64,000 nucleotides of DNA from Methylobacterium sp. NMS14P (GTDB lineage Bacteria; Pseudomonadota; Alphaproteobacteria; Rhizobiales; Beijerinckiaceae): assembly GCF_028583545.1 (NCBI RefSeq), contig NZ_CP087106.1, positions 2,176,501-2,240,500 of the forward strand, read 5' to 3'. The notes under the pieces are model-generated. The model saw only the letters and a program-made list of their open reading frames with translations. It was not told the DNA's origin and did not search any database. The first letter of the stretch is position 1. Each line of letters opens with the position of its first letter. Made by a program: the position numbers and the translations under genes. Of the stretch, positions 1 to 64,000 are shown piece by piece.

Positions 1-572
1 GCATGGCCCAGGAGATCCCGCGGGTGCTCCGGCCGGCCGCGCTTCTCGAGATAGGCCGGGGCCGCCGCGGTGGCGAAGCGCTGCCGCCGGGGGCCGATCG
101 GCACGGCGATCATGTCCTGCTCCAGCCGCTCGTCGTAGCGGATGCCGGCGTCGCAGCCGGCCGCCAGCACGTCCACGAACCCGTCCTCGACCACCACCTC
201 CAGGCGGATCTCCGGGTAGGCCGCCAGGAAGGGCGGCACGAGCGCCGGCAGGACCAGCCGGGCGGCGCTGAGCGGCACGTTGAGCCGGAGCGTGCCGGCC
301 GGCCGGTCGCGGAACCCGTTCACCACGTCGAGGGCGGCATCCACCTCCGCGAGCGCCGGGCCGAGCCGCTCCAGCAGGCGGGTTCCGGCCTCGGTCGGCG
401 CGACGCTGCGGGTGGTGCGGTTCAGGAGGCGCACCCCCAGGCCAGCCTCCAGCCGGCGCACCGCCTCGCTGAGGCCGGACGCGCTCCCGCCGCTCGCCCG
501 GGCGCCTTCCCGAAACCCGCCGGCCCGCGCCACGGTCACGAAGGCGGTGAGATCTGCGAGATCGGTGGGCAT
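1..572 (-). CDS. LysR family transcriptional regulator (3' part outside window)
   Basis: The leftward frame starts at the ATG at 570-572 and is still open at base 1, so only about 190 N-terminal residues are visible. The first ~60 residues form a LysR winged helix-turn-helix (starting MPTDLADLTAFVTVARAGGF, with the family pattern LEAGLGVRLLNRTTR near residues 42-56), followed by the start of the substrate-binding domain. It diverges from the aldo/keto reductase gene, the usual layout for a LysR protein controlling its neighbour. The family is clear; the effector is unknown. Confidence 0.9.
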   Translation of the reverse strand, partial: MPTDLADLTAFVTVARAGGFREGARASGGSASGLSEAVRRLEAGLGVRLLNRTTRSVAPTEAGTRLLERLGPALAEVDAALDVVNGFRDRPAGTLRLNVPLSAARLVLPALVPPFLAAYPEIRLEVVVEDGFVDVLAAGCDAGIRYDERLEQDMIAVPIGPRRQRFATAAAPAYLEKRGRPEHPRDLLGH

Positions 573-664
573 TGTTCGGGATCTCGCACGGGTCGTGCCG
601 ATCGTCACGGCTTATCGGCGCAATCGGTGCTGTCTACATCCGGGGCGCCAACAGGAGATACGTC
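573..664. promoter_or_regulatory. Divergent intergenic region, lysR / aldo-keto reductase
   Basis: These 92 bases separate two divergent start codons and should hold both promoters and the LysR site. A Shine-Dalgarno AGGAGA at 653-658 sits 6 nt before the ATG at 665. No -10/-35 pair or T-N11-A LysR box stood out. Confidence 0.5.
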
Positions 665-1546
665 ATGACCGACATCACCGCCGACATCGCGCAGGCCGGG
701 ACCTTCCCCCTCGGCGACCGGAACGTGAAGCGGCTCGGCTACGGCGCCATGCAGCTCGCCGGGCCCGGCGTGTTCGGGCCGCCCAAGGACCGTGCGGCCG
801 CGGTCGCGGTGCTGCGCGCGGCCGTGGCGGCGGGCGTCGACCACATCGACACCAGCGACTTCTACGGGCCGCACGTCACCAACCAGATCATCGGCGAGGC
901 GCTGCACCCCTACCCGGACGGGCTCGTGATCGTCACCAAGGTCGGCGCCAAGCGCGGGGCCGACGCCTCGTGGAACCCGGCCTTCTCGGCCGAGGACCTC
1001 ACCCAGGCGGTCCACGACAACCTGCGCAACCTCGGCGTCGACGTCCTCGACGTGGTCAACCTGCGCCTGATGTTCGACGTCCACGGCCCCGCGGAAGGGT
1101 CGATCGAGGCGCCGCTGACGGTGCTGGCGGAGCTGCAGCGCCAGGGGCTGATCCGCCGGATCGGCCTGAGCAACGCCACGCCGCGGCAGGTCGCGGACGG
1201 GCGGCGGATCACCGACATCGTCTGTGTGCAGAACCAGTACAATCTCGCCCACCGGGGCGACGACGCCTTCATCGACGATCTGGCGGCGGCCGGGATCGCC
1301 TACGTGCCGTTCTTCCCGCTGGGCGGGTTCAGCCCGCTGCAGTCGGACACCCTGTCGGAGGCGGCGGCCGGGCTCGGCGCGACGCCCATGCAGGTGGCGC
1401 TCGCGTGGCTGCTGCGCCGGTCGCCCAACATCCTGCTGATCCCGGGGACGTCGTCCCTCGGCCACCTGCGCGAGAACCTCGCGGCGGCGGAGCTTCGCCT
1501 GCCGGACGACGCCATGGCGGCCCTTGATCGGATCGGGGCGGCGTGA
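665..1546 (+). CDS. Aldo/keto reductase family oxidoreductase
   Basis: This 293-residue protein is probably a cytoplasmic NADPH-dependent aldo/keto reductase acting on a carbonyl substrate that cannot be named. The TIM-barrel landmarks are present: the HIDTSDFYGP segment carrying the catalytic Asp and Tyr, a VTKVGAKRG strand with the catalytic Lys, GLSNATPRQV, VQNQYNLAHR, and a C-terminal LIPGTSSLGHLRENLAA cofactor-binding stretch. The catalytic His strand is replaced by VNLRLMFDVHG, as in some members. The ATG at 665 is chosen over upstream frame-compatible codons because of its AGGAGA ribosome site. The divergent LysR gene is the likely regulator. Confidence 0.9.
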   Translation: MTDITADIAQAGTFPLGDRNVKRLGYGAMQLAGPGVFGPPKDRAAAVAVLRAAVAAGVDHIDTSDFYGPHVTNQIIGEALHPYPDGLVIVTKVGAKRGADASWNPAFSAEDLTQAVHDNLRNLGVDVLDVVNLRLMFDVHGPAEGSIEAPLTVLAELQRQGLIRRIGLSNATPRQVADGRRITDIVCVQNQYNLAHRGDDAFIDDLAAAGIAYVPFFPLGGFSPLQSDTLSEAAAGLGATPMQVALAWLLRRSPNILLIPGTSSLGHLRENLAAAELRLPDDAMAALDRIGAA

Positions 1547-1584
1547 ACGGTTCCGTTCGGACGCTCGTTTGCGGTCTCCCTCCG

Positions 1585-1676
1585 CGTCATCACGAGCGCA
1601 GCGAAGTGACCCAGGGCAGCGCGACGACGGTCGGCGTCGCGCCGTCTGGATTGCTTCGCTCCGCTCGCAAAGACGG
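1585..1676. repeat. REP-like palindromic intergenic repeat, copy 1
   Basis: This ~92-bp unit has complementary ends: CGTCATCACGAGCGCAGCG at the left and a right end finishing CTCCGCTCGCAAAGACGG. The middle is variable. It lies just after the stop of the aldo/keto reductase and before the stop of the convergent binding-protein gene. Four more copies occur at 3087, 6862, 14718 and 44810. Confidence 0.85.
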
Positions 1677-1702
1677 CGGTGCCGAATCGATCGAGCCGAC
1701 GC

Positions 1703-2932
1703 TTACTTCGCCGTCATGCCGGCCACCATCGGGCAGCCGCCCTCGCTCATCGGGCGGAACGCCTGCTCGGCGGGGATGGTCTCCAGCACCTTGTAGAGGT
1801 CCCACTCGCCCTTCGACTCGGACGGCGCCTTGGCCTCGAACAGGTACATCGGGTGGATCTTGCGCCCGTCCGGCCGGATCGTGCCCTTGCCGAACAGCGG
1901 GTCGTCGGTCGGCATCTCCTTCATCTTGGCGACCACGGCGGCGCCGTCCTTGGCCGAGTGCAGGGCCGCCACCGCCTTCAGGTAGTGCAGCGTGCTGGCG
2001 TAGACGCCCGCCTGGTAGGAGGTCGGCTTCTTGCCGGGCATCCGCTTCTCGAAGCGCTCCGCGAAGGCGCGGGTGCCGTCGTTGAGGTCCCAGTAGAACG
2101 AGGCCGTGAAGGCGAGGCCCTGCGCCACGTCCAGGCCCAGCGAGTGGATGTCGGTGATGGCGATCAGCAGGGCGGCGAGGGTCTGGCCGCCCTGGCGGAT
2201 GCCGAACTCGTGCGCCTGCTTGATGGCGTTGGCGGCATCCAACCCGGCATCGGCGAGCCCGATCACCTGCGCGCCCGAGGCCTGGGCCTGGAGGAGGAAC
2301 GAGGAGAAGTCCGGGTTCGGGAAGGGCGTGCGCACGCCGCCGACGACCTTGCCGCCGTTCTTCTCCACCACCGCCTTGGTGTCGCGCTCCAGGGCGAGGC
2401 CGAAAGCGTAGTCGGCGGTGATGAAGTACCAGGACTTGCCGCCGCGCTTGAGGATGGCCTTGCCGGTGCCGTTGGCCAGCGCCGCGGTGTCGTAGGTCCA
2501 GTGCACGGTGTTGGGCGTGCAGGCCGGGCCGGTCAGGTCGGCGGTGCCGCCGCCCGAGTTGATGAAGGCCTTGTTCTTCTCCTTGGTGATCTGCGCGATG
2601 GCGAGCGCTACCGAGGAAGTGGGGACGTCGAACACCGCGTCGACGCCGTCGCGGTCGTACCATTGCCGGGTGATGGAGGCGCCGACATCGGGCTTGTTCT
2701 GGTGGTCGGCGGCGACAACCTCGACCTTCAGCCCGTGTTCCTCGGGCTTGAAATCCTCGACCGCCATGCGGGCGGCCACCACGGAGCCCTCGCCGGTGGA
2801 GTCGAAGTAGACGCCGGAGCGGTCGTTCAGCACGCCGATCTTCACCGGCACGAGGTCGGCCGCGAGCGCCGCGCCGGCACCGAGTGCGCACAAGCTCCCG
2901 AGCAGCGCCGCGGCGCGGTGGCGGAGCGTCAT
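1703..2932 (-). CDS. ABC transporter substrate-binding protein, branched-chain amino acid type
   Basis: This 409-residue exported protein has a signal peptide (about residues 1-24, ending GAALAAD) and then a periplasmic-binding fold of the Leu/Ile/Val receptor type (ligand-binding Peripla_BP_6). Visible landmarks are VPVKIGVLNDRSGVYFDSTG at the start of the mature domain, AADHQNKPDVGASITRQW, and a hinge-region GLADAGLDAANAIKQA. The ligand cannot be read from sequence. No permease or ATPase lies nearby, so it is an orphan receptor here. It is downstream of the beta-keto acid cleavage operon on the same strand, separated by repeat copy 2, so it may bring in that pathway's substrate (inference). 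Confidence 0.9.
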   Translation of the reverse strand: MTLRHRAAALLGSLCALGAGAALAADLVPVKIGVLNDRSGVYFDSTGEGSVVAARMAVEDFKPEEHGLKVEVVAADHQNKPDVGASITRQWYDRDGVDAVFDVPTSSVALAIAQITKEKNKAFINSGGGTADLTGPACTPNTVHWTYDTAALANGTGKAILKRGGKSWYFITADYAFGLALERDTKAVVEKNGGKVVGGVRTPFPNPDFSSFLLQAQASGAQVIGLADAGLDAANAIKQAHEFGIRQGGQTLAALLIAITDIHSLGLDVAQGLAFTASFYWDLNDGTRAFAERFEKRMPGKKPTSYQAGVYASTLHYLKAVAALHSAKDGAAVVAKMKEMPTDDPLFGKGTIRPDGRKIHPMYLFEAKAPSESKGEWDLYKVLETIPAEQAFRPMSEGGCPMVAGMTAK

Positions 2933-3086
2933 GTCTCTCTCCCTGTCGTGTCCACCCGGCGGCGTTGATCGCCGCTCGGGATGTTTCCGAAGGCAGACTA
3001 TCCGTGGCGGTCGGCTGCTGGAACGGGTGCGCGTGAGGATGCCGGCGATCCGTCAGGGGCCGCCCTTCCCGCCCGAGACGACACCG

Positions 3087-3178
3087 CCGTCTTTGCGAGC
3101 GGAGCGAAGCAATCCAGCAGCACCACGCTCGCCGAGGTCGCGCTGCCCTGGGTCGCTTCGCTGCGCTCGCGATGACGG
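3087..3178. repeat. REP-like palindromic intergenic repeat, copy 2
   Basis: Same family as copy 1 in opposite orientation: it begins CCGTCTTTGCGAGCGGAGCG and ends CTGCGCTCGCGATGACGG. It sits in the 264-bp gap between the cleavage-enzyme gene and the binding-protein gene; nothing else recognisable is in that gap. Confidence 0.85.
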
Positions 3179-3196
3179 AGGGCGGCCGCGATCGGC

Positions 3197-4099
3197 TTAT
3201 CCGCCTGCCGCCGTCCCATTACGCGGCGCCAATCCAAAAATCGCCCGCGCCTGATCGGGCGTGGCCGGCTCCCGGTCGAGATGGGCCAGCAGGCTCACGG
3301 CCTTCTCCACCAGCGCGGCGTTGCTCGGCGCCAGAGTGCCGCGGGACAGGTACAGGTTGTCCTCCAGGCCGACCCGGACATTGCCGCCCATGCCGGCGGC
3401 CACCGCGAGGATCGGGAACTCTTCCCGGCCGATGCCGAAGGCCGACCAGACCGCGTCCTCCGGCAGCCGCGCCCGCATCGCCACCAGCGCCTCGGGTGTC
3501 GCCGGGGCGCCCCACGGGATGCCGAGGCAGATCTGGAACAGCGGCGGGCGCGCCAGGTGCCCCTCGGCGATCAGGTGCCGGGCCAGCTCGATCTGGCCGA
3601 GGTCGAACACCTCGATCTCGGGCTTCACGCCCGCGTCGCGGATGTGACCCGCCATCGCCCGCAGGTGGCCGGGGGTGTTGAGGAACAGGTGCTCGCCGAA
3701 ATTCATCGTGGCGATGTCGAGGGTGCAGATCTCCGGCCGCAGCGCGCCGACGTGCCGGGTGCGGGCCTCCGGTCCCACGAAGGTGGTGCCCGGGCCGGCG
3801 ACCGCCGGGTCGGGGTCGCCCGGCACGAACCGGCCCCCTGCCCCCGTGGTCAGGTTGAGGATCACGGCGTCGTTCTTCTCGCGGATCCGCTCCACCACCT
3901 CGCGGTAATGGACGAGCGCCATGCTGGGCGCGGCGGTCGCGGGGTCGCGGACGTGGATGTGGACCACCGCGGCCCCGGCGGCGGCGGCCTCGAGCGCCGA
4001 CTCGGCGATGGCCTTCGGACTCACCGGCACGGCCGGGTTCTTCTTCGGCGTGTCGAAGGAGCCCGTGAGGGCGCAGGTGATGACGGTGGTGCTCGACAT
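3197..4099 (-). CDS. 3-keto-5-aminohexanoate cleavage-type enzyme (BKACE, DUF849)
   Basis: This 300-residue protein belongs to the BKACE family, zinc enzymes that split a beta-keto acid with acetyl-CoA to give acetoacetate and a new CoA ester. The zinc pair HIHVRD is at residues 47-52, and family segments VILNLTTGAGG, PEICTLDIATMNFG, KPEIEVFDLGQ and VRVGLEDNLYLSRG are all present. The ATG at 4099 is preferred over a GTG at 4120 because a GGGGAG ribosome site precedes it. It follows an SDR and a 3-hydroxyacyl-CoA dehydrogenase in a tight leftward operon, which fits oxidation of a beta-hydroxy acid followed by cleavage of the keto product. The substrate is not determined. Confidence 0.92.
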   Translation of the reverse strand: MSSTTVITCALTGSFDTPKKNPAVPVSPKAIAESALEAAAAGAAVVHIHVRDPATAAPSMALVHYREVVERIREKNDAVILNLTTGAGGRFVPGDPDPAVAGPGTTFVGPEARTRHVGALRPEICTLDIATMNFGEHLFLNTPGHLRAMAGHIRDAGVKPEIEVFDLGQIELARHLIAEGHLARPPLFQICLGIPWGAPATPEALVAMRARLPEDAVWSAFGIGREEFPILAVAAGMGGNVRVGLEDNLYLSRGTLAPSNAALVEKAVSLLAHLDREPATPDQARAIFGLAPRNGTAAGG

Positions 4100-4116
4100 C
4101 GGTGTGCTCCCCGGAC

Positions 4117-4875
4117 TCACATAGCCCCGCCGTCGACCGTGAGGGTCTCGCCCGTGATGTAGGCCGCGCCCGCGCCCAGGAAGAAGATCGTCTCGGCGAT
4201 GTCCTCCGGGCGGGCCATGCGGCCGAGCATGGTGCGCCCCACCGTCGAGGCCTTGCGCTCCTCCGACCAGGGCTCGGTCCAGGGCGTGGCGACCAGCCCC
4301 GGCGCCACCGCGTTCACGCGCACGTCCGGCGCCAGCGCCCGGGCGAGGCTGCGGGTCAGGTTGATCAGCCCGGCCTTGCTGGCCGAGTAGGCGACCGACG
4401 AGCCGCGCCGCCCGAGCCCGGCCACCGAGGCGGTGTTGACGATGGCGCCGCGGCTCGCCTTGAGGGTCGCGGCCGCGGCCCGGGCGCAGCGGAACGGCCC
4501 GAGCAGGTTGGTCGCCAGGATCGTGGCCCAGAAATCCTCGCTCATCGCGTCGAGATCCTCGAAGGCGATGGGCGTGGTCGTGCCCGAAGTCCCGGCATTG
4601 TTGACGAGCACGTCGAGGCCGCCGAGCCGGTCGATGCCGGCCGCCACCATCGCCTCGGCCTCGCCCGCCCGCGACACGTCTCCGGGCAGCGCGATCACCG
4701 AGAGCCCCGCCTCGGCGAGCCGGGCGGCTTCCTCGGGGCCGCGGGCATCGTCGGGCAGGTGGTTCAGCGCCACGGTGGCGCCGTTGCGGGCGAAGATCGC
4801 GACCGTCGCCAGCCCGATGCCCGAGGAGGCCCCGGTGACGAGGACGCGCCGTCCGGACAGGTCCGCTCCGATCAT
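4117..4875 (-). CDS. Short-chain dehydrogenase/reductase (SDR)
   Basis: This 252-residue classical SDR has the cofactor motif TGASSGIG at residues 14-21, the NNAG motif, the catalytic serine region NTASVAG and the YSASK catalytic pair. It ends in the usual GGLTVDGG-like tail (ETLTVDGGAM). Its ATG overlaps the stop of the upstream dehydrogenase gene by four bases, showing translational coupling, and it ends just before the cleavage-enzyme gene. It probably oxidises or reduces a hydroxy/keto intermediate of the same pathway. Confidence 0.92.
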   Translation of the reverse strand: MIGADLSGRRVLVTGASSGIGLATVAIFARNGATVALNHLPDDARGPEEAARLAEAGLSVIALPGDVSRAGEAEAMVAAGIDRLGGLDVLVNNAGTSGTTTPIAFEDLDAMSEDFWATILATNLLGPFRCARAAAATLKASRGAIVNTASVAGLGRRGSSVAYSASKAGLINLTRSLARALAPDVRVNAVAPGLVATPWTEPWSEERKASTVGRTMLGRMARPEDIAETIFFLGAGAAYITGETLTVDGGAM

Positions 4876-5822
4876 GATCCCTCCATCCGGCCGATCCCGG
4901 CCATCGCCGCCTTGAGCGCCAGGAGCTTGCGGTCGCGCTCGCGGAACAGGTCCGCGGGCTCCCGCCCGCCCCAGTCGAAGTAGCCGCGCCCCGCCATCAC
5001 CCCGGTCCGGCCCTCGGCGCAGAGGGCGTCGAGGGTCTCGGAGCGGGTGCGCGGCGGCGGCGGCGCGTAGCTGCCGTTGGCCAGCGCCCGCTGCGTCAGC
5101 TCCAGGCCGGTGAAGTCGGCCTTGGCGAGGTGGCCGAGGATCGGGATGCGTAAGGAGAGGCCGTGGATGATCGCGTCGTCGATGTCCCGCGGCGCGGCGA
5201 CGCCCTCGTCGAGGAGCCGGAACACCTCGGCGCTGATCGCCTGCTGGATGCGGTTGGCGACGTAGCCGGGGATGAAGCGCTTCAGCACGATCGGGACCTG
5301 GCCCAGGCCGCGCACGAGGTCGGCCATGGCGGCGATCACCACCGGGTCGGTGCCGGGCCCCGGCACCACGTCGACGAGGTCGACGATGTAGGGCGGCGTG
5401 TACCAGTGCAGGATCAGCGCCCGCGCCTGGCGGCGCTCCGGGATCAGCGGGAAGACGTCGAGGTAGCTGGTGTTGCTGGCGAGGACCGCGTCCGCCGGGC
5501 AGAGCCGGTCGAGCTCGGAGAAGAGCGCGCGCTTGGCCTCCGGGTTCTCGGTGATCGCCTCGATCACGAGGTCGGCGCCCGACACCGCCGCGTCCAGCTC
5601 CGCCTCGACCCGGACGGCGCGGGCCAGCCGCCCCGCATCCCAGCCCTCCGGGGCGGCGCCCGCCTCCCGCAGGGTCGCGAGGGCCGAGTCCATCAGGGTC
5701 GGGATCCGCGCCCGGGTCTCGGGCTGCGTGTCGGTGATCCGCACGCCGTGGCCGGCGAGCGCCAGAACCAGGGCGATGCCGTGCCCCATCACGCCGCCGC
5801 CGACGATCGCGATCTCGCCCAT
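4872..5822 (-). CDS. 3-hydroxyacyl-CoA dehydrogenase family protein (carnitine dehydrogenase-like)
   Basis: This 316-residue protein has an N-terminal Rossmann fold with GGGVMG at residues 8-13, the strand LVIEAITENPEAKRALF, and a C-terminal dimerisation domain containing GYVANRIQQAI. This is the arrangement of 3-hydroxyacyl-CoA and L-carnitine dehydrogenases. Adjacent BKACE enzymes are known partners of carnitine dehydrogenase, cleaving dehydrocarnitine, so carnitine or a similar beta-hydroxy acid is a reasonable guess. It is the first gene of the leftward operon dehydrogenase-SDR-BKACE. Confidence 0.9.
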   Translation of the reverse strand: MGEIAIVGGGVMGHGIALVLALAGHGVRITDTQPETRARIPTLMDSALATLREAGAAPEGWDAGRLARAVRVEAELDAAVSGADLVIEAITENPEAKRALFSELDRLCPADAVLASNTSYLDVFPLIPERRQARALILHWYTPPYIVDLVDVVPGPGTDPVVIAAMADLVRGLGQVPIVLKRFIPGYVANRIQQAISAEVFRLLDEGVAAPRDIDDAIIHGLSLRIPILGHLAKADFTGLELTQRALANGSYAPPPPRTRSETLDALCAEGRTGVMAGRGYFDWGGREPADLFRERDRKLLALKAAMAGIGRMEGS

Positions 5823-5887
5823 GCCGCACGCTCCCTTCCCTGTCCCGGGCCCCTCTCGCGGGAGTCCTCGGGTCTTCCCTCCGGCCT

Positions 5888-6739
5888 TCAGCCGCCGCGC
5901 TGGTCCCGGCGCATCATGAAGGCCAGCTTCTCGAACAGGCTGACGTCCTGCTCGTTCTTGAGGAGCGCCCCGTGCAGCGGCGGGATCAGCTTGCGGCCGT
6001 CCTGCTCGCGCAGGGTCTCGGGGGCGATGTCCTCGGAGACGAGGAGCTTCAGCCAGTCGAGCAGCTCCGAGGTCGAAGGCTTCTTCTTGAGCCCCGGGAC
6101 CTCGCGCATCGCCAGGAAGGTCCGCAGCGCCTCCTCGACGAGGCGGTGCTTGATGCCCGGATAGTGGACGTCGACGATGCGCTGCAGCGTCTCGGCGTCG
6201 GGGAACTTGATGTAGTGGAAGAAGCAGCGGCGCAGGAACGCGTCCGGCAGCTCCTTCTCGTTGTTCGACGTGATGATCACGATCGGCCGGCGCACGGCCT
6301 TCACGGTCTCGCCGGTCTCGTAGACGTGGAACTCCATCCGGTCGAGCTCGGTGAGGAGGTCGTTGGGGAACTCGATGTCGGCCTTGTCGATCTCGTCGAT
6401 GAGCAGCACCGGGCGCTCGGGCGCGGTGAACGCCTCCCAGAGCTTGCCGCGCCGGATGTAGTTGCCGATCTCCGAGACCCGCGGGTCGCCGAGCTGGGAG
6501 TCGCGCAGGCGCGAGACCGCGTCGTACTCGTAGAGCCCCTGCTGCGCCTTGGTGGTCGACTTGATGTTCCAGACGATCAGCGGCGCGTTCAGCCCCTTGG
6601 CGATCTCCTCGGCCAGCACGGTCTTGCCGGTGCCGGGCTCGCCCTTCACGAGGAGCGGCCGCTCCAGGACCACGGCGGCGTTGACCGCCGCGGTGAGGTC
6701 GGGGGTCGCGACGTAGGTCTCGGTTCCGGAAAAGCGCAT
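5888..6739 (-). CDS. MoxR-family AAA+ ATPase (CoxD-like)
   Basis: This 283-residue AAA+ protein has Walker A GEPGTGKT at 33-40, Walker B VLLIDEID at 111-118, a sensor-1 ITSNNEKELPDAFLRRC block with the arginine finger, and a C-terminal lid. MoxR ATPases act as chaperones that mature metalloenzymes or complexes together with a VWA protein. Here the matching VWA gene is not adjacent but about 6.8 kb away at 13497. The ATG at 6739 is chosen because the family begins near its MRFSGTETYV; upstream in-frame residues are arginine/proline-rich and not family-like. Confidence 0.93.
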   Translation of the reverse strand: MRFSGTETYVATPDLTAAVNAAVVLERPLLVKGEPGTGKTVLAEEIAKGLNAPLIVWNIKSTTKAQQGLYEYDAVSRLRDSQLGDPRVSEIGNYIRRGKLWEAFTAPERPVLLIDEIDKADIEFPNDLLTELDRMEFHVYETGETVKAVRRPIVIITSNNEKELPDAFLRRCFFHYIKFPDAETLQRIVDVHYPGIKHRLVEEALRTFLAMREVPGLKKKPSTSELLDWLKLLVSEDIAPETLREQDGRKLIPPLHGALLKNEQDVSLFEKLAFMMRRDQRGG

Positions 6740-6861
6740 CGCGGTCTCGGAGAGGTGGGCTCGGGCCCAGGGGTAACGCGCCGCGCCGCCGCGCCGCAAG
6801 CGCCGTACCTGTCCGGCCGTCCCGTCCGGGCCCGGCCGACGCGCGCGCTGAATGGCTGACG

Positions 6862-6955
6862 CCGTCATCACGAGCGGAGCGACGTGACCCAGAGCAGCGG
6901 GACGTTCGGAGGCGTGGCGCTACCCTGGATTGCTTCGCTCCGCTCGCAAGGACGG
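6862..6955. repeat. REP-like palindromic intergenic repeat, copy 3
   Basis: Begins CCGTCATCACGAGCGGAGCG and ends CTCCGCTCGCAAGGACGG, with the left end nearly identical to copy 1. It lies upstream of the MoxR gene and right after the stop of the 213-residue membrane protein gene. Confidence 0.85.
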
Positions 6956-6972
6956 TGGCGCCGCGAGCGATC

Positions 6973-7614
6973 TCAGCCCTTCTCGTGCCAGACGCAGTTC
7001 CGGGCCAGGATCTCGAGGTTGACGTCCGACTTCTGCGGCTGCGGCAGGGTCTTGCCGTCCATGGCGAGGTCGATCTTGATCTCGACCTGACCCTTCGCCT
7101 CGGCCGTGCGGCGGGAGAAGTAGCAGTACTGCTGGTAGGGCTGGTCGGCGCTGTCCTTGAAGTTCCAGCCGGTCACGATCTGCCCGTCGAGGTAGGGCAC
7201 CTGCTTGAACACCGTGAAGGTCGTGTTCACCGTCGCCTTCGAGGCCGGGGTCGCGTCGCTGCCGAGCTGCGCCCGGGTGGGCGTCGGCGAGGCGGCGACC
7301 TTGGGCAGGCCCTCGAGCTTGAGGGTGTTGTCGGTCAGCGTGACCTCGCCCTTGGTCTTCAGGGTCACGTCCGAGAGCGCGGCCTGCATGGCGGCGGCGA
7401 TCTTCTCGGCGGCGGTGTCGAACTGGTTCAGGGTCGCCCAGCCGTAGGCCGCCGCGCCGACGCCGATGCCGGCGAGGCACGCGAAGGCGCCGAAGCCCAG
7501 CGCCCGGAACAGGAAGGCCCGGGCCGCGACGTAGCTCGAATCCGCCCGCAGGCGGGAGTTCACCTGCTGGGCGAGGGCGATGTTCTCAGGGGTCCCGCTC
7601 GCGACGTAGTTCAT
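6973..7614 (-). CDS. Membrane protein of unknown function, second gene of a two-gene module
   Basis: This 213-residue protein is not recognised. It has one predicted transmembrane helix at about residues 36-60 and then a ~150-residue extracytoplasmic domain (containing EVTLTDNTLKLEGLPKV and VPYLDGQIVTGWNF, and a single late cysteine in ARNCVWHEKG). Its ATG overlaps the stop of the upstream gene by four bases, so the two are translated as a pair and probably form one complex. Confidence 0.75.
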   Translation of the reverse strand: MNYVASGTPENIALAQQVNSRLRADSSYVAARAFLFRALGFGAFACLAGIGVGAAAYGWATLNQFDTAAEKIAAAMQAALSDVTLKTKGEVTLTDNTLKLEGLPKVAASPTPTRAQLGSDATPASKATVNTTFTVFKQVPYLDGQIVTGWNFKDSADQPYQQYCYFSRRTAEAKGQVEIKIDLAMDGKTLPQPQKSDVNLEILARNCVWHEKG

Positions 7615-8870
7615 GCGCCGGCTCCAGCGGCAGGGAGGGTCGGGCCCGGATGGGTCTGGTTCGGCAGCGCCTGCTGGCCCTGGGCCGGCCGGTTCATCGG
7701 GATCACCGCGCCCGACGCGTTGGCGGCGCGCGGCAGGATCGGCTCGGGATGCGAGCGCAGGGCGTCGGCGATCGCGTCGAGCATGTACGGGGCCGCCTCC
7801 GGGTTCACGGCGGCGCCGAGATCGTCCTCGTCCATGAAGGTCCGGCGGGTCGAGACCGCGCAGAGCGCCAGGATCGTCGACGCGAAGGCCGCGCAGACCG
7901 CGGGCAGGAACACGAAGATCCGCAGGAAGGCGTGGACCTGGCTCTCGGTCACGTCGATCGGGTCGACGCCGTAGACCATGGCGGTGAAGGAGTGGAGCTG
8001 CGAGCGGTTGACCGCGTTGCGGTAGCCCTGCTCGGCGTCGGCCACGCGCCGGTCGGCGGCGCCCGGATCGAGGGCGGCGCGCGCCTTGCGGGCCTCCTCC
8101 AGGTCCTTGATCATCCCGGCGCGGTCGGCGGACGCCTTGGCGACGCCCTGCGACAGGGCGGCGACGCGGGGATCGGCCACGCATTTCAGGTTCTGGTACT
8201 TGCGGCCCTTGCTGTTGGTGCCGAAGACCCGCTCGCAGCGCTGGGCCGGCAGGCCGGCGAGCTGCTGGGCGTTGTCGGCGGAGCGCTTCTCGATCTGGTC
8301 GAGCTCGGCCGTGTACTGGGCCACGCGCTCGTCCGCCGCCTTGATCCGGTCGCCGATCGTGGCGCGGTCGGCCTGGGCGTCCTTCAGGGCGGTCTTGGTC
8401 CGGGCCGCCTCCATCAGGCGGGGATGGAACATCATCTCGCCGAGCTGCGACACCGACTTGGTGGTCACGCCCGCCGCGAAGATGATGCCCAGCACGGCGA
8501 GGCCGCGCACGAAGTAGGAGCGCTGGGTGCGGGCCAGGATGCCGAGCGGCACGCGGCACAGCTCGACCGCGGCGTAGACCAGCGGCGCCAGCAGCATGAA
8601 GTAGAAGGCGTGCCAGTCGCCGTCGCTGTAGACGCCCGCGAACAGCCACGCGCCCCAGAGCGAGGCGCCGATCACCATGAACTCGACGAGGTACGCGATA
8701 CCCACGTAGCCCCACTTGATGCGGTAGCCCTTCTCGACGTGGCGCTGGTGGCGCCAGCGGTCCGACTCGAGCTTCCACTCGCGCTTCTCGCGCTCGAGGT
8801 CGCGGCTGGGGGGCGCTGTCGGACCGGCAAATATCGATTTGATGGAGATCATCGGCCTCGTCGCATCCAT
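7611..8870 (-). CDS. Four-helix membrane protein with a periplasmic coiled coil, unknown function
   Basis: This 419-residue protein is not recognised. Predicted membrane helices lie near 54-79, 88-110, 121-137 and 314-338. Between helices 3 and 4 is a ~175-residue segment rich in Ala, Glu, Lys and Arg with coiled-coil character (about 155-205 and 245-290) interrupted by two cysteines at 212 and 230. The C terminus is proline/alanine-rich. The layout recalls DUF4407-type proteins, but that is only a resemblance. The start is taken at 8870; an ATG at 8852 with a nearer GAGG is a fair alternative. It is coupled to the downstream 213-residue protein. Confidence 0.75.
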   Translation of the reverse strand: MDATRPMISIKSIFAGPTAPPSRDLEREKREWKLESDRWRHQRHVEKGYRIKWGYVGIAYLVEFMVIGASLWGAWLFAGVYSDGDWHAFYFMLLAPLVYAAVELCRVPLGILARTQRSYFVRGLAVLGIIFAAGVTTKSVSQLGEMMFHPRLMEAARTKTALKDAQADRATIGDRIKAADERVAQYTAELDQIEKRSADNAQQLAGLPAQRCERVFGTNSKGRKYQNLKCVADPRVAALSQGVAKASADRAGMIKDLEEARKARAALDPGAADRRVADAEQGYRNAVNRSQLHSFTAMVYGVDPIDVTESQVHAFLRIFVFLPAVCAAFASTILALCAVSTRRTFMDEDDLGAAVNPEAAPYMLDAIADALRSHPEPILPRAANASGAVIPMNRPAQGQQALPNQTHPGPTLPAAGAGA

Positions 8871-8903
8871 CGGGTCCAGTTCCGGGCTGGGCCCGGCCGA
8901 GCT

Positions 8904-8918
8904 TAACCCCCGGTTAAC
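8904..8918. promoter_or_regulatory. CtrA-like box TTAA-N7-TTAA in a 311-bp divergent intergenic region
   Basis: The sequence TTAACCCCCGGTTAA matches the CtrA consensus TTAA-N7-TTAA and is also a palindrome (TTAACC/GGTTAA). It lies 34 bp upstream of the four-helix membrane protein start. The rest of 8871-9181, between this gene and the divergent antiporter gene, holds no supported gene. Confidence 0.5.
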
Positions 8919-9181
8919 TCAGGCGTGTATGCGCGCATTGTGCCGATTTTGAGCCGCGTTGCACGCCTTCACCGCACGCATCCTCTGGATGCCGCCCGCA
9001 TCCCGCGTGCCGGTGACCGAAATGTCTCACCCGCGCCTGTATCCGGCTTGTGTCGGAACGCACATCCGCGGGGTCGATCGCGGCCCGAATCCGGTTGCCC
9101 CTGGGGCGGTGCCGACCCATGATCGCGCAGCCGTGATCGGCATCCCCCCGCCCCCGAGAGACGAGGTTCGATCCGCCGCCG

Positions 9182-11026
9182 ATGCCAGAGGTCCACGCCG
9201 GCTCCTACAAGGAAGCGATCCTGTTTCTCGTCACAGCGGGCATCGTGGTGCCGCTGTTCCACCGCCTGCGGATCTCGCCGGTGCTCGGCTTCATCGGCGC
9301 CGGGGCCCTGCTCGGACCCTTCGGCCTCGGCCGGCTGGCCGACACCTATCCCTCCGTGCACCTCTTCACCATCGGCAACCGGGCCGAGATCTCGCACCTC
9401 GCCGAGTTCGGCGTGATCTTCCTGATGTTCATGATCGGGATCGAGCTGTCCTGGGAGCGCCTGCGGGTGCTGCGCCGGCTGGTCTTCGGCCTCGGCTCCC
9501 TGCAGGTCGGCTGCTCCGCGCTGATCCTCGGGGCGATCCTCTACGGGCTCAACGTGCCGCTCACCGGCGCGGTGATCGTGGGCATCGGCCTCGCCCTGTC
9601 GTCCACCGCGGTGGTGCTGCCGGTCCTGGCCGAGCAGAAGCGGCTGAACGCGCCCACGGGCCGGACCAGCTTCGCGGTCCTGCTGTTCCAGGACCTGGCG
9701 GTGGCGCCGGTCCTGTTCGCCATCGCGGTGCTCGGCCGCGACGACGGCGGCGACAAGGGCTGGGCCCTCGCCATGGCGCTCGGCCAGGCCGCCGTCGCGC
9801 TGGTGCTGATCGTGGTGGCGGGCCGCCTCGCCCTGCGCCCCCTGTTCCAGCTCGTGGCGCGCACGCGCTCCACCGAGCTGTTCATGGCCGCCTGCCTGCT
9901 GGTCATCGTCGGCACGGCGCTGACCGCGGCGGCGAGCGGCCTGTCGATGACGCTCGGCGCCTTCGTGGCCGGCCTGCTGCTCGCCGAGACCGAGTATCGC
10001 CGGGCCATCGAGGCGACGATCGACCCGTTCAAGGGCCTGCTGCTCGGCGTGTTCTTCGTCTCGGTGGGCATGAACCTCGACCCGGCGCAGCTGATGGCGA
10101 CGCCGGGGGCGATCATCGGCCTGTCGCTGGCGCTGGTCCTGATCAAGGCCGCCGTGGTGATGATGGCGGCCCCCGTCCTGAAGATCCCCCGGCCGGTGGC
10201 GCTTGAGACGGCGCTGCTCCTCGGTCCGGGCGGCGAGTTCGCCTACGTGCTGATCGGCGGCGCCATGGCCACCGGCCTCGTGCCGGAGGAGGTCGGGGCG
10301 GCGGCCCTCGTGGTGACCACGGTCACGATGATCATGATCCCGGCGCTCGCCGCCGTCGGCCGCCGGCTCAAGCTGCGGGCGACCGCCAGCGCCCAGGCCG
10401 CCGCCAAGGCGGAGCCGGTGCCGGAGCGAATGGGGAACCGGGTGATCGTCGCGGGATTCGGCCGCGTCGGCCGGCAGGTCGGCGAGATGCTGGAGCGGCA
10501 CAAGATCCCGTACATCGCCCTCGATTCCGACGCCGCGCGGGTGGCCGAGCAGCGCCGCGCCGGGGCGCCGGTCTATTTCGGCGACAGCGGCAACACCGAG
10601 ATGCTGCGCCGCTGCGACATCGCCACGGCCCGGGCGCTGGTCGTCACCCTCGACAATCCCCGCGCCGTCGAGGCGGCGGTGGCGGCGGCCCGCGCCGAGC
10701 GGCCGGACCTGACCATCGTGGCCCGGGCCCGCGACGCCCGCCACGCCTCCTCGCTCTACGAGCTCGGCGTCGACGACGCGGTGCCGGAGACGATCGAGGC
10801 GTCGCTGCAGCTGTCGGAGGCCGTGCTGGTCGATGTCGGCGTGCCGATGGGGCTGGTGATCGCGTCGATCCACGAGCGGCGGGACGAGTATCGCGCCCTG
10901 CTGAAGAAGCGCGAGGGCGAGTCGAAGCCGATCTTCCGGGCCCGGCGGACCGTCGGGAAGGCGCTGGGCAAGGCCCCGGTCAAGCGGGAGCCCGAGCGCC
11001 AGGAGGCGGCCGGCCAGGAGGCCTGA
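9182..11026 (+). CDS. KefB/KefC-type monovalent cation:proton antiporter (CPA2) with RCK domain
   Basis: This 614-residue inner-membrane protein has a CPA2 sodium/hydrogen exchanger domain of about 12-13 helices (residues ~8-395). It contains the ligand motif LLFQDLAVAPV, the LSSTAVVLPVL segment and GVFFVSVGMNLD. A cytoplasmic TrkA-N (RCK) domain follows from about residue 418, with the nucleotide loop GFGRVGRQVG and an acidic strand end LDSD, ending in a basic tail. The family exports K+ for protons, typically gated by nucleotides or glutathione adducts. No ancillary KefF/KefG gene is adjacent. Confidence 0.93.
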   Translation: MPEVHAGSYKEAILFLVTAGIVVPLFHRLRISPVLGFIGAGALLGPFGLGRLADTYPSVHLFTIGNRAEISHLAEFGVIFLMFMIGIELSWERLRVLRRLVFGLGSLQVGCSALILGAILYGLNVPLTGAVIVGIGLALSSTAVVLPVLAEQKRLNAPTGRTSFAVLLFQDLAVAPVLFAIAVLGRDDGGDKGWALAMALGQAAVALVLIVVAGRLALRPLFQLVARTRSTELFMAACLLVIVGTALTAAASGLSMTLGAFVAGLLLAETEYRRAIEATIDPFKGLLLGVFFVSVGMNLDPAQLMATPGAIIGLSLALVLIKAAVVMMAAPVLKIPRPVALETALLLGPGGEFAYVLIGGAMATGLVPEEVGAAALVVTTVTMIMIPALAAVGRRLKLRATASAQAAAKAEPVPERMGNRVIVAGFGRVGRQVGEMLERHKIPYIALDSDAARVAEQRRAGAPVYFGDSGNTEMLRRCDIATARALVVTLDNPRAVEAAVAAARAERPDLTIVARARDARHASSLYELGVDDAVPETIEASLQLSEAVLVDVGVPMGLVIASIHERRDEYRALLKKREGESKPIFRARRTVGKALGKAPVKREPERQEAAGQEA

Positions 11027-11663
11027 GGGCGGCCTCCCGCGGTCGCCGTCGGAGCGCCGCCAGAGCGCGGCCGCCCGGTGGCGCCCGGGGCGGTCCGTCG
11101 ACGATCCGCGGCCCGGCGAGAGCGGGGGCGATCGCGCGCGGGGCCGACCGTCTCCGCGGCGCGCGGCGCACCCCTGGCGGACGACGTCGCGGCTGCCCGG
11201 ACAGGCCCGCGATCGAGACGGCTCTCCGGGCGTGGCCCGCGGGAGAGCGACGGCTTCTCCTGCGCCCAAGGCCCTGCCGGCCAGGACCGTGATCGTCTCC
11301 GTACGCCGATCGGCCGAATGCCAGATCCCTCCGCGGCCACGGCGCCTGCCGCCCGGCCGCCGCCGCGCGCGAATGACGCGCCGTATCTGATCACAACCGC
11401 GTGATATCTAGGCTTGTCTGATTAGCGCTATATTCACGGATGAAATCCGCTCTTCGGGCATCTCTTGCTGGAGTTCGATCGCGGCCGGTCGATGTGGCCT
11501 AGCCAATATAGTTGCCGTGCCGGGTCGATCGATTGCATTCATGGAGACTTCGAAGTAAGATTTCTGCTTTGATGGGTGGGCTATTCGATTGTAGCGGTGC
11601 GTCGGCTGCGAATATCGGACCGGTCAGCGGGAGGCCGAGCAGCCGGGGCTCGGGTGTGCGGCG
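11027..11663. other. 637-bp intergenic region with no supported gene
   Basis: Bases 11027-11400 are very GC-rich and open in several frames, but the translations are low-complexity Arg/Pro/Ala and not credible. From about 11400 to 11620 the sequence turns clearly AT-richer (for example GATATCTAGGCTTGTCTGAT and GCTATATTCACGGATGAAAT), as in a promoter/operator region ahead of the AraC-type gene. No RNA gene or mobile element was recognised. Confidence 0.6.
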
Positions 11664-12686
11664 ATGGGCGACAGTCAGGGAGGGGATCACGGCGGCAGTC
11701 CCGGCCGCATCATCGCTCGGCACGCGACCTACAGCATGAGCACCGACGACGTGCCGCGGCATTCCGGCTTCGAATACTGGGAGCATGCCTGCCGGAACGC
11801 GGTCGGCCTGTTCGAATTCGTCGATTACGCGCGGAAGGATTTTCGCGCCGGGCTCGACCTGTTCGCGGTCGACACCATCAAGGTGTGCCACTATTTCGGC
11901 GCCGCCCACACCATGGAGCGGCGGAAAAGTCATCTCCGGTCGTCCGATACGGATGACTACAACATCATTCTCGGATCGCGGCGGACCTGGAACTTCGCGC
12001 AGGGCCGCTACCACGAGGCCGTCTCGGGCGGCATCTCGCTCATCGACAATGCTCAGCCCTACGTGGGGGGGCACCCCGAGGGTCTCGACGTCGTCAGCTT
12101 CCTCATCCCGCGCGCGACCCTGGACCGGGCCCTCGGGCCGAGCCGCCACGCCGTCGGATCGTCGATCACCGCCGCGCAGACGAGCTTCCCGATCATCGCG
12201 GCGTATCTCCATTCCCTCGTCGAGCACGGCGCATCGCTCGATCCCGCCCGTCAGGCGCGGATGGCCTCGGTCGCCGTCGAGCTCCTGGCGGCGGGTTTCG
12301 CCGAGCGGCTGGAGGCCGACCCGCCCCGCTCCCTGAGCGGAGCCGCGATCCTCTGCCGCGCACAGGCCTTCATCACGGCGCATATCGGCGTCGAGGGCCT
12401 GTCGATCAACGATGTGGCGGCGGCGCTGAACATCTCGGTTCGCCGGCTCCAGGAGGTCGCCAGCGCGGAGAGCGTCGCGCTCATGGACTGGATGTGGGAA
12501 CGCCGCCTGCAGATGGCGCAGGCCAAGCTCGCCGATCCTGCCAACGGCGTCCTGCCGGTCGGGCTCGTCGCCTATCAGTGCGGCTTCGCCAGCCAGGCTC
12601 ACTTCTCCCGGCGCTTCAAGGAGCGGTTCGGGCAGACGCCGACCGAGTTCAGGGTCTGGGCCGGGCTCCAGCGGGGACGGCACTGA
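11664..12686 (+). CDS. AraC family transcriptional regulator
   Basis: This protein of up to 340 residues has an N-terminal AraC-type sensory domain (from FEYWEHACRNAVGLFEF to about residue 180) and two C-terminal helix-turn-helix units: LSINDVAAALNISVRRLQEV and the signature YQCGFASQAHFSRRFKERFG followed by TPTEFR. The start is uncertain: the ATG at 11664 gives a 24-residue glycine-rich leader, while the ATG at 11736 (MSTDDVPRHSGF) fits the family better. No target operon is adjacent; the facing gene at 12754 is unknown. Confidence 0.88.
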   Translation: MGDSQGGDHGGSPGRIIARHATYSMSTDDVPRHSGFEYWEHACRNAVGLFEFVDYARKDFRAGLDLFAVDTIKVCHYFGAAHTMERRKSHLRSSDTDDYNIILGSRRTWNFAQGRYHEAVSGGISLIDNAQPYVGGHPEGLDVVSFLIPRATLDRALGPSRHAVGSSITAAQTSFPIIAAYLHSLVEHGASLDPARQARMASVAVELLAAGFAERLEADPPRSLSGAAILCRAQAFITAHIGVEGLSINDVAAALNISVRRLQEVASAESVALMDWMWERRLQMAQAKLADPANGVLPVGLVAYQCGFASQAHFSRRFKERFGQTPTEFRVWAGLQRGRH

Positions 12687-12753
12687 GCCCGGGCCGGGCC
12701 GCCCGCGTTCGTCGCGAGGGCCCCGCGGCTGCCGCCGCGGCGTCCGGGTCTCC

Positions 12754-13161
12754 TCAGATCAGGACCGGATGCGCGTCCTCGTGCTTGGCCCGCCGCGCCA
12801 CGCGGCTGCGCGGCGCCGGCTCGAACCCGTCGGCGAAGCTGCACCGGTAGACCAGTTCGTCCGCCGGCCCGAGGCCGGTGACCAGGGGCACCGTCACGGT
12901 GTCGCCGGAGAAGCGCCAACCGCGGGCGCCCTTGTCCCAGTAGAGCCAGACCGTCCCGGGATAGCCCCGCAGGGTGAAGACCGCCGCCTTGCGCGACAGG
13001 GCCTGCACCGCCCGCGGGGCGTACATGCCCTTGTCGCGGTAGGCGTCCCGGGTCGCCTCCGGCTGGCGGTCCATGAAGGTGTTGCGCACCAGCTGAATCG
13101 TCGCCCCCGGCTTCCCGAGAAACCGCTTGAATTCCGTCAGATTCCGCAGGATGACCGCCAT
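12754..13161 (-). CDS. Conserved-looking hypothetical protein
   Basis: This 135-residue protein begins at an ATG (MAVILRNLTEFKRFLGKPGA) with a strong AGGAGA site upstream. It is soluble, slightly basic, and carries aromatic-rich strands (TLRGYPGTVWLYWDKGARGW) that suggest a small beta-rich domain. No family was recognised. It converges with the AraC gene. Coding is supported by the ribosome site, typical codon use and termination without overlap. Confidence 0.7.
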   Translation of the reverse strand: MAVILRNLTEFKRFLGKPGATIQLVRNTFMDRQPEATRDAYRDKGMYAPRAVQALSRKAAVFTLRGYPGTVWLYWDKGARGWRFSGDTVTVPLVTGLGPADELVYRCSFADGFEPAPRSRVARRAKHEDAHPVLI

Positions 13162-13496
13162 CGCAGGTCTCCTCGCTAGCTCCGTGTGGGCCGCGTCGCC
13201 GCGTCCGCACACACTCGATGTCCCGAGTTGAGCGATTCCCATGACCGATTGAGTGACTGGGCGAGGCTTGTCCGGCCACATATCAACAGATTCGACGACT
13301 TATACCCAGGTTATGAGTCCCATCGGGTCGGAGAGACTCGTTAGAGCCCCGGAATCAGCGTTGCCGACGGGGCTGAATCTTGTCGACCATCGTCGAAGAC
13401 TCGGAAGTCCTCCGGGAAAGTCCTGCCCCGCTCGTCGGGATGCCGACCGATTCGCGCGGGCTTGACCCGGACGCCCGGCTGGCGCGTTCTCCCGGG
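13162..13496. other. 335-bp intergenic region between divergent genes
   Basis: This separates the hypothetical gene (leftward) from the VWA gene (rightward). A mixed-composition stretch at 13245-13330 (including ATATCAACAGATTCGACGAC) probably carries promoters. A frame-compatible TTG at 13380 and ATG at 13440 could extend the VWA protein by 39 or 19 residues, but neither has a good ribosome site. Confidence 0.5.
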
Positions 13497-14672
13497 ATGC
13501 TGCTGCAGTTCTTCACGGCCCTCCGGGACGCCAAGGTCCCCGTCTCCCTGAAGGAGTACCTGACCCTGCTCGGCGCCCTGGACCGGGGCCTCGCGGAGCA
13601 CGACGTCGAGGCGTTCTACTTCCTGTCGCGCACGGCGCTGGTGAAGGACGAGGCGCATCTCGACCGGTTCGACCGGGTGTTCGGCACGGTGTTCAAGGGG
13701 CTGGAGACCCTCGGCGAGGCGGTGGAGCCCGCCGCCATTCCCGAGGAGTGGCTGAGGAAGCTCGCCGAGAAGTACCTGACCGAGGCCGAGAAGGCGGAGC
13801 TGAAGGCGCTCGGCTGGGACGCGCTGTTCGAGACCCTGAAGCAGCGCCTCGCCGAGCAGAAGGGGCGCCACCAGGGCGGCTCGAAATGGATCGGCACCGG
13901 CGGGACCTCGCCCTTCGGCGCCTACGGCTACAACCCGGAGGGGATCCGCATCGGCCAGGACGGCAACCGCAACTTCCGGGCGGTGAAGGTCTGGGACAAG
14001 CGCGAGTTCAAGGACCTCGACGACGACCGGGAGATCGGCGCGCGCAACATGCGCCTGGCGCTGCGGCGCCTGCGCCGCTTCGCCCGGACCGGGGCGGCCG
14101 AGGAGCTCGACCTCGACGGCACGATCCGCGCGAGCGCCCGCCAGGGCTACATCGACGTCAAGCTGCGGCCGGAGCGGCGCAACGCCGTGAAGGTGCTGCT
14201 GTTCCTGGACGTCGGCGGCTCGATGGACTGGCACATCGAGCAGGCGGAGGCGCTGTTCTCGGCGGCGCGCTCGGAGTTCAAGCACCTCGCGCACTACTAC
14301 TTCCACAACTGCCCGTACGAGGCGGTCTGGACCGAGAACCGGCGGCGGCACGAGGCGAAGACGCCGCTCCTCGACGTGATCCGCACCTACGGCGCCGACT
14401 ACCGCCTCGTCTTCGTGGGGGACGCCTCGATGAGCCCCTACGAGATCGCCACGCCCGGCGGCTCCGTGGAGCACTGGAACGAGGAGGCCGGCGCGGTCTG
14501 GATGCAGCGGCTCCTCGACCATTTCCCGAAGGCGGCGTGGCTGAACCCGGTGCCCGAGACGCACTGGGGCTACACCCAGTCGATCGGCATGGTGCATCGG
14601 CTGGTCGCCGGCCGGATGTTCCCGCTGACGCTGGAGGGGCTCGACGCCGCGGCGCGGGCACTGGTGCGATGA
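13497..14672 (+). CDS. VWA domain protein, CoxE-like (MoxR partner)
   Basis: This 391-residue protein starts MLLQFFTALRDAKVPVSLKE, typical of CoxE-like VWA proteins. After a helical N-terminal half with a TSPFGAYGYNPEG linker comes the von Willebrand A fold with metal-site motif DVGGSM (about residues 238-243) and the late strand LVFVGDASMSPYEI. CoxE-like proteins work with MoxR/CoxD ATPases in maturing enzyme complexes; the ATPase at 5888-6739 is the natural candidate although it is not adjacent. Longer starts at 13380 (TTG) and 13440 are possible. Confidence 0.9.
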   Translation: MLLQFFTALRDAKVPVSLKEYLTLLGALDRGLAEHDVEAFYFLSRTALVKDEAHLDRFDRVFGTVFKGLETLGEAVEPAAIPEEWLRKLAEKYLTEAEKAELKALGWDALFETLKQRLAEQKGRHQGGSKWIGTGGTSPFGAYGYNPEGIRIGQDGNRNFRAVKVWDKREFKDLDDDREIGARNMRLALRRLRRFARTGAAEELDLDGTIRASARQGYIDVKLRPERRNAVKVLLFLDVGGSMDWHIEQAEALFSAARSEFKHLAHYYFHNCPYEAVWTENRRRHEAKTPLLDVIRTYGADYRLVFVGDASMSPYEIATPGGSVEHWNEEAGAVWMQRLLDHFPKAAWLNPVPETHWGYTQSIGMVHRLVAGRMFPLTLEGLDAAARALVR

Positions 14673-14717
14673 CAGGTGCGGTTACGGCCTCACAGCGCGA
14701 TGCGACCGGAGGCGATG

Positions 14718-14809
14718 CCGTCCTCGCGAGCGCAGCGAAGCGATCCAGCAGCGCCGCATACACGGATGTCGCGCTACCCTGGGTCGCTTCGCTGCGCTCG
14801 CGAGGACGG
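14718..14809. repeat. REP-like palindromic intergenic repeat, copy 4
   Basis: Begins CCGTCCTCGCGAGCGCAGCG and ends CTGCGCTCGCGAGGACGG, an almost perfect inverted terminal pair. It lies between the convergent VWA and ferredoxin genes, where a transcript end is expected. Confidence 0.85.
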
Positions 14810-14841
14810 GAAAGGATCGCGCGACCGAGACGGCTCCCGTC

Positions 14842-15162
14842 TCAGCCCTGCTGGGACGGCGTCGTCACCACGAGGCCGTCGAGCGCCGGCGTGATCTTGA
14901 TCTGGCAGGACAGGCGGGAATTCTCGCGGACGTCGCTGGCGAAATCCAGCATGTCCTGCTCCATATCCTGCGCCTTGCCGACCGTGTCGATCCAGGCGTC
15001 GGCCACGTAGACGTGGCAGGTGGCGCAGGCGCAGGCGCCGCCGCACTCCGCGTCGATGCCCGGGACGTTGTTGCGCATAGCCGTCTCCATCACGGTCGCG
15101 CCGACGCTGCCTTCGACGGTCCGTTCCGTCCCGGCGTGGTCGACGTAGGTGATCTTGGGCAT
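14842..15162 (-). CDS. [2Fe-2S] ferredoxin, adrenodoxin/bacterial FdxB type
   Basis: This 106-residue electron carrier has the vertebrate/bacterial ferredoxin cluster ligands Cys40, Cys46, Cys49 and Cys86 (C-x5-C-x2-C...C) inside [15 protein letters not shown] and RLSCQI. An extra Cys44 sits inside the first loop. Such ferredoxins serve Fe-S cluster assembly, P450s or dioxygenases. No partner reductase is adjacent, so the partner is unknown. Confidence 0.95.
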
Positions 15163-15296
15163 GCTGGGGGCTCCGGGCTCGCGTCGAGCGCAGTCTGTCC
15201 GACGGGCGGCGTGCCTGCTTGGCGGCTGGAAACGCGGAATGCAAGCGCGGCATTAGACACCGGTCCCGGATCGATCGCCGCATTGCGGCGACACCG

Positions 15297-15617
15297 TCAG
15301 GCGCGCGCCTCCGCGATCTCCGCCAGCGCCCGCGCGACCGCGGCCGCGAGGTCGTCGACCGGCACCGCCCCGGCCCCGCCGCGCAGGCGCGCCTCCGCGG
15401 CGTCCGCGAGGGCGCGCACGTGAACCGCCCCGACGCCCGCGGCCGAGCCCTTCAGGGTGTGGGCGAGGTCGGCGCGCTGCTCCCGCGGCAGGGCCGGGTC
15501 GGCGAGGCGCGGCAGGATCGACCGGCACTGGCCGGCGAACAGCTCCAGAACCTCACGGGCCAGATCGGCGTCGCCGCCGGTCTGGGCCTCGAGTTCCGCG
15601 GGGTCGATGGCCTGCAT
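15297..15617 (-). CDS. Hpt (histidine phosphotransfer) domain protein
   Basis: This 106-residue helical protein carries the Hpt motif AHTLKGSAAGVGA with the phospho-accepting His53. It relays phosphate between a hybrid histidine kinase and a response regulator. The ATG at 15617 has a GGGAG site 7 nt upstream. It is an orphan: no kinase or regulator is next to it. It diverges from the giant repeat protein gene, sharing a 288-bp intergenic region. Confidence 0.9.
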   Translation of the reverse strand: MQAIDPAELEAQTGGDADLAREVLELFAGQCRSILPRLADPALPREQRADLAHTLKGSAAGVGAVHVRALADAAEARLRGGAGAVPVDDLAAAVARALAEIAEARA

Positions 15618-15755
15618 GCTCGAACTCCCGGCATCCGGATTCGTCGGGGATTGCGGATCTGATCCACACAATTCACCCCCTGATTCGCCGGGTGGGGATC
15701 GCGCCGGACCCCTCCCCTGCGGCAGGATGGTGGAGGCGGTGAGCGACGGGCCCGG

Positions 15756-15770
15756 TAACCATTCGGTTAA
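15756..15770. promoter_or_regulatory. CtrA-like site upstream of the giant repeat protein gene
   Basis: The stretch TAACCATTCGGTTAACC contains two CtrA-like half-sites, GTAACCAT (one mismatch to TTAACCAT) and TTAACC, 136 bp before the giant gene. Spacing is one base off the ideal N7, so the match is suggestive only. Confidence 0.4.
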
Positions 15771-15905
15771 CCTTTTCTGGGGCCGGTCGAGGGCTCGGGT
15801 ATCGGCAGTCGCTGCCCGAGTTTAGTCTTGTAATGGTAAACGGGGCGTTGCGTCTCCGGCTCAAGCCTCCCCAGGCGCCGGTGAACCCGTGTAACGAGGC
15901 GTTGA

Positions 15906-18900
15906 ATGGCGACCGAGAAGAAGCTGAAGGACCCGGCCGAGGCCGCGCTCTCTGCGATCGAGCAGGCGCTGAACCTCGACGCCCTGACGCCGAACGGCAC
16001 CGACGGCCGCGCCGAGCCGCGCCTGCCCGATGTCGGTGACGCCGACCCGCTGCGCGACGGCGGCCTCGACGCCGGCCGGACCATGCCGCCGCGCCTCGAC
16101 CTCGACCCGCCGCTCGCCTCCGACCTGCCGCCGCCGGGCCTCGACCGCCCTCGCCGCGAGGGCGGCCTCCTGCCCCCCGACCGCTCGCTCGTGGCCAACG
16201 ACGACCGGCGCAACATCGGCATCCTGCAGCAGACCCTGCGGGTGCGCTCCTCGCCCAAGCCCTACCTGCTCGCGCTCGCCGCCGGCGCCGTCTGGATCGG
16301 CGCCCTGGTGCTGATCGCGTGGTCGAAGTCCGACGGCGACCTGCGCGCGGTCGTGTCGGGCCTCTCCGCCCTCCAGGCGAGCGTCGGCGCCGCGGCCCTG
16401 TTCGGCCCGGTGGTGCTGTTCGTGATCGCCGCCATGCTGGCGGTGCGCGCCCAGGAGATGCGCCTCGTCGCCCGCGCGGTCGGCGAGGTCGCGGTGCGTC
16501 TGGCCGAGCCCGAGAGCTTCTCCACCGACGCGGTCCTGACCATGTCGCAGACCGTGCGCCGCGAGGTGGCGGCGGTGGGCGACGGCGTCGAGCGGGCGCT
16601 CGCCCGGGCCGGCGAGCTGGAGACCCTGGTCCGGGGCGAGATCGCCACCCTGGAGCGGGCCTATTCCGACAACGAGATCCGCATCCGCTCCCTCGTGGAC
16701 GAGCTGGTGGCCCAGCGCGAGGCGATCGTCACCAACGCCGAGCGGGTGCGCAGCGCCATCACCGGGTCGCACCAGAGCCTGAGCCAGGACCTGGAGGGCG
16801 CCTCCGACCGGATCGTCTCCGCGGTGACCGGCGCGGGCGAGCGCGTGACCGGCGCGCTGGAGACCCGCGGCGCCGCGATCACCGCCTCCCTGGGCGAGGC
16901 CGGCGACCGGGTGGTCAACCTGATGACCGCCCGCGGCAGCGACCTGATCGACACCCTCGCGGCCACCAGCCAGGAGGTGCGCGGCAGCTTCCAGGAGGTC
17001 GGCGAGACCCTGACCCGCACCTTCGAGGACCGCGCCGGCACGGCGACCGGCGCCTTCCAGGCCGCCGGGACCGCCCTGGCCGAGCGCCTGTCGGAGAATG
17101 CCGGCGCCCTCACCCGGACCCTGGAGGAGACCGGCAGCCGCGTGGGCGACGCGCTGGAGCGCCAGGCCGGCACGGTGCGCGAGACCTTCGAGCGCTCCGT
17201 GACGGGGCTGGAATCCGTCTTCCTGTCGCGGGGCTCGGAGCTGACCGAGCGCTTCGGCGCGATGGGCGCCGAGATCACCGCCCGCTTCGCCGACACCGGT
17301 TCGGCCCTGACCCAGGACATCGCCGGCCGCGGCCTCGCGCTGCGCGCCGAGATCGAGAGCGCCGGCCTGTCGGTCGCCGAGACGATCGAGGGCCGCGGGC
17401 GCGACGCCCAGGCCGCCCTGGCGCTCGCCGCCAGCGGCGCCGGCGAGACCCTGGCGGCCCGCGCGGGCGCCGTGCGCGACGACCTCGTCGGCACCGCCGA
17501 GCGGATCGCCGAGGCCCTGTCGGAGCGCGGCGGCGCCCTCGCCGAGCGGATGGACGGCATCGCGGCGCGCCTCGACGAGACCGTGACGGTCCGAGCGGCG
17601 GACCTGGAGCACCGGGTCGCGGCGGCGGCCGAGCGGGCCGGCGGCAGCATCGCGCACCGGACCGAGACGGTCGCGGCGAACCTGGAGGCCGCCTTCGCGG
17701 CCCTGGGCCAGGGCTTCGAGACCGGGGCCTCCTCGGCGGTCCAGTCCCTGCGGGGCACCGTCGAGGGCCTGTCGGGCGAGATCGACGGCCGCACCGCCGA
17801 GGCGGTCGCGGCGCTCCAGCGCGGCGCTGACGCGGCCACCAGCGCCCTGCGCGGCACCGCCGAGGACGCCACCGGCGCGGTCGAGGCCCGGACCCTCGAG
17901 GCCGTGCGGGTGTTCGAGCGCCGGGTCGCGGATTCCGCCGCCGCCCTGTCGGCGCGCACCGAGGAGGCGGCCGCCGCGCTGCGGGCCGCCGCCGATCAGG
18001 CGAGCCAGGCCGCCGAGACGCAGACGCGGGACGCCGCCGCCCGGCTCGCCGAGGCCCTGGAGACCCTGCGCAACGCCTCCGGCGAGGTCACCGGCGCCGT
18101 CGAGGCCGAGACCGCGATCCTCACCGCCCGGTTCCGCGACGCCGCCGACCGCACCGGCACCGAGCTCGGCGCCCGCGGCACGGAGGCCGTCGCGGCGGTC
18201 CGCGCCGCCCTCGACGACCTCAACCGCGAGCTCGCCGCCCGGACCGGCGACGCCACCGGCAGCCTCGCCGAGGCCGCCCGCGCGATCTCGGCCGACCTCG
18301 CCGCCCGGATCGGCGAGATGGAGGCGGCCTTCGGCGAGCACGGCCGCGGCGTCGCCGAGCTGCTCGCCGGCCACGCCGACGAGACCCAGGCCCGGATCAG
18401 CGGCACCGGCCGCGACATCGTGCTCGCCGTGGCGAGCCAGGGCGCCCGCATCGCCGACACCCTCAGCCAGACCGGCGCAAGCTTCGCCGAGACCGCCGAC
18501 GGCCGCGTTCGGGCGATCGACGAGACGCTGGGCAACCGCCTCGCCGCCCTGCAGGAGACCATCGCCCGCGGCGACATCCTGGCCGACCGGATCGGCCGCG
18601 ACACCGCCGCGCTGGGCGAGACCGTTGGCGCGCGGCTTGAGGAGATGGACCGGCTCCTCACCGGCAAGGGCGAGGCCGTCGCCGAGACGATCACGACCCG
18701 GGCCCGCGAGGCCGGCAGCCTGATCGAGACCCATCTCGGCGGCCTGGAGACGCGCTCCGCGGAGCGGGCCGCCGCCATCGCGGCCGCCGTGGCGGCGCTG
18801 GTCGGCCAGATCGACGACCGTCTCGGCAGCCGCGCGAACGCCGTGGACGAGGCGCTGCGCGCCCGGACCGACGAGATGGGCCGGATCATGGCCGAGGGCC

Positions 18901-21900
18901 ATCGCGGCCTGATGGAGATGCTGGAGGGCCGCACCTCCGGGCTCGGCCAGGACATCGCCCGCCACACGGGCGAGATCGCCCGGCGGATCGAGGAGAGCGC
19001 CGGCCATTTCGACACCGGCGTCATCGGCCGCCTGCAGGCGATCGCCGAGACCCTGGACCAGCGCGCCCGCCTCGTGGACGAGAGCTTCGGCGTGCAGGCC
19101 TTCGAGGCGATCCGCCTGATCGAGGCGCGCACCCGCGCGGTCGACGAGGAGCTGGCCGGCCGGACCCGCGACCTCGTGTCGATGATCGCCGACCGGACCG
19201 GCGGCCTCGACGGCGCCATGGCCGAGCGCGTCCGCGCCCTCACCGGCACCATCGAGGAGGCCACCCGCGGCCTGGAGGCCGCGCTGGCGAACCGCGCGGA
19301 CTCGATGATCCGGCTGGTGGACGAGCGCACCGAGAGCGCCGACGCGGCGCTGGCCGCCCGCACCGAGGCCGTGCACGCGGCCTTCGCGGAGCGCGCGGAA
19401 CTCCTCGGCCGCCTCATCGACGAGCGCGTCGCCGCCATGTCGGGCGAGCTCGACGAGAAGGGCCGCGCCGTGTTCGGGGCGATCGGCGGCCGGATCACCG
19501 AGCTCGCCCGCCTGCTCGACCGCGGCGGCACCTCGCTCGCCGAGCTCATCGATCAGCGCGGCGAGAGCGTGCTCGCCAAGCTCCAGCAGACCATCGCGGA
19601 CGCCGAGCGGATGCTCGATGCCGGCGAGGGCCGCCTCGGCCACACCCTGTCGAGCCGCACCGCCGACATCAGCGGCCTCCTCGACGAGGGCGTGCGCTCG
19701 GTCCACACCCTGCTGGACGACCGGACCAACCAGATCCGCGTCCTGCTGGACGACCATGCCGGCACCCTGGCCGCCACCCTGGACGGCCGGATGGGCCCGA
19801 TCCACGAGGCGCTGGACGGCCGCGGGCAGGCGATGGTCGCCGCCCTGGAGGGCGCGTTCGGCTCCGCCACCGGCGCCCTGGACGACCGCACCCGCCAGCT
19901 CGGCAGCCTGTTCGACGAGCGGCTGGGCCACCTGGAGAGCCTGGTCGACGGACGCGGCAACCGCCTCGCCGACACCCTCACCGCCCGGGCCCAGGCCCTG
20001 CGCACCCTGTTCGAGGAGGCCCAGTCGGCCCTCGACGGCGTGGTCGAGGGCGGCGGCGGCCGCTTCGCTGCCGCGGTCGACGCCCGCATCCAGTCTCTCC
20101 GCGCGGTGCTGGAGGAGGCGCCCGCCGCCGTCTCGGCGCTGGTGGAGACCCGCGAGCGCCAGCTCGCCGCCACCCTCGACGCCCGCACGCAGCGCCTGCA
20201 GACCCTGTTCGAGGAGGCCCAGGCCGGCCTGCGCGACCTCGTCGACGGGCGCGGCCAGGAAGTCGCCGACGCCATCGCGGCCCGGACCGAGGGCCTGCGC
20301 ACGACCCTCGACGCGGCGCCCGCCCAGATGGCGGACCTGCTGGACACCCGCCTGTCCGACCTCCAGGGCCTGTTCGAGCGGGCACAGGGCGAGATCGACC
20401 GTCTCGTCGATACCCGCGGCCGCCAGATCGCCGGGACGATCGAGCACCGCACCCAGGCGCTCCAGGCGACCATCGAGGGGGTGAACCCGGCCATCGCCGG
20501 CCTGCTCGAGGAGCGCGAGACCCGCCTGGCCGAGACCCTCAAGGAGCGGACGGGCGAGCTGCAGACCCTGTTCGACCGGGTGCAGAACCGCCTCGGCGCC
20601 CTGGTCGAGGGCACCGGCCGCGACGTGTCCGAGCGGGTCGACGCGCGCGTCGAGACCCTGCGGGCGACCTTCGAGCAGGCGCGCGCCGCGATCGAGGGCC
20701 TGCTGGAGGACCGCGGCCAAGCCCTGGTGGCGGCCGCCGAGGGCCGCACCGGCGCCCTGGTGGAGGTCTTCGACGCCCGCCTGCGCGCTCTCGACGGTGC
20801 CGTCGAAGGCCGGACTGGCGCCCTGGTCGAGACCTTCGACGCCCGCCTGCGCGCCCTGGACGGCGCCGTCGAGGGCCGGACCGGCGCCCTCGTGGAGACC
20901 TTCGACACCCGGCTGCGGGAACTGGACGGCGTGGTCGAGGGCCGTACCGCGGCCCTGGCGCAGGCCGTCGAGGCGCAGAGCGAGGCCCTGGCCCGCGGCG
21001 TCGACGCCCGCGCCGACGCCTTCACGCAGCGCATCGACAGCCGCATGCGGCTGTTCGCGACCCTCGTGGCGCAGCGCGCCGACACCCTGGCCACCGCCTT
21101 CGACGACCGCCACGAGGCCTTCGCGGGCCTCATGGACGAGCGCACGGCGTCCCTGGTCGCCGCCCTCGACGAGCGGGCGCGCGCCCATGCCGAGCAGGTC
21201 GAGGCCCACAACGCGGCCCTGGCCGAGACGCTCAGCCGCCGCGAGGCCGCGCTCGCCGGCCTGATCGACGCCCGCACCGAGGCCCTCGGGGCCGGATTCG
21301 AGCGCCGCGCCACGGCGCTCGGTGCCCTGGTCGACGCCCGCGGCGAGGCCCTGTCCCGCCGCCTCGCCGAGAGCGCCGAGACCCTGGTGCGCGCCATCGA
21401 GGAGCGCGGCGGCGCGCTGCTCGCCAGCGTCGAGGGCAGCGGCCGCGCCGTCGGCGACAGCCTGGAGGGCCATGTCGAGCGCCTGCGCGGCGCCATCGAC
21501 GGCCCGATGATGGACCTGTCGCGGGCCCTGTCGGACCGGGCCGAGGCGATCGAGCGGACGCTCGCCGAGACCGGCGTGCCCCTGGCCGAGAGCCTGCGGG
21601 AGCGCACCGAGGAGCTGGCCGTGCAGTCGCGGGCCTCGGCCGAGTTGCTGCGCGCCGCCGTCGAGGACGGCGCGGGCCGCACGCTCTCGGAGCTGTTCGA
21701 GACCAACGACCGGATGGGCCGCGAGCTCGGCGCCCTGCTCCAGCGGATCGAGGCCGCCAACACGGCGCTGACCGACCTCGTGGCCGGCGCCGACACCAAT
21801 CTCGGCGCGATCGAGCAGGGTCTCGCCGGCCGGATCGAGCAGGTCCAGTCGGCGCTGGAGCGCATCGCCGCCGAGACCGGCCGCGCCAGCGCCGGCGTCT

Positions 21901-23309
21901 CGGCCCAGGTCGAGGCCCTGCGCGGCGCCGCCGACGGCGCGCTCAGTGAGGCCTCGCGCCTCGCCGAGACCCTCGACGGCCGCGGCCGCTCGCTCGGGGA
22001 GCAGACCGCCGCGCACGTGGCGGCCCTCGACCGGGCCGCGGCCTCCCTGGCGGCCATCGAGGAGCGCCTCGACTCGGCCCTGTCGGGCCGCGAGTCCAAG
22101 CTGACCGAGGCGCTGGCCGCCTTCGAGGCCCGGGCCGCCGCCCTGGAGCAGAACGGCACCGCCCTGGCGCAGACCATCGACCAGACCCTGCGCGCCGCCG
22201 AGGAGCGCGCCCGCAGCGTCGGCGAGTCCCTGGCCCAGTCGGCCCAGGGTGCCGGGGCCTCGGTGACGAGCGCCTTCGCGGACCTGAAGGACAGCGCCAG
22301 CGCCGAGGGTGAGAAGACCGCCCAGGGCGTCCGGCAGGTCATCGAGGAGGCGGCCCGCGAGATGCGCAGCGGCTTCCAGGAGGCCCAGGCCAGCTTCGGC
22401 GACTCCTTCTCGGCCCTGCGCGAGATGGCGGGCTCGATCCGTGGCGAACTCGACGCGACCCGCGCCGAACTCGCGAAGGGCGTCCTCGAGCTGCCGCGCG
22501 AGACGCAGGACGCCACCGGCGAGATGCGCCGGGTGGTGGCGGACCAGATCAAGGCCCTCAACGAGCTGTCGTCCCTGGTCTCCCGCTCCGGCCGCGCGGT
22601 CGACGTCGCCCAGCCGCAGGCGCAGCCCCAGCGCCGGGTCGCGGAGAGCGGCGGCCGCGCCGTCGCGGCGGCGCCGTCCGCCGCGGCCCCGATCGCACCG
22701 TCGATCCCGACGGCGGCCCCCGCGGCTCCGGCCCTGCCGGCGCCCGCTGCGACGCCCCGCGCCGCCACGGCCAAGATCGAGGCGCCGCGCCCGTCCGCGC
22801 CCGCCCGCCCGGCGCAGGCCGGCGACAAGCGCGGCTGGCTGTCCGACCTGCTGACCCGCGCCTCGCTGGACGACGACGAGGAGCCGGCGGCCGACGCGCC
22901 GGCCGCCGCCCCGGCGCCCGCGCCGGCGGCCCGCCGCCCCGCGGTGGCGGCCGCCGAGACCGGGCGGATCGCCCTTGACACGATCTCGACCGACATCGCC
23001 AAGATGATCGAGCACCGGACCGCGGTCGACCTGTGGGAGCGGTACCGCCGCGGCGAGCCGAACCTGTTCGACCCGCGGATCTACACGCCGCAGGGTCGGG
23101 CCACCTTCGCGGAGATCCAGCGCCGGTACAGGATCGACGCGGAGTTCCGCCGCAGCGTCGACCGCTACGTCAGCGAGTTCGAGCGCCTGCTCGGCGACGT
23201 GGTCAAGAACGACAGCGACGCCAAGCGCACCGACGCCTACCTGACCTCGGAGACCGGCAAGGTCTACACGATGCTGGCCCATGCCAGCGGGCGCTTCGAC
23301 GGGGCGTAG
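15906..23309 (+). CDS. Giant membrane-anchored 22-residue-repeat protein (growth-pole-ring / apolipoprotein-like)
   Basis: This 2,467-residue protein has a charged N-terminal cytoplasmic stretch (1-118), two predicted membrane helices (about 119-139 and 163-181), and then over 1,800 residues of amphipathic helix. Across much of the centre the sequence falls into 22-residue units beginning with R-T/G/A and rich in Leu, Asp and Glu (for example RTGALVETFDARLRALDG), like apolipoprotein A repeats. A proline/alanine linker (about 2,240-2,335) leads to a conserved-looking C-terminal domain containing LWERYRRGEPNLFDPRIYTP and FRRSVDRYVSEFERLLGDV. Size and layout match the growth-pole-ring protein GPR of Agrobacterium and RgsE of Sinorhizobium, which organise polar elongation. 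That role is inferred. Confidence 0.88.
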   Translation: MATEKKLKDPAEAALSAIEQALNLDALTPNGTDGRAEPRLPDVGDADPLRDGGLDAGRTMPPRLDLDPPLASDLPPPGLDRPRREGGLLPPDRSLVANDDRRNIGILQQTLRVRSSPKPYLLALAAGAVWIGALVLIAWSKSDGDLRAVVSGLSALQASVGAAALFGPVVLFVIAAMLAVRAQEMRLVARAVGEVAVRLAEPESFSTDAVLTMSQTVRREVAAVGDGVERALARAGELETLVRGEIATLERAYSDNEIRIRSLVDELVAQREAIVTNAERVRSAITGSHQSLSQDLEGASDRIVSAVTGAGERVTGALETRGAAITASLGEAGDRVVNLMTARGSDLIDTLAATSQEVRGSFQEVGETLTRTFEDRAGTATGAFQAAGTALAERLSENAGALTRTLEETGSRVGDALERQAGTVRETFERSVTGLESVFLSRGSELTERFGAMGAEITARFADTGSALTQDIAGRGLALRAEIESAGLSVAETIEGRGRDAQAALALAASGAGETLAARAGAVRDDLVGTAERIAEALSERGGALAERMDGIAARLDETVTVRAADLEHRVAAAAERAGGSIAHRTETVAANLEAAFAALGQGFETGASSAVQSLRGTVEGLSGEIDGRTAEAVAALQRGADAATSALRGTAEDATGAVEARTLEAVRVFERRVADSAAALSARTEEAAAALRAAADQASQAAETQTRDAAARLAEALETLRNASGEVTGAVEAETAILTARFRDAADRTGTELGARGTEAVAAVRAALDDLNRELAARTGDATGSLAEAARAISADLAARIGEMEAAFGEHGRGVAELLAGHADETQARISGTGRDIVLAVASQGARIADTLSQTGASFAETADGRVRAIDETLGNRLAALQETIARGDILADRIGRDTAALGETVGARLEEMDRLLTGKGEAVAETITTRAREAGSLIETHLGGLETRSAERAAAIAAAVAALVGQIDDRLGSRANAVDEALRARTDEMGRIMAEGHRGLMEMLEGRTSGLGQDIARHTGEIARRIEESAGHFDTGVIGRLQAIAETLDQRARLVDESFGVQAFEAIRLIEARTRAVDEELAGRTRDLVSMIADRTGGLDGAMAERVRALTGTIEEATRGLEAALANRADSMIRLVDERTESADAALAARTEAVHAAFAERAELLGRLIDERVAAMSGELDEKGRAVFGAIGGRITELARLLDRGGTSLAELIDQRGESVLAKLQQTIADAERMLDAGEGRLGHTLSSRTADISGLLDEGVRSVHTLLDDRTNQIRVLLDDHAGTLAATLDGRMGPIHEALDGRGQAMVAALEGAFGSATGALDDRTRQLGSLFDERLGHLESLVDGRGNRLADTLTARAQALRTLFEEAQSALDGVVEGGGGRFAAAVDARIQSLRAVLEEAPAAVSALVETRERQLAATLDARTQRLQTLFEEAQAGLRDLVDGRGQEVADAIAARTEGLRTTLDAAPAQMADLLDTRLSDLQGLFERAQGEIDRLVDTRGRQIAGTIEHRTQALQATIEGVNPAIAGLLEERETRLAETLKERTGELQTLFDRVQNRLGALVEGTGRDVSERVDARVETLRATFEQARAAIEGLLEDRGQALVAAAEGRTGALVEVFDARLRALDGAVEGRTGALVETFDARLRALDGAVEGRTGALVETFDTRLRELDGVVEGRTAALAQAVEAQSEALARGVDARADAFTQRIDSRMRLFATLVAQRADTLATAFDDRHEAFAGLMDERTASLVAALDERARAHAEQVEAHNAALAETLSRREAALAGLIDARTEALGAGFERRATALGALVDARGEALSRRLAESAETLVRAIEERGGALLASVEGSGRAVGDSLEGHVERLRGAIDGPMMDLSRALSDRAEAIERTLAETGVPLAESLRERTEELAVQSRASAELLRAAVEDGAGRTLSELFETNDRMGRELGALLQRIEAANTALTDLVAGADTNLGAIEQGLAGRIEQVQSALERIAAETGRASAGVSAQVEALRGAADGALSEASRLAETLDGRGRSLGEQTAAHVAALDRAAASLAAIEERLDSALSGRESKLTEALAAFEARAAALEQNGTALAQTIDQTLRAAEERARSVGESLAQSAQGAGASVTSAFADLKDSASAEGEKTAQGVRQVIEEAAREMRSGFQEAQASFGDSFSALREMAGSIRGELDATRAELAKGVLELPRETQDATGEMRRVVADQIKALNELSSLVSRSGRAVDVAQPQAQPQRRVAESGGRAVAAAPSAAAPIAPSIPTAAPAAPALPAPAATPRAATAKIEAPRPSAPARPAQAGDKRGWLSDLLTRASLDDDEEPAADAPAAAPAPAPAARRPAVAAAETGRIALDTISTDIAKMIEHRTAVDLWERYRRGEPNLFDPRIYTPQGRATFAEIQRRYRIDAEFRRSVDRYVSEFERLLGDVVKNDSDAKRTDAYLTSETGKVYTMLAHASGRFDGA
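20745..20942 (+). repeat. Three tandem 66-bp near-identical coding repeats inside the giant gene
   Basis: Units at 20745-20810, 20811-20876 and 20877-20942 encode three near-identical 22-residue blocks beginning RTGALVE. Neighbouring blocks keep the 66-bp period but are diverged, so these three look like recent duplications. Confidence 0.9.
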
Positions 23310-23408
23310 GACCGATCCCGCCGGGGCCGCTCGCGGCGCCGGCGGGACCCGCACCGGGGACGACGAGACCCGTCGCACCCTCTCCCCGCATCCAGAGGTT
23401 ATGCGCGC

Positions 23409-23453
23409 GGGGCCGTGCGGCGCGGGGCCGTGCGGCGCGGGGCCGTGCGGCGC
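23409..23453 (+). repeat. 15-bp tandem repeat, three copies
   Basis: GGGGCCGTGCGGCGC is repeated exactly three times at 23409, 23424 and 23439 in the 160-bp gap between the giant gene and the convergent DUF1489 gene. It is a minisatellite; no function is evident. Confidence 0.9.
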
Positions 23454-23469
23454 GGGCGCCGCCCCGCCC

Positions 23470-23910
23470 TCACAGCAGGCCGAGGCCGGCGAGCTCGCGC
23501 CGCAGGGCCTCGGGCATCTCGGCGAGGTCCCCCGAGGCCTCGGCCCCGAGATCGGCCGGCGCGTCGCGCGCCGTGAGGTAGCGCCAGCCCTGGAACGGCC
23601 GGTAGGGCCGGGGCGCCACCGGGACGAGGCGGGGATCGAAGACCAGCCGGCAGCGCGGGATGCCGTCCGCGTCGGTGAGCGGCTCGATCGCGGTGATCGC
23701 CTGCCGGCAGGACAGCGTCCCGCGGATCACCCAGTAGATCGAGCCGTGGCCGGTGATCTCCCGGTGGCGCTTGGGCAGGGTGCGGGTGACGTGGAACGGG
23801 GCCGCGGGCCGACCGTCCCGGAGCGCCTCCTCCCGGAACCGGGCCTGCCGGGCCTCGAGATCGGCGATGGTGGCGGGGCCGACGCAGAGCTTGATCAGGT
23901 GCAGGGCCAC
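23470..23910 (-). CDS. DUF1489 family protein
   Basis: This 146-residue protein starts MALHLIKLCVGPATIADLEA and contains HVTRTLPKRHREI, GSIYWVIRGTLSCRQ and the late GWRYLTARDAPADL block. This pattern is typical of the alphaproteobacterial DUF1489 family, whose function is unknown. It converges on the giant gene. Confidence 0.9.
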   Translation of the reverse strand: MALHLIKLCVGPATIADLEARQARFREEALRDGRPAAPFHVTRTLPKRHREITGHGSIYWVIRGTLSCRQAITAIEPLTDADGIPRCRLVFDPRLVPVAPRPYRPFQGWRYLTARDAPADLGAEASGDLAEMPEALRRELAGLGLL

Positions 23911-24016
23911 GGATGCGCGTGCTCGGGGTTGCCGGGGGCGCCCCTGATAGCAGGGTCCGCGCCGCGGCGCGCCTTCCCGGTGCGCGGCGTCGGCGGCGGG
24001 TCCCGGGCGGCCTCGG

Positions 24017-25300
24017 TCAGGCGAACAGCGCGAGCCGCTGCTCCGGCGTCAGCGCGTCGATCTCGGCGAAGCTCAGGGCCGGCTCCTCCGGCGGCATCGC
24101 CGGCTCGGGGGCCGCCGCGACGGTCTCGCCCCAGGTGAGGTCGGCCACGTCCCGCGCGATGTCCTGCGCGAAATCCTCCTCGAACGTCTCCTCGAACCTG
24201 TCCTCGATCGCGGCGTCGGGCTCCGGCGCGGCCTCGGCGGACGAGTCGGCGACAGGGGGGGAGGCGGCCTCCGGAGCCGGCTCCGGCACCGTCTCCGGGA
24301 CGGCCTCGAAATCGACCGCCCAGTCGGTGTCCAGATCGGTCTTCGCGCCAGCGTCCAGGTTGCCCGCCGGCGCGGCCTCCGGCGCGTCCCCCAGCGCGTC
24401 CCCCAGCGCGGCCAGTCCGACCAGCTCGGAGACGGCGTCGGGCTCGACCTCCGCCACCGGCTCCGGCTCGGCCGGCGCTTCGGCCGCAGTCTCGGCCGCA
24501 GTCTCGGCCACAGTCTCGGCCTCCGGCGCCCGGGCCTCCTCCGGGACCGGCAGGAACATCAGGTCCTCGTGCAGCGCCGGGCTGCCGGGGCGGGCCACGA
24601 GGGCCGCCACCGTGACGGCCGGCACGTCCATGGCGATGTAGCGGTCGATGTCGCTCTGGTTCAGATCGGCCGGCTCGCCGGCCGGCCGCGCGCCCCGGTG
24701 GGGCGGCACCCGCACCGCGTCCTCGCCCCAGATGGCGATCATCGCGGAGACCCGGTCCTCCAGGTAGCGCAGGGTGTAGACGATCCGGGCGGTGCGCTGC
24801 GCGGTCAGGTCCTGGAAGGAGCAGGCCGTGTAGATCGCGGTCGCGTGGCGGTCGAGGGCGTCGCAGGCCTGCGCGTCGGCCCCGTGCTCGCGCAGGGTCC
24901 AGGCCGCCTCCTGGATCGACTCGGCGGCGCTGAGGATGTCGGAGGTCGCCTGCTCGGTCTCGCGCACGATGGCGTCGAGGGCGAGCGACGCCTGCGTCAG
25001 CCGGGTCTCGTCGCTGTTCGGGGCGTTGAGCGCCGCGATCTCGCCCTTGGTCCGGCTGATCGCGTCGGCCATGTCGAGGAGGTTGCCGCGCAGGTGCCCG
25101 AAGGCCTCCTGCCCGCGGTCGGCGGTGACGCTCCGCTCCAGCCGCGCGATCGCCCCGAGCAGCACCTCGGTCTCGGCACCCCGGTTGCGCCGGGCGTACT
25201 CGGCGAGGAACCAGCGGCCGCGCTCGCTGGCGCTGATCGTCGCCTCGATCGCCTCGTACTCGGCCGAAGCGTGCGCGCTCGGGGTGACGGAACCGAACAT
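24017..25300 (-). CDS. CheZ-like protein phosphatase with long acidic C-terminal tail
   Basis: This 427-residue protein has a helical N-terminal half with ACSFQDLTAQRTARIV at about 159-174. That matches the CheZ active-site helix, in which Asp and Gln (here D164 and Q168) dephosphorylate CheY-P. After about residue 230 the protein is a long disordered Ala/Glu/Pro tail with PEPVAEVEPD-type repeats, ending FAEIDALTPEQRLALFA, a possible docking peptide. The ATG at 25300 has an AGAGAGG site. No other chemotaxis gene is nearby. The substrate could be a CheY-like regulator or another receiver protein. Confidence 0.8.
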   Translation of the reverse strand: MFGSVTPSAHASAEYEAIEATISASERGRWFLAEYARRNRGAETEVLLGAIARLERSVTADRGQEAFGHLRGNLLDMADAISRTKGEIAALNAPNSDETRLTQASLALDAIVRETEQATSDILSAAESIQEAAWTLREHGADAQACDALDRHATAIYTACSFQDLTAQRTARIVYTLRYLEDRVSAMIAIWGEDAVRVPPHRGARPAGEPADLNQSDIDRYIAMDVPAVTVAALVARPGSPALHEDLMFLPVPEEARAPEAETVAETAAETAAEAPAEPEPVAEVEPDAVSELVGLAALGDALGDAPEAAPAGNLDAGAKTDLDTDWAVDFEAVPETVPEPAPEAASPPVADSSAEAAPEPDAAIEDRFEETFEEDFAQDIARDVADLTWGETVAAAPEPAMPPEEPALSFAEIDALTPEQRLALFA

Positions 25301-25382
25301 GGGCCTCTCTGGACGCTCGATGCGGGCGCGGGGGCGGCCCGCCCCGGTGCGCGCCAATCGCCGCGAATTTGACAGAGGCCCT

Positions 25383-25397
25383 TTAACGGGCGCTTAC
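25383..25397. promoter_or_regulatory. Possible CtrA half-matched box (TTAA-N7-TTAC)
   Basis: TTAACGGGCGCTTAC lies between the divergent CheZ-like and MFS genes, 83 bp upstream of the former. It departs from the CtrA consensus by one base. Confidence 0.3.
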
Positions 25398-25450
25398 GGA
25401 CGCCCTCCCGCTCCCGCCTCCGTCCCCCAGCCCGCTCGTCGAGACCCGCC

Positions 25451-26626
25451 TTGCCCCGCCCGTCCGGCCCGGCGCGCCTGTCGCTGCTCTACGCCGTGGT
25501 GTTCACCGAGATCGGCATCGCGATGCCGTTCATGCCCCTCTGGCTCGACGCCCTGGGGCTCGATGCCCGGGTGATTGGCGTCCTCCTCGCCCTGCCGATC
25601 GCCACGCGGATCGCCGCCACGGCGCCGCTGATGAGCCTCCTCGACCGCGGCCTCGGGCCCCGGCGGCTGATCCTGCTCGGCAGCCTCGCCCTGAGCCTGA
25701 CCTACGCGCTGATGCCCGCCGCGGCCGGGACCGCGTGGCCGCTGCTGGCCGGGCTGATCGTGCTCAACGCGGTCGCCGGCGCGCCGCTCGTGCCCTGCAT
25801 CGACTACCTGACGCTCGCGGCCGTGCGCCGGGATACCCGCCTCACCTACTCGCGGATCCGGATGGCCGGCTCCGTCGCGTTCCTGCTGGCGAACCTCGCG
25901 GGCGGGGTGCTGCTGACGGCGCTCGGCGGCCGGCTCGCCGTGCCGCTGCTCCTGACCGGCCTCGCCCTCGGCGCGGCGCTGGTGGCGTGGCGCAGCCGCG
26001 CGGTGGCGGCCCTGCCGCCGTCGGCGGAGGGCGACGGCCGGAAGCGGCTGCCGGCGCGGCTCTGGCTGTGCATCGGCGCGGCGGCCGCGATCCAGGCGAG
26101 CCACGGCGCGATCTACGGGTTCGGCAGCATCTACTGGACCGGCCAGGGCATCCCGCCGACCTGGGTCGGGGCGCTCTGGGCGATCGGCGTCCTGGCGGAG
26201 ATCGCCCTGTTCGCCGGCCTGCCCGCCCTGCCGGCCGCCTGGCGCAGCCCGGTGCGGCTCCTCGGCGCCGGGGCCGTGGCGGCGATCCTGCGGGCGATCG
26301 GCATGTACCTCCTCGGCGATCACCTCGCCGCGCTGGTGCCGCTCCAGTGCCTCCACGGCCTGACCTTCGGGGCGACCCAGCTCGGCGCCATGGCGGCGGT
26401 CTCGGCCTACGCCCCCGACGGCGCGCGGGGCCGGGCGCAGGGTACCCTCAGCGCGGTCAATGCCGGGATCTCGGTGGTCGCGACCCTGGGGAGCGGCGTC
26501 GCCTACCGGGCCGGCGGCCCCCTCGCCTTCCTGCTGATGGCGCCGCTCGCCGCCGCGGGCCTGGGCCTCGCCCTGGCCTCCCGCCGCGCGCTGGGGGTGA
26601 GGTTGGAGACGGATCGTCAACCGTAA
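25451..26626 (+). CDS. Major facilitator superfamily transporter
   Basis: This 391-residue inner-membrane protein has about 12 hydrophobic helices. Family features include PFMPLWLDALGLDARVIGVL after helix 1, and RIRMAGSVAFLLANLAGG, HGAIYGFGSIYW and LHGLTFGATQLGAMA. These resemble the MFS_1-like/HcaT (phenylpropionate permease) group. Translation starts at a TTG at 25451 with no better codon nearby. The substrate is unknown. It is followed on the same strand by the Mla operon after 48 bp, but is probably a separate unit. Confidence 0.88.
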   Translation: MPRPSGPARLSLLYAVVFTEIGIAMPFMPLWLDALGLDARVIGVLLALPIATRIAATAPLMSLLDRGLGPRRLILLGSLALSLTYALMPAAAGTAWPLLAGLIVLNAVAGAPLVPCIDYLTLAAVRRDTRLTYSRIRMAGSVAFLLANLAGGVLLTALGGRLAVPLLLTGLALGAALVAWRSRAVAALPPSAEGDGRKRLPARLWLCIGAAAAIQASHGAIYGFGSIYWTGQGIPPTWVGALWAIGVLAEIALFAGLPALPAAWRSPVRLLGAGAVAAILRAIGMYLLGDHLAALVPLQCLHGLTFGATQLGAMAAVSAYAPDGARGRAQGTLSAVNAGISVVATLGSGVAYRAGGPLAFLLMAPLAAAGLGLALASRRALGVRLETDRQP

Positions 26627-26674
26627 TGTCGTCATAACCGCCGGGCAGGGTGGTGCCTCTATCGAGGAGTATGG

Positions 26675-27829
26675 GTGTTGCTGAGCGAGGGCACTGTTCC
26701 CGGCGCCTTGGCCGGCGCCGCGCTGCGGGACCGGTCGGCCGACGGCCGCCTGGCGCTCGACGGCCGCTGGACCGCCGACCAGGCCCCGACCGTCGAGGCC
26801 GCGGCCGCGCGCATCGCGGCGGCCGGCCGCGCCGGGCCGGTGGCGGTCGACCTGTCGGGGATCGAGCGCCTCGACACCCTGGGCGCCTGGGTTCTGGAGC
26901 GGACCCGCGCCGAGATCGAGCAGGCGGGCAGCGCCCTCACCTATCTCGGCGCCCGCCCGGAGCACCGCACCCTGCTGGGCGAGGTCCGGCTGCGCGAGCC
27001 GGACGCGCCGCCGCCGCGGCGGCACGGGCCGGTCGTCGGCCTGCTCGACGCCACCGGGCGCCGGACCGTGCAGGGCGGCCACGAGTTCGTCACCGCCCTC
27101 GCCTTCCTGGGTGAGCTGATCGCCGCCTGCGGGCGCGTCGCCCTGCGGCCGGGCACGTTCCGCGGCAACGCCCTGATCAACCAGATCCAGCAGGTGGCGC
27201 TCAACGGCACGCCGATCATCGTGCTGATCTCGTTCCTCGTCGGCGGCATCGTCGCCCAGCAGGGCATCTTCCAGCTCCAGCGCTTCGGTGCCCAGACCTT
27301 CGTGGTCAACCTGATCGGCCTCTTGATCCTGCGCGAGATGGGCGTGCTGCTCACCTCGATCATGGTCGCGGGCCGCTCGGGCTCGGCGATCACCGCCGAG
27401 ATCGGCTCCATGCGCATGCGCGAGGAGGTCGACGCGCTCCGGGTCATGGGCCTCGACCCCGTCGAGATCCTGATCGTGCCCCGGGTGCTCGCGCTGATGA
27501 TCGGCCTGCCGATGCTGACGCTGATCGGCGACCTCGCGGCGCTCGCCGGTGGCGGCCTCACCGCGATGCTCTACGGCGGCCTGACCCTCGACCAGTTCCT
27601 GGTCCGGCTCCAGGCGGCGGTGGGCGTGCACCACGTCATGGTCGGCCTGATCAAGGCGCCGTTCATGGCGCTGACCATCGGGGTGATCGCCACGATCGAG
27701 GGCTTCGCGGTCGAGGGCTCCGCGGAATCGCTCGGCCGTCACGTCACCGCGTCGGTGGTGAAGTCCATCTTCATGGTCATCGTCCTCGACGGCCTGTTCG
27801 CGGTGTTCTTCGCCGCGATCGACTTCTGA
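26675..27829 (+). CDS. mlaE: Mla-type lipid ABC transporter permease MlaE with N-terminal STAS-like domain
   Basis: This 384-residue protein has an N-terminal STAS-like domain (about 20-105, with VAVDLSGIERLDTLGAWVLE). An MlaE permease domain of five or so helices follows from about 140, with signatures GNALINQIQQVALNGTPI, REMGVLLTSIMVAGRSGSAI and ALRVMGLDPVEILIVPR. It starts at GTG 26675 after a GAGGAG site. Mla systems move phospholipids between inner and outer membranes to keep outer-membrane asymmetry. The next three genes complete the complex; this fused STAS form replaces a separate MlaB. Confidence 0.94.
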   Translation: MLLSEGTVPGALAGAALRDRSADGRLALDGRWTADQAPTVEAAAARIAAAGRAGPVAVDLSGIERLDTLGAWVLERTRAEIEQAGSALTYLGARPEHRTLLGEVRLREPDAPPPRRHGPVVGLLDATGRRTVQGGHEFVTALAFLGELIAACGRVALRPGTFRGNALINQIQQVALNGTPIIVLISFLVGGIVAQQGIFQLQRFGAQTFVVNLIGLLILREMGVLLTSIMVAGRSGSAITAEIGSMRMREEVDALRVMGLDPVEILIVPRVLALMIGLPMLTLIGDLAALAGGGLTAMLYGGLTLDQFLVRLQAAVGVHHVMVGLIKAPFMALTIGVIATIEGFAVEGSAESLGRHVTASVVKSIFMVIVLDGLFAVFFAAIDF

Positions 27830-27839
27830 GGCCGCCGCG

Positions 27840-28649
27840 ATGGATGCCCCGATGACCGCCTCGCCGAATGGCCCCGCCCCGATCATCCGCGTGCGCGACC
27901 TCGTGGTCGGCTTCCGCGACCGCAACATCCTGAAAGGTCTGAGCCTGGACATCCGCCCCGGCGAGATCCTGGGCTTCGTCGGGCCCTCGGGCCAGGGCAA
28001 GTCGGTGCTGACCCGGACGATCCTGGGCCTCAACCCGAAGCGCGCCGGGACCATCGAGGTGTTCGGCCGCGACGTCGACGAGCTGACCTACGCCGAGCGG
28101 CGCCGGATGGAGCAGCGCTGGGGCGTGCTGTTCCAGCAGGGCGCCCTGTTCTCGGCGCTCACCGTCAAGCAGAACATCCAGGTGCCGATGCGCGAGCACC
28201 TGAACCTGTCCGAGCGCCTGCTCGACGAGTTCGCCCGGCTCAAGATCGAGATGGTCGGCCTCAAGCCCGACGCCGCCGACAAGCTGCCGTCGGAGCTGTC
28301 GGGCGGCATGATCAAGCGCGCGGCGCTCGCCCGCTCCCTGGCGCTCGATCCCGAGATCCTGTTCCTGGACGAGCCGACCTCGGGCCTCGACCCGATCGGC
28401 GCGGGCGAGTTCGACGACCTCGTCTCGACCCTCAAGGAGACGCTGGGGCTGACCGTGTTCATGGTCACCCACGACCTCGACAGCCTCTACACCGCCTGCG
28501 ACCGCATCGCGGCGCTCGGCGACGGCCAGATCATCGCCGCCGGCACGATCGACGAGATGCTGGCGAGCGACCATCCCTGGCTGCGCTCGTACTTCCACGG
28601 CAAGCGCGCCCGGACCATCGCGACGGGCGGCGCCTCGGCCCATGCCTGA
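27840..28649 (+). CDS. mlaF: Mla-type ABC transporter ATP-binding protein MlaF
   Basis: This 269-residue ATPase has Walker A GPSGQGKSV, the signature LSGGMIKRAALARSLAL, Walker B ILFLDEPTSGLDP and an H-loop MVTHDLDS. The MlaF-specific segment WGVLFQQGALFSALTVKQN is present. It starts 10 bp after the permease gene. The cytoplasmic dimer powers the MlaE permease. Confidence 0.95.
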   Translation: MDAPMTASPNGPAPIIRVRDLVVGFRDRNILKGLSLDIRPGEILGFVGPSGQGKSVLTRTILGLNPKRAGTIEVFGRDVDELTYAERRRMEQRWGVLFQQGALFSALTVKQNIQVPMREHLNLSERLLDEFARLKIEMVGLKPDAADKLPSELSGGMIKRAALARSLALDPEILFLDEPTSGLDPIGAGEFDDLVSTLKETLGLTVFMVTHDLDSLYTACDRIAALGDGQIIAAGTIDEMLASDHPWLRSYFHGKRARTIATGGASAHA

Positions 28650-28771
28650 TCCCGTGCCTGATCCGATGCCCGATCGCCGCCGTCCCACCCAGATCCCGCC
28701 CTGCTCCCCTCCGGGAGCTGGGGCTCCAGGCCCGGCCGGATCTCCGCCGGCCAGAACCGCAGGTTGAGCGC

Positions 28772-29854
28772 ATGGAAACCCGCGCGAACTACGCCCTGAT
28801 CGGGGCCTTCACGATCGCCGTCATCCTGGCGGGCTTCGGCACCGTGCTGTGGCTCTCCGGCGGCTCGTCGCGGCAGGTCAGCCAGCTCGTCCGCATCGTC
28901 TTCTCCGGCTCGGTCGGGGGATTGTCGCGCGGCTCGAGCGTGAACTTCAACGGCATCAAGGTCGGCGAGGTCACCGATATCCGCCTCGCCCCGCAGGATC
29001 CCCGCCGGGTGCTCGCCACGATCAAGGTCGATCCCGCGACCCCGCTCCGGGCCGACACCCGCGCCCGCCTCGACTCGGCGATGCTCACCGGCGTCTCGGT
29101 GATCTCCCTGTCGGGCGGCAACGCCGACGCGCCGGTGCTGACCCCGATGGCCAACGGCGAGCCGCCGACGATCTTCGCCGATTCCTCCGACATGCAGGAC
29201 ATGATGGCGCTGGCCCGCCAGGTGGCGCAGCGGGCCGACGACATGCTGGCCCGCCTCGACCGGCTCGTCTCCGCCAACGAGGGGGCGATCAACCGGTCTC
29301 TGACCAACGTCGAGACCTTCTCGAAGACGCTGGCCGATGCCGGCCCGAACATCTCCGCGCTGGTCAAGGCGGTGGACGGGGCCAAGCTCGGCCGGGTGAT
29401 CGACAACGCCGACCGCTTCTCGGCCGCCCTGTCCAAGGCCAGCCCCGACATCGAGGCCGGCCTGCACGACGCCCGGCTGCTCGCCGGCAAGCTCAGCGCC
29501 TCGGCCGACAAGATCGACGCGGTGCTCAACGGCGCCCAGAGCTTCCTGGGCTCGGCCTCCGGCCAGGAGGGCTCCAGCACCTTCACGGAGATCCGCGCGG
29601 CGGCGATCTCGGTGCGCGACGCCGGCAAGGCGTTCCGGACCATGTCGGAGAACCTCGACAAGCGCACCGCCAGCATCTCGTCCAACTTCGGCCGGCTGAG
29701 CGGCACCGGTCGCCGGGAGGTCGAGGCCCTGTCGGGAGACGGGCAGCGGACCCTGAGCACCCTCAACCGCACGGTGCGCAGCCTGGAGCGCGACCCGAGC
29801 CAGGTGATCTTCGGCGGCAAGCCTTCGTTGCCTGAATACAACGGTGGCCGGTGA
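28772..29854 (+). CDS. mlaD: MlaD-type MCE family lipid-binding protein
   Basis: This 360-residue protein has one N-terminal membrane helix (about 8-28) and a periplasmic MCE domain with GGLSRGSSVNFNGIKVGEV and LTGVSVISLSGG. A long helical C-terminal region (about 150-340) probably forms a tunnel-like coil. It hands phospholipid between MlaEF and the outer partner. It lies 122 bp after mlaF, in the same operon. Confidence 0.93.
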   Translation: METRANYALIGAFTIAVILAGFGTVLWLSGGSSRQVSQLVRIVFSGSVGGLSRGSSVNFNGIKVGEVTDIRLAPQDPRRVLATIKVDPATPLRADTRARLDSAMLTGVSVISLSGGNADAPVLTPMANGEPPTIFADSSDMQDMMALARQVAQRADDMLARLDRLVSANEGAINRSLTNVETFSKTLADAGPNISALVKAVDGAKLGRVIDNADRFSAALSKASPDIEAGLHDARLLAGKLSASADKIDAVLNGAQSFLGSASGQEGSSTFTEIRAAAISVRDAGKAFRTMSENLDKRTASISSNFGRLSGTGRREVEALSGDGQRTLSTLNRTVRSLERDPSQVIFGGKPSLPEYNGGR

Positions 29855-29969
29855 AATGCCGCGTCGCCGGGCGGATGTGTCCCGGCGCACGGCACGGATG
29901 CCGCAGCGGATTAGTTTTAACCGCATAGCTTATACAGCTCCGCCGTTCGCCGGCGGGGTCCTTCAGGTC

Positions 29970-30554
29970 ATGCGTATGGTCCGCTCGTCCCACATCGCCG
30001 CCGCCGCGCTGCTCGCCGCCCTCCTGGGCGGCTGCGGCGGCGCGGCGCCTCTCACCTTCGACCTCGCGGCGCTGCCGGCCGCGGGGCGGCCGATCGCGGC
30101 CGGCCGCTCGATCGCGGTCTCCGAGCCGGTGAGCATCCAGCCCTTCGAGGCCGACCGGATCATCGTCCGCGAGAACGGCGGCGCCCTGTCGTTCCTGGGC
30201 GGCGGCCAGTGGGCCGACCGGCTGCCGCGCCTGATCCAGACGCGGCTCATCCAGAGCCTGGAGAATTCCGGGCGGCTCCGCTCGGTGAGCCGGCCCGGCG
30301 ACAAGGTCGTGGCCGACTACCAGCTGATCAGCGAGATCCGGGCCTTCGACGTGCAGTCCGGGACCGGCGAGGCGGTGGTCGACCTGTCGCTGAAGCTCGT
30401 GGCCGACGGCACCGGCAAGGTGGCGGCGGCGCGGATCTTCACGGCCCGCGTGCCGGTGTCCAAGATCGATGCCGGCAGCGGCGCCCGCGCCCTCGATCAG
30501 GCGCTGAGCATCGTGCTGGCCGACGTGGTGCGCTGGGTGAACAGCGGGCGGTGA
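29970..30554 (+). CDS. ABC-type transport auxiliary lipoprotein (PqiC/DUF330-like)
   Basis: This 194-residue lipoprotein starts at ATG 29970, has an N-terminal hydrophobic stretch and a lipobox LLGGC with Cys22 as the lipid site. The mature domain (TFDLAALPAAGRPIAAGRSI; QTRLIQSLENSGRLRSV; DYQLISEIRAFDV) matches the auxiliary lipoproteins found next to MCE transporters. It probably links the MCE protein to the outer membrane. An ATG two codons later is an alternative start. It ends 8 bp before a convergent regulator gene. Confidence 0.9.
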   Translation: MRMVRSSHIAAAALLAALLGGCGGAAPLTFDLAALPAAGRPIAAGRSIAVSEPVSIQPFEADRIIVRENGGALSFLGGGQWADRLPRLIQTRLIQSLENSGRLRSVSRPGDKVVADYQLISEIRAFDVQSGTGEAVVDLSLKLVADGTGKVAAARIFTARVPVSKIDAGSGARALDQALSIVLADVVRWVNSGR

Positions 30555-30561
30555 GGCCGCC

Positions 30562-31188
30562 TCACTCCATCACGGCGGCCTTCATGATCACCACCATGGT
30601 GGCCCGGGCCGGGCCGTCCGTGCAGCGCACGAGGTGGGGCCGGTCGCAGCGGTAGCGCAGGGTCTCGCCGGCCCGCGCCCGCTGCACGACGCCGCCGATC
30701 TCGACCTCGAACGCCCCCTCGGTGACCGAGAGGGACTCCACCGAGCCGCGCTGGTGCGGGTCCGAGTCGAGGACGCCGCCCGGATCGGCCGTGACCTCGT
30801 ACCATTGCAGCCACTCGATCGTCTTGAGCCAGCCGATGATCGCCAGCCGCACCTTCCCGTCCTCGGAGACGAGGATCGGGGTGTCGGCCCGGGAGGTCTT
30901 CTCGATGAACGGCTCCTCGTCGCCGGCCGCCAGCACCCGCTCGATCGACACGTCGAGGGCCTGGGACAGGCGCCAAATCGTCGCCAGCGTCGGGTTGGTC
31001 TCGTTGCGCTCGATCTGGCTGATGATCGACTTGGCCACGCCGGACTGCTCGGCGAGTTCCGAGAGCGACAGGTTGTAGGCCTTGCGCAACCGCTGGATGG
31101 TCTTGCCGAGCTGGCCGGAGAGCACCTGCGCGCCGGTCAGCAGGTCGCGCCCGCGCGCCCGGTCGGGCCGTTCCGCCTGATCCTGCAT
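30562..31188 (-). CDS. XRE family regulator with C-terminal cupin domain
   Basis: This 208-residue protein has a helix-turn-helix at about 25-85 (LRKAYNLSLSELAEQSGVAK, ISQIERNETNPTLATIWRL) and a C-terminal cupin sensor (about 130-200; PHQRGSVESLSVTEG, AGETLRYRCDRPHLVRC). This is the PuuR/SutR type of metabolite-responsive repressor. The ATG has a GGGGA site. Its target is not evident; the thi genes to its right are on the same strand. Confidence 0.93.
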   Translation of the reverse strand: MQDQAERPDRARGRDLLTGAQVLSGQLGKTIQRLRKAYNLSLSELAEQSGVAKSIISQIERNETNPTLATIWRLSQALDVSIERVLAAGDEEPFIEKTSRADTPILVSEDGKVRLAIIGWLKTIEWLQWYEVTADPGGVLDSDPHQRGSVESLSVTEGAFEVEIGGVVQRARAGETLRYRCDRPHLVRCTDGPARATMVVIMKAAVME

Positions 31189-31301
31189 CGTCCCCGATCC
31201 GCCTGCACCGTTCCGTTATCCGAACGATCGTGCGCTTCTTCAAACGCAATCGCCGCCCGGTTGCAAGGCGGCGGGCGGCGTGCGCACCGGAAAGCGCCAG
31301 C

Positions 31302-31334
31302 CGTGATCGGCCCGTGATCGGCCCGTGATCGGCC
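31302..31334. repeat. 11-bp direct repeat, three copies
   Basis: CGTGATCGGCC occurs three times in tandem at 31302, 31313 and 31324 in the gap downstream of thiD. It was probably produced by slippage. Confidence 0.85.
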
Positions 31335-31344
31335 CGGGGCCGGC

Positions 31345-32160
31345 CTAGGACCAGACGGCGTGGAAGTGGTGGACCGGCCCGTGCCCCGTCCCGACCGCGA
31401 GGCTGTCCGCCGCCGCGAGGGCGGCCGTGAGGTAGGCCTTGGCCTCCGCCACCGCCTCCGGCAGCGCCAGGCCCTGGGCGAGGCCCGCCGCCACCGCGGC
31501 CGAGAGGGTGCAGCCGGTGCCGTGGGTGTTGCGGGTCGCGATCCGCGGCGCCGACAGGGTCCGCAGGGCGCCGTCCGCCGTGACGAGGTGGTCGATGCTC
31601 TCGCGCCCCGTGCCGTGGCCGCCCTTGATCAGCACCGCCCGGGCGCCGAGGGTCACGAGCCGGCGCGCCTGGGCCACGATCGCCGCCGCGTCCGCGGCGA
31701 CGGGCTCGCCGAGGAGCACCGCGGCCTCCGGCAGGTTGGGGGTGATCAGGTCGGCCCGCGGCAGCAGCCGCTCGCGCAGCGTCGCCACGGCGGCGTCGGT
31801 GATCAGCCGGTCGCCGCTGGTGGCGACCATCACCGGGTCGAGGACGACCGGGATCGACCCGGCGTGGCGCGCCAGGCCTTCGGCGACCGCGGCGATCACC
31901 GCGGTCTGCGACAGCATGCCGATCTTCACGGCCCTCACGGCGAGGTCGGAGAACACGCTGTCGATCTGCCGGGCGACGAATTCCGCCGGCACGTCGTGGA
32001 TGCCCTGGACGCCGGTCGTGTTCTGCGCGGTCAGCGCCGTGATCACGCTGGCGCCGTAGACGCCCAGCGCCGAGAAGGTCTTGAGGTCCGCCTGGATGCC
32101 GGCGCCGCCGCCGGAATCCGAGCCCGCGATCGTGACCGCGATGGGCGCGGGGCCGCTCAT
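31345..32160 (-). CDS. thiD: Hydroxymethylpyrimidine/phosphomethylpyrimidine kinase
   Basis: This 271-residue ribokinase-fold enzyme phosphorylates HMP and HMP-P in thiamine biosynthesis. It starts with the ThiD signature [19 protein letters not shown], contains [12 protein letters not shown] and [15 protein letters not shown], and ends with the anion-hole motif [20 protein letters not shown]. It overlaps the upstream thiE stop by four bases (ATGA), so the two are co-translated. No TPP riboswitch was recognised upstream of the pair. Confidence 0.97.
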
Positions 32161-32879
32161 CGGGCGCCGGCCCGCTCCGCCAGGGCGCCGTCGATCCGCG
32201 CGCGCAGGTCGCGGGCGCGCTGGCGCACCGACTCCGCGCCGAACAGCGCGGTGATGACCGCGACCCCGTCCGCCCCCGCGGCGACCACCGCGGCGGCGTT
32301 GTCGAGGCCGATCCCCGCGATGGCGCCGAGCGGCAGGCCGGCCCCGCGGGCGAGGCGGGCGCGGAAGGCGATGCTGGCGAAGCCGTCGAGGCCCACCGGC
32401 GGGTCGGGATTGTCCTTGCTGGTGGTGGCGAACACGCCGCCGATGCAGGCGTAGTCGACGGGCAGCCGGTACAGCTCGTCGGCCTGGGCGGGCTTCTTCA
32501 GGGTGAGGCCGATGATCGCGCCCTCCCCCAGGAGCCGGCGCGCGTCGGCCGGGTGGAGGTCGCCCTGGCCGAGATGCACCCCGTCGGCTCCGGCCGCGAG
32601 GGCGAGGTCGACGCGGTCGTTGACGAGGACCGGGACGCGGCCGTCCACCGCCGCCAGGATCGCCCGGATCCGCGCCAGGGCGGCGCGGGCATCGGCGATG
32701 TCCTTCTCGCGGTACTGGAGCAGGGTGCAGCCCCCCGCCACCGCCTCGGCGCCGAGCTCCGCCAGCCGCGCCCCGTCGGCGCCGCAGACGCCGACATCGA
32801 GGAGCCCGTAGAGGCGCAGGTCGACGGCCCGGCTGCCGGTCGCGGGGGAAGTCGCGGGGGAAGTCGCGCTCGCTGGCAT
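32157..32879 (-). CDS. thiE: Thiamine-phosphate synthase
   Basis: This 240-residue TIM-barrel enzyme couples HMP-PP with thiazole phosphate to make thiamine phosphate. Diagnostic segments are TLLQYREKD (pyrophosphate-binding Lys/Arg), [47 protein letters not shown] and [13 protein letters not shown]. The ATG at 32879 is chosen; a TTG at 32963 would add a Pro/Ala-rich leader unlike the family. It is coupled to thiD. Confidence 0.95.
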
Positions 32880-33096
32880 CGCTGTCGTCGCTCGGTCCGC
32901 CTCGGCCGGCCCCGTGCCGGCCCTCCCGGGGCCCTGTTTGGGCAGGCCTCGCGGCGTTGGCAAGCGGCCGGTGGAAAGCGGTGCGTCGACGGGGCCTCCC
33001 GCTCCGTCGTACGGCGGCGTTGACGCGCGGCGATCCTGTCCCCCTATAGGTGGGATCCGCTACGGCGCAGCCCGGGGGACGGACGGTCGAGGAACG

Positions 33097-34092
33097 ATGA
33101 AGGGTGCCGCGGCGCAGACGGACGCGCGCGGGGGGCAGGCCCCGCCGGAGCGCTCCTCCGTAGGCCTCGTCGCGGTGATCGTCGCCGCGACCAAGGGGGA
33201 GCCGCGCGCCCTGACGATCCGGGTCCCCGACCAGGCGCCCGGCCGCGGCGACGGCCTGCCGGCCGGCCCCCTCGTCCCCGAGCACGCGACGCTGGAGCGG
33301 GGCCTGCGCGCCTGGGTCGAGCGGCAGACGCACCAGCGCCTCGGCTACGTGGAGCAGCTCTACACCTTCGGCGACCGCGACCGCTCCGGCACGGCGACCG
33401 TGTCGGGGGTGCACTCGCTCTCGGTGGCCTACCTGGCGCTCGTCCGCGAGGAGCGGCCGGCGGGGATCGCCGAGGCCGCGTGGCAGAACTGGTACCGCTA
33501 CCTGCCCTACGAGGATTTCCGGCAGGGGCGCCCGCGCCAGCTCGACGCCATCGAGGCGCGGCTCGCCGCCTGGGCGTCCGAGCCCGAGGACTGCGCCACG
33601 CGGACCCGCCGCCTCGACCGCCTCGGCCTGACCTTCGGCATGAACGGCGGCACGTGGAACGAGGAGCGCGTCCTGGAGCGCTACGAGCTGCTGTTCGAGG
33701 CCGGGCTGATCCCGGAGGCGCGGGGCAATCCCGGCCCGGCCCTGCCGAACGACCCGACCGGCGTCCCCATGGCGTTCGACCACCGGCGGGTGCTCGCGAC
33801 CGCGATCGGCCGGCTCCGGGGCAAGATCAAGTACCGCCCGGTGGTGTTCGAGCTGATGCCGCCGGAATTCACCCTGCTGCAGCTGCAGAAGACCGTGGAG
33901 GCCCTGTCGGGAACGCAGCTGCACAAGCAGAATTTCCGGCGCCTCGTGGCCCAGCAGGGGCTGGTCGAGGAGACCGAGAGCGTCACCAGTGGCGCCGCCG
34001 GCCGACCGGCGCGGCTGGTGCGCTTCCGCCGGGAGGTGCTGCTGGAGCGCCCGGCCCCGGGCCTGCGGCTGCCGTCGCGGCGCGCGGGGTGA
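33097..34092 (+). CDS. NAD metabolism regulator, NrtR-like (Nudix plus winged helix)
   Basis: This 331-residue protein has an N-terminal Nudix-like domain (about 20-160) with degenerate catalytic residues. The C-terminal winged-helix domain (ELMPPEFTLLQLQKTVEALS, KQNFRRLVAQQGLVEETES) is the layout of NrtR-type ADP-ribose-sensing repressors of NAD synthesis. The ATG is preceded by GAGGAA. It does not sit beside NAD genes here. Confidence 0.85.
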   Translation: MKGAAAQTDARGGQAPPERSSVGLVAVIVAATKGEPRALTIRVPDQAPGRGDGLPAGPLVPEHATLERGLRAWVERQTHQRLGYVEQLYTFGDRDRSGTATVSGVHSLSVAYLALVREERPAGIAEAAWQNWYRYLPYEDFRQGRPRQLDAIEARLAAWASEPEDCATRTRRLDRLGLTFGMNGGTWNEERVLERYELLFEAGLIPEARGNPGPALPNDPTGVPMAFDHRRVLATAIGRLRGKIKYRPVVFELMPPEFTLLQLQKTVEALSGTQLHKQNFRRLVAQQGLVEETESVTSGAAGRPARLVRFRREVLLERPAPGLRLPSRRAG

Positions 34093-34101
34093 CGGCGGCG
34101 G

Positions 34102-35661
34102 TCAGTCCCGCCGCGCGAGGGTGCCGAGCCCCCCACTCGCGTCGAGCGCGTCGACCGTCAGGGCGGCGGCCCGGCCGTCGCTCCCGATGGCGAAGCGGAC
34201 GGCGGAGGGGCGGTCGGGCGCCTCCGCGTCCGGGAAGCTGAGGAAGAGGTCGCGGTCGAAGTGCCGAAGGGGGTAGCGGCGCGCGCCCGCGGGGCCGACC
34301 GTCAGCGTCAGGGCGCCGTCCGCCTCCGCCACCACGGCCTCGCCGACATAGGCGTTCGCGTAGCGCCCGACGTAGGCCGAGAGCGCCAGAGGCGCGGCGG
34401 GCGGCGCCGGCGGCGTGCCGTAGGCCGCCTTGTCGGCGGCGATGCCCGGCGCGAACAGGTTCTCGTAGGCCGCGCCCCAGGCCTGCACCCAGTCCCGGCC
34501 GACGCGGCCGTCGAAGACGAGGTCGGCGAAGCTGTCGGCCAGCCCTTCCGGCACGCCGGACGGGAAGGCGTTGGTCAGGACGAGGATCCCGAGACCGGCC
34601 TCCGGATGGATCGAGACGAGCGTCTGCGCCCCGGCGCTGAAGGCGCCCGCGTGGCCCCAGACGAGGCCGTGGCGGCCGTACTCGACGTTCCAGCCGAGGC
34701 CGTAGAAGGACGCGCCGCCGGTCACGGGGTTGCGGCCGCGGGCCATGAGCGGGACGTGCGTCTGCGCCAGGGCCGCGGCCGCGACGCGCTGCGCGCCCTC
34801 GAAGCGGCCGTTGCCGATCACGAGCCGCAGCCATCGCGCGAGGTCGCGGACGGGGCCGCTGACGCCGCCGGCCGGGGCCTGCGCGTCGGGGTTGCGCTCG
34901 ACCGCGGCGGTCCAGACGCCACCGACCCGGACGTGGAGCGCCGCGCGGTCGGACCGGCTCAGGAACTCCGCGTGGGTCGTGCCGGTGGCGGTCATCCCGA
35001 GCGGCCGGAACAGCCGGTCCCGGGCCACCGCCTCCCAGGGCCGGCCGGTCGGCTTCGCGGCGGCGACCGCGCCCTCGGTGAAGCCGAAATTGCTGTAGGC
35101 GTATCCGGCGCGGAAGCTGGAGGCGGGCGGCGCGAGGCGCAGCCGGTGCAGGATCGCGTCGCGGCCGAAGCCGATGGCCTCCAGGTCGTCGCCGGCGGTC
35201 CCCGGCAGGCCGCTGCGATGGTTGAGGAAGTCGCGCACCGTGACCTGCGCGGTCGGGTAGGCCTCGCGCAGCTGGAAGGCGGGATCGAGATCCGCGACGC
35301 GCGAATCCCAGTCGACCACCCCGTCGCCCACCAGGGCCGCCACGATCGTCGCGGTCACGGGCTTGGACAGCGAGGCGATCTGGAAGACAGTGTCGGGGCC
35401 GACCGGCTCGGGCTTCCCGGCCTGCCTGAGGCCGTATCCCTTCAGGAGGAGCGTCTCGTCGCCGAGGACGACCGCGACCGCGAGGCCCGGCACCGCGCCC
35501 GCGTCGACGGCCCGCTGCGCCAGCGCCTCCAGCGCCGGCAGCTGCGCCTCGACCTGCGCCCGCGTGAGCGTCCCGGCGGACCCGGCTCCGGGCCCGGCCG
35601 CGATCAGGCCGAGGGCGAGGCACGCGCGGACGAGGCGCCGGCGCGATCGGGCCCGCTGCAT
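34102..35661 (-). CDS. Exported serine hydrolase, beta-lactamase / penicillin-binding protein family
   Basis: This 519-residue protein has a signal peptide (about 1-30) and a class C beta-lactamase/DD-peptidase-like domain with the SxxK motif S97-L-S-K100, the Tyr-Ser-Asn motif at about 189-191 and HAG near WGHAGAF. A ~110-residue C-terminal domain (about 405-519) is beta-rich, as in esterase or D-aminopeptidase relatives. It could be a peptidase, esterase or beta-lactamase. It converges with the NrtR-like gene, with nine bases between stops. Confidence 0.9.
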   Translation of the reverse strand: MQRARSRRRLVRACLALGLIAAGPGAGSAGTLTRAQVEAQLPALEALAQRAVDAGAVPGLAVAVVLGDETLLLKGYGLRQAGKPEPVGPDTVFQIASLSKPVTATIVAALVGDGVVDWDSRVADLDPAFQLREAYPTAQVTVRDFLNHRSGLPGTAGDDLEAIGFGRDAILHRLRLAPPASSFRAGYAYSNFGFTEGAVAAAKPTGRPWEAVARDRLFRPLGMTATGTTHAEFLSRSDRAALHVRVGGVWTAAVERNPDAQAPAGGVSGPVRDLARWLRLVIGNGRFEGAQRVAAAALAQTHVPLMARGRNPVTGGASFYGLGWNVEYGRHGLVWGHAGAFSAGAQTLVSIHPEAGLGILVLTNAFPSGVPEGLADSFADLVFDGRVGRDWVQAWGAAYENLFAPGIAADKAAYGTPPAPPAAPLALSAYVGRYANAYVGEAVVAEADGALTLTVGPAGARRYPLRHFDRDLFLSFPDAEAPDRPSAVRFAIGSDGRAAALTVDALDASGGLGTLARRD

Positions 35662-35808
35662 GAGTCGTCGATCCTGTGCGGGAGAGCTCGGACCTTGAGA
35701 GTGGCATCGTCGGGCCGGCGAAATCAATCGCGCCGCCACGGGCCGCGCGCCGAATGCGCGAGCCGGCCCGACGGACACGGACGAAGACTGTTCGGGAGCC
35801 GGGCCTGA

Positions 35809-36090
35809 CTAGCGGAACGGGTCGGCGTCGGGTGCCGGCTTCACGCCGTGGAGCATCCGGTACAGCGTCCATTCCTCGACGATCTTCCGCCCCGGAAGGG
35901 CGCAGAGCCCGACCGTGCCGCCATCGGGCAGCTTCGCGAGGATCGTCTGCCCGCCCATCGTCGCGCAGAAGGCCGAGGCCGGATTCTCCAGCGCGAGGGC
36001 CGGCCCCGATCCGGCAAGGGCGGTGCAGACCGCGAGCGCGCGGACAGGCCACGCGGCGGGCGCGCTCCACGGTCCGATCATGCGCGTCAT
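35809..36090 (-). CDS. Small exported DUF333-type protein
   Basis: This 93-residue protein has a signal peptide (about 1-34) and a mature core NPASAFCATMGGQTILAK ... VGLCALPGRKIVEEWTLYRM, matching DUF333 (often annotated 'hemolysin'). Its two cysteines may form a disulfide. It follows panB by 13 bp. The function is unknown. Confidence 0.82.
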   Translation of the reverse strand: MTRMIGPWSAPAAWPVRALAVCTALAGSGPALALENPASAFCATMGGQTILAKLPDGGTVGLCALPGRKIVEEWTLYRMLHGVKPAPDADPFR

Positions 36091-36103
36091 GGGCCGCCCT
36101 GCC

Positions 36104-36922
36104 CTAACCGTAGGTGTGGTCGTCGGCCGGGAACCGCCCGGCCCGGACCTCGTCCGCGTAGGCCTTCACGGCGTCCTCGATGTGGGTCCGCAGGCTCCCG
36201 AACTGGCGAACGAATTTCGGGGTGCGCTCGGACAGGCCGAGCATGTCCTCCAGCACCAGGATCTGGCCGTCGCAGACCGCCGAGGCGCCGATGCCGATCG
36301 TGGCGGCGGTGACCTGGGGGGAGGTCGCGATCGCCCGCGCCACCGGCTCGACGATCCCCTCGAGCACGATCGCGAAGGCGCCGGCCTCCGAGATGGTGCG
36401 GGCATCCTCCAGGAGGCGGCGCTCGTCGTCGGGGGCCCGGCCCTGGACCTTGAAGCCGCCCATCGTGTTCACCGCCTGCGGGGTGAGGCCGATATGGCCC
36501 ATCACCGGCACGCCGCGCTGGACCAGGAACGCCACCGTCTCGGCGAAATGGGCGCCGCCCTCCATCTTGATCGCGCCGGCGCCGGTCTCCTTGAGAACCC
36601 GGGAGGCGCTGAGGAAGGCCTGCTCCCGGCTCGCCTCGTAGGAGCCGAACGGCATGTCGACCACGACCAGCGCCTTCTGCGTGCCGCGGATCACCGCCTG
36701 GGCCTGGAGGATCATCATCTCCAGGGTCACGGGGATCGTCGATTCCATCCCGTGCATCACCATGCCGAGGGAATCGCCCACGAGGATGAAGTCGCAATAG
36801 GGGTCGACGATACCGGCCGTGTGGGCGTGGTAGGCGGTGAGCGCGATGATCTTGCGCCCCTCGGCCTTGCGCTTGCCGATATCGACCGCCCGGAGCCGTC
36901 GGGACTGCACGACCTGCGACAT
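36104..36922 (-). CDS. panB: 3-methyl-2-oxobutanoate hydroxymethyltransferase
   Basis: This 272-residue TIM-barrel enzyme makes ketopantoate from alpha-ketoisovalerate and methylene-THF in pantothenate/CoA synthesis. Motifs include [71 protein letters not shown], the catalytic Glu in [13 protein letters not shown] and [16 protein letters not shown]. panC is not adjacent. Confidence 0.97.
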
Positions 36923-37003
36923 GGTTCAGACCTCATTCCGGCCATTCGGCACGCGGCGCGGGCCTCGTTCCGCGGCGTCTCTTACAATGCCCGGCGATGC
37001 GGG

Positions 37004-37600
37004 TCAGCGCCCCGCCTGCGGCTCGGCGCCCGCCTTCCAGTCCGGATCGACCGTCAGGTTCGCGGTCTCGTGCATCTCCTGCCAGCCCTCGACGCCCTCG
37101 GGGAACCAGCGCACGCCGGTATAGCCCTTCAGCACCAGCCGCTTGGCGGCGTTCCAGCTGCCCCAGCACTCGACGTGGCAGAACACCACGACGGGCTTCG
37201 CCGTGTCGCCCCCGGTCAGCGCCGCGACGCGGGCGTAGAAGAGCGCCTCGCGCGCCGGCGCCAGGGGCTCGGCACCGGCCTCCGGCATCCAGACGGCGCC
37301 TGGGATCGACGGATGCACCGGCAACCAGAGGCGGCCCTCCGGGAAGTTCGACGGCTTGCGGTCCGGCGCCGCCACGTCGAGCAGCACCGGCTTGTCGGGG
37401 CCGGCGATCAGGGCGGCGACGGCGTCGGCGTCGACCACCGCGGCGCCCTTGAGGGTCGGCGGCGTGTAGCCCTTCGGGGGCCCGGCGTAGAGCCCCTCCG
37501 GCTCGGGCACGTTGACCGGCGAATCGGCCGGCGCCGCGGCGAGGCAGAGGAGCGCGGCGCAGGCCGCCGCGGCCCGGCCGGTCAGGAGGAGGCGCCGCAT
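37004..37600 (-). CDS. PQQ-dependent catabolism-associated CXXCW-motif protein
   Basis: This 198-residue exported rhodanese-like protein has a signal peptide (about 1-25) and the diagnostic CHVECW motif (C141, C145, W146) followed by GSWNAAKRLVLKGY. That identifies the family linked to PQQ-dependent dehydrogenases. It starts two bases after the SoxYZ-like gene and is the last of three leftward genes forming a 'quinoprotein relay'. Proteins of this set are thought to support periplasmic quinoprotein dehydrogenases; the exact role is unknown. Confidence 0.9.
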   Translation of the reverse strand: MRRLLLTGRAAAACAALLCLAAAPADSPVNVPEPEGLYAGPPKGYTPPTLKGAAVVDADAVAALIAGPDKPVLLDVAAPDRKPSNFPEGRLWLPVHPSIPGAVWMPEAGAEPLAPAREALFYARVAALTGGDTAKPVVVFCHVECWGSWNAAKRLVLKGYTGVRWFPEGVEGWQEMHETANLTVDPDWKAGAEPQAGR

Positions 37601-37602
37601 GG

Positions 37603-38457
37603 TCAGTTCGTCGGGCTCGGCGCGGTGAAGCTGTGCTGCCACTGGCCGCCCTGGTTGTCGGAGGCCGCCACCTGGATCGGCTTGCCGTCCGGCTTGAACG
37701 CGAAGTTGATCACCGGGTTCGACGCGATCGAGATGTCGCCCGTCATGGTGAAGACCGTCCGGTCGCCCGCCGAGACGGTGAGCTTGTCGATGTAGCGCGC
37801 CGGCGTGTAGTCGCGGGTCACCTGGTTCATCTGCATGCCGGAGAAGTTCGGGTGGCGGATCATCAGCGTCGCCTCGACGGGCTTGCCGGCCGCCGTCTCG
37901 GCGAACTTCATGCGCATGTCGCCCATGCCCTTCATGGCCTCCTCGTCGCTCATCCCCATCGGGGCCGAGCAGCCGCCGGAGGCCTTCACGAACTGCTTGG
38001 CCTCGTAGAGCTTGCCGTCCGTCGTCTCCACCACGGCGTGCATGTCGGTGTAGTTGTTGACCCGCACGCGCAGCTTCAGCTCGGCCGGGTCGGCGGCCGG
38101 CCCGAACTCGAACTTGGCCGCGTAGGGCGCCGGGTTGTCGTCGATGATCAGCGAGACCGCCTTGATCTGCCCGTCCTTGGGCATGGTCAGGGTGATCGGC
38201 ACCAGGGCGGCGTCGAGCGCCCGGGCGGGCGCCTCGATCTTCACGAGGCTGTCGGTCGGGGCGATCTGGCGGTCGCCGAAGATCGACTTGGCGATCTCCT
38301 GCCAGCGGGCCGCCCGCTCCTGATCGGTGTCGGAGGCGCCGGCCGCCCGCGCCGCGCCGGCGAGCGGTCCCGACAGGGCCGTCGTCGCCAGGACGAGGCC
38401 GAGGGCGAGGGTGGAGAAGGTCTGTCCGATGAAGGTCTGTCCGATCCTGTGCGTCAT
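37603..38457 (-). CDS. Quinoprotein dehydrogenase-associated SoxYZ-like carrier
   Basis: This 284-residue exported protein joins a SoxY-like part (about 50-185) to a SoxZ-like part (about 186-284). The SoxY carrier motif appears as GGCSAP at 161-166, so Cys163 is the likely carrier residue, but it is internal rather than at the C terminus. The SoxZ part has VEATLMIRHPNFSGMQMNQV. A GGAGG site precedes the ATG. It is the middle gene of the relay operon. Confidence 0.92.
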   Translation of the reverse strand: MTHRIGQTFIGQTFSTLALGLVLATTALSGPLAGAARAAGASDTDQERAARWQEIAKSIFGDRQIAPTDSLVKIEAPARALDAALVPITLTMPKDGQIKAVSLIIDDNPAPYAAKFEFGPAADPAELKLRVRVNNYTDMHAVVETTDGKLYEAKQFVKASGGCSAPMGMSDEEAMKGMGDMRMKFAETAAGKPVEATLMIRHPNFSGMQMNQVTRDYTPARYIDKLTVSAGDRTVFTMTGDISIASNPVINFAFKPDGKPIQVAASDNQGGQWQHSFTAPSPTN

Positions 38458-38499
38458 GGCGTGCCTCCCGATTGGCTTGGATATGGGGATCCTAAAAAC

Positions 38500-39462
38500 C
38501 TATTCCCACTCGAGTTCCTGGTAGGCCACGGTGACGTTGCGGCCGTTGTAGGTGTCGAACAGGGCCCACTTGTCGCGCTGGTCCGCCGCGACGCTGGTCA
38601 CGGCCTTCTCGATGGGCACGTCCTTGGCGATCGCCGCCCGGGTGCCGTCGCGCAGGGCGGTCAGGTAGCCGGAGAGGTCGGCGAGCGCCGGGGCGAGGTC
38701 GACCGCGACGGGGCCGTGGCCCGGGACGGCCCGGGCGGGACCCATGGCCTTCAGCCGCTCGATCTCGGCGAGCCAGCCCTTGAGGCTGCCGTCGAGGGAG
38801 GGGATCCGGTTCACGAACAGCAGGTCGGCGGGGAACAGCAGGCCGCTGCCGGAATCGATCATCGACAGGTCCGAGGTGGTGTGCGCCGGACCGTGCGCCG
38901 TGAAGGTCAGGCGCCGGTCGCCGAGGTCGATCTCGGCCGTGTCGGCGACGGTCATCGTCGGGTAGACCACCGGCCCGGTCCGGTCCTCGCCGAGCAGATC
39001 GACCAGCCGCTTGCGGTAGAACTCGCCCCGGGCCGCCAGGGCCTCGGTGAGCTTGGCGTGGCCGATGAAGACCGGCTTGTCCTGGACGAAGGCCCCTGCC
39101 CCGAAGACGTGGTCCGGGTGGACGTGGGTCAGAACCACGTGGGTGATCGGCTTGTCGGTGCGCTTGGCGATCTCGGCGCGCAGCCACTGGCCGTCGGCGA
39201 GGCTGCCGCCGGACTCGGTCACCACCACGCCGGTCCTGCCGACGAGGAAGCCGATATTGGCGATGGCGTCGGCGTTGTCGGGAGTGGCGTCGGCGATCAG
39301 GCCCTTGCGCACGTACAGGCCCGGCCCGACCTCCTCCATCGTGAAGCTCTCGGCGGCGCGGCCCAGCGTCGGCAGGCAGCACAGGCAGAGACCCGCGAAG
39401 AGGGCGTGCCGCCGCGTCGGCCCGGCGACCTGCGTCCGCGGATGGACGGCGGGTGCCGTCAT
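38500..39462 (-). CDS. Quinoprotein relay system zinc metallohydrolase (metallo-beta-lactamase fold)
   Basis: This 320-residue protein has an N-terminal export signal (TRRHALFAG, Tat-like) and a metallo-beta-lactamase domain with THVHPDH (H113, H115, D117, H118). Further metal ligands are in AHGPAHTTSDLSMID and VPGHGPVA. It is related to SoxH and found beside PQQ dehydrogenases. The ATG at 39462 has a GGGAGG site 7 nt upstream. It is the first gene of the relay operon and lies 34 bp downstream of a TetR-type palindrome. Confidence 0.92.
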   Translation of the reverse strand: MTAPAVHPRTQVAGPTRRHALFAGLCLCCLPTLGRAAESFTMEEVGPGLYVRKGLIADATPDNADAIANIGFLVGRTGVVVTESGGSLADGQWLRAEIAKRTDKPITHVVLTHVHPDHVFGAGAFVQDKPVFIGHAKLTEALAARGEFYRKRLVDLLGEDRTGPVVYPTMTVADTAEIDLGDRRLTFTAHGPAHTTSDLSMIDSGSGLLFPADLLFVNRIPSLDGSLKGWLAEIERLKAMGPARAVPGHGPVAVDLAPALADLSGYLTALRDGTRAAIAKDVPIEKAVTSVAADQRDKWALFDTYNGRNVTVAYQELEWE

Positions 39463-39496
39463 GCCGAAACCTCCCGATCTTGCCCATTCTTGATTG

Positions 39497-39516
39497 TCTA
39501 CCATTAAGTAGGTAGA
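39497..39516. promoter_or_regulatory. TetR-type operator palindrome
   Basis: TCTACC and GGTAGA (6-bp arms, 8-bp AT-rich spacer ATTAAGTA) form an inverted repeat in the region between the divergent relay operon and TetR gene. Its position suggests TetR represses the relay operon and perhaps itself. Confidence 0.6.
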
Positions 39517-39621
39517 TTACCGGTCCGTCAAGGGGCCGCCGGGAGCCGGTCTCCGAAGCGGCCGCACGTTCGCGTGATTTCGTGCGATGATGGGGGCGAG
39601 TTTGGAGCGACGATCGCCGCG

Positions 39622-40188
39622 ATGAGGGATACCCGCGCCGAGTTGCTGATGCAGGCCGAGACCCTGGTGCGGGGCCGCGGCTTCGCCGGCTTCAGCTACG
39701 CCGACCTCGCGGCGGCGGTGGGCATCCGCAAGGCGAGCATCCACCACCACTTCCCCACCAAGGTCGATCTCGGGGCCGCCCTGGTGGCGGCCTACGCGGC
39801 GCGCTACGCCGCGGCCCTGGAGGTGATCCGCCGGGACGTGCCGGACGGGCCCGGCCGGGTCGAGGCCTACGGGCGGCTCTATCTCGGCGGCGTCGAGCAG
39901 GGGCTCGGCTGCCTCTGCGTGGCGCTGGCCATCGAGGGCGAGGCCCTGCCCGAGCGCCTGCGCCGGGACATCGCGGCCTTCTTCGCGGACCATCTCGCGT
40001 GGCTGGAGGGCATCCTGCGCGCGGGCCAGGCCGACGGCAGCGTGCGCGGCGGCGCGGATCCTGCGGCGCTCGCCCGCTACGTCGTCGCCACCCTGGAGGG
40101 GGCGCTCCTGATGGAGCGCCTGTTCGCGAGCCCCGACGCCTTCCGGGGGACGCTGGCGGTGCTGGTCGACGGCCTCAGGCCGCAGTGA
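39622..40188 (+). CDS. TetR/AcrR family transcriptional regulator
   Basis: This 188-residue repressor has an N-terminal helix-turn-helix (about 20-50; [20 protein letters not shown] followed by HFPTKVDL) and a ligand domain with a [20 protein letters not shown] segment similar to the AcuR/NemR type with conserved cysteines. The ATG at 39622 is preferred; a GTG at 39574 would add 16 residues. It overlaps the end of the convergent queC gene by 14 bp. Confidence 0.92.
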
Positions 40189-40894
40189 ACCGGGCGTAGC
40201 CGTCCGCCCGCAGGCGGCAGGCCGGGCAGGTCCCGCAGCCGTAGCCCCAGGGATGCCGCTGCCCGCGCTCGCCGAGGTAGCAGGTGTGGCTCTCCTCGAC
40301 GATCAGGTCGACCAGCGCCCGCCCGCCGAGGCTCTCGGCGAGTTCCCAGGTCTGCGCCTTGTCGAGCCACATCAGCGGCGTGTGCAGCACGAAGCGCCGC
40401 TCCATGCCGAGATTGAGCGCCACCTGCAGGGCCTTGATGGTGTCGTCGCGGCAATCCGGGTAGCCGGAATAGTCGGTCTCGCACATGCCGCCGACCACGT
40501 GCCGGAGCCCCCGCCGGTAGGCGAGCGCCGCCGCGAAGGTCAGGAACACGAGGTTGCGGCCGGGCACGAAGGTGTTGGGCAGACCCGACGCCTCGTAGCC
40601 GATCGCGGCCTCCCGGGTCAGCGCCGTCTCGGACACCTGCCCGAGGGCGTCGAGGGCGAGCGTGTGGTCCTCGCCGAGGCGGGCTGCCCAGGCGGGATCG
40701 AGGGCCGTCGTGCCCGCGCGCAGGGCCGCGCGGCGGTCGAGCTCGACCCGGTGGCGCTGCCCGTAGTCGAAGCCGAGGGTCTCGACGCGGTCGAACCGGT
40801 CCAGCGCCCAGGCCAGGCAGGTGGCCGAATCCTGGCCGCCGGAGAACAGCACCAGCGCGGCGCGGTCGCCGGCGATCGCGGTCTCACGCGCCAT
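40175..40894 (-). CDS. queC: 7-cyano-7-deazaguanine synthase
   Basis: This 239-residue ATP-dependent enzyme makes preQ0 for queuosine tRNA modification. It has the PP-loop [16 protein letters not shown] (about 16-31) and a C-terminal zinc site with cysteines in HTCYLGE and [17 protein letters not shown]. It overlaps the upstream queD end by 11 bp. No preQ1 riboswitch was recognised. Confidence 0.97.
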
Positions 40895-41240
40895 CGTACT
40901 CGGCCCAAGACATCGGGGTCTCGGCGACCCGCACGAGCGCGAGGCCCGGCAGGTCCGGCCGGAGGCGCTGCCAGATCCAGGCGGCGATGTTCTCGGCGGT
41001 CGGGTTCTCCAGCCCCTCGATCTCGTTGAGGCAGTGGTGGTCGAGCCGGGCGAGCAGCGGCCCGAAGATCGACTCGATGTCGTAGAAGTCGATCACCCAG
41101 CCGGTATGGGGATCGACCGGGCCAGCGACCGTCAGCTCGACCCGGTAGGAATGCCCGTGCATCCGGTGGCAGCGGTGGGTCTCGGGCACGTTCGGCAGCC
41201 GGTGGGCCGCCTCGAAGGTGAAGGCTTGGGTGATCTTCAT
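40884..41240 (-). CDS. queD: 6-carboxytetrahydropterin synthase
   Basis: This 118-residue enzyme acts upstream of QueE/QueC in queuosine synthesis. Zinc ligands H13, H28 and H30 and catalytic C24 lie in [20 protein letters not shown] and the following [28 protein letters not shown] carries the second catalytic pair. It is first in a queD-queC unit. Confidence 0.96.
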
Positions 41241-41341
41241 GGGAGGGTTCGCGGGTAAGGCCGATCTCGCCCCCGCCATAGCGCCGACGGGCGGTCCCGC
41301 GCAAAGGCGGGCTGCCCTGCGTTCGGCGGCTCGGCCGGGGA

Positions 41342-42295
41342 TCAGGCCCCGGCGCCCGCCTCCGACCACTGCGCGTACCACGCCTTGAACAGGCGCAGCT
41401 GCGTCTCCGCGTAGTGGCGCTGGCCGGCGCTCAGCGCGTCGGTGGCGTTGAAGTGGAGCGCGTATTCCGGGTTCCCCTCCAGCACCATCAGGTGCTTGTA
41501 GTAGAGGACGAGGTCGGTCCCCTCGTCGAAGCTCGACAGGATCGCCAGCGCGGCGTCGAGTTCCTCGGCCCGGCGCCGGGCCCGGACGTCGCCCGCGGCG
41601 GCCTTCTCGCACAGGCCGACGAGGTGGAGCACCTCCCGCGGCAGGACGTTGCCGATGCCCGTGATGGCGCCCCGGGCGCCGCAATTGACGTAGCCGTGCA
41701 CCACCTGGGTATCCACCCCGACCATCAGGGTGATGTCGGGCGACTGGCCGGTGATGTGCTCGGCCGCGTAGGTGAGCGAGGCGGCGCCGCCGAACTCCTT
41801 GAAGCCGACGAGGTGCGGGTAGCGGGCGCGCAGGCGGAAGAACAGGTCCGCCCGGGTCTCGAACCCGTAATAGGGGCTGTTGTAGATCACCGCCGGCAGG
41901 TCGACGGCCGCCTCCAGGATGCCGCCGAAATGCGCCTCCTGGGCCGCGGCCGAGCTGCCGCGCGACAGGACCCGCGGGATGATCATCAGGCCGTGGGCGC
42001 CGGCCGCCTTGGCGTGGGCCGCGAGCGCCGCGGCCCGCTTCGGATTCTGGGCGCCGGTCCCGACGATCACCGGCACGCCGGCCGCGAGCAGCCGCTCGAC
42101 GCCCGCCATCCGCTCCTCGTCGGTGAGCAGCGGCCAGTCGCCCATCGAGCCGCAGTAGACGACCGCCGACATGCCGGCATCGACGAGTTCCCGCCCCTTG
42201 CGCGCGAGAGCGTCGAGGTCGGGCGTCCGGTCCGGCCGGCAGGGCGTCATCAGGGCCGGGATCGTGCCGGAGAAGATGTGTCGATCGAAGGCCAT
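41342..42295 (-). CDS. Dihydrodipicolinate synthase family protein, probable hydroxyproline-pathway deaminase
   Basis: This 317-residue TIM barrel has the Schiff-base Lys166 in GFKEFGG and Tyr139 in VIYNSPYYG. The pattern AVVYCGSMGDWPLLTDEERM and MVGVDTQVVHGYVNCGARGA resembles the DHDPS-family enzymes found in trans-4-hydroxyproline clusters (1-pyrroline-4-hydroxy-2-carboxylate deaminase). That assignment is by resemblance. It lies downstream of a GntR gene, with a 12-bp operator-like motif 102 bp before its start. Confidence 0.82.
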   Translation of the reverse strand: MAFDRHIFSGTIPALMTPCRPDRTPDLDALARKGRELVDAGMSAVVYCGSMGDWPLLTDEERMAGVERLLAAGVPVIVGTGAQNPKRAAALAAHAKAAGAHGLMIIPRVLSRGSSAAAQEAHFGGILEAAVDLPAVIYNSPYYGFETRADLFFRLRARYPHLVGFKEFGGAASLTYAAEHITGQSPDITLMVGVDTQVVHGYVNCGARGAITGIGNVLPREVLHLVGLCEKAAAGDVRARRRAEELDAALAILSSFDEGTDLVLYYKHLMVLEGNPEYALHFNATDALSAGQRHYAETQLRLFKAWYAQWSEAGAGA

Positions 42296-42396
42296 CGCCG
42301 GCTCGCCTGCTGGGAGGTGGGATCGTCCCGGGCGGCCTTGCGGGCCTCGCGGGGCGGCACGCCTCTCCATGGCAGCGACGCGCAGGTCTGGCAAGG

Positions 42397-42408
42397 ATTT
42401 TATACAAT
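42397..42408 (-). promoter_or_regulatory. GntR operator candidate, copy 1
   Basis: On the minus strand this reads ATTGTATAAAAT, one mismatch from the palindrome ATTGTATACAAT typical of FCD-type GntR sites. It overlaps the gntR stop codon and sits 102 bp upstream of the DHDPS-family gene. Confidence 0.6.
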
Positions 42409-43077
42409 CTCGGTCGAGCGGGTCGGGACCGGCGCGGCGCCGAGGAACGCCATCAGCGCGGCGGCGACGTGGTCGATATGGTCGGTCAGGAGGGCGCAGG
42501 CGGCCGAGGCGTGGCCGTTCCGGCACAGCCGGACGATCTCGCGGTGCTCGCGGTCGGCCCGCTCCAGCTCCGCGCTGTCGGTGGAGAGCTGCAGGCGCGT
42601 GTAGCGGTCGCACTCGGCCAGCAGGGAGCCGACCAGCCCGAGGGCGCGGGGGCGCTCCGCGCGGCCGTAGAGGAGGAGGTGCAACTCCGTGTTGAGGGCG
42701 CCCCAGCGCGCCGTCGCGCCGGCTCGCAGCGCCGCGGCGTACTCCTCCAGCAGGGCGTCGGCCCGGGCGTAGTCGTCGTCGGTCAGGCGGGGCGCCGAGA
42801 GGGCCAGGAGGCGCGGCTCGAGGGCGCCCCGGAGCTCGAGGGCCTCCGCCGCGTCCGCCGGCGAGAGCGGCGCCACCATGGCCCCGCGGTGGGGCAGGAT
42901 GCGCACGAGGCCCTCGGCCTCCAGCTGGAACAGGGCTTCCCGCACCGGGATTCGGCTGGCCCCGAACTCCGCCGCGAGGCCGTCCTGGCGGAGCTGCGAG
43001 CCGGCCGGGTAGCGGCCGTCGAGGATGCGCCGCCGGATCTCGGTCCCGATCGACCCCGCGATGGTCCGGTTCTTCAT
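42400..43077 (-). CDS. GntR family regulator, FCD (FadR-like) subfamily
   Basis: This 225-residue protein has an N-terminal winged helix (IRRRILDGRYPAGSQLRQDG, ASRIPVREALFQLEAEGLV) and an all-helical FCD ligand domain (about 75-215) with the metal-site histidines expected of the family. It lies between the DHDPS-family gene and the divergent peptide-binding protein, each preceded by the same 12-bp operator candidate. It probably represses both. Confidence 0.94.
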   Translation of the reverse strand: MKNRTIAGSIGTEIRRRILDGRYPAGSQLRQDGLAAEFGASRIPVREALFQLEAEGLVRILPHRGAMVAPLSPADAAEALELRGALEPRLLALSAPRLTDDDYARADALLEEYAAALRAGATARWGALNTELHLLLYGRAERPRALGLVGSLLAECDRYTRLQLSTDSAELERADREHREIVRLCRNGHASAACALLTDHIDHVAAALMAFLGAAPVPTRSTEIV

Positions 43078-43142
43078 CGTCTCGCTCCCGGTCGGCTCCG
43101 GGCGCTCCGCAGGACCCTTGACGGCGGAGCTCCGGTGCTGAA

Positions 43143-43154
43143 ATTGTATAAAAT
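43143..43154 (+). promoter_or_regulatory. GntR operator candidate, copy 2
   Basis: ATTGTATAAAAT, identical to copy 1 in inverted orientation, lies 40 bp before the binding-protein start and 65 bp before the gntR start, in the divergent promoter region. Confidence 0.65.
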
Positions 43155-43194
43155 CAATCGGGCAACGGGCTCGATCAGGACAAGGGTGCCCGCG

Positions 43195-44787
43195 ATGACG
43201 CTCTCCCGCCGCCAGATTCTGGCCGGAACCGCCGGTGCGGCCGCCGGCCTCGGCCTCCCGCACCTGGTCCGGGCCCAGCCCGGCGGCGGCAGCGTGCTGC
43301 GCTTCATCCCGTCGACGCCCCTGCCGTCCCTCGATCCGATCGTCGCCACGAGCTACGTCATCCGCAACCACGGCTATCTCGTCTACGACACGCTGTTCGC
43401 CACCGACGAGAACTTCCGCATCCAGCCCCAGATGGTCAGCGAGTGGCAGACCGCGCCCGACGGCCTGCGCTGGACCTTCCATCTCCGCGACGGCCTCACG
43501 TTCCACGACGGCTCCCCCGTCGAGGCCAAGGACTGCATCGCGTCCATCGCGCGCTGGTCCAAGCGGGACGCGTTCGGCCAGACCCTGGCGGGCTTCGTGG
43601 AGGGGTACGGCCAGGAGGACGCGCGGACCTTCACCGTCGCGCTGAAGAAGCCGTTCCCGCTGCTCCCGGCGGCGCTCGGCAAGCTGTCCTCGAACGTGCC
43701 CTTCATCATGCCGGAGCGCGTCGCCCTCCAGGACGCGTCCAAGCCGATCGCCGACGCCACGGGCTCCGGGCCGTGGCGCTTCGAGGCGCGGGAATGGATC
43801 CCCGGCCAGAACGCGATCTACACCCGCCACGCGGGCTACCGACCCCGCGAGGAGGCGCCCTCCTGGGCCGCCGGCGGCAAGGTCGCCAAGGTCGACCGGA
43901 TCGAGTGGCTCGCCATCACTGAGGCCTCGGCCGCGGTGGGCGCGATGATCCAGGGCGCGGTCGACTGGTACGAGCAGCCGGCGATCGACCTGATCCCGGT
44001 CCTCAAGGGCAAGCCGGGGATCGAGATCCGCAACGTGCCGCTCGGGCTGATCCTGCTGATGCGGTTCAACCACACGCAGCCGCCGTTCAACAATCCCGAG
44101 ATCCGCCGGGCCGTGATGATGGCCATGAAGCAGGACGACTACATGCAGGCGGTGGTCGGCAGCCCCGAATACTACCGGGAGGCCAAGACCTTCTTCACGC
44201 CGGGCTCGCCGATGTCGACCGGGGCCGGCGGGGCGGCCGCCATGCAGGCGGACCTCGCCAGGGCCAAGGCGATGCTGGCCAAGGCCGGCTACAAGGGCGA
44301 GCGCGTGGTGCTCCTGGCCCCCGCCGACCAGCCGATCGCCTACAACCAGTCGCTGGTGACCCAGGACCTGCTGAAGCAGCTCGGCATGAACGTCGATCTG
44401 GTCTCGACCGACTGGGGCAGCTTCATCGCCCGCCGCGGCAACCGCGGGCCGGTCGATGGCGGGGGCTGGTCCCTGTTCCACACCCTCTGGTCGGGGGCGG
44501 ACGTGCTGAACCCGGCCCTGCACCCGCTGATCCGCGCCAACGGTCAGGCGGCGTGGTTCGGCTGGCCGGACGACCCGACCCTGGAGACGCTGCGCAGCGA
44601 GTGGATCGCCACCAGCGACGAGGCGCAGCAGAAGGCGCTCGCCGCGCGCATCGAGGAGCGGGCTTTCGAGGTCGTGCCCTACGCGCCCGCGGGCCTCGTG
44701 CAGCAGCCGATGGCGGTCAGCGCGAAGCTCAAGGGCATGGTCATGGCGCCCGTGCAGTTCTTCTGGAACATCGAGAAGACCGGCTGA
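43195..44787 (+). CDS. ABC transporter substrate-binding protein, peptide/opine type (SBP_bac_5)
   Basis: This 530-residue exported protein begins with a twin-arginine-like signal (TLSRRQILAGTAGAAAG) ending near residue 27. The mature part shows the oligopeptide-binding family landmarks: SEWQTAPDGLRWTFHLRDGL, FHDGSPVEAKDCI, ATGSGPWRFEAREWIPGQNA and NNPEIRRAVMMAMKQDDYM. No permease or ATPase is adjacent, so it is an orphan in view. Shared operator motifs tie it to the GntR and DHDPS-family genes, so its ligand may be a hydroxyproline-like compound (inference). Confidence 0.93.
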   Translation: MTLSRRQILAGTAGAAAGLGLPHLVRAQPGGGSVLRFIPSTPLPSLDPIVATSYVIRNHGYLVYDTLFATDENFRIQPQMVSEWQTAPDGLRWTFHLRDGLTFHDGSPVEAKDCIASIARWSKRDAFGQTLAGFVEGYGQEDARTFTVALKKPFPLLPAALGKLSSNVPFIMPERVALQDASKPIADATGSGPWRFEAREWIPGQNAIYTRHAGYRPREEAPSWAAGGKVAKVDRIEWLAITEASAAVGAMIQGAVDWYEQPAIDLIPVLKGKPGIEIRNVPLGLILLMRFNHTQPPFNNPEIRRAVMMAMKQDDYMQAVVGSPEYYREAKTFFTPGSPMSTGAGGAAAMQADLARAKAMLAKAGYKGERVVLLAPADQPIAYNQSLVTQDLLKQLGMNVDLVSTDWGSFIARRGNRGPVDGGGWSLFHTLWSGADVLNPALHPLIRANGQAAWFGWPDDPTLETLRSEWIATSDEAQQKALAARIEERAFEVVPYAPAGLVQQPMAVSAKLKGMVMAPVQFFWNIEKTG

Positions 44788-44809
44788 TCACGGCCGGCCA
44801 GAAGACCGT

Positions 44810-44900
44810 CCGTCTTTGCGAGCGCAGCGAAGCAATCCAGCGACGCTACGCTTGCCGACGTCCCGCTGCCCTGGGTTGCTTCGCTGCGCTGGCAAAGACG
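44810..44900. repeat. REP-like palindromic intergenic repeat, copy 5
   Basis: Begins CCGTCTTTGCGAGCGCAGCG and ends CTGCGCTGGCAAAGACG, same orientation as copy 2. It lies between the convergent binding-protein and cobT genes. Confidence 0.85.
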
Positions 44901-44925
44901 CGGCGTCTCGGATGCCCCTGCGGCG

Positions 44926-45966
44926 TCAGCCCGCGCCCTTCTCGGACACGCCGGCCTGCGCGAAGGTCGCCATGCCGGTGTGGCAGGCGAGCGCGCCCTT
45001 CAGCAGGCCCATCGCCATGCCGGCGCCCGAGGCCTCGCCGAGGCGCATGCCGAGCGCCAGCAGCGGCACCAGCCCGAGCCGCTCCAGCACCTCGGCGTGG
45101 ACGCCCTCCGCCGAGACGTGGCCGGCGAGGCAGTGGTCGAGGGCCCTCGGGTCGGCGGCGTGCAGCACGGCCGCGGCGGCGGTCGCCACGTAGCCGTCGA
45201 TCACCACCGGGATGCGCTGCAGCCGGGCCGCCAGGATCGCGCCCGCCATGGCGGCGATCTCCCGGCCGCCGAGGCGCGCCAGGACCTGGAGCGGGTCGTC
45301 GAGGTGGTCGGCATGGTGACTGAGCGCCGCCTCCACGGCCGCGACCTTCCGGGACAGGCCGTCCCCGTCCACGCCCGTGCCGCGCCCGACCCAGTGGGCG
45401 GGGTCGCCGCCGAACAGGGCGGCGTAGAGGGCGGCCGCCACCGTGGTGTTGCCGATGCCCATCTCGCCGATGCCCAGGCAGTCGGTGCCGGCGGCCACCG
45501 CCTCCATGCCGAACGCCATGGTGGCGACCGTGGCGCGCTCGTCGAGGGCCGGCCCCTCCGTGATGTCGCCCGTGGGCATGTCGAGGGCGAGGTCGAACAC
45601 CTTGAAGCCGAGGCCGTAAGCGGCGCAGATCTGGTTGATCGCCCCGCCCCCGGCGGCGAAGTTGTCGAGCATCTGCCGGTTGACCGCGTCCGGGAAGGCC
45701 GAGACGCCCCGGCGCGTGACCCCGTGGCTGCCGGCGAAGACGCAGACCAGCGGCCGGTCGAAGGTCGGCGGCGCCTTGCCCTGCCACGCCGCCAGCCACG
45801 TCACGAGGCTCTCAAGGCGCCCCAGCGCGCCCGCGGGCTTCGTCAGGGTCGCGTCCCGGGCCGCGACGGCGGCCTTCGCCTCCGTGTCGGGACCCGGCAT
45901 CGCCTTCAGAAGGTTGCGGATGTCGTCGAAGGGGCCGGGTTCGGGAGCGGTCATCGGGTCGGTCAT
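44926..45966 (-). CDS. cobT: Nicotinate-nucleotide--dimethylbenzimidazole phosphoribosyltransferase
   Basis: This 346-residue enzyme activates dimethylbenzimidazole for the lower ligand of cobalamin. Landmarks are LTKPAGALGRLE, FAGSHGVTRRGVSAFP, AAGGGAINQICAAYGLG, CLGIGEMGIGNTTVAAALY and the catalytic-Glu region ALGMRLGEASGAGMAM. It diverges from cobS across a 96-bp gap. No cobalamin riboswitch was recognised there. Confidence 0.96.
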   Translation of the reverse strand: MTDPMTAPEPGPFDDIRNLLKAMPGPDTEAKAAVAARDATLTKPAGALGRLESLVTWLAAWQGKAPPTFDRPLVCVFAGSHGVTRRGVSAFPDAVNRQMLDNFAAGGGAINQICAAYGLGFKVFDLALDMPTGDITEGPALDERATVATMAFGMEAVAAGTDCLGIGEMGIGNTTVAAALYAALFGGDPAHWVGRGTGVDGDGLSRKVAAVEAALSHHADHLDDPLQVLARLGGREIAAMAGAILAARLQRIPVVIDGYVATAAAAVLHAADPRALDHCLAGHVSAEGVHAEVLERLGLVPLLALGMRLGEASGAGMAMGLLKGALACHTGMATFAQAGVSEKGAG

Positions 45967-46062
45967 GGCGGCGATGATTTCCTGTGGGCGCCTCCGGACG
46001 GGGAGACTATACGGGAGGGGCGCGCGGTGGGGCGCGGTGGCGGGCGGATGCGAGAGGCCGCG

Positions 46063-46896
46063 ATGGACAGGCAGACCGGCGGGGAGGCCGACTGGCCCGG
46101 GCGCGGTGCCCTCTACGACCTCGCCGGGTGCCTGCGCTTCTACTCCCGCCTGCCGGTGCCGCAACTGCCCGGCGAGCCGGACCCGCACCGCAGCCCCGAC
46201 TTCACCACTCTGCCGCGGATGCTGCCGCTGGCCGGCCTGATCCTGGCGCTGCCCGCCGCCCTGGTGCTGGCGGCCGGCTGGGCGGTCGGGCTCGGCCCGT
46301 TCCTGGCCGCGACCCTCGCGGTGGCGGTCGCCGTGGTGGCAACCGGCGCCCTGCACGAGGACGGGCTCGCGGACGTCGCCGACGGGTTCGGCGGCGGCGC
46401 CACGCGGGAGCGCCGCCTGGAGATCATGCGCGACAGCCGGATCGGCGCCTACGGCGGCGCGGCCCTGGTCCTGGCGCTGGCCCTGCGGATCGGCGCCCTG
46501 GCGACGCTCCTCGACCGGATCGGCCACGCGGCCGTGACCGGCCTGATCCTGGCGGCCGCCCTGTCGCGGGTCGCCGCCCTCGCCCCGATGGTGCTGCTCG
46601 CGCCGGCGCGGCCGGGCGGCCTGTCCGCCTCGGTCGGCCGCCCGGGCCGGGCGAGCCTCGCCACCGCGCTCGGCCTCGGCGCGGTGCTGGCGCTCGGCGC
46701 CGTGCCGCTCGGCCTGCCCCTCGGCGGGGTCGCGCTGATGATCCTGTGCGCCGGGCTCGCGGCTCTGGGCCTCACCCGGCTGGCGCGCGCCAAGATCGGC
46801 GGCCAGACCGGCGACGTCATCGGTGCCTGCCAGCAGGTCGCGGAGATCGCCGCCCTGCTGGCCCTGGTGGCGGCGACGGCGGGCGTGGCCGATTGA
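46063..46896 (+). CDS. cobS: Adenosylcobinamide-GDP ribazoletransferase
   Basis: This 277-residue inner-membrane enzyme joins adenosylcobinamide-GDP with alpha-ribazole in the last steps of cobalamin synthesis. It has FYSRLPVPQLPGEPD near the start, the acidic HEDGLADVADGFGGG motif, the RDSRIGAYGG motif and several hydrophobic helices. The ATG at 46063 follows GAGAGG; an ATG at 46048 is an alternative. Divergent cobT makes its co-substrate precursor. Confidence 0.95.
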   Translation: MDRQTGGEADWPGRGALYDLAGCLRFYSRLPVPQLPGEPDPHRSPDFTTLPRMLPLAGLILALPAALVLAAGWAVGLGPFLAATLAVAVAVVATGALHEDGLADVADGFGGGATRERRLEIMRDSRIGAYGGAALVLALALRIGALATLLDRIGHAAVTGLILAAALSRVAALAPMVLLAPARPGGLSASVGRPGRASLATALGLGAVLALGAVPLGLPLGGVALMILCAGLAALGLTRLARAKIGGQTGDVIGACQQVAEIAALLALVAATAGVAD

Positions 46897-46947
46897 CGGG
46901 CCCCGCCCGTCTTGACCCGGCCACGATCCCCCGGCCAAGGATCACCG

Positions 46948-47160
46948 ATGCCGCCCGCGCCGAAACCCTCCTCGCCCTGCACCAAGGTCTGCGTCCTCGA
47001 CGCCGCGACCGGCCTGTGCTGCGGCTGCGGGCGGACCCGCGACGAGATCGCCGCCTGGGGCTCCCTGTCGGAGGCGCAGCGCCGCGCCGTGATGGCGGGG
47101 CTCGCCGCCCGGATGCGCGCCGCCCGGCTCACGCCCCTCGAAGCGCCGCTGCCGTCATGA
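46948..47160 (+). CDS. DUF1289 family small cysteine-rich protein
   Basis: This 70-residue protein has the DUF1289 pattern SPCTKVCVLDAATGLCCGCG followed by RTRDEIAAW, suggesting a small metal or Fe-S site. AAGGAT precedes the ATG at 46948. Its stop overlaps the next gene's ATG. Confidence 0.92.
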   Translation: MPPAPKPSSPCTKVCVLDAATGLCCGCGRTRDEIAAWGSLSEAQRRAVMAGLAARMRAARLTPLEAPLPS

Positions 47161-47849
47161 TCTATCTCGGCCTCGCGGCCCTCGCCCTGGTCCTCGTGGC
47201 CCTGGTCCTCAGCGACGGCAGCGACAGCGTCGGCGGCGTGATCGGGCCCGACCAATTGGCCAACCTCGCCTGGACCGGCACGATCCTGCTCCTGGTGGTG
47301 GCCGGGTTCTGGCGGCAATTCACGGCGCGGCTCGGCGCGAACCTGCAGGCCCTCCTGGCCTGGGCACTGATCGGCCTCGCCCTGGTGATCGGCTACAGCT
47401 ACCGCGACCGGATCCAGGACGTCGGCGCCCGCGTGCTCGGCGATCTCCGGCCGGGGAGCGCGACCTCGAGCGGCGACGGCTCCGTCACCGTCACCCGGCG
47501 GGCGGACGGCGATTTCCGGGTCGACGCCGAGGTGAACGGCCGGGTTCAGCCCTTCCTGTTCGACACCGGGGCGAGCAGCGTCGTGCTCACCGCCGAGAAC
47601 GCCGCCGCGCTGGGGCTCACGCCCGCGCCCGCCGACTTCACCGCCCGCGTCTCCACCGCCAACGGCATCACCTACGCGGCGCCGACCCAGCTCGACTCGC
47701 TCAGCGTCGGCACCATCACCGAGCGGCGGGTCAACGCCATGGTGGCCAAGCCGGGCGCGCTCTCCGCGAACCTCCTCGGCCAGACCTTCCTGTCGCGGCT
47801 GTCCGGCTACGAGGTCCGGGGCGACCGCCTGATCCTGCGCCGGCCCTGA
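47157..47849 (+). CDS. Membrane-anchored retropepsin-like aspartic protease (clan AA, TIGR02281-type)
   Basis: This 230-residue protein has two or three N-terminal membrane helices (about 2-20, 38-52 and 64-80). A periplasmic single-domain aspartic protease follows (about 105-230) with FLFDTGASSVVLTAENA carrying the catalytic Asp, and SANLLGQTFLSRLSGYEV. It is translationally coupled to the DUF1289 gene. The substrate is unknown. Confidence 0.92.
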   Translation: MIYLGLAALALVLVALVLSDGSDSVGGVIGPDQLANLAWTGTILLLVVAGFWRQFTARLGANLQALLAWALIGLALVIGYSYRDRIQDVGARVLGDLRPGSATSSGDGSVTVTRRADGDFRVDAEVNGRVQPFLFDTGASSVVLTAENAAALGLTPAPADFTARVSTANGITYAAPTQLDSLSVGTITERRVNAMVAKPGALSANLLGQTFLSRLSGYEVRGDRLILRRP

Positions 47850-47870
47850 CCGGGCCGCCGCGCAAGGCGC

Positions 47871-48890
47871 TCAGGCGGCGCAGGCCTCGGGCGCGGCGCG
47901 GGAGACCAGCGCCACCGCCTCCCGCAGGGTCGCGAGGTCGGCCCCCGGGCGCATCCCGTGGGTCGAGAGGTGGCGCCGGAAGGCCCGAGCGCCCGGCCGG
48001 CCGTTGAACAGCCCGAGCATGTGCCGGGTGACCGCGTGCAGGCGCTCGCCCCGGGCCAGGCACGCGGCGACGTAGGGCTCGAACATCGCGACCGCCGCGA
48101 AAACGTCGGGGGCCGGGGCCGGTACGCCGAACAGGTCGGGATCGACGCCGAGCAGCAGTGCCGGCTCGGTGTAGGCGGCGCGGCCGACCATGACGCCGTC
48201 GACCTCGGCGAGCCGCGCCCGCGCGGCGTCGAGGTCGCGCAGGCCGCCGTTGACCGCGATCGGCAGTCCGGGAAGCCGCCGCTTCAGCCGCGCGGCACGG
48301 CCGTAATCGAGGGGCGGCACGTCCCGGTTCTCCTTGGGCGAGAGCCCCTGGAGCCAGGCCTTGCGGGCGTGGACGATCAGCCCGTCGACGCCCGCCGCCA
48401 CCGCGGCGTCGGCCAGGGTGTCGAGCGCCGCCTCGGGGTCCTGGTCGTCGACGCCGATCCGGCACTTCACCGTCACCGGTACGGAGACCGCCGCCTTCAT
48501 GGCGGCGACGCAGTCGCCCACCAGGGCCGGCTCGCGCATCAGGCAGGCGCCGAAGCGGCCCTCCTGCACCCGGTCCGAGGGGCAGCCGACATTGAGATTG
48601 ACCTCGTCGTAGCCGAGATCCGCGGCGATCCGGGCGGCCTGCGCCAGCTCCGCCGGGTCCGAGCCGCCGAGCTGGACCGCCACCGGGTGCTCGACCGCCG
48701 CGAAGCCGAGCAGCCGCTCCCGCGGCCCGTGCAGCACCGCGCCGGTGGTGACCATCTCGGTGTAGAGGCGGGCGCGCGCCGAGAGGGACCGGTGGAACGC
48801 CCGGCAGTGCCGGTCCGTCCAGTCCATCATCGGGGCGACGGAGAAGCGCCATCCGCTGAGATTGTTCAGTTTTCCTGTCGGATCAGCCAT
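47871..48890 (-). CDS. dusA: tRNA-dihydrouridine synthase A
   Basis: This 339-residue flavoenzyme reduces uridines 20/20a in tRNA. Landmarks are VAPMMDWTDRHCRAFHR, LGGSDPAELAQAARIA, LNVGCPSDRVQEGRFGACLM with the catalytic Cys, KCRIGVDDQDP, IVHARKAWLQGLSPKENR and VMVGRAAY. Its 5' end faces a prophage integrase. dusA is an established integration site, so its first codons may be part of the attachment core. Confidence 0.96.
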   Translation of the reverse strand: MADPTGKLNNLSGWRFSVAPMMDWTDRHCRAFHRSLSARARLYTEMVTTGAVLHGPRERLLGFAAVEHPVAVQLGGSDPAELAQAARIAADLGYDEVNLNVGCPSDRVQEGRFGACLMREPALVGDCVAAMKAAVSVPVTVKCRIGVDDQDPEAALDTLADAAVAAGVDGLIVHARKAWLQGLSPKENRDVPPLDYGRAARLKRRLPGLPIAVNGGLRDLDAARARLAEVDGVMVGRAAYTEPALLLGVDPDLFGVPAPAPDVFAAVAMFEPYVAACLARGERLHAVTRHMLGLFNGRPGARAFRRHLSTHGMRPGADLATLREAVALVSRAAPEACAA

Positions 48891-49021
48891 TTGCCTTCTT
48901 GTGCGTTTGCCAACGTTTCCCTGCGTAGCCTAGAACGGGACGGGAACATGCGGTATTTTCTTGCCGTGTATCAGCCCCGTGTACTAAGCGCCCTGCCCGT
49001 GTATCAGCTCGCGAGGCCGGC
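48891..49021. other. Probable left attachment region of the prophage, with integrase-site repeats
   Basis: This 131-bp stretch joins the dusA start to the integrase start. It contains CCGTGTATCAG at 48964 and again at 48997, with a related CCGTGTACTAAG at 48977, resembling arm-type recombinase or excisionase sites. The exact core cannot be placed without the right end. Confidence 0.55.
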
Positions 49022-50101
49022 ATGGGGACGATCATTGAGAGGCGCCGAGCCAATGGCAGCACGGGATACAGCGCCCGCATCGTCGTGCAAAGGGCGGGCG
49101 TCGTGCATCGGGAGACGCAGACGTTCGACCGCCGAGCCGCCGCTACGGCCTGGATCAAGCGGCGCGAGAGAGAGCTAAGCGAGCCCGGCGCGCTCGACCG
49201 CAAGAAGGCTGACGATCCCACGCTCGGCGAGGCGATCGACCGCTACATCCGCGAGAGCCGGAAAGCCATCGGCCGAACCAAGGCCCAGGTGCTCAACGCG
49301 ATCAAGGCGTTCCCGATCGCCGAGCGACCGTGCTCCGAGGTGACGAACGCCGAGATCGCCGCGTTCATGCAGGAGCTGAGCGAGGGGCGGACGCCGGCCA
49401 CGGTCGGCAACTACGTCTCGCACCTGTCGGCGGTCATGAACACCGCCCGCGACCTGTGGGGCTGGCCGATCAGCCCGACTGCCATGAAGGAGGCGCAGCG
49501 CGGGGCCCGGTCCCTAGGCGTGATCGCCAAATCCCGAAGCCGGGAGCGCGTCCCGACCCTGCCCGAGCTGGACCGGCTGATGGCGCATTTCGGGGACGTG
49601 CTGCGACGTCGGTCGAACTCGCTGCCCATGCAGCGGATCGTCGCCTTCGCGTTGTTCTCGACCCGCAGGCAGGAGGAGATCCTACGCATCGCCTGGGCAG
49701 ATCTGGACGAGGCCCATAGCAAGGTGCTCGTTCGCGACATGAAGCACCCGGGCCAGAAGGTCGGCAATGACCAGTGGTGCGAACTGCCGCCGGAGGCCCT
49801 AGCCATCGCGCTCGCCATGCCGCGGATCTCGGACCGCATCTTCCCGTTCAACACCGACGCGGTATCGACCTCGTTCACCCGGGCGTGCGCCTTCCTAGGC
49901 ATTGAGGATCTGCACTTCCACGACATGCGCCATGCCGGCGTGTCACGCCTTTTCGAGATGGGGCGCACGCTCCCGCAGGCGGCCGCTGTGTCGGGTCATC
50001 GGTCGTGGCAAAGCCTCCAGCGCTACACCCATATCAGCCAGAAGGGCGATCGGATGGCCAGCTGGCCTTGGCTGAAGGTTGTTACGGAGCCGGAGCCTTA
50101 A
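49022..50101 (+). CDS. Tyrosine-type phage integrase
   Basis: This 359-residue recombinase has an N-terminal SAM-like core-binding domain (about 68-150) and a catalytic domain. The catalytic residues are visible: Arg in FSTRRQEEILRI, His-x-x-Arg in LHFHDMRHAG, His/Arg in SGHRSWQSL and the nucleophile Tyr in QRYTHIS. It drives insertion at dusA. The start ATG follows directly after the repeated attachment region. Confidence 0.95.
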   Translation: MGTIIERRRANGSTGYSARIVVQRAGVVHRETQTFDRRAAATAWIKRRERELSEPGALDRKKADDPTLGEAIDRYIRESRKAIGRTKAQVLNAIKAFPIAERPCSEVTNAEIAAFMQELSEGRTPATVGNYVSHLSAVMNTARDLWGWPISPTAMKEAQRGARSLGVIAKSRSRERVPTLPELDRLMAHFGDVLRRRSNSLPMQRIVAFALFSTRRQEEILRIAWADLDEAHSKVLVRDMKHPGQKVGNDQWCELPPEALAIALAMPRISDRIFPFNTDAVSTSFTRACAFLGIEDLHFHDMRHAGVSRLFEMGRTLPQAAAVSGHRSWQSLQRYTHISQKGDRMASWPWLKVVTEPEP

Positions 50102-50280
50102 TCCCCCTCCCCACCCGGATCTCCAGCAAGCGCTCTCTCAGTCGCGTTCAAGATTTCTCTGAGGATGAGCTGGAAGGACCGTTCTGTCGGTTCCTCGTTC
50201 TCAAGGGCGATCTTGGCGAAGGTTCTGATCGCCGTGAGGGCGACGTAGGGGTCTAGGGCAGGTTCGGGTCTGTCGGGCAT
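50098..50280 (-). CDS. Small hypothetical phage protein
   Basis: This 60-residue acidic helical protein begins MPDRPEPALDPYVALTAIRT. AGGACG lies upstream of the ATG, and its stop overlaps the integrase end. It is not recognised, and coding is likely but not certain. Confidence 0.55.
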   Translation of the reverse strand: MPDRPEPALDPYVALTAIRTFAKIALENEEPTERSFQLILREILNATERALAGDPGGEGD

Positions 50281-50394
50281 GGGAAGCGTCCTCGGCTTGG
50301 CGAGGGGCGGAGCTTACCTCAGATCAGTCCGGCTTGGGCTTGGTGCGCTCGCGGGCGGAAGATGGTTTGCGAGGGGTGCGGAGCCGACGGGCGA

Positions 50395-50631
50395 TCAGTC
50401 CTTGAACCGAACGCCCCTGCCGCCGAGCCGCATGTCGCCCGGCTCAAGGATCACGACGCCGCCACGGTCGAACGCCTCTTGGATCGCCTTGAGCGTGTCA
50501 AGCTTCGGGTTCGTCGCTCCGCGCTCAATGTCCTTGATCGCGCCGAGAGAGACCTTGCTCTCCGACGCAAGGCGCTCGGCATTCCAGCCTAGAAGGGCCC
50601 GAGCGGCCTTAATGGTGTCGCGATCAATCAC
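50395..50631 (-). CDS. XRE family helix-turn-helix repressor (phage)
   Basis: This 78-residue protein (GTG start, MIDRDTIKAARALLGW) has a classic HTH (NAERLASESKVSLGAIKDIE, RGATNPKLDTLKAIQEAF) and ends in a short basic tail. The length suits a small phage repressor. Longer versions from GTG 50658 or TTG 50679 are possible. It is divergent from the early gene block, with operator-like repeats and a rightward promoter between. Confidence 0.85.
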   Translation of the reverse strand: MIDRDTIKAARALLGWNAERLASESKVSLGAIKDIERGATNPKLDTLKAIQEAFDRGGVVILEPGDMRLGGRGVRFKD

Positions 50632-50658
50632 GCCAGCCGGATAGACGGTCGCGGCCAC

Positions 50659-50696
50659 TTTTTCGAGTCCTGCGGGCAACTTTTCGTCCCTTGCGG
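50659..50696. promoter_or_regulatory. Repressor operator-like direct repeats
   Basis: TTTTTCGAGTCCTGCGG (50659-50675) and CTTTTCGTCCCTTGCGG (50680-50696) are imperfect direct repeats 21 bp apart, next to the -35 of the rightward promoter and upstream of the repressor start. Confidence 0.55.
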
Positions 50697-50723
50697 TTGA
50701 CGTGCCCTTCGGTAGACTATAAG
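50697..50723 (+). promoter_or_regulatory. Rightward early promoter
   Basis: TTGACG (50697) and TATAAG (50718) form a near-consensus sigma-70 pair with a 15-bp spacer, 44 bp ahead of the first early gene and abutting the operator-like repeats. Confidence 0.55.
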
Positions 50724-50766
50724 TTCCCTTCTGTCAACGAAACGACTTTTGGAAGGCACCTAAGCG

Positions 50767-51060
50767 ATGGTCAGCTTTCAGATTGCGCGGCCCGATCGGG
50801 CCATTGTTTCTGCCATCGTGGAGCGTGCCGCGAGGCTCGCCCTCATTGAGGGACAGGAGGAGCGGATCGGCTCGGAGATGGACCTGATCGCTACGCATGC
50901 GAACGGCAACCCGCTGCGCCTTGCTGACTTGCTGGCCGCGGACGACTTCAACTTCCGACACGATTTTATCGGCATCGCGAACTGTCTGGATCGAACAACC
51001 GGCAAGCTGCTGCGCAACTTCGTGCCTCGGTTCTCGGCTCGCGTTTCGGAGGCCGCGTGA
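50767..51060 (+). CDS. Phage early protein, unknown
   Basis: This 97-residue protein is not securely recognised. The block GSEMDLIATHANGNPLRLAD, AADDFNFRHDFIGIANCLDR resembles small proteins common in alphaproteobacterial phages. It is the first gene of the rightward early operon and its stop overlaps the next start. Confidence 0.75.
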   Translation: MVSFQIARPDRAIVSAIVERAARLALIEGQEERIGSEMDLIATHANGNPLRLADLLAADDFNFRHDFIGIANCLDRTTGKLLRNFVPRFSARVSEAA

Positions 51061-51323
51061 TGGCTCGCGCGACGCCTTGGATCCTGGCTCACGCTGATCT
51101 CGCCGACGAGATGTTCAGTATGCCGATGCGCGGGCGACTTGAGGCCATTCGCGACCGGTTGGCTGCGCACGGCTACGACCTCAAGCTCGACATCGGGAAG
51201 CGAACCACGAAGGCGACCGTCACCAGCAAGACGCTTCGGTCCAAGTCCACCTACCCGAGCGTCACCGACTTCGTCGCGTTCGAAGAGCGCCGACTGGCCG
51301 CCATGGACGAGCGCGCTGCCTAA
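51060..51323 (+). CDS. Phage early protein, unknown
   Basis: This 87-residue basic protein (MARATPWILAHADLADEMFS) overlaps the previous stop as TGATG. An in-frame GTG three bases earlier is also possible. It carries RLEAIRDRLAAHGYDLKLDI and a KSTYPSVTDFVAFEE segment. No family recognised. Confidence 0.65.
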   Translation: MARATPWILAHADLADEMFSMPMRGRLEAIRDRLAAHGYDLKLDIGKRTTKATVTSKTLRSKSTYPSVTDFVAFEERRLAAMDERAA

Positions 51324-51350
51324 CCTTTCTGCGCAAATAGGAGAGACGCG

Positions 51351-51737
51351 ATGGCCATCTGGTCGCCGAGGAACGGTCTAGACAACCGGCGCCCTGATCT
51401 CGCGCACTGCCGAGCCGTCGTCTACCCGAAGGAGACCTATGGCTGGCTCCACGGCTATCAGTGCCCACGAAAGGCGATCGTCTTTCGGTGTGTTGAGGGC
51501 CACGAGGGCGAGCTTGGGTTCTGCCGCCAGCACGACCCCGAGGCGGTCAGGGCTCGCAATAAAGCCCGCCAAGACCGGGTGGAGGCAGAGTGGGCTAGGG
51601 CTCGCGCAAAGGACGAACGCGAGCGCCAAACTCGTGATGCTCAGGCGGCGGCCAAGGCAGCCCTTGAGAGCATTGCCGCTGGGCACAACGACCCACGCAC
51701 GCTCGCGGTCGAAGTGCTCGCGATGTTCCCCGCCTAA
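51351..51737 (+). CDS. Phage early protein, unknown, with Cys/His cluster and coiled tail
   Basis: This 128-residue protein has an N-terminal part with Cys and His residues (AHCRAVVYPKE, GYQCPRKAIVFRCVEGHEG, FCRQHDPEA) that could bind zinc. A charged helical tail rich in Arg, Ala and Glu follows. No family recognised. Confidence 0.7.
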   Translation: MAIWSPRNGLDNRRPDLAHCRAVVYPKETYGWLHGYQCPRKAIVFRCVEGHEGELGFCRQHDPEAVRARNKARQDRVEAEWARARAKDERERQTRDAQAAAKAALESIAAGHNDPRTLAVEVLAMFPA

Positions 51738-51777
51738 CCCAAGGATCTAAACGCCATGGCCGAGAGGAAGGCGCACC

Positions 51778-52155
51778 ATGCCCGTTAAAATGACCGGCGC
51801 TCAGTTCAAGGCGTTCTTGGCTACTGAGTGGGGGCCTGACGCCTACTGGGAGGACACCGAAATTCTGAAGAACGGCGAGGAGGTGGATGAGGGACGCGAC
51901 AGCGATCCGACCTACTACGCCGACACCGACACGGTGACGATCCTTGGCGGCACGATCATCCCGGACCAAAGCCAGCCGCCAAGCCTCATTGAGTACGTGG
52001 ATGCGGTCAAGTTTGCCCGCAAGTGGCTCAAGGCCCAGTCCACCGTGACGCTCGTCGTCGAAGTGCCGCGCGAGCATGCCGAATGGTTCGCATCCGGCAT
52101 CAAGGGCATGGGCGTGAACAAGGAGTTCGCCAAGATCGTGGAGAGGATCGGATGA
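51778..52155 (+). CDS. Phage early protein, unknown
   Basis: This 125-residue acidic protein (MPVKMTGAQFKAFLATEWGP) contains EILKNGEEVDEGRDSDPTYY and VTLVVEVPREHAEWFASGIK. It ends overlapping the next ATG by four bases. No family recognised. Confidence 0.72.
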   Translation: MPVKMTGAQFKAFLATEWGPDAYWEDTEILKNGEEVDEGRDSDPTYYADTDTVTILGGTIIPDQSQPPSLIEYVDAVKFARKWLKAQSTVTLVVEVPREHAEWFASGIKGMGVNKEFAKIVERIG

Positions 52156-52937
52156 TGCCTGACGCCCTCTCCCTTTCCCGATCAGATCTTCCAGAGGAGA
52201 TCGCTACGGCGATTGAGGAGCTGATCGACGCCGAGCACGACCAATTTCGCAAGGGTGCATCGAACGCGAGCGCTTGGTGCGAACAGGCGAAGGTTTGCAA
52301 CCAAGCGAGAGAAGCCCTCACCGCCGCGATCCTCTCCCGGCTGGGAGAAGCAGAGGTTCGGCGGGAGGAAGCCGAGGACGCGCCCTCCGGGCCGGGCTCT
52401 AGCCCTTCGGGTCCTGCTCCTACGGATCAGGAGCCTTCGGCCTACGATCCCTCGCGCGACCAGTGCGAAATGGACTGGCCGTTGCGGGCCCGTGTTTGGA
52501 CGCGCACATCGGTCGAGCCCCATGAAAAGGTGTTGGAGATCGTCGGCTCAATCAACGACACATTCATGGCGTGCCGCCACACGCAGAGCCTCGCTATCGC
52601 TGATGCCGATGTACCTGGCTTACCAGAGCGGTACGTGTGCCGTTGTGATTGGCAGGCCGTAGGTCCCGGTGAGATCATTGATGATCTCCGGCAAGCGCTG
52701 GAAGACATCAGAGACTTCCCAGATCAGAAAGATCCTGTCGACACTGGCGAGCACAGGCGCCGACTCGCCGAGATGGCGCTTGATGGCCTCGACGCGGCTA
52801 TTCGGCTCAACGCGGAAGCGCAAGAGACCGAAGCCCAGAGGGCCGAGACCTTGGGCTCGGCTTGCGAGGGCTCGGTGGCCGAAGGCCATGCGCCCGCCCT
52901 CACCGAAGCCGGACGCCTCGCGATCAAGGACGCGTAG
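52152..52937 (+). CDS. Phage early protein, unknown
   Basis: This 261-residue acidic protein begins MMPDALSLSRSDLPEEIATA and is coupled to the preceding gene (ATGA). It combines an N-terminal helical part, a Ser/Pro/Gly linker (about 78-98), a central part with CRHTQSLAIADADVPGLPER and CRCDWQA, and a helical C terminus. The linker suggests two domains. No family recognised. Confidence 0.65.
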   Translation: MMPDALSLSRSDLPEEIATAIEELIDAEHDQFRKGASNASAWCEQAKVCNQAREALTAAILSRLGEAEVRREEAEDAPSGPGSSPSGPAPTDQEPSAYDPSRDQCEMDWPLRARVWTRTSVEPHEKVLEIVGSINDTFMACRHTQSLAIADADVPGLPERYVCRCDWQAVGPGEIIDDLRQALEDIRDFPDQKDPVDTGEHRRRLAEMALDGLDAAIRLNAEAQETEAQRAETLGSACEGSVAEGHAPALTEAGRLAIKDA

Positions 52938-52948
52938 AGGAGGAGAGG

Positions 52949-53164
52949 ATGAACCAAGACCCGCCACACATCCGCGCCCGGCTCGCGACGCCGGTCATCA
53001 CTGACGCGCAGATCGAGGCCGGAACGCCGGCACAGTGCGTTCACTGCGGCTGCCGCCAGAGCATCGCGCAGCTTCGGTCGCGCTGGCCGGGCTCAATCTC
53101 GTGCTGCCCCGAACGGGCAATGCGAGCCCGGCCCGCCCAGGATCTCCGTCTGGCAGCGGGTTGA
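52949..53164 (+). CDS. Small cysteine-containing phage protein
   Basis: This 71-residue protein has PAQCVHCGCRQSIAQLRSRW and a later SCCPERA, giving a CxxCxC...CC cluster that may bind zinc. A strong GAGGAGGAGAGG site precedes the ATG at 52949. Confidence 0.65.
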   Translation: MNQDPPHIRARLATPVITDAQIEAGTPAQCVHCGCRQSIAQLRSRWPGSISCCPERAMRARPAQDLRLAAG

Positions 53165-53178
53165 GAGAAGGGGTGGCG

Positions 53179-53400
53179 ATGGCACGCAACACATACAACC
53201 CTGCCGGCCTCGACTCAGAGACGAGGGCCTACCACCAGCGCCTGTTCCGGCAGGCTGACATCCTCAAGGAGATGCCGCTGCATCTGCTGCGCGGCCTCTG
53301 GGACCAGTACGACGGCTGCAACGACCCAGAGGGGTTTGAGGGCGAGGCGATCCACCTCGCGTTGAATATGGTAGGGGACGGGTCCTATTGCGCGGTGTGA
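53179..53400 (+). CDS. Small hypothetical phage protein
   Basis: This 73-residue protein (MARNTYNPAGLDSETRAYHQ) has a good GAGAAGGGG site. It contains LLRGLWDQYDGCNDPEGFEG. No family recognised. Confidence 0.65.
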   Translation: MARNTYNPAGLDSETRAYHQRLFRQADILKEMPLHLLRGLWDQYDGCNDPEGFEGEAIHLALNMVGDGSYCAV

Positions 53401-53406
53401 CCTGAC

Positions 53407-53595
53407 ATGCCTGACGACCACGACGCGATCACCGAAGCCGCCGACGCCCTGATCGCCTACGGCTACAAGGTCGAGCCGGTCGGTGATGATTTCGCGCTCT
53501 GGGTCGTGAACGGCAAAGGGATGAACGACAGCGACCTTTTGGCCTTGGCTATCCGGCTGGGCCTGATGGACTCGTCGGCGCCGCGGTTGCAGTGA
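53407..53595 (+). CDS. Small hypothetical phage protein
   Basis: This 62-residue acidic protein (MPDDHDAITEAADALIAYGY) starts 6 bp after the previous stop and ends 7 bp before the next start, consistent with operon packing. No family recognised. Confidence 0.55.
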   Translation: MPDDHDAITEAADALIAYGYKVEPVGDDFALWVVNGKGMNDSDLLALAIRLGLMDSSAPRLQ

Positions 53596-53602
53596 CGGGC
53601 CC

Positions 53603-53836
53603 ATGCCCGAGCAGCCGATCTCGCAAACCCACGTCACCGCCCTGCGCGCCTGTGCCTTCCACTCAGGCAACGGCATGCGGCACGGGGCGCACAAGCGATC
53701 CATGCAGGCTCTAGCCGTCCTCGGCTATGTCGAGGAGCGGACACGGATTGGGCAGCGAGAGCCACGGTGGTTTCTGACGCCGGCCGGGCGGGACCTGCTG
53801 GAGGTGTTGGGGAGCGGTGAGGACGGCAGTCCGTGA
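53603..53836 (+). CDS. Small winged-helix-like phage protein
   Basis: This 77-residue protein has AHKRSMQALAVLGYVEERTR and EPRWFLTPAGRDLLEVLG, which look like the recognition helix and wing of a MarR/PadR-like DNA-binding fold. Function is unknown. Its end overlaps the next GTG start. Confidence 0.65.
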   Translation: MPEQPISQTHVTALRACAFHSGNGMRHGAHKRSMQALAVLGYVEERTRIGQREPRWFLTPAGRDLLEVLGSGEDGSP

Positions 53837-54123
53837 CCTTCACCTGGCGCCGCACCTTCCCAGGCACGCACCACGACTTCGTAGCCGAGGAAGCCGGCCA
53901 GCACGTCGGCCGCATCCGCCGGATGGACGGCGGCCCGCAGAACGGCACGTGGACTTGGAGTTGCACCGGCTGCCAGCGCGGGCATGAGGCCGAAGGCGTG
54001 CGGCCGCTGAACGGCATGGCCGACACCCGAGACGAGGCGATCGAGGCGCTGGCTGCCGCGTGGGCTAGGGCGAAGGCGTGGAGCGCGCGGACCGGGTTGC
54101 CGCTGGTGCCGGGCTGCTTCTAG
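53833..54123 (+). CDS. Hypothetical phage protein
   Basis: This 96-residue protein starts at GTG 53833, overlapping the previous stop by four bases. It contains FVAEEAGQHVGRIRRMDGGP, WTWSCTGCQRGHEAEGVRPL and a helical EAIEALAAAWARAK segment, typical of small phage proteins that act on unknown targets. Confidence 0.65.
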   Translation: MTFTWRRTFPGTHHDFVAEEAGQHVGRIRRMDGGPQNGTWTWSCTGCQRGHEAEGVRPLNGMADTRDEAIEALAAAWARAKAWSARTGLPLVPGCF

Positions 54124-54516
54124 CCCGGCTACGCCAACGAGCACACCGTGAGATCAAGCTCTGAGCTACCGCGAGGCGTTCGATCTTGATGCGCTGATCG
54201 AGAAAGCCGGCCGCGCAAGGGGAAATCGCGTAATTCCCACTGTCCACAGGCGTCCTGTGCACATCGGTGCTTCCGGGGCACAACCGGTGGATATCGTCCC
54301 TCCGCGGCCCGGCGCACGTCGACTTGAGGCCGGCGAGCAGGGATGCTGCCTGTCTCGAAACGAGAAAGCCGCCCCGACGCGAGTCGAAGCGGCTTTCCGT
54401 TGAGAGGTCGGCCAGGGACGCGACCACCTCGGGCAACCGGATCTAAGCGCTGATCCGGAGGATGAGTCTAGTCCCTGACCGGCGTCATCAACACGCAGTC
54501 AGGACGCGTACTTAAC
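54124..54516. other. 393-bp intergenic region with hairpin, no supported gene
   Basis: A GC-rich hairpin (GAAAGCCGC at 54364-54372 pairing with GCGGCTTTC at 54389-54397) with short T-runs on both sides may be a terminator for the early operon. Open frames exist on both strands but lack good starts and ribosome sites. A small RNA or a diverged gene cannot be excluded. Confidence 0.45.
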
Positions 54517-55341
54517 GTGCAACAGCACCTCGAACTCATCCCCCACCAGACGGCCGGCGGCCTCGTCTGCCAGCGCCCCAGCGACGGCTACATCAACGCC
54601 ACGGCGATGTGCCAAGCGACCGGGAAGCGGTGGAACCACTATGCATCCAACGAGGGCACGAAGGCCTTCATCGCGGCGCTCGCGGCCGATACCGGAATTC
54701 CGGCCGCGGTGTTAGTTCAGTCACTTAGCGGCGGAACGCCCGAGCTGCAGGGCACCTGGGTGCACCCGCAGGTCGCCATCAACTTGGCCACTTGGTGCTC
54801 GCCGATCTTCGCGGTGCAGGTGAGCAAGTGGGTGCATGACTGGATGCGCGGTCACTCCGCGGTCCGGCCGGCGCTGCCCTACCATCTGCGACGCCACCTG
54901 GCGAACCATCCGAACGTGCCGGCTGGGCACTTCTCCATCTTGGTCGAGATGACGATCCTGCTGATCGCCCCGATGGAGGACATGGGCTACACGCTGCCTG
55001 AGCACCTGCTGCCGGACATCTCGCAGGGCCTCATGTTCTGCAAGTGGCTCCGCGAGGAGTGGGGCATCGACACGGACGCGCTGCCCAAGTACCGGCACGA
55101 CTTCGAGGATGGCCGCGTCGTGTGGCCCAAGGCCTACCCGGACGACATGCTCGCGGAGTTCCGTCGGCACTTCTGGACGGCGTGGCTCCCGCTCAAGTCC
55201 GAGGCCTACTTCGCCGGCCGCGACAGCCGGGCTCTGGAGTACCTGCCGCGGCTGCTTGCGAAGGCTGCGGCCGCCGGGCTGCACGCCCCCGCGAAGCGCC
55301 TGCCGCCGCGGCCGATCCCGAAGAAGATGCGTCAGGCGTAG
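54517..55341 (+). CDS. KilA-N domain protein
   Basis: This 274-residue protein has an N-terminal KilA-N DNA-binding domain (about 12-115) with RPSDGYINATAMCQATGKRW, TWVHPQVAINLATWCSPIFA and VSKWVHDWM. An unrecognised C-terminal region (about 130-274) rich in aromatic residues follows. It starts at GTG 54517 after AGGACG. KilA-N proteins are common phage regulators or antirepressors; the target is unknown. Confidence 0.88.
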   Translation: MQQHLELIPHQTAGGLVCQRPSDGYINATAMCQATGKRWNHYASNEGTKAFIAALAADTGIPAAVLVQSLSGGTPELQGTWVHPQVAINLATWCSPIFAVQVSKWVHDWMRGHSAVRPALPYHLRRHLANHPNVPAGHFSILVEMTILLIAPMEDMGYTLPEHLLPDISQGLMFCKWLREEWGIDTDALPKYRHDFEDGRVVWPKAYPDDMLAEFRRHFWTAWLPLKSEAYFAGRDSRALEYLPRLLAKAAAAGLHAPAKRLPPRPIPKKMRQA

Positions 55342-55417
55342 CGCCCGTGTCGCCCGGCGTCCGCGAGGGTGCCGGGCTACTTCTGATCGTCTCAGACTTC
55401 ATCAAGAGGAACATCGA

Positions 55418-55642
55418 ATGATCGTCTACGGCCAGGGCGCCCAGGAACTCGGCATTGCCGGGTCTCTCCTCGCTGCGCATCTCGGGGAGCTGCTCATCAG
55501 CAAGGGCGTCATCACGAAGGCCGACGCCGCGGCCATCGTCGCGGCCGCGAGAGCGGACGCCACCGCACAGCCCACCGTCTCCGGCGCGAACGCGGCCAGG
55601 ATCATCGACGAGGTCGGTCAGCAGTGGGACCAGGCGAAGTAG
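55418..55642 (+). CDS. Small hypothetical phage protein
   Basis: This 74-residue helical protein (MIVYGQGAQELGIAGSLLAA) has a clear AAGAGG site. It is Ala-rich and acidic and is the last rightward gene before the terminators. Confidence 0.65.
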   Translation: MIVYGQGAQELGIAGSLLAAHLGELLISKGVITKADAAAIVAAARADATAQPTVSGANAARIIDEVGQQWDQAK

Positions 55643-55651
55643 CCTGAAAAC

Positions 55652-55684
55652 GAAAAAGCCCCGCGCGGCGGTGCCGGCGGGGCT
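55652..55684 (-). terminator. Rho-independent terminator for leftward transcripts
   Basis: AGCCCCGC (55657-55664) pairs with GCGGGGCT (55677-55684), with A5 on the left, that is a U-run at the end of a leftward transcript. It is the second of two tandem terminators met by the late operon. Confidence 0.75.
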
Positions 55685-55742
55685 GAAGTGGCGGCGGCCG
55701 TCCAAGCTGCCGGTCGCGGTGCAATAGCAGGCCGTCGGGCAC

Positions 55743-55775
55743 GAAAAAACCGCCGCGGCCGGAGCCGGGCGGTTC
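55743..55775 (-). terminator. Rho-independent terminator for leftward transcripts
   Basis: AACCGCC (55748-55754) pairs with GGCGGTT (55768-55774), with A6 on the left giving a U-run in leftward RNA. It lies 57 bp after the last late gene stop at 55832. Confidence 0.75.
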
Positions 55776-55831
55776 AAGGTGATCGTCAGGGAATGTGCGC
55801 CGTCTACGCGCGGACGGGCTGGCGGTTCCGG

Positions 55832-56377
55832 TCAGATCCGCGGCTCCCGGTCGAGCCAAGGCCGCAGCTTCTCCACCAGCCAGCGCAAGTCCGGCTGCGT
55901 CAGCGCCAGGATCAGCACGAGGCCCAGCGCGACGACCCACTTGCTGCCGAGCAGGATGCGCTCCTTCGGCGGCACGCCCTCGCCGAACAGGTTGGGCGCG
56001 CTCACCATCAACATGAAGCCGACGCCGGACAGGGCGATGAAGTAGTAGTTCACCGCGTTGTTGACGACGAAGTTCTGGAAGCCGCCGAGGCGCCAGAGCA
56101 GGCCGAACACGCCGGATCCGACCGAGCCGAGCGCCAGGAGGTAGACGCCCCAGACGCCGCGGCTCGACGGGCTCGGCCAGGGGCGCTCCGCGGCGGCCCG
56201 CATGGCGTTCGGCATGTAGGTGACGAGCGCGATCGCGGCGGCCGCGAGCACGAAGATCCGCACGCTCTCGCCGAGATCGTCGGCCTGCGACGCGCGCGCG
56301 ACCATCGCGAAGCCGATCGTCAGCAGGACGGAGAGCCAGAAAAACCGGCTGAACAGGACGTCCCTAATCCACGGCAT
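55832..56377 (-). CDS. Phage-encoded multi-pass membrane protein
   Basis: This 181-residue protein has about five hydrophobic helices (near 10-27, 38-55, 75-95, 105-125 and 145-162) and short loops. It overlaps the preceding gene by 14 bp and is the last gene of the late operon. Not recognised; a superinfection-exclusion or lysis role is possible. Confidence 0.7.
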   Translation of the reverse strand: MPWIRDVLFSRFFWLSVLLTIGFAMVARASQADDLGESVRIFVLAAAAIALVTYMPNAMRAAAERPWPSPSSRGVWGVYLLALGSVGSGVFGLLWRLGGFQNFVVNNAVNYYFIALSGVGFMLMVSAPNLFGEGVPPKERILLGSKWVVALGLVLILALTQPDLRWLVEKLRPWLDREPRI

Positions 56378-56624
56378 CGTGCGCTCTGTCCATTTTCCTG
56401 AGCATCCCGGCCATCGACGCCTGGATGCGGGTCTCGGCCGACATGGCCTGTCCCGAGGTGAGCACGAGGCCCAGGGCGGCGCGGTCATTGGCCTGGCGCG
56501 CCTTGCTGATTGAGGCCGCGCCCGCCTCGACGCGAGGCGTTGCTGGCGGACCGCCCCGACGCGAGGGCCGATCCGTCTTCGCCGCGGCCAGCCACTGGTG
56601 CAGCATCTTGAGCACCCCCATCAT
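56364..56624 (-). CDS. Small hypothetical phage protein
   Basis: This 86-residue basic protein (MMGVLKMLHQWLAAAKTDRP) overlaps the previous gene's stop by four bases and the next gene by 14. No family recognised. Confidence 0.6.
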   Translation of the reverse strand: MMGVLKMLHQWLAAAKTDRPSRRGGPPATPRVEAGAASISKARQANDRAALGLVLTSGQAMSAETRIQASMAGMLRKMDRAHDAVD

Positions 56625-57154
56625 GGCGGCCCCGGGAGGCCGGGCCCCTTGCCGCCGAGGGTCCAGGCGATGCCTCGCAGCATCTCGTGATTGCGGTCGA
56701 TGTCGCGATGGTGCTCGCCGTTCAGGCGCTCGAGGTTGGCCACATGCTGGACGAGCTCGCCGAGCTTCGCGGCCAGCCGGTCCATCGAGGCCGTCCGGTC
56801 GGCCTGCGTCTGCGAGATGACGTTGAGCGCCCCCGTGTTGTTGTTCAGGGCCGTCATCACCTCGCGGATCTCGGCGATGCGCTGATCCGAGATCGCTTGG
56901 TGCCGCTTCTCCCAGGCGTCCCGATCCTCCTCGTGCTCGCTCTGCTGCTTGGTCAGAGCGTCCTTGTGCTGCCTGGGCTGCCACCAGACGACCATCCAGG
57001 CGAGGACGACGATGGCCGCGATGGCGAGGATCAGGAGCGACTCGGTGATGCCGCCCTCGGCGACGATCTTGGAGGCGGCCTCGTTGACCGCGGAGGGGAG
57101 CCCCGTCGGGATGCCGGTCGGCACCTCGGCGGCGGCGAGGAAGATGCGTTCCAT
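56621..57154 (-). CDS. Membrane-anchored coiled-coil phage protein
   Basis: This 177-residue protein has one hydrophobic helix (about 39-58; LLILAIAAIVVLAWMVVWW) followed by a long charged coiled coil (about 60-165). This is the shape of Rz-type inner-membrane spanins, but no family was confirmed. It is coupled to the downstream gene. Confidence 0.7.
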   Translation of the reverse strand: MERIFLAAAEVPTGIPTGLPSAVNEAASKIVAEGGITESLLILAIAAIVVLAWMVVWWQPRQHKDALTKQQSEHEEDRDAWEKRHQAISDQRIAEIREVMTALNNNTGALNVISQTQADRTASMDRLAAKLGELVQHVANLERLNGEHHRDIDRNHEMLRGIAWTLGGKGPGLPGPP

Positions 57155-57162
57155 CCCTCAGA

Positions 57163-57354
57163 TCACCGACCCGCGCAGGCCGAGCGCCACGCGGCGTTCA
57201 GCGACCGCAGCCGGCGGCGCGTGCGCGGGTCGTCGGTCCGGGCGTACTGCACGGGCGACGTCATCACGGCGCACAGCCGGGCGGCCGGCACCGCGGGCGC
57301 CTCAAGGTCACAGCGCAGGATCGCGAGCCCGAGGGCAAAGCCAATGCAGGTCAC
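57163..57354 (-). CDS. Small hypothetical phage protein
   Basis: This 63-residue protein starts at GTG 57354, overlapping the upstream stop (GTGA). It is hydrophobic at the start (MTCIGFALGLAILRC) and basic at the end. It does not show a proper lipobox. Coding is likely from overlap only. Confidence 0.5.
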   Translation of the reverse strand: MTCIGFALGLAILRCDLEAPAVPAARLCAVMTSPVQYARTDDPRTRRRLRSLNAAWRSACAGR

Positions 57355-57599
57355 GAGGTCGTCTCCGGGAGCAGGTCGTCAGGGTTGTCAGCGCCGTCCG
57401 CCGCGGCATCGGCGGCCGCACGCGCCCGGGCCTCCTGCGCCTCGGCGACCAGCGTGGAGGCGTTCGCCTGCTGCGCCGCGCCGAGGTCGCGCTGATCCTG
57501 ATCGTGTCGCAGGCTGTCGACCTCCTTAACGACGGCGTCCGAGAACATCCGCGCGAGGAGGCCGAGCAGCGTGCTCAGCAGGGCTGAGAGGCTGAACAC
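57351..57599 (-). CDS. Small helical phage protein with N-terminal hydrophobic segment
   Basis: This 82-residue protein has a hydrophobic N terminus (MFSLSALLSTLLGLLARMF) and then a helical Ala/Glu/Arg-rich part. It could be an i-spanin paired with its overlapping downstream neighbour. It starts one base before the next gene's stop. Confidence 0.6.
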   Translation of the reverse strand: MFSLSALLSTLLGLLARMFSDAVVKEVDSLRHDQDQRDLGAAQQANASTLVAEAQEARARAAADAAADGADNPDDLLPETTS

Positions 57600-57600
57600 G

Positions 57601-58311
57601 TCAGCCGGCCACTACGGGTGCGGTGGTGGTCGGGCCGGCCGCCGTCGGCGTCGAGGTCGCGAGCGAGGCGCCATCCTCCACCGGCAGCAGCGCGATGATG
57701 TGGTCGCGGATCGCGTTCGTGCCGCCGGTCCAGGAGAGCAGCCAGCCGGGGGTGTGCTCGACGACGTAGTTCAGGGCGTTGGCCAGCACCTGATTGCCGA
57801 CGTCGAAGCTGAGCGTCTTGTCCTTGGCGGCGCCCGCCACCGTGTTCACGCCGAAGCTGATAGCCTTCTCGACGAGCTGCTGAGTGATCAGGCCCTTCAC
57901 CACGGCGCCGATCGAGGCCGGCAGGCGGCGCAGGCCCCAGGTGATCGCTGCCATCACGAAGGCGGTGACGATCTCGACCGCCGCCTGCGCATAGGAGGCG
58001 ATCCAGGTCCCGAGCGGGACGGTGACCACCGCGGTATCGGTCGCGGGCTGCGCGACAGTAGCCGCGGCCTGAGCGAAGGCCGGATGGATGCCGAGACCAA
58101 CGACGGAGACCGCAAGCGCGACGGCTGCGAGCGTCAGACCGGGCACGCGGCGGGCGGCGCAGATCAGCGCGCCGATGAGTGCCGAGCCGAGCAGGAGCAC
58201 CATGACGCCGTGGCCAGCGGCGCGGGACAGGTCGAACGGCTGGCCGGTTGCGGCCAGGACTGGAGAGCCGACGCAGACAAGCGCCAGCGCCACGAGGACG
58301 ATGCGGGTCAT
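57601..58311 (-). CDS. Phage membrane protein with signal peptide, holin-like
   Basis: This 236-residue protein has a signal peptide (about 1-20) and several hydrophobic helices (near 36-53, 59-75 and 107-130), then a Ser/Thr/Pro/Ala tail. It sits in the lysis region but is not a recognised holin. Confidence 0.65.
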   Translation of the reverse strand: MTRIVLVALALVCVGSPVLAATGQPFDLSRAAGHGVMVLLLGSALIGALICAARRVPGLTLAAVALAVSVVGLGIHPAFAQAAATVAQPATDTAVVTVPLGTWIASYAQAAVEIVTAFVMAAITWGLRRLPASIGAVVKGLITQQLVEKAISFGVNTVAGAAKDKTLSFDVGNQVLANALNYVVEHTPGWLLSWTGGTNAIRDHIIALLPVEDGASLATSTPTAAGPTTTAPVVAG

Positions 58312-58356
58312 AGGAGATCTCGAGGTGGAGGTTGCCGGGCTACCCGCCGGCGCAGG

Positions 58357-58542
58357 TCACGCGCGGATGACGACCCACGCGAAGGCGATGACGACGGCGA
58401 GCACGATGAACCCGACGCCGGACACGACCGGGATGGCGCCGGCGACGCGTTCGTCCGCCGAGCCGGGGCCGCTGGTAATTGCGACGCCCCAGGCGATCAG
58501 GGCGATGCCGATGGCGACCAGGGCGACGAGGAACCACTTCAC
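58357..58542 (-). CDS. Small two-helix membrane protein, holin candidate
   Basis: This 61-residue protein has two hydrophobic helices (MKWFLVALVAIGIALIAWGV and GFIVLAVVIAFAWVVIRA) and is 3 bp from the next gene. Size and position beside the endolysin fit a holin. Confidence 0.7.
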   Translation of the reverse strand: MKWFLVALVAIGIALIAWGVAITSGPGSADERVAGAIPVVSGVGFIVLAVVIAFAWVVIRA

Positions 58543-58545
58543 GGG

Positions 58546-58863
58546 TCAGCCGCCGAAGAACGGGGAGACGAAGGTGCGCCAGAACCAGTTGCCCAGGCCC
58601 GGGGCCGGCTGGACCTGCACGGCCGGCATGGCGCCGACTTGCCGGCGGCCGGCCTCGGTCAGGGCGTAGAGCCGTCGGCGAGGCTCGGGACCTTCGTCCC
58701 AGGCGCTGACGATTAGGCCGGCGCTCTCCATCGCCGCCAACTCCGGGTACAGCGAGCCGGCGCCGACCCGCGTCGCCTTGGAGATGCCGGCGCCGGAGCG
58801 CTCGGCCGCCGGGGCGTTGGCCAGATGCGACAGGATCTGCGCGGTGAGACGGGAGGTAGGCAT
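58546..58863 (-). CDS. PadR-like winged-helix regulator in the lysis region
   Basis: This 105-residue protein has the PadR core (ILSHLANAPAAERSGAGISK, GSLYPELAAMESAGLIVS, RRRLYALTEAGRRQVGAMPA). It ends with a hydrophobic-aromatic stretch GLGNWFWRTFVSPFFGG. Its start overlaps the endolysin stop by one base. A regulator between endolysin and holin is unusual. Confidence 0.8.
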   Translation of the reverse strand: MPTSRLTAQILSHLANAPAAERSGAGISKATRVGAGSLYPELAAMESAGLIVSAWDEGPEPRRRLYALTEAGRRQVGAMPAVQVQPAPGLGNWFWRTFVSPFFGG

Positions 58864-59444
58864 CAGGCGCGCCTCCGGGCTGGGGCCTTGGCCTTCTTCG
58901 CCATCGGGGCGGGCGGCTCGGCGGCGCCGCCCTTCGCGAGGGCAAGGGATTGCGTCAGGACGCCATTGACCCGGGCGTTCCAGCCCTTGCCGAAGGTGCG
59001 CCAGGTCGAAAGCCGCTTGAGAAAGGCCAGCCGGTCCGCGCAGATGCGCTCGACAGTCTGGGCCGCAGGCTTCGCCGCGATCGCCTTAAGGGTGATCGGA
59101 CCGAGCTTCCCGTCGTCGGCGACCCCGACGGCACGCTGCAACGACATCACGGCGCGCGCGCGGCCCGAGTTCACAGCGAAGTCGAAGACGCAGAAATCGA
59201 CGCCTGCCGGCAGCTCGTCGCCCCGGATCGCATCCCAGTAGTTCTTGCGGTAGATCGGCGCGACGGTCGTCTTCGTGAGGGCGCGAACCTCAGCCTTGGT
59301 CGCCGGGCGACCGAGCCAGCCCGACAGCGTTCCGATGGTGATGCCGAGGTTGGTCGCGCCGCCCGGATCCGCCGGGTGATCGACGTACCCGCCCTCGTGC
59401 ACCAGGACGAGCGCGAGCGCCCGCTCGAAGTTGGCAGCGGCCAT
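58863..59444 (-). CDS. Phage endolysin, N-acetylmuramidase (GH108)
   Basis: This 193-residue cell-wall hydrolase has the GH108 signature LVHEGGYVDHPADPGGATNL with catalytic Glu17 and IYRKNYWDAIRGDELPAGVD, DFAVNSGRARAVMSLQRAVG. The C-terminal peptidoglycan-binding-like region carries DDGKLGPITLKA. It lyses the host at the end of infection. Confidence 0.95.
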   Translation of the reverse strand: MAAANFERALALVLVHEGGYVDHPADPGGATNLGITIGTLSGWLGRPATKAEVRALTKTTVAPIYRKNYWDAIRGDELPAGVDFCVFDFAVNSGRARAVMSLQRAVGVADDGKLGPITLKAIAAKPAAQTVERICADRLAFLKRLSTWRTFGKGWNARVNGVLTQSLALAKGGAAEPPAPMAKKAKAPARRRA

Positions 59445-59476
59445 GTGGTCCTCACGATGTTTGCGGTGGTGGAGCG

Positions 59477-59638
59477 TCAGCCGCGCCGACGCGGCGGCCA
59501 GGCGCAGATCCAGACGGTGCCGGCGCCCTCAATGAAGACCGGGACGGCGTGCGGGCGGCAGCGGGGCCGGGCCTCGGCAGCGGCCGGCCACAGGAGCGCA
59601 CAGGCGAGCGCCAGCGCCGCGAGACGCGAGCGGATCAT
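59477..59638 (-). CDS. Small exported phage protein
   Basis: This 53-residue protein starts MIRSRLAALALACALLWPAA and ends CAWPPRRRG, with an N-terminal signal-like helix and AGGACC upstream of the ATG. Two cysteines remain in the mature part. It resembles an outer-membrane spanin in size, but the lipobox is not canonical. Confidence 0.55.
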   Translation of the reverse strand: MIRSRLAALALACALLWPAAAEARPRCRPHAVPVFIEGAGTVWICAWPPRRRG

Positions 59639-59661
59639 GGAGGGTCCTGGTGGTGAAGAGG

Positions 59662-60123
59662 CTACCGAAGCGCGGAGATCGCCCAGGGGATCGGTGCGGC
59701 CGCGGACATCGCCAAGGCGGCCGAGAACCTGAGGAGCACGGTCCCGTCGCTCGGCACCGTGGGCGGCCCGATCAGCGTGACGCCGTCCGGCAGGGCAGCG
59801 AGCGGCTGGACCGACACGCTTTCGCCGGCCTTCAGCGCGTCGCCCGCCCGTGCAGGTACGAGGTTGGTCAGGGTGATCGTGAATTTGGCCAAGGCGGCGA
59901 CGTTCGGCAGGGCTGCAACGGCGCCGAAGTGTGCGACCTCCTCGGGCTTGCCTTCCAGTGCCGCGACGCGGGCCGCCAGGGCATCGAGGCGGGACGACAG
60001 AGCCGCGGCAGTGGCCAACGGGTCGGCGTTCACCTGCGCGACCGCGGCAAGCGCCTCGCCACCGGGCTGCACGACCTTCAGGTAGTCCGTTGAGGCGACC
60101 GAGGCCGCGAGCGTCGCGTCCAT
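59662..60123 (-). CDS. Hypothetical phage structural protein
   Basis: This 153-residue protein has a helical start (MDATLAASVASTDYLKVVQP) with a short coiled part (SSRLDALAARVAALEGKPEE) and a beta-rich C terminus. It lies next to tail-fibre genes and may be a tail or chaperone protein; not recognised. Confidence 0.65.
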   Translation of the reverse strand: MDATLAASVASTDYLKVVQPGGEALAAVAQVNADPLATAAALSSRLDALAARVAALEGKPEEVAHFGAVAALPNVAALAKFTITLTNLVPARAGDALKAGESVSVQPLAALPDGVTLIGPPTVPSDGTVLLRFSAALAMSAAAPIPWAISALR

Positions 60124-60136
60124 TCCGTGCGCTCCC

Positions 60137-60493
60137 TCAGGTCGGCTCGGTCTGCGCCTTGGCGAAAACGGCAGGCACGTCGATCAGCGCCTTGCCCGAG
60201 GCGTCCGCCCCGGCATTGGCTGCCACGCGAACCAGCAACGGGTCGGAGGCTACCAGCGGTGTGTCGCGGGAGATCAGCCCGACCCGGTTGCGGTCCTTGC
60301 CCTTGGACCGGGCCACGCCTCCGAGCCACGCGTCCGCCAGCCCGAGGTCTCCCAGCGCGAAGAAGAACTGGTTGCCGGTGATGCCGGATGGAGCCGCGGG
60401 CGTCTGCATCGCCGCTACGTCGGCCGCACGCGCGGCGGGATCGACGGGCACGAACTGTCCCGACAGGTCCTGGCGGATCGGAGCATCGCTCAT
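60137..60493 (-). CDS. Hypothetical phage tail-region protein
   Basis: This 118-residue protein (MSDAPIRQDLSGQFVPVDPA) overlaps the previous gene's stop by four bases. It contains NQFFFALGDLGLADAWLGGV. No family recognised. Confidence 0.65.
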   Translation of the reverse strand: MSDAPIRQDLSGQFVPVDPAARAADVAAMQTPAAPSGITGNQFFFALGDLGLADAWLGGVARSKGKDRNRVGLISRDTPLVASDPLLVRVAANAGADASGKALIDVPAVFAKAQTEPT

Positions 60494-62184
60494 GTCGGCG
60501 GGATCCCGCGAACCGAGAAGGTGGTGCCGGCGACCATATTTCCCGTGGTGGTGAGGACGCGCAGGGCGTTCACCACCAGGGCGGCGGTCGAATAATTGCC
60601 GACGGCCGGGGCACGCTGGATGAAGTTGCCGCCTTCAATGCCGGCCGAGGTGACAGTCTGCATCAGCGGTTTGATCGTACCGGTGCCCTGGACGAGCATC
60701 GCGCGCGCGATCGTCCAATTGACAGATTGCGCGTCTTGGTTGCTGACGAGAGGGTAATAGGATTGGCTGCTGGGGGCGCCTGCTGAGACGCCGGAGGCGC
60801 TGCTGTAGACGGACTGCCACAGGTAATCCGAGGAGCCGGCCTTGAACGTCGATCCGCCGTCGGACGAGAACCGAAGACCGACACCCGCACCCGCGGTATC
60901 CACCTGGGCCGTCAGCGTGATCTCGTAGGCGCTGTAGCCGAGCGGCAGCAGGTAGTCCGCCGAGACGGCCGCACTCGTGAGCCGCGCGCTGATCAGCAGC
61001 GGGGTCCGGTCGATCCAGTCGGTGACGTAGGCGGTCGCGCCGGTCTGGACGATCCGGGCCTTCTGCTTCGGTAGAAGCGCGGTCGTGCCGTTGGTCACGC
61101 CATCGAGCGTGGCGCCAGACGGGACGGCCAGAGCGATCGTGCCGGTGGTCGTGTTGCTGTTGAGGATCGGCCCCGACCGCCAGCCCGCGCCTCCGTTCGC
61201 GGCAGTGATCGTCCCGGTTCCGGTGGGGTAGAGAGGGCGCTCGATATCTGCGGCGACGAGCGTGACCGCAGTAGAGGGAGTGGACGGGACGGGACCCGAG
61301 ACGTTGCTCCGGACCTGATCCTGCTGTGACGACGTCAGGGTCTGGCTGGCGTCGTAGCGCAGGGCGCCCGTGCCAGGGGAGGCCGCCGCACACACCGTGT
61401 CGGTGCCATTGAACTGGAATGTGCAGCCCGAGGTCGAGGGCGTGAGCGCGCCCCAAATCGATGCGCCCCGAACCGCGATCGTGCTGCGCGTCGAGCCGAT
61501 CTGGACGTCGAGGTAAGAGCTGAGGGAGTTGTCGGAGACGTTCGCCGTGCTGCCGGTCGGGTTGCCGCGAAGCGTGCCGGCCGCGGCCTGGGACATCTTC
61601 GCAGGCGTGACGACGTTCGGCGCGATGGTCGTCGCGAGCGAGCCCGCCGAGGTGGTCACGTCACCGGTCAGAGCTCCGTTTGACGCGCTCGTCGCCCGGC
61701 CTTTGGCGTCCAACGTCAGGTTCGGCAGGACGTAGGAGCCCGCAGTGACACCGGAGGCCGCCAGGGTTCCGGCGATGCCGACGTTCGCCGACCCGTCGAA
61801 GGACGCCGACCCAGTGATATCGCCGGAGAGCGACAGGGTACGCGCCGTCGCGAGTGCCGAGGCGGTCGAGGCGTTCCCGGTCAGCGCGCCGGTGATGCCG
61901 CCCGAGGCGCTGAGGTTCGTGAACGCGCCGGCTGCCGGAGCCGTGCCGCCGATGGCGGTGCCGTTGATCGTCCCGTTGACGATCGCCGCAGCGGCGTTCT
62001 GCGTGGCCCCGACGATCCGGCTGTCGTTGCCGCCCGCGACCGTGCCGGCGGTGGTGCCGACACCCGTGATCGTCTGCCCGCCTGCGCCGCCCAGAGTAAC
62101 TGACGCGAAGATCGGCGAGGGGTAGGACTGCGCGCGAGCGAGCGTGGGGAGCGCCGCGATCAGCAGCGCGAGAATAAGGCGCAT
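60490..62184 (-). CDS. Large repetitive tail-fibre-like protein with N-terminal signal sequence
   Basis: This 564-residue protein is Gly/Ser/Thr/Ala-rich with tail-fibre-like modules (LTGDVTTSAGSLATTIAPNV, LTLDAKGRATSASNGALTGD, NVTPAKMS-type steps). A C-terminal beta-rich domain (about 350-564) contains GVGLRFSSDGGSTFKAG. It begins MRLILALLIAALPTLARAQS, a signal peptide that tail fibres normally lack. Function as a tail fibre is inferred from composition. Confidence 0.78.
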   Translation of the reverse strand: MRLILALLIAALPTLARAQSYPSPIFASVTLGGAGGQTITGVGTTAGTVAGGNDSRIVGATQNAAAAIVNGTINGTAIGGTAPAAGAFTNLSASGGITGALTGNASTASALATARTLSLSGDITGSASFDGSANVGIAGTLAASGVTAGSYVLPNLTLDAKGRATSASNGALTGDVTTSAGSLATTIAPNVVTPAKMSQAAAGTLRGNPTGSTANVSDNSLSSYLDVQIGSTRSTIAVRGASIWGALTPSTSGCTFQFNGTDTVCAAASPGTGALRYDASQTLTSSQQDQVRSNVSGPVPSTPSTAVTLVAADIERPLYPTGTGTITAANGGAGWRSGPILNSNTTTGTIALAVPSGATLDGVTNGTTALLPKQKARIVQTGATAYVTDWIDRTPLLISARLTSAAVSADYLLPLGYSAYEITLTAQVDTAGAGVGLRFSSDGGSTFKAGSSDYLWQSVYSSASGVSAGAPSSQSYYPLVSNQDAQSVNWTIARAMLVQGTGTIKPLMQTVTSAGIEGGNFIQRAPAVGNYSTAALVVNALRVLTTTGNMVAGTTFSVRGIPPT

Positions 62185-62194
62185 GCGGTGATGC

Positions 62195-62506
62195 CTAGGA
62201 TCGTGCGAGGACGCCGCCGTTCCACCAGAGTTGCCCAGCGATGGCCGGGAGCGTGGTCGGGAGGCTGGCGAGCGCAGATGTGATGTTGGCGGCAGTGACC
62301 GACGCATCGGAACCGTTGGCGCCGTTGGTGCCGTTTGTGCCGGGGGTGCCCTGCGGTCCAGCTTGCCCGGTGGGGCCCTGGGCGCCTGCAGGATAAGCGG
62401 TCGCCGGCACGACGGCGCCAATGCCGCCCGCACCAGCCAAAGCCGATGAATTGCCGGCCAGGACCAGCTTCGGCCCTGGTGCGGCATTGACGAGCGCGAT
62501 GCTCAT
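62195..62506 (-). CDS. Collagen-like phage protein
   Basis: This 103-residue protein has a Gly-X-Y collagen-like stretch (GPTGQAGPQGTPGTNGTNGA) at about 44-66, then DASVTAANITSALASLP and a C-terminal WWNGG motif. Short collagen-like repeats are typical of phage fibre tips and connectors. Confidence 0.78.
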   Translation of the reverse strand: MSIALVNAAPGPKLVLAGNSSALAGAGGIGAVVPATAYPAGAQGPTGQAGPQGTPGTNGTNGANGSDASVTAANITSALASLPTTLPAIAGQLWWNGGVLARS

Positions 62507-63108
62507 CGCGTCACACCCTGCCTGACGATGAGAGAAGCCGGGCCGTTGGTCTGGAACAAGTTGATCGTGCGCCCGTCCGCGGTGGCGACGATGTCGGTCG
62601 TATAGGTTCCGACCGTAAGGCCATTCAGACTTGATGGCGGCACGTTGAATGCGAGCTGTCCATTCGTGCCACCGTTGACCATCGTGGCAGCGGCTGTCGA
62701 GATGTCGAGCCCAAGCACAGGCGAGTCAGCGGTAAGCCGGACCTGAAGATCAAACGCGATGCCCGTGAGGTCGAGCGGCATGGGCTGGAAGGCCAAGTTG
62801 GCAGCCGCATCCGTCACTGTTGCGGCAGCACTGAGCGTGATGCTGGTCGTGCTCGGGACCGCGGCGATAATCGTGCCTGCCGGGATGCCGAAGCCAGTCA
62901 CGAGCTGACCCGGCACGATAGCCGCCACCGTTGCAGCCGGGAGCCCCGCTACCGTGGCCGACCCAGACGTGAGCGCGCCGCTCGCCGATTGGAAAGCGGG
63001 CGAGCCCGGCGCCGAGAACATGATCGTGTCGTACCAGCCCGCGCCCTTGACGACGGAAAAGACGCTTTGCGTTCCGTCGAACTGCGGGAGGTTGAGGATC
63101 TGAGTCAC
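62503..63108 (-). CDS. Beta-rich phage tail-region protein
   Basis: This 201-residue protein (MTQILNLPQFDGTQSVFSVV) is rich in Ala, Thr and Val with immunoglobulin-like alternation (PGQLVTGFGIPAGTIIAAVP). It overlaps the collagen-like gene start by four bases. Probable baseplate or fibre component; not recognised. Confidence 0.68.
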   Translation of the reverse strand: MTQILNLPQFDGTQSVFSVVKGAGWYDTIMFSAPGSPAFQSASGALTSGSATVAGLPAATVAAIVPGQLVTGFGIPAGTIIAAVPSTTSITLSAAATVTDAAANLAFQPMPLDLTGIAFDLQVRLTADSPVLGLDISTAAATMVNGGTNGQLAFNVPPSSLNGLTVGTYTTDIVATADGRTINLFQTNGPASLIVRQGVTR

Positions 63109-63117
63109 GGGCGTAGA

Positions 63118-63588
63118 TCAGGCCGCGAGCGCGTTGGCGCGGACCAGGATCTTGTCGACCGTCGCGTCGTCGTACTTTCGGGCCGCGACCATGGCCTGCA
63201 CGAGCGGGTCAGTGCGCACGATGCTGACGGCGAGATCCCAGTCTTCCTGAAGATCGGCATCGGAGGCGATGGCCTCTTTCACGGCTGGCCACTCGGGCTT
63301 GGGGAACACCGCGTCGGGCCCGGTCTCGGCGAGTGCGCGCTTGAGCCCGAGCTTGGAGCAGCGATCCGGCACGGGCTCGGTCGGCGGCACGATGATCGGC
63401 GCCGAGAACTTCTTCCCCTTCAGAGCCCAGCCCTGCTGCACCTCGGGGCCGCACGCGACGAACTGGCTTCCGATCTCCTCGCCGAAGACCTCAATGGGGG
63501 TCGGCTGTGGATTCGGCATGGGAGCATCCGGCTCGTGCGGCCAAAGCTCGGCAACGGTGCTGTCAACGACGCGGGCGTAGATCTGCAC
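63118..63588 (-). CDS. Hypothetical phage protein
   Basis: This 156-residue protein is taken from GTG 63588, which follows AAGGA and lies 13 bp after the upstream stop. A longer frame to 63705 would overlap the upstream gene. It includes GEEIGSQFVACGPEVQQGWA and VPPTEPVPDRCSKLGLKRA. No family recognised. Confidence 0.65.
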   Translation of the reverse strand: MQIYARVVDSTVAELWPHEPDAPMPNPQPTPIEVFGEEIGSQFVACGPEVQQGWALKGKKFSAPIIVPPTEPVPDRCSKLGLKRALAETGPDAVFPKPEWPAVKEAIASDADLQEDWDLAVSIVRTDPLVQAMVAARKYDDATVDKILVRANALAA

Positions 63589-63601
63589 GAGCGGAGTTCC
63601 T

Positions 63602-64000
63602 TTATAGATCTTGGCTGAGATAGAGCCAATCAATCCACATGGCGCTGTTTGAAAAGCGCCCGTTAAGTGGGAAATTGTAGATGTTCCACTCCCAAGCCAT
63701 CCCATCCAGTGGGATCTTTGAGGAGTCGGTTATCGTCGCGACCAAGGCGTCATTTATATACGCCTCGACGGTCGGCGTTCCATCGCAATAATTTGTCTGG
63801 ACACGAAGGATAAGCCACTCGCCGGGCTGATGCGTAACGCCGGTGTCGATAAAGGAGTGTTGTCCGTTGAGGCACGCCGCGATCCGCCAAGTAGTCGCGA
63901 CATCGCGGGAGTCATAGTAAAATTCGCAGAAATTCTGCGGGTCATTGTATCCGACGAACCCCACTGAGGTTTGCAGATACGTGTTGGTCCCATAAACTAC
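63602..64000 (-). CDS. Phage protein with concanavalin-like (LamG-type) region, 5' end outside window
   Basis: The leftward frame is open from base 64000 and stops at 63602, giving about 132 visible residues. GEWLILRVQTNYCDGTPTVE, AYINDALVATITDSSKIPL and SNSAMWIDWLYLSQDL look like a jelly-roll sugar-binding domain of a tail protein. The coding DNA here is visibly less GC-rich than the rest of the prophage. Confidence 0.7.
   Translation of the reverse strand, partial: VVYGTNTYLQTSVGFVGYNDPQNFCEFYYDSRDVATTWRIAACLNGQHSFIDTGVTHQPGEWLILRVQTNYCDGTPTVEAYINDALVATITDSSKIPLDGMAWEWNIYNFPLNGRFSNSAMWIDWLYLSQDL

Follow-up and report, generated by a model that had tools for sequence, protein, structure and literature searches.

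The locus raises the question of what a protein of 2,467 amino acids, most of it apparently one continuous helical repeat, does in Methylobacterium sp. NMS14P. The window, by which we mean the whole stretch of 64,000 nucleotides that was analyzed, comes from a genome of 6.88 Mb in 3 contigs. The open reading frame starts with an ATG codon, and its GC content is 0.79, 0.54 and 0.98 at codon positions 1, 2 and 3, respectively. A long antisense frame (15861-23378, minus strand) overlaps the gene and is presumably a mirror ORF of high-GC coding DNA. Across the entire 64-kb window no match to Rfam was found at gathering thresholds.

An earlier note on this DNA had read from the frame two N-terminal membrane helices, more than 1,800 residues of amphipathic helix with an 11/22-residue period, a Pro/Ala linker and a distinct C-terminal domain, and this layout was borne out in all its parts (Table 1). 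As evidenced by hydropathy, there are two membrane segments, near residues 118-141 and 148-188, and two such helices are also published for the GPR family (PMC8262873). The rod comprises 1,900 residues between HMM anchors (267-2167). Its Fourier analysis, a check that the note had suggested, yielded a dominant hydropathy period of 3.66 for residues 201-2210, with a power of 118 (1,000 shuffles reached no more than 15.7) and with harmonics of 11 at 10.97, 5.5, 2.75 and 2.2. The autocorrelation of residue identity was highest at lag 22 (0.219), followed by lags 66, 33, 44 and 11 (0.200-0.187). The prolines of the protein are clustered at residues 2237-2345, and the conserved domain that follows, at about 2356-2467, was modeled as a compact helical bundle (pLDDT 90) for which no convincing match was found among the solved structures of the PDB. 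In Pfam, the apolipoprotein family PF01442 matches the protein with 275 bits (E 3.7e-82, cut-off 90), and the sole two PDB sequences that matched the rod at E <= 0.01 were those of apolipoprotein A-IV, the best being 3s84 (E 3e-4). NCBIfam returned coiled-coil-type families only (SpiroCoCo/LA_3659), and these matches were set aside as compositional.

Table 1. Positions of the features discussed, in coordinates of the window.
Feature	Position	Strand	Basis
Predicted GPR/RgsE orthologue, 2,467 aa	15906..23309	+	ORF, Pfam, homology of both ends
Two membrane helices, residues ~118-141 and ~148-188, inside conserved N-terminal domain	16257..16469	+	hydropathy, N-terminal homology
Helical rod, 11/3 period, residues 267-2167, narrow hydrophobic stripe	16704..22406	+	HMM anchors, hydropathy
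Region with Pro/Ala-rich linker, residues 2168-2355	22407..22970	+	proline positions, HMM anchors
C-terminal domain, conserved, all-helical, about residues 2356-2467, single genomic copy	22971..23306	+	homology, structure model
Conserved GTTAAC element GGTAACCATTCGGTTAACC, about halfway between Hpt and GPR starts	15754..15772	+	aligned family/genus sites
Stand-alone Hpt phosphotransfer gene, divergent from GPR; ATG 15617 likely, frame open from TTG 15671	15297..15617	-	Pfam PF01627, conserved neighbour
2Fe-2S ferredoxin gene, next shared neighbour	14842..15162	-	62% identical to S. meliloti counterpart

Both ends of the protein point to the same relative. In the search against S. meliloti RgsE that had been set beforehand as a check, residues 1-260 aligned with 40% identity over 198 aa (E 9e-33) and residues 2301-2467 with 50% over 159 aa (E 6e-46). 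The matching CDS in S. meliloti Ak57 (CP090106), of 6,270 bp and 2,089 aa, is annotated as 'kinesin'; we take it to be RgsE (SMc00190), whose published length is 2,089 aa (PMC7327166), because length, homology and the published description agree. Note that the 3.7-Mb replicon holding this CDS is named pSymB, a label that looks wrong. The link of the window protein to A. tumefaciens GPR (Atu1348) runs through RgsE, by way of the 42% identity published for RgsE and GPR (PMC7327166). Used as a query, the C-terminal 138 residues retrieved 96 proteins at E <= 1e-3 and residues 95-285 retrieved 252, the best 120 of which were listed; named homologues from these searches include Bosea, Pseudolabrys, Devosia, Methylovirgula and Bartonella. 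A scan of named-species genomes with the first 285 residues gave 445 confirmed loci. Among the best 80 of these, 77 are from Methylobacterium or Methylorubrum and the other 3 from MAGs of Methylobacteriaceae or Beijerinckiaceae, and the closest is M. fujisawaense DSM 5686 (98% for the first 285 residues). Judged by its sequence, the gene is almost certainly the Methylobacterium orthologue of GPR from Agrobacterium and RgsE from Sinorhizobium. The counterpart relation proposed in the earlier note thus holds, with both end domains matching RgsE and the gene order ferredoxin-Hpt-GPR in common.

The properties of the rod were compared in a set of 83 loci, consisting of the window, 80 family loci (80 of the 117 family genomes positive for GPR), S. 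meliloti and Shinella. In the window rod, the strongly hydrophobic arc spans about 60 degrees, with 82-85% ILVMFWY between -30 and +30 and at most 32% elsewhere. Arginine and lysine reach 0.38 on one edge, arginine being enriched on that edge only, and acidic residues amount to 0.33-0.42 beyond the other. The net charge is negative in 83 of 83 rods (-0.033 to -0.085 per residue). Such a face fits a rod packing through 11-residue repeats at least as well as a helix lying on lipid, and we lean slightly towards lateral, coiled-coil-like packing of the rods. The apolipoprotein match speaks for a different arrangement, in which one long amphipathic helix would lie on the cytoplasmic face of the inner membrane and organize lipid at the growing pole. 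This arrangement is favored by the PF01442 score of 275 bits, by apolipoprotein A-IV (3s84), the closest solved relative of the rod, which also counts against lateral packing, and by the register lock described below, which would suit a face kept on the membrane. A similarity of GPR domains to apoA-IV has also been published (PMC8262873). The narrow arc, the arginine enrichment on one edge only in the window rod and the negative net charge of all 83 rods nevertheless leave an apolipoprotein-like rod with somewhat less than an even chance. As background, the hydrophobic face of apoA-IV is wider than that of the window rod.

The second component of the locus is the neighbor that the earlier note had singled out, an Hpt gene. 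Its product passes the Pfam cut-off for PF01627 (35.7 versus 24.6 bits) and is 41% identical over 70 aa to its S. meliloti counterpart, and the 2Fe-2S ferredoxin beyond it is 62% identical over 106 aa; both genes lie on the strand opposite GPR, in the same order in the window and in S. meliloti. A divergent Hpt ORF with the conserved H-LKG motif was found within 1.5 kb upstream of GPR in 67 of the 83 loci, on the opposite strand in all 67. Among the 80 loci from named-species genomes it is present in 79, and in all 76 of those whose upstream sequence extends to 1 kb or more. The arrangement also occurs elsewhere in the order (9 of 10 MreB-bearing and 6 of 10 MreB-less loci) and in other orders (10 of 38 MreB-bearing and 0 of 2 MreB-less loci). 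No Hpt was found beside 16 of the 83 GPR genes, nor beside 28 of the 38 MreB-bearing homologues in other orders, and it is therefore not an obligatory partner of GPR. A functional partnership between the two is rather more likely than not. A literature search on Hpt and polar growth, judged by title and the start of the abstract, returned no paper about this Hpt gene.

The intergenic region shared by the two genes contains a conserved GTTAAC element. GTTAAC occurs in 62 of the 67 Hpt-GPR intergenic regions, versus a mean of 3.8 and a maximum of 9 in 200 first-order Markov shuffles, and its density there is 3.64 per kb (91 sites in 25,002 nt) as compared with 0.02 per kb (11 in 695,672 nt) for the remaining sequence of 64 of these loci. 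It lies at most 350 nt upstream of GPR in 70 of the 83 loci, whether Hpt is present or not. Aligned family sites read ATGGTnAa-N6-CGTTAACGACGTTT, where conservation is weak in the first arm and strong in the second, and by eye a second GTTAAC is found 70-72 bp closer to GPR in 17 of 67 loci; the window has one only. The exact 14-mer CGTTAACGACGTTT has a single site in each of 42 of the 119 family genomes, and 41 of these 42 sites are upstream of GPR; it was not found in the five genus genomes among the 119. A broad family motif scan missed the element of the window itself (score 11 of 21, elsewhere), and the form of the genus was therefore handled separately. This diverged Methylobacterium form, GGTAACCATTCSGTTAAS, was found, one mismatch being allowed, in 52 of 59 genus genomes, at 53 sites of which 52 are upstream of GPR, versus 0 sites in the reversed control of the genus genomes. 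A looser genus form is present in 71 of 80 named-species loci. Among the nine others, a related sequence occupies this position in six and is missing from three (L200, L201, L204). We had at one stage considered the element non-conserved in the genus, as a first search for TTAACC/GGTTAA, in a check covering 30 family loci and two rhizobia, gave 0 of 4 and 1 of 4 same-genus loci; this reading was rejected, the shifted GTTAAC form being present.

The earlier note had called this site CtrA-like. A real, conserved upstream site does exist; what is doubtful is its identity, as it matches the CtrA box poorly and is nearly specific to GPR. The consensus of the CtrA box is TTAA-N7-TTAACCAT. The minus strand of the family consensus includes TTAA-N7-TTnACCAT, close to that sequence, and boxes of the CtrA type are abundant in the genome of the window (109 versus 23 in the reversed control), one exact copy lying upstream of a flagellar rod gene. 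A CtrA box that places Hpt and GPR under cell-cycle control would account for these observations. However, in the element of the window about 4 of the 12 fixed positions differ in the second arm, as read against the consensus, and the strict half-site TTAACCAT occurs in only 3 of 67 intergenic regions, TTAA-N7-TTAA in 4 of 67. A regulon motif would be expected to recur, whereas the 14-mer is found once per positive genome and almost always at GPR; the family does conserve the flank CGACGTTT, yet the element is not regulon-wide. GANTC is not enriched in the intergenic regions (75 sites versus 96.5 expected), and in a search of main texts SMc00190 appears in only one paper, which is not one on CtrA. 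We consider a CtrA box possible but rather doubtful. The near-uniqueness of the element to GPR points to a factor specific to GPR or to a composite site.

Rod length raises a separate point. It was measured between ungapped HMM anchors, which placed all 83 proteins (regex anchors had placed only 26 of 83), and ranges from 800 to 2,685 residues. Taken modulo 11/3, these lengths are non-uniform, with R 0.450 and a Rayleigh p of about 5e-8 that ignores kinship (n=83); with one protein per genus (n=39, resampled) the mean R is 0.46 (range 0.33-0.60). A scan of periods from 2.05 to 40 peaked at 3.6660 (R 0.457, next 0.309). Modulo 7, 3.5 and 3.6, as well as 11 and 22, R is 0.02-0.14, and modulo 33 it is 0.207. 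The linker, the N-terminal part and the whole length showed no lock modulo 11/3 in the 83 proteins (R 0.152, 0.116 and 0.068). What tends to be kept is therefore the helical phase where the rod ends, its length being free. The lock is stronger in the short-rod half (R 0.639) than in the long half (0.275). The window rod itself lies 81 degrees off the family mean. Its stripe is not unbroken either, the local phase leaping by about 110 degrees some 600 residues into the rod and changing once more close to its end. These observations, like the lower R of the long half, count against the scaffold mechanism proposed below. Whole-unit growth of the repeat by unequal crossing-over, in steps of 11 or 22 residues and free of selection on the helix face, would be another source of the lock. 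The rod is indeed internally repetitive at 11 and 22 residues, and recombination would add whole units. That process predicts a lock modulo 11, where R is 0.138 (0.129 for 22) as against 0.450 for the helix-turn period of 11/3, and the lengths modulo 11 form three clusters about 3.7 apart, so that we regard it as unlikely.

The distribution of the protein bears on its relation to MreB. The N-terminal domain is present in 117 of 119 family genomes and in 58 of 59 genus genomes, that of the window included, and the C-terminal profile in 194 of 199 genomes of the order, as a single copy in the genome of the window. No full-length MreB was found in the latter; its best PF06723 match is partial (5.9e-15, in a 716-aa frame), as compared with 5e-110 or better for full-length MreB in the order. 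Full-length MreB is present in 23 of the 199 genomes, and all 23 also carry the C-terminal domain of GPR; the five GPR-negative genomes are likewise without full-length MreB. In the class sample of 289 genomes, 4 belong to the family of the window and the 285 labeled 'same class' were taken as other orders. Here the domain was found in 107 of 285 genomes, 105 of which match MreB strongly, with best E values of 3e-58 or better, a measure of match strength and not of full length in each. Distant RgsE homologues have been noted in Emcibacterales and Rhodospirillales, and mutual exclusion of Rgs proteins and MreB was inferred from four MreB-bearing Rhizobiales species without Rgs homologues (PMC7327166). 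For RgsE, this exclusion does not hold in the larger sample; note that the order used here is that of GTDB, whose boundaries may differ from the Rhizobiales of that study. With GPR domains in MreB-bearing genomes, the absence of MreB is weakened as a defining feature of GPR.

Sixty further loci were fetched, including 10 of the 23 MreB-bearing genomes of the order and 40 of the 107 positives of other orders, 38 with MreB and two lacking it. All 60 were taken from among the matches listed, largely the better-scoring ones, and are no random sample. Rod medians omit locus L300, which runs off its contig, and loci without a measurable rod (6 of the 38 MreB-bearing ones in other orders). In MreB-less loci of the order (9 measurable) the periods are 3.663-3.665 and the median rod is 1,558 residues; in the 10 MreB-bearing loci of the order they are 3.618-3.667 (median 3.626), with a median rod of 874. 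For the MreB-bearing ones of other orders, where 32 of 38 rods could be measured, the periods are 3.547-3.626 (median 3.578) and the median rod is 715 residues, three exceeding 1,700. The two MreB-less loci of other orders have periods of 3.570 and 3.572, and the absence of MreB alone therefore does not bring the strict period. Short rods occur in the MreB-less family too (988 residues, period 3.665), so that period, more than length, marks the clade.

A tree of both end domains was built from 58 rows: the window, 17 chosen family loci, S. meliloti, Shinella and those 38 of the 60 fetched loci whose rod could be measured and whose N-terminus matched at 1e-4. In this tree the MreB-bearing members of the order form two basal clades outside the MreB-less clade, the nearer split having an SH-aLRT value of 99 and the MreB-less clade one of 89, and the window protein falls within the latter, with its strict 11/3 rod. 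The topology is compatible with a single loss of MreB in the order, and the link between this loss and the strict rod is therefore a correlation, perhaps reflecting one event. A true GPR homologue serving in Methylobacterium as a general envelope scaffold, not confined to the growing pole, would agree with same-layout homologues in MreB-bearing genomes (23 of 23 in the order and 105 of 107 positives elsewhere, the layout being taken from the 50 fetched), but it is improbable in view of the position of the window in the MreB-less, strict 11/3 clade, the lack of full-length MreB in its own genome and the action of both experimentally tested relatives at the growing pole (PMC7327166, PMC8262873).

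By analogy with these relatives, the orthologue is likely a growth-pole scaffold in Methylobacterium, and the explanation as a whole, a GPR/RgsE orthologue acting by a scaffold mechanism, is likely too. In the mechanism that we propose, the membrane helices would tether the N-terminal end to the inner membrane, leaving the rod in the cytoplasm. Rods would pair side by side through the hydrophobic stripe, with arginines along one edge and acidic residues beyond the other, and such laterally associated rods may build a polar ring or collar. GPR forms six foci that make up a ring near the growing tip (PMC8262873), from which we infer the same arrangement for Methylobacterium. Beyond the flexible linker, the C-terminal domain would dock the envelope-growth machinery, and the Hpt protein, whose expression would start in the intergenic region common to both genes, might pass a phosphorelay signal that times the scaffold. 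As a tentative history, GPR may be older than the polar growers, descending from a mostly shorter, Hpt-partnered, membrane-anchored helical scaffold of the kind that coexists with MreB in other alphaproteobacteria. With the loss of MreB in the Rhizobiales lineage, the rod would have been retuned from a mixed period of about 3.58 to strict 11/3, its length free and its register selected, and the promoter would have gained a private GTTAAC element shared with Hpt, making GPR and Hpt a conserved growth switch of two parts, gated by the cell cycle.

The GPR/RgsE kind of protein was already known, and the genus of the window is close to described hosts. What is added here is fourfold and bears on how polar-growing Rhizobiales replaced MreB. 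It provides leads that can be tested in Methylobacterium, a genus easily handled in the laboratory: a conserved Hpt gene beside the polar scaffold, an upstream element specific to this scaffold, a rod in which phase is conserved but length is not, and GPR homologues in MreB-bearing members of the order, against the published inference of exclusion (PMC7327166). None of these four leads was found in the literature searched, a scope mostly short of full texts.

Among known systems, S. meliloti RgsE shares with the window protein both end domains, a rod of 11-residue period (best period 3.654), the Pro-rich linker and the order ferredoxin-Hpt-GPR. It differs in its rod, about 370 residues shorter (1,527 versus 1,900 between anchors), in an Hpt-GPR intergenic region of 617 instead of 234 nt, measured alike, and in the genes downstream of GPR, which are not the same in the two species. 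A. tumefaciens GPR (Atu1348, 2,115 aa) is described with two N-terminal TM segments, a continuous helix of about 1,700 aa with PF01442 domains, a P-rich region and an essential C-terminus that is required for function and dispensable for ring formation (PMC8262873), a layout that matches the window protein by description rather than by sequence comparison. Ring and morphology phenotypes are published for GPR/RgsE (PMC8262873, PMC7327166); the marks of the kind are a hexameric ring that sits at the growing pole and not at the septum, and a requirement for rod shape and polar growth. Ring and polar growth have been demonstrated in A. tumefaciens and are predicted for Methylobacterium. Human apolipoprotein A-IV, the best PDB sequence match of the rod, has repeats of the same Pfam family, but it is a single-domain lipid-transport protein of 396 aa (PMC8262873) and has no anchor, linker or C-terminal domain of the GPR type. 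The shorter GPR-like proteins of MreB-bearing alphaproteobacteria come close in layout, with TM segments near the N-terminus, a helical rod, the C-terminal domain of GPR at or near the end and, in the nearest ones, an Hpt partner; they differ in rods that are mostly shorter (medians 715 and 874) and have periods of 3.547-3.626 and 3.618-3.667, respectively, versus 3.66 in the window.

A GTTAA or TTAAC sequence is present within 400 nt upstream of the gene for the giant growth-pole ring protein (GPR) in 77 of the 80 named loci. In the remaining three (L200, L201 and L204, from M. brachiatum, M. mesophilicum and Methylobacterium sp. GXS13) neither sequence was found within that distance. In 17 loci (L066, L077, L071, L068, L105, L106, L064, L062, L075, L086, L113, L087, L082, L108, L073, L103 and L110) a second GTTAAC lies 70-72 bp closer to GPR than the first, an almost invariant spacing of about seven DNA turns. 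With up to two mismatches allowed to TTAA-N7-TTAACCAT, the genome of strain NMS14P (G000) holds 109 CtrA-type boxes (places recorded as loci L126-L155); when the pattern is reversed, the number falls to 23. Of the boxes, seven are exact, and of these one lies upstream of a flagellar rod gene and another upstream of a ParA/MipZ-like ATPase gene.

The antisense reading frame over GPR is presumably a by-product of GC-rich third codon positions, although its length is unusual. Downstream, the CheZ-like match scored 20.1 bits against a Pfam cut-off of 30.7, and the protein concerned has a long tail rich in acidic residues and proline.

Reading frames overlapping or following the GPR gene (window positions)
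Feature	Position	Strand	Remark
Antisense ORF, 2,505 aa	15861-23378	-	Spans the entire GPR gene as a mirror
DUF1489 gene	23470-23910	-	Adjoins the gene of the CheZ-like protein
446-aa protein, weak CheZ-like match	24017-25357	-	Pfam, below cut-off

In searches of the order sample, neither the GPR C-terminal domain nor a full-length MreB was found in five genomes (G490, G519, G576, G592 and G639). The S. meliloti comparison record (CP090106.1, L011; 3.7 Mb), labelled plasmid pSymB, bears rgsE together with folate and cytochrome bc1 genes and looks like a mislabelled chromosome.
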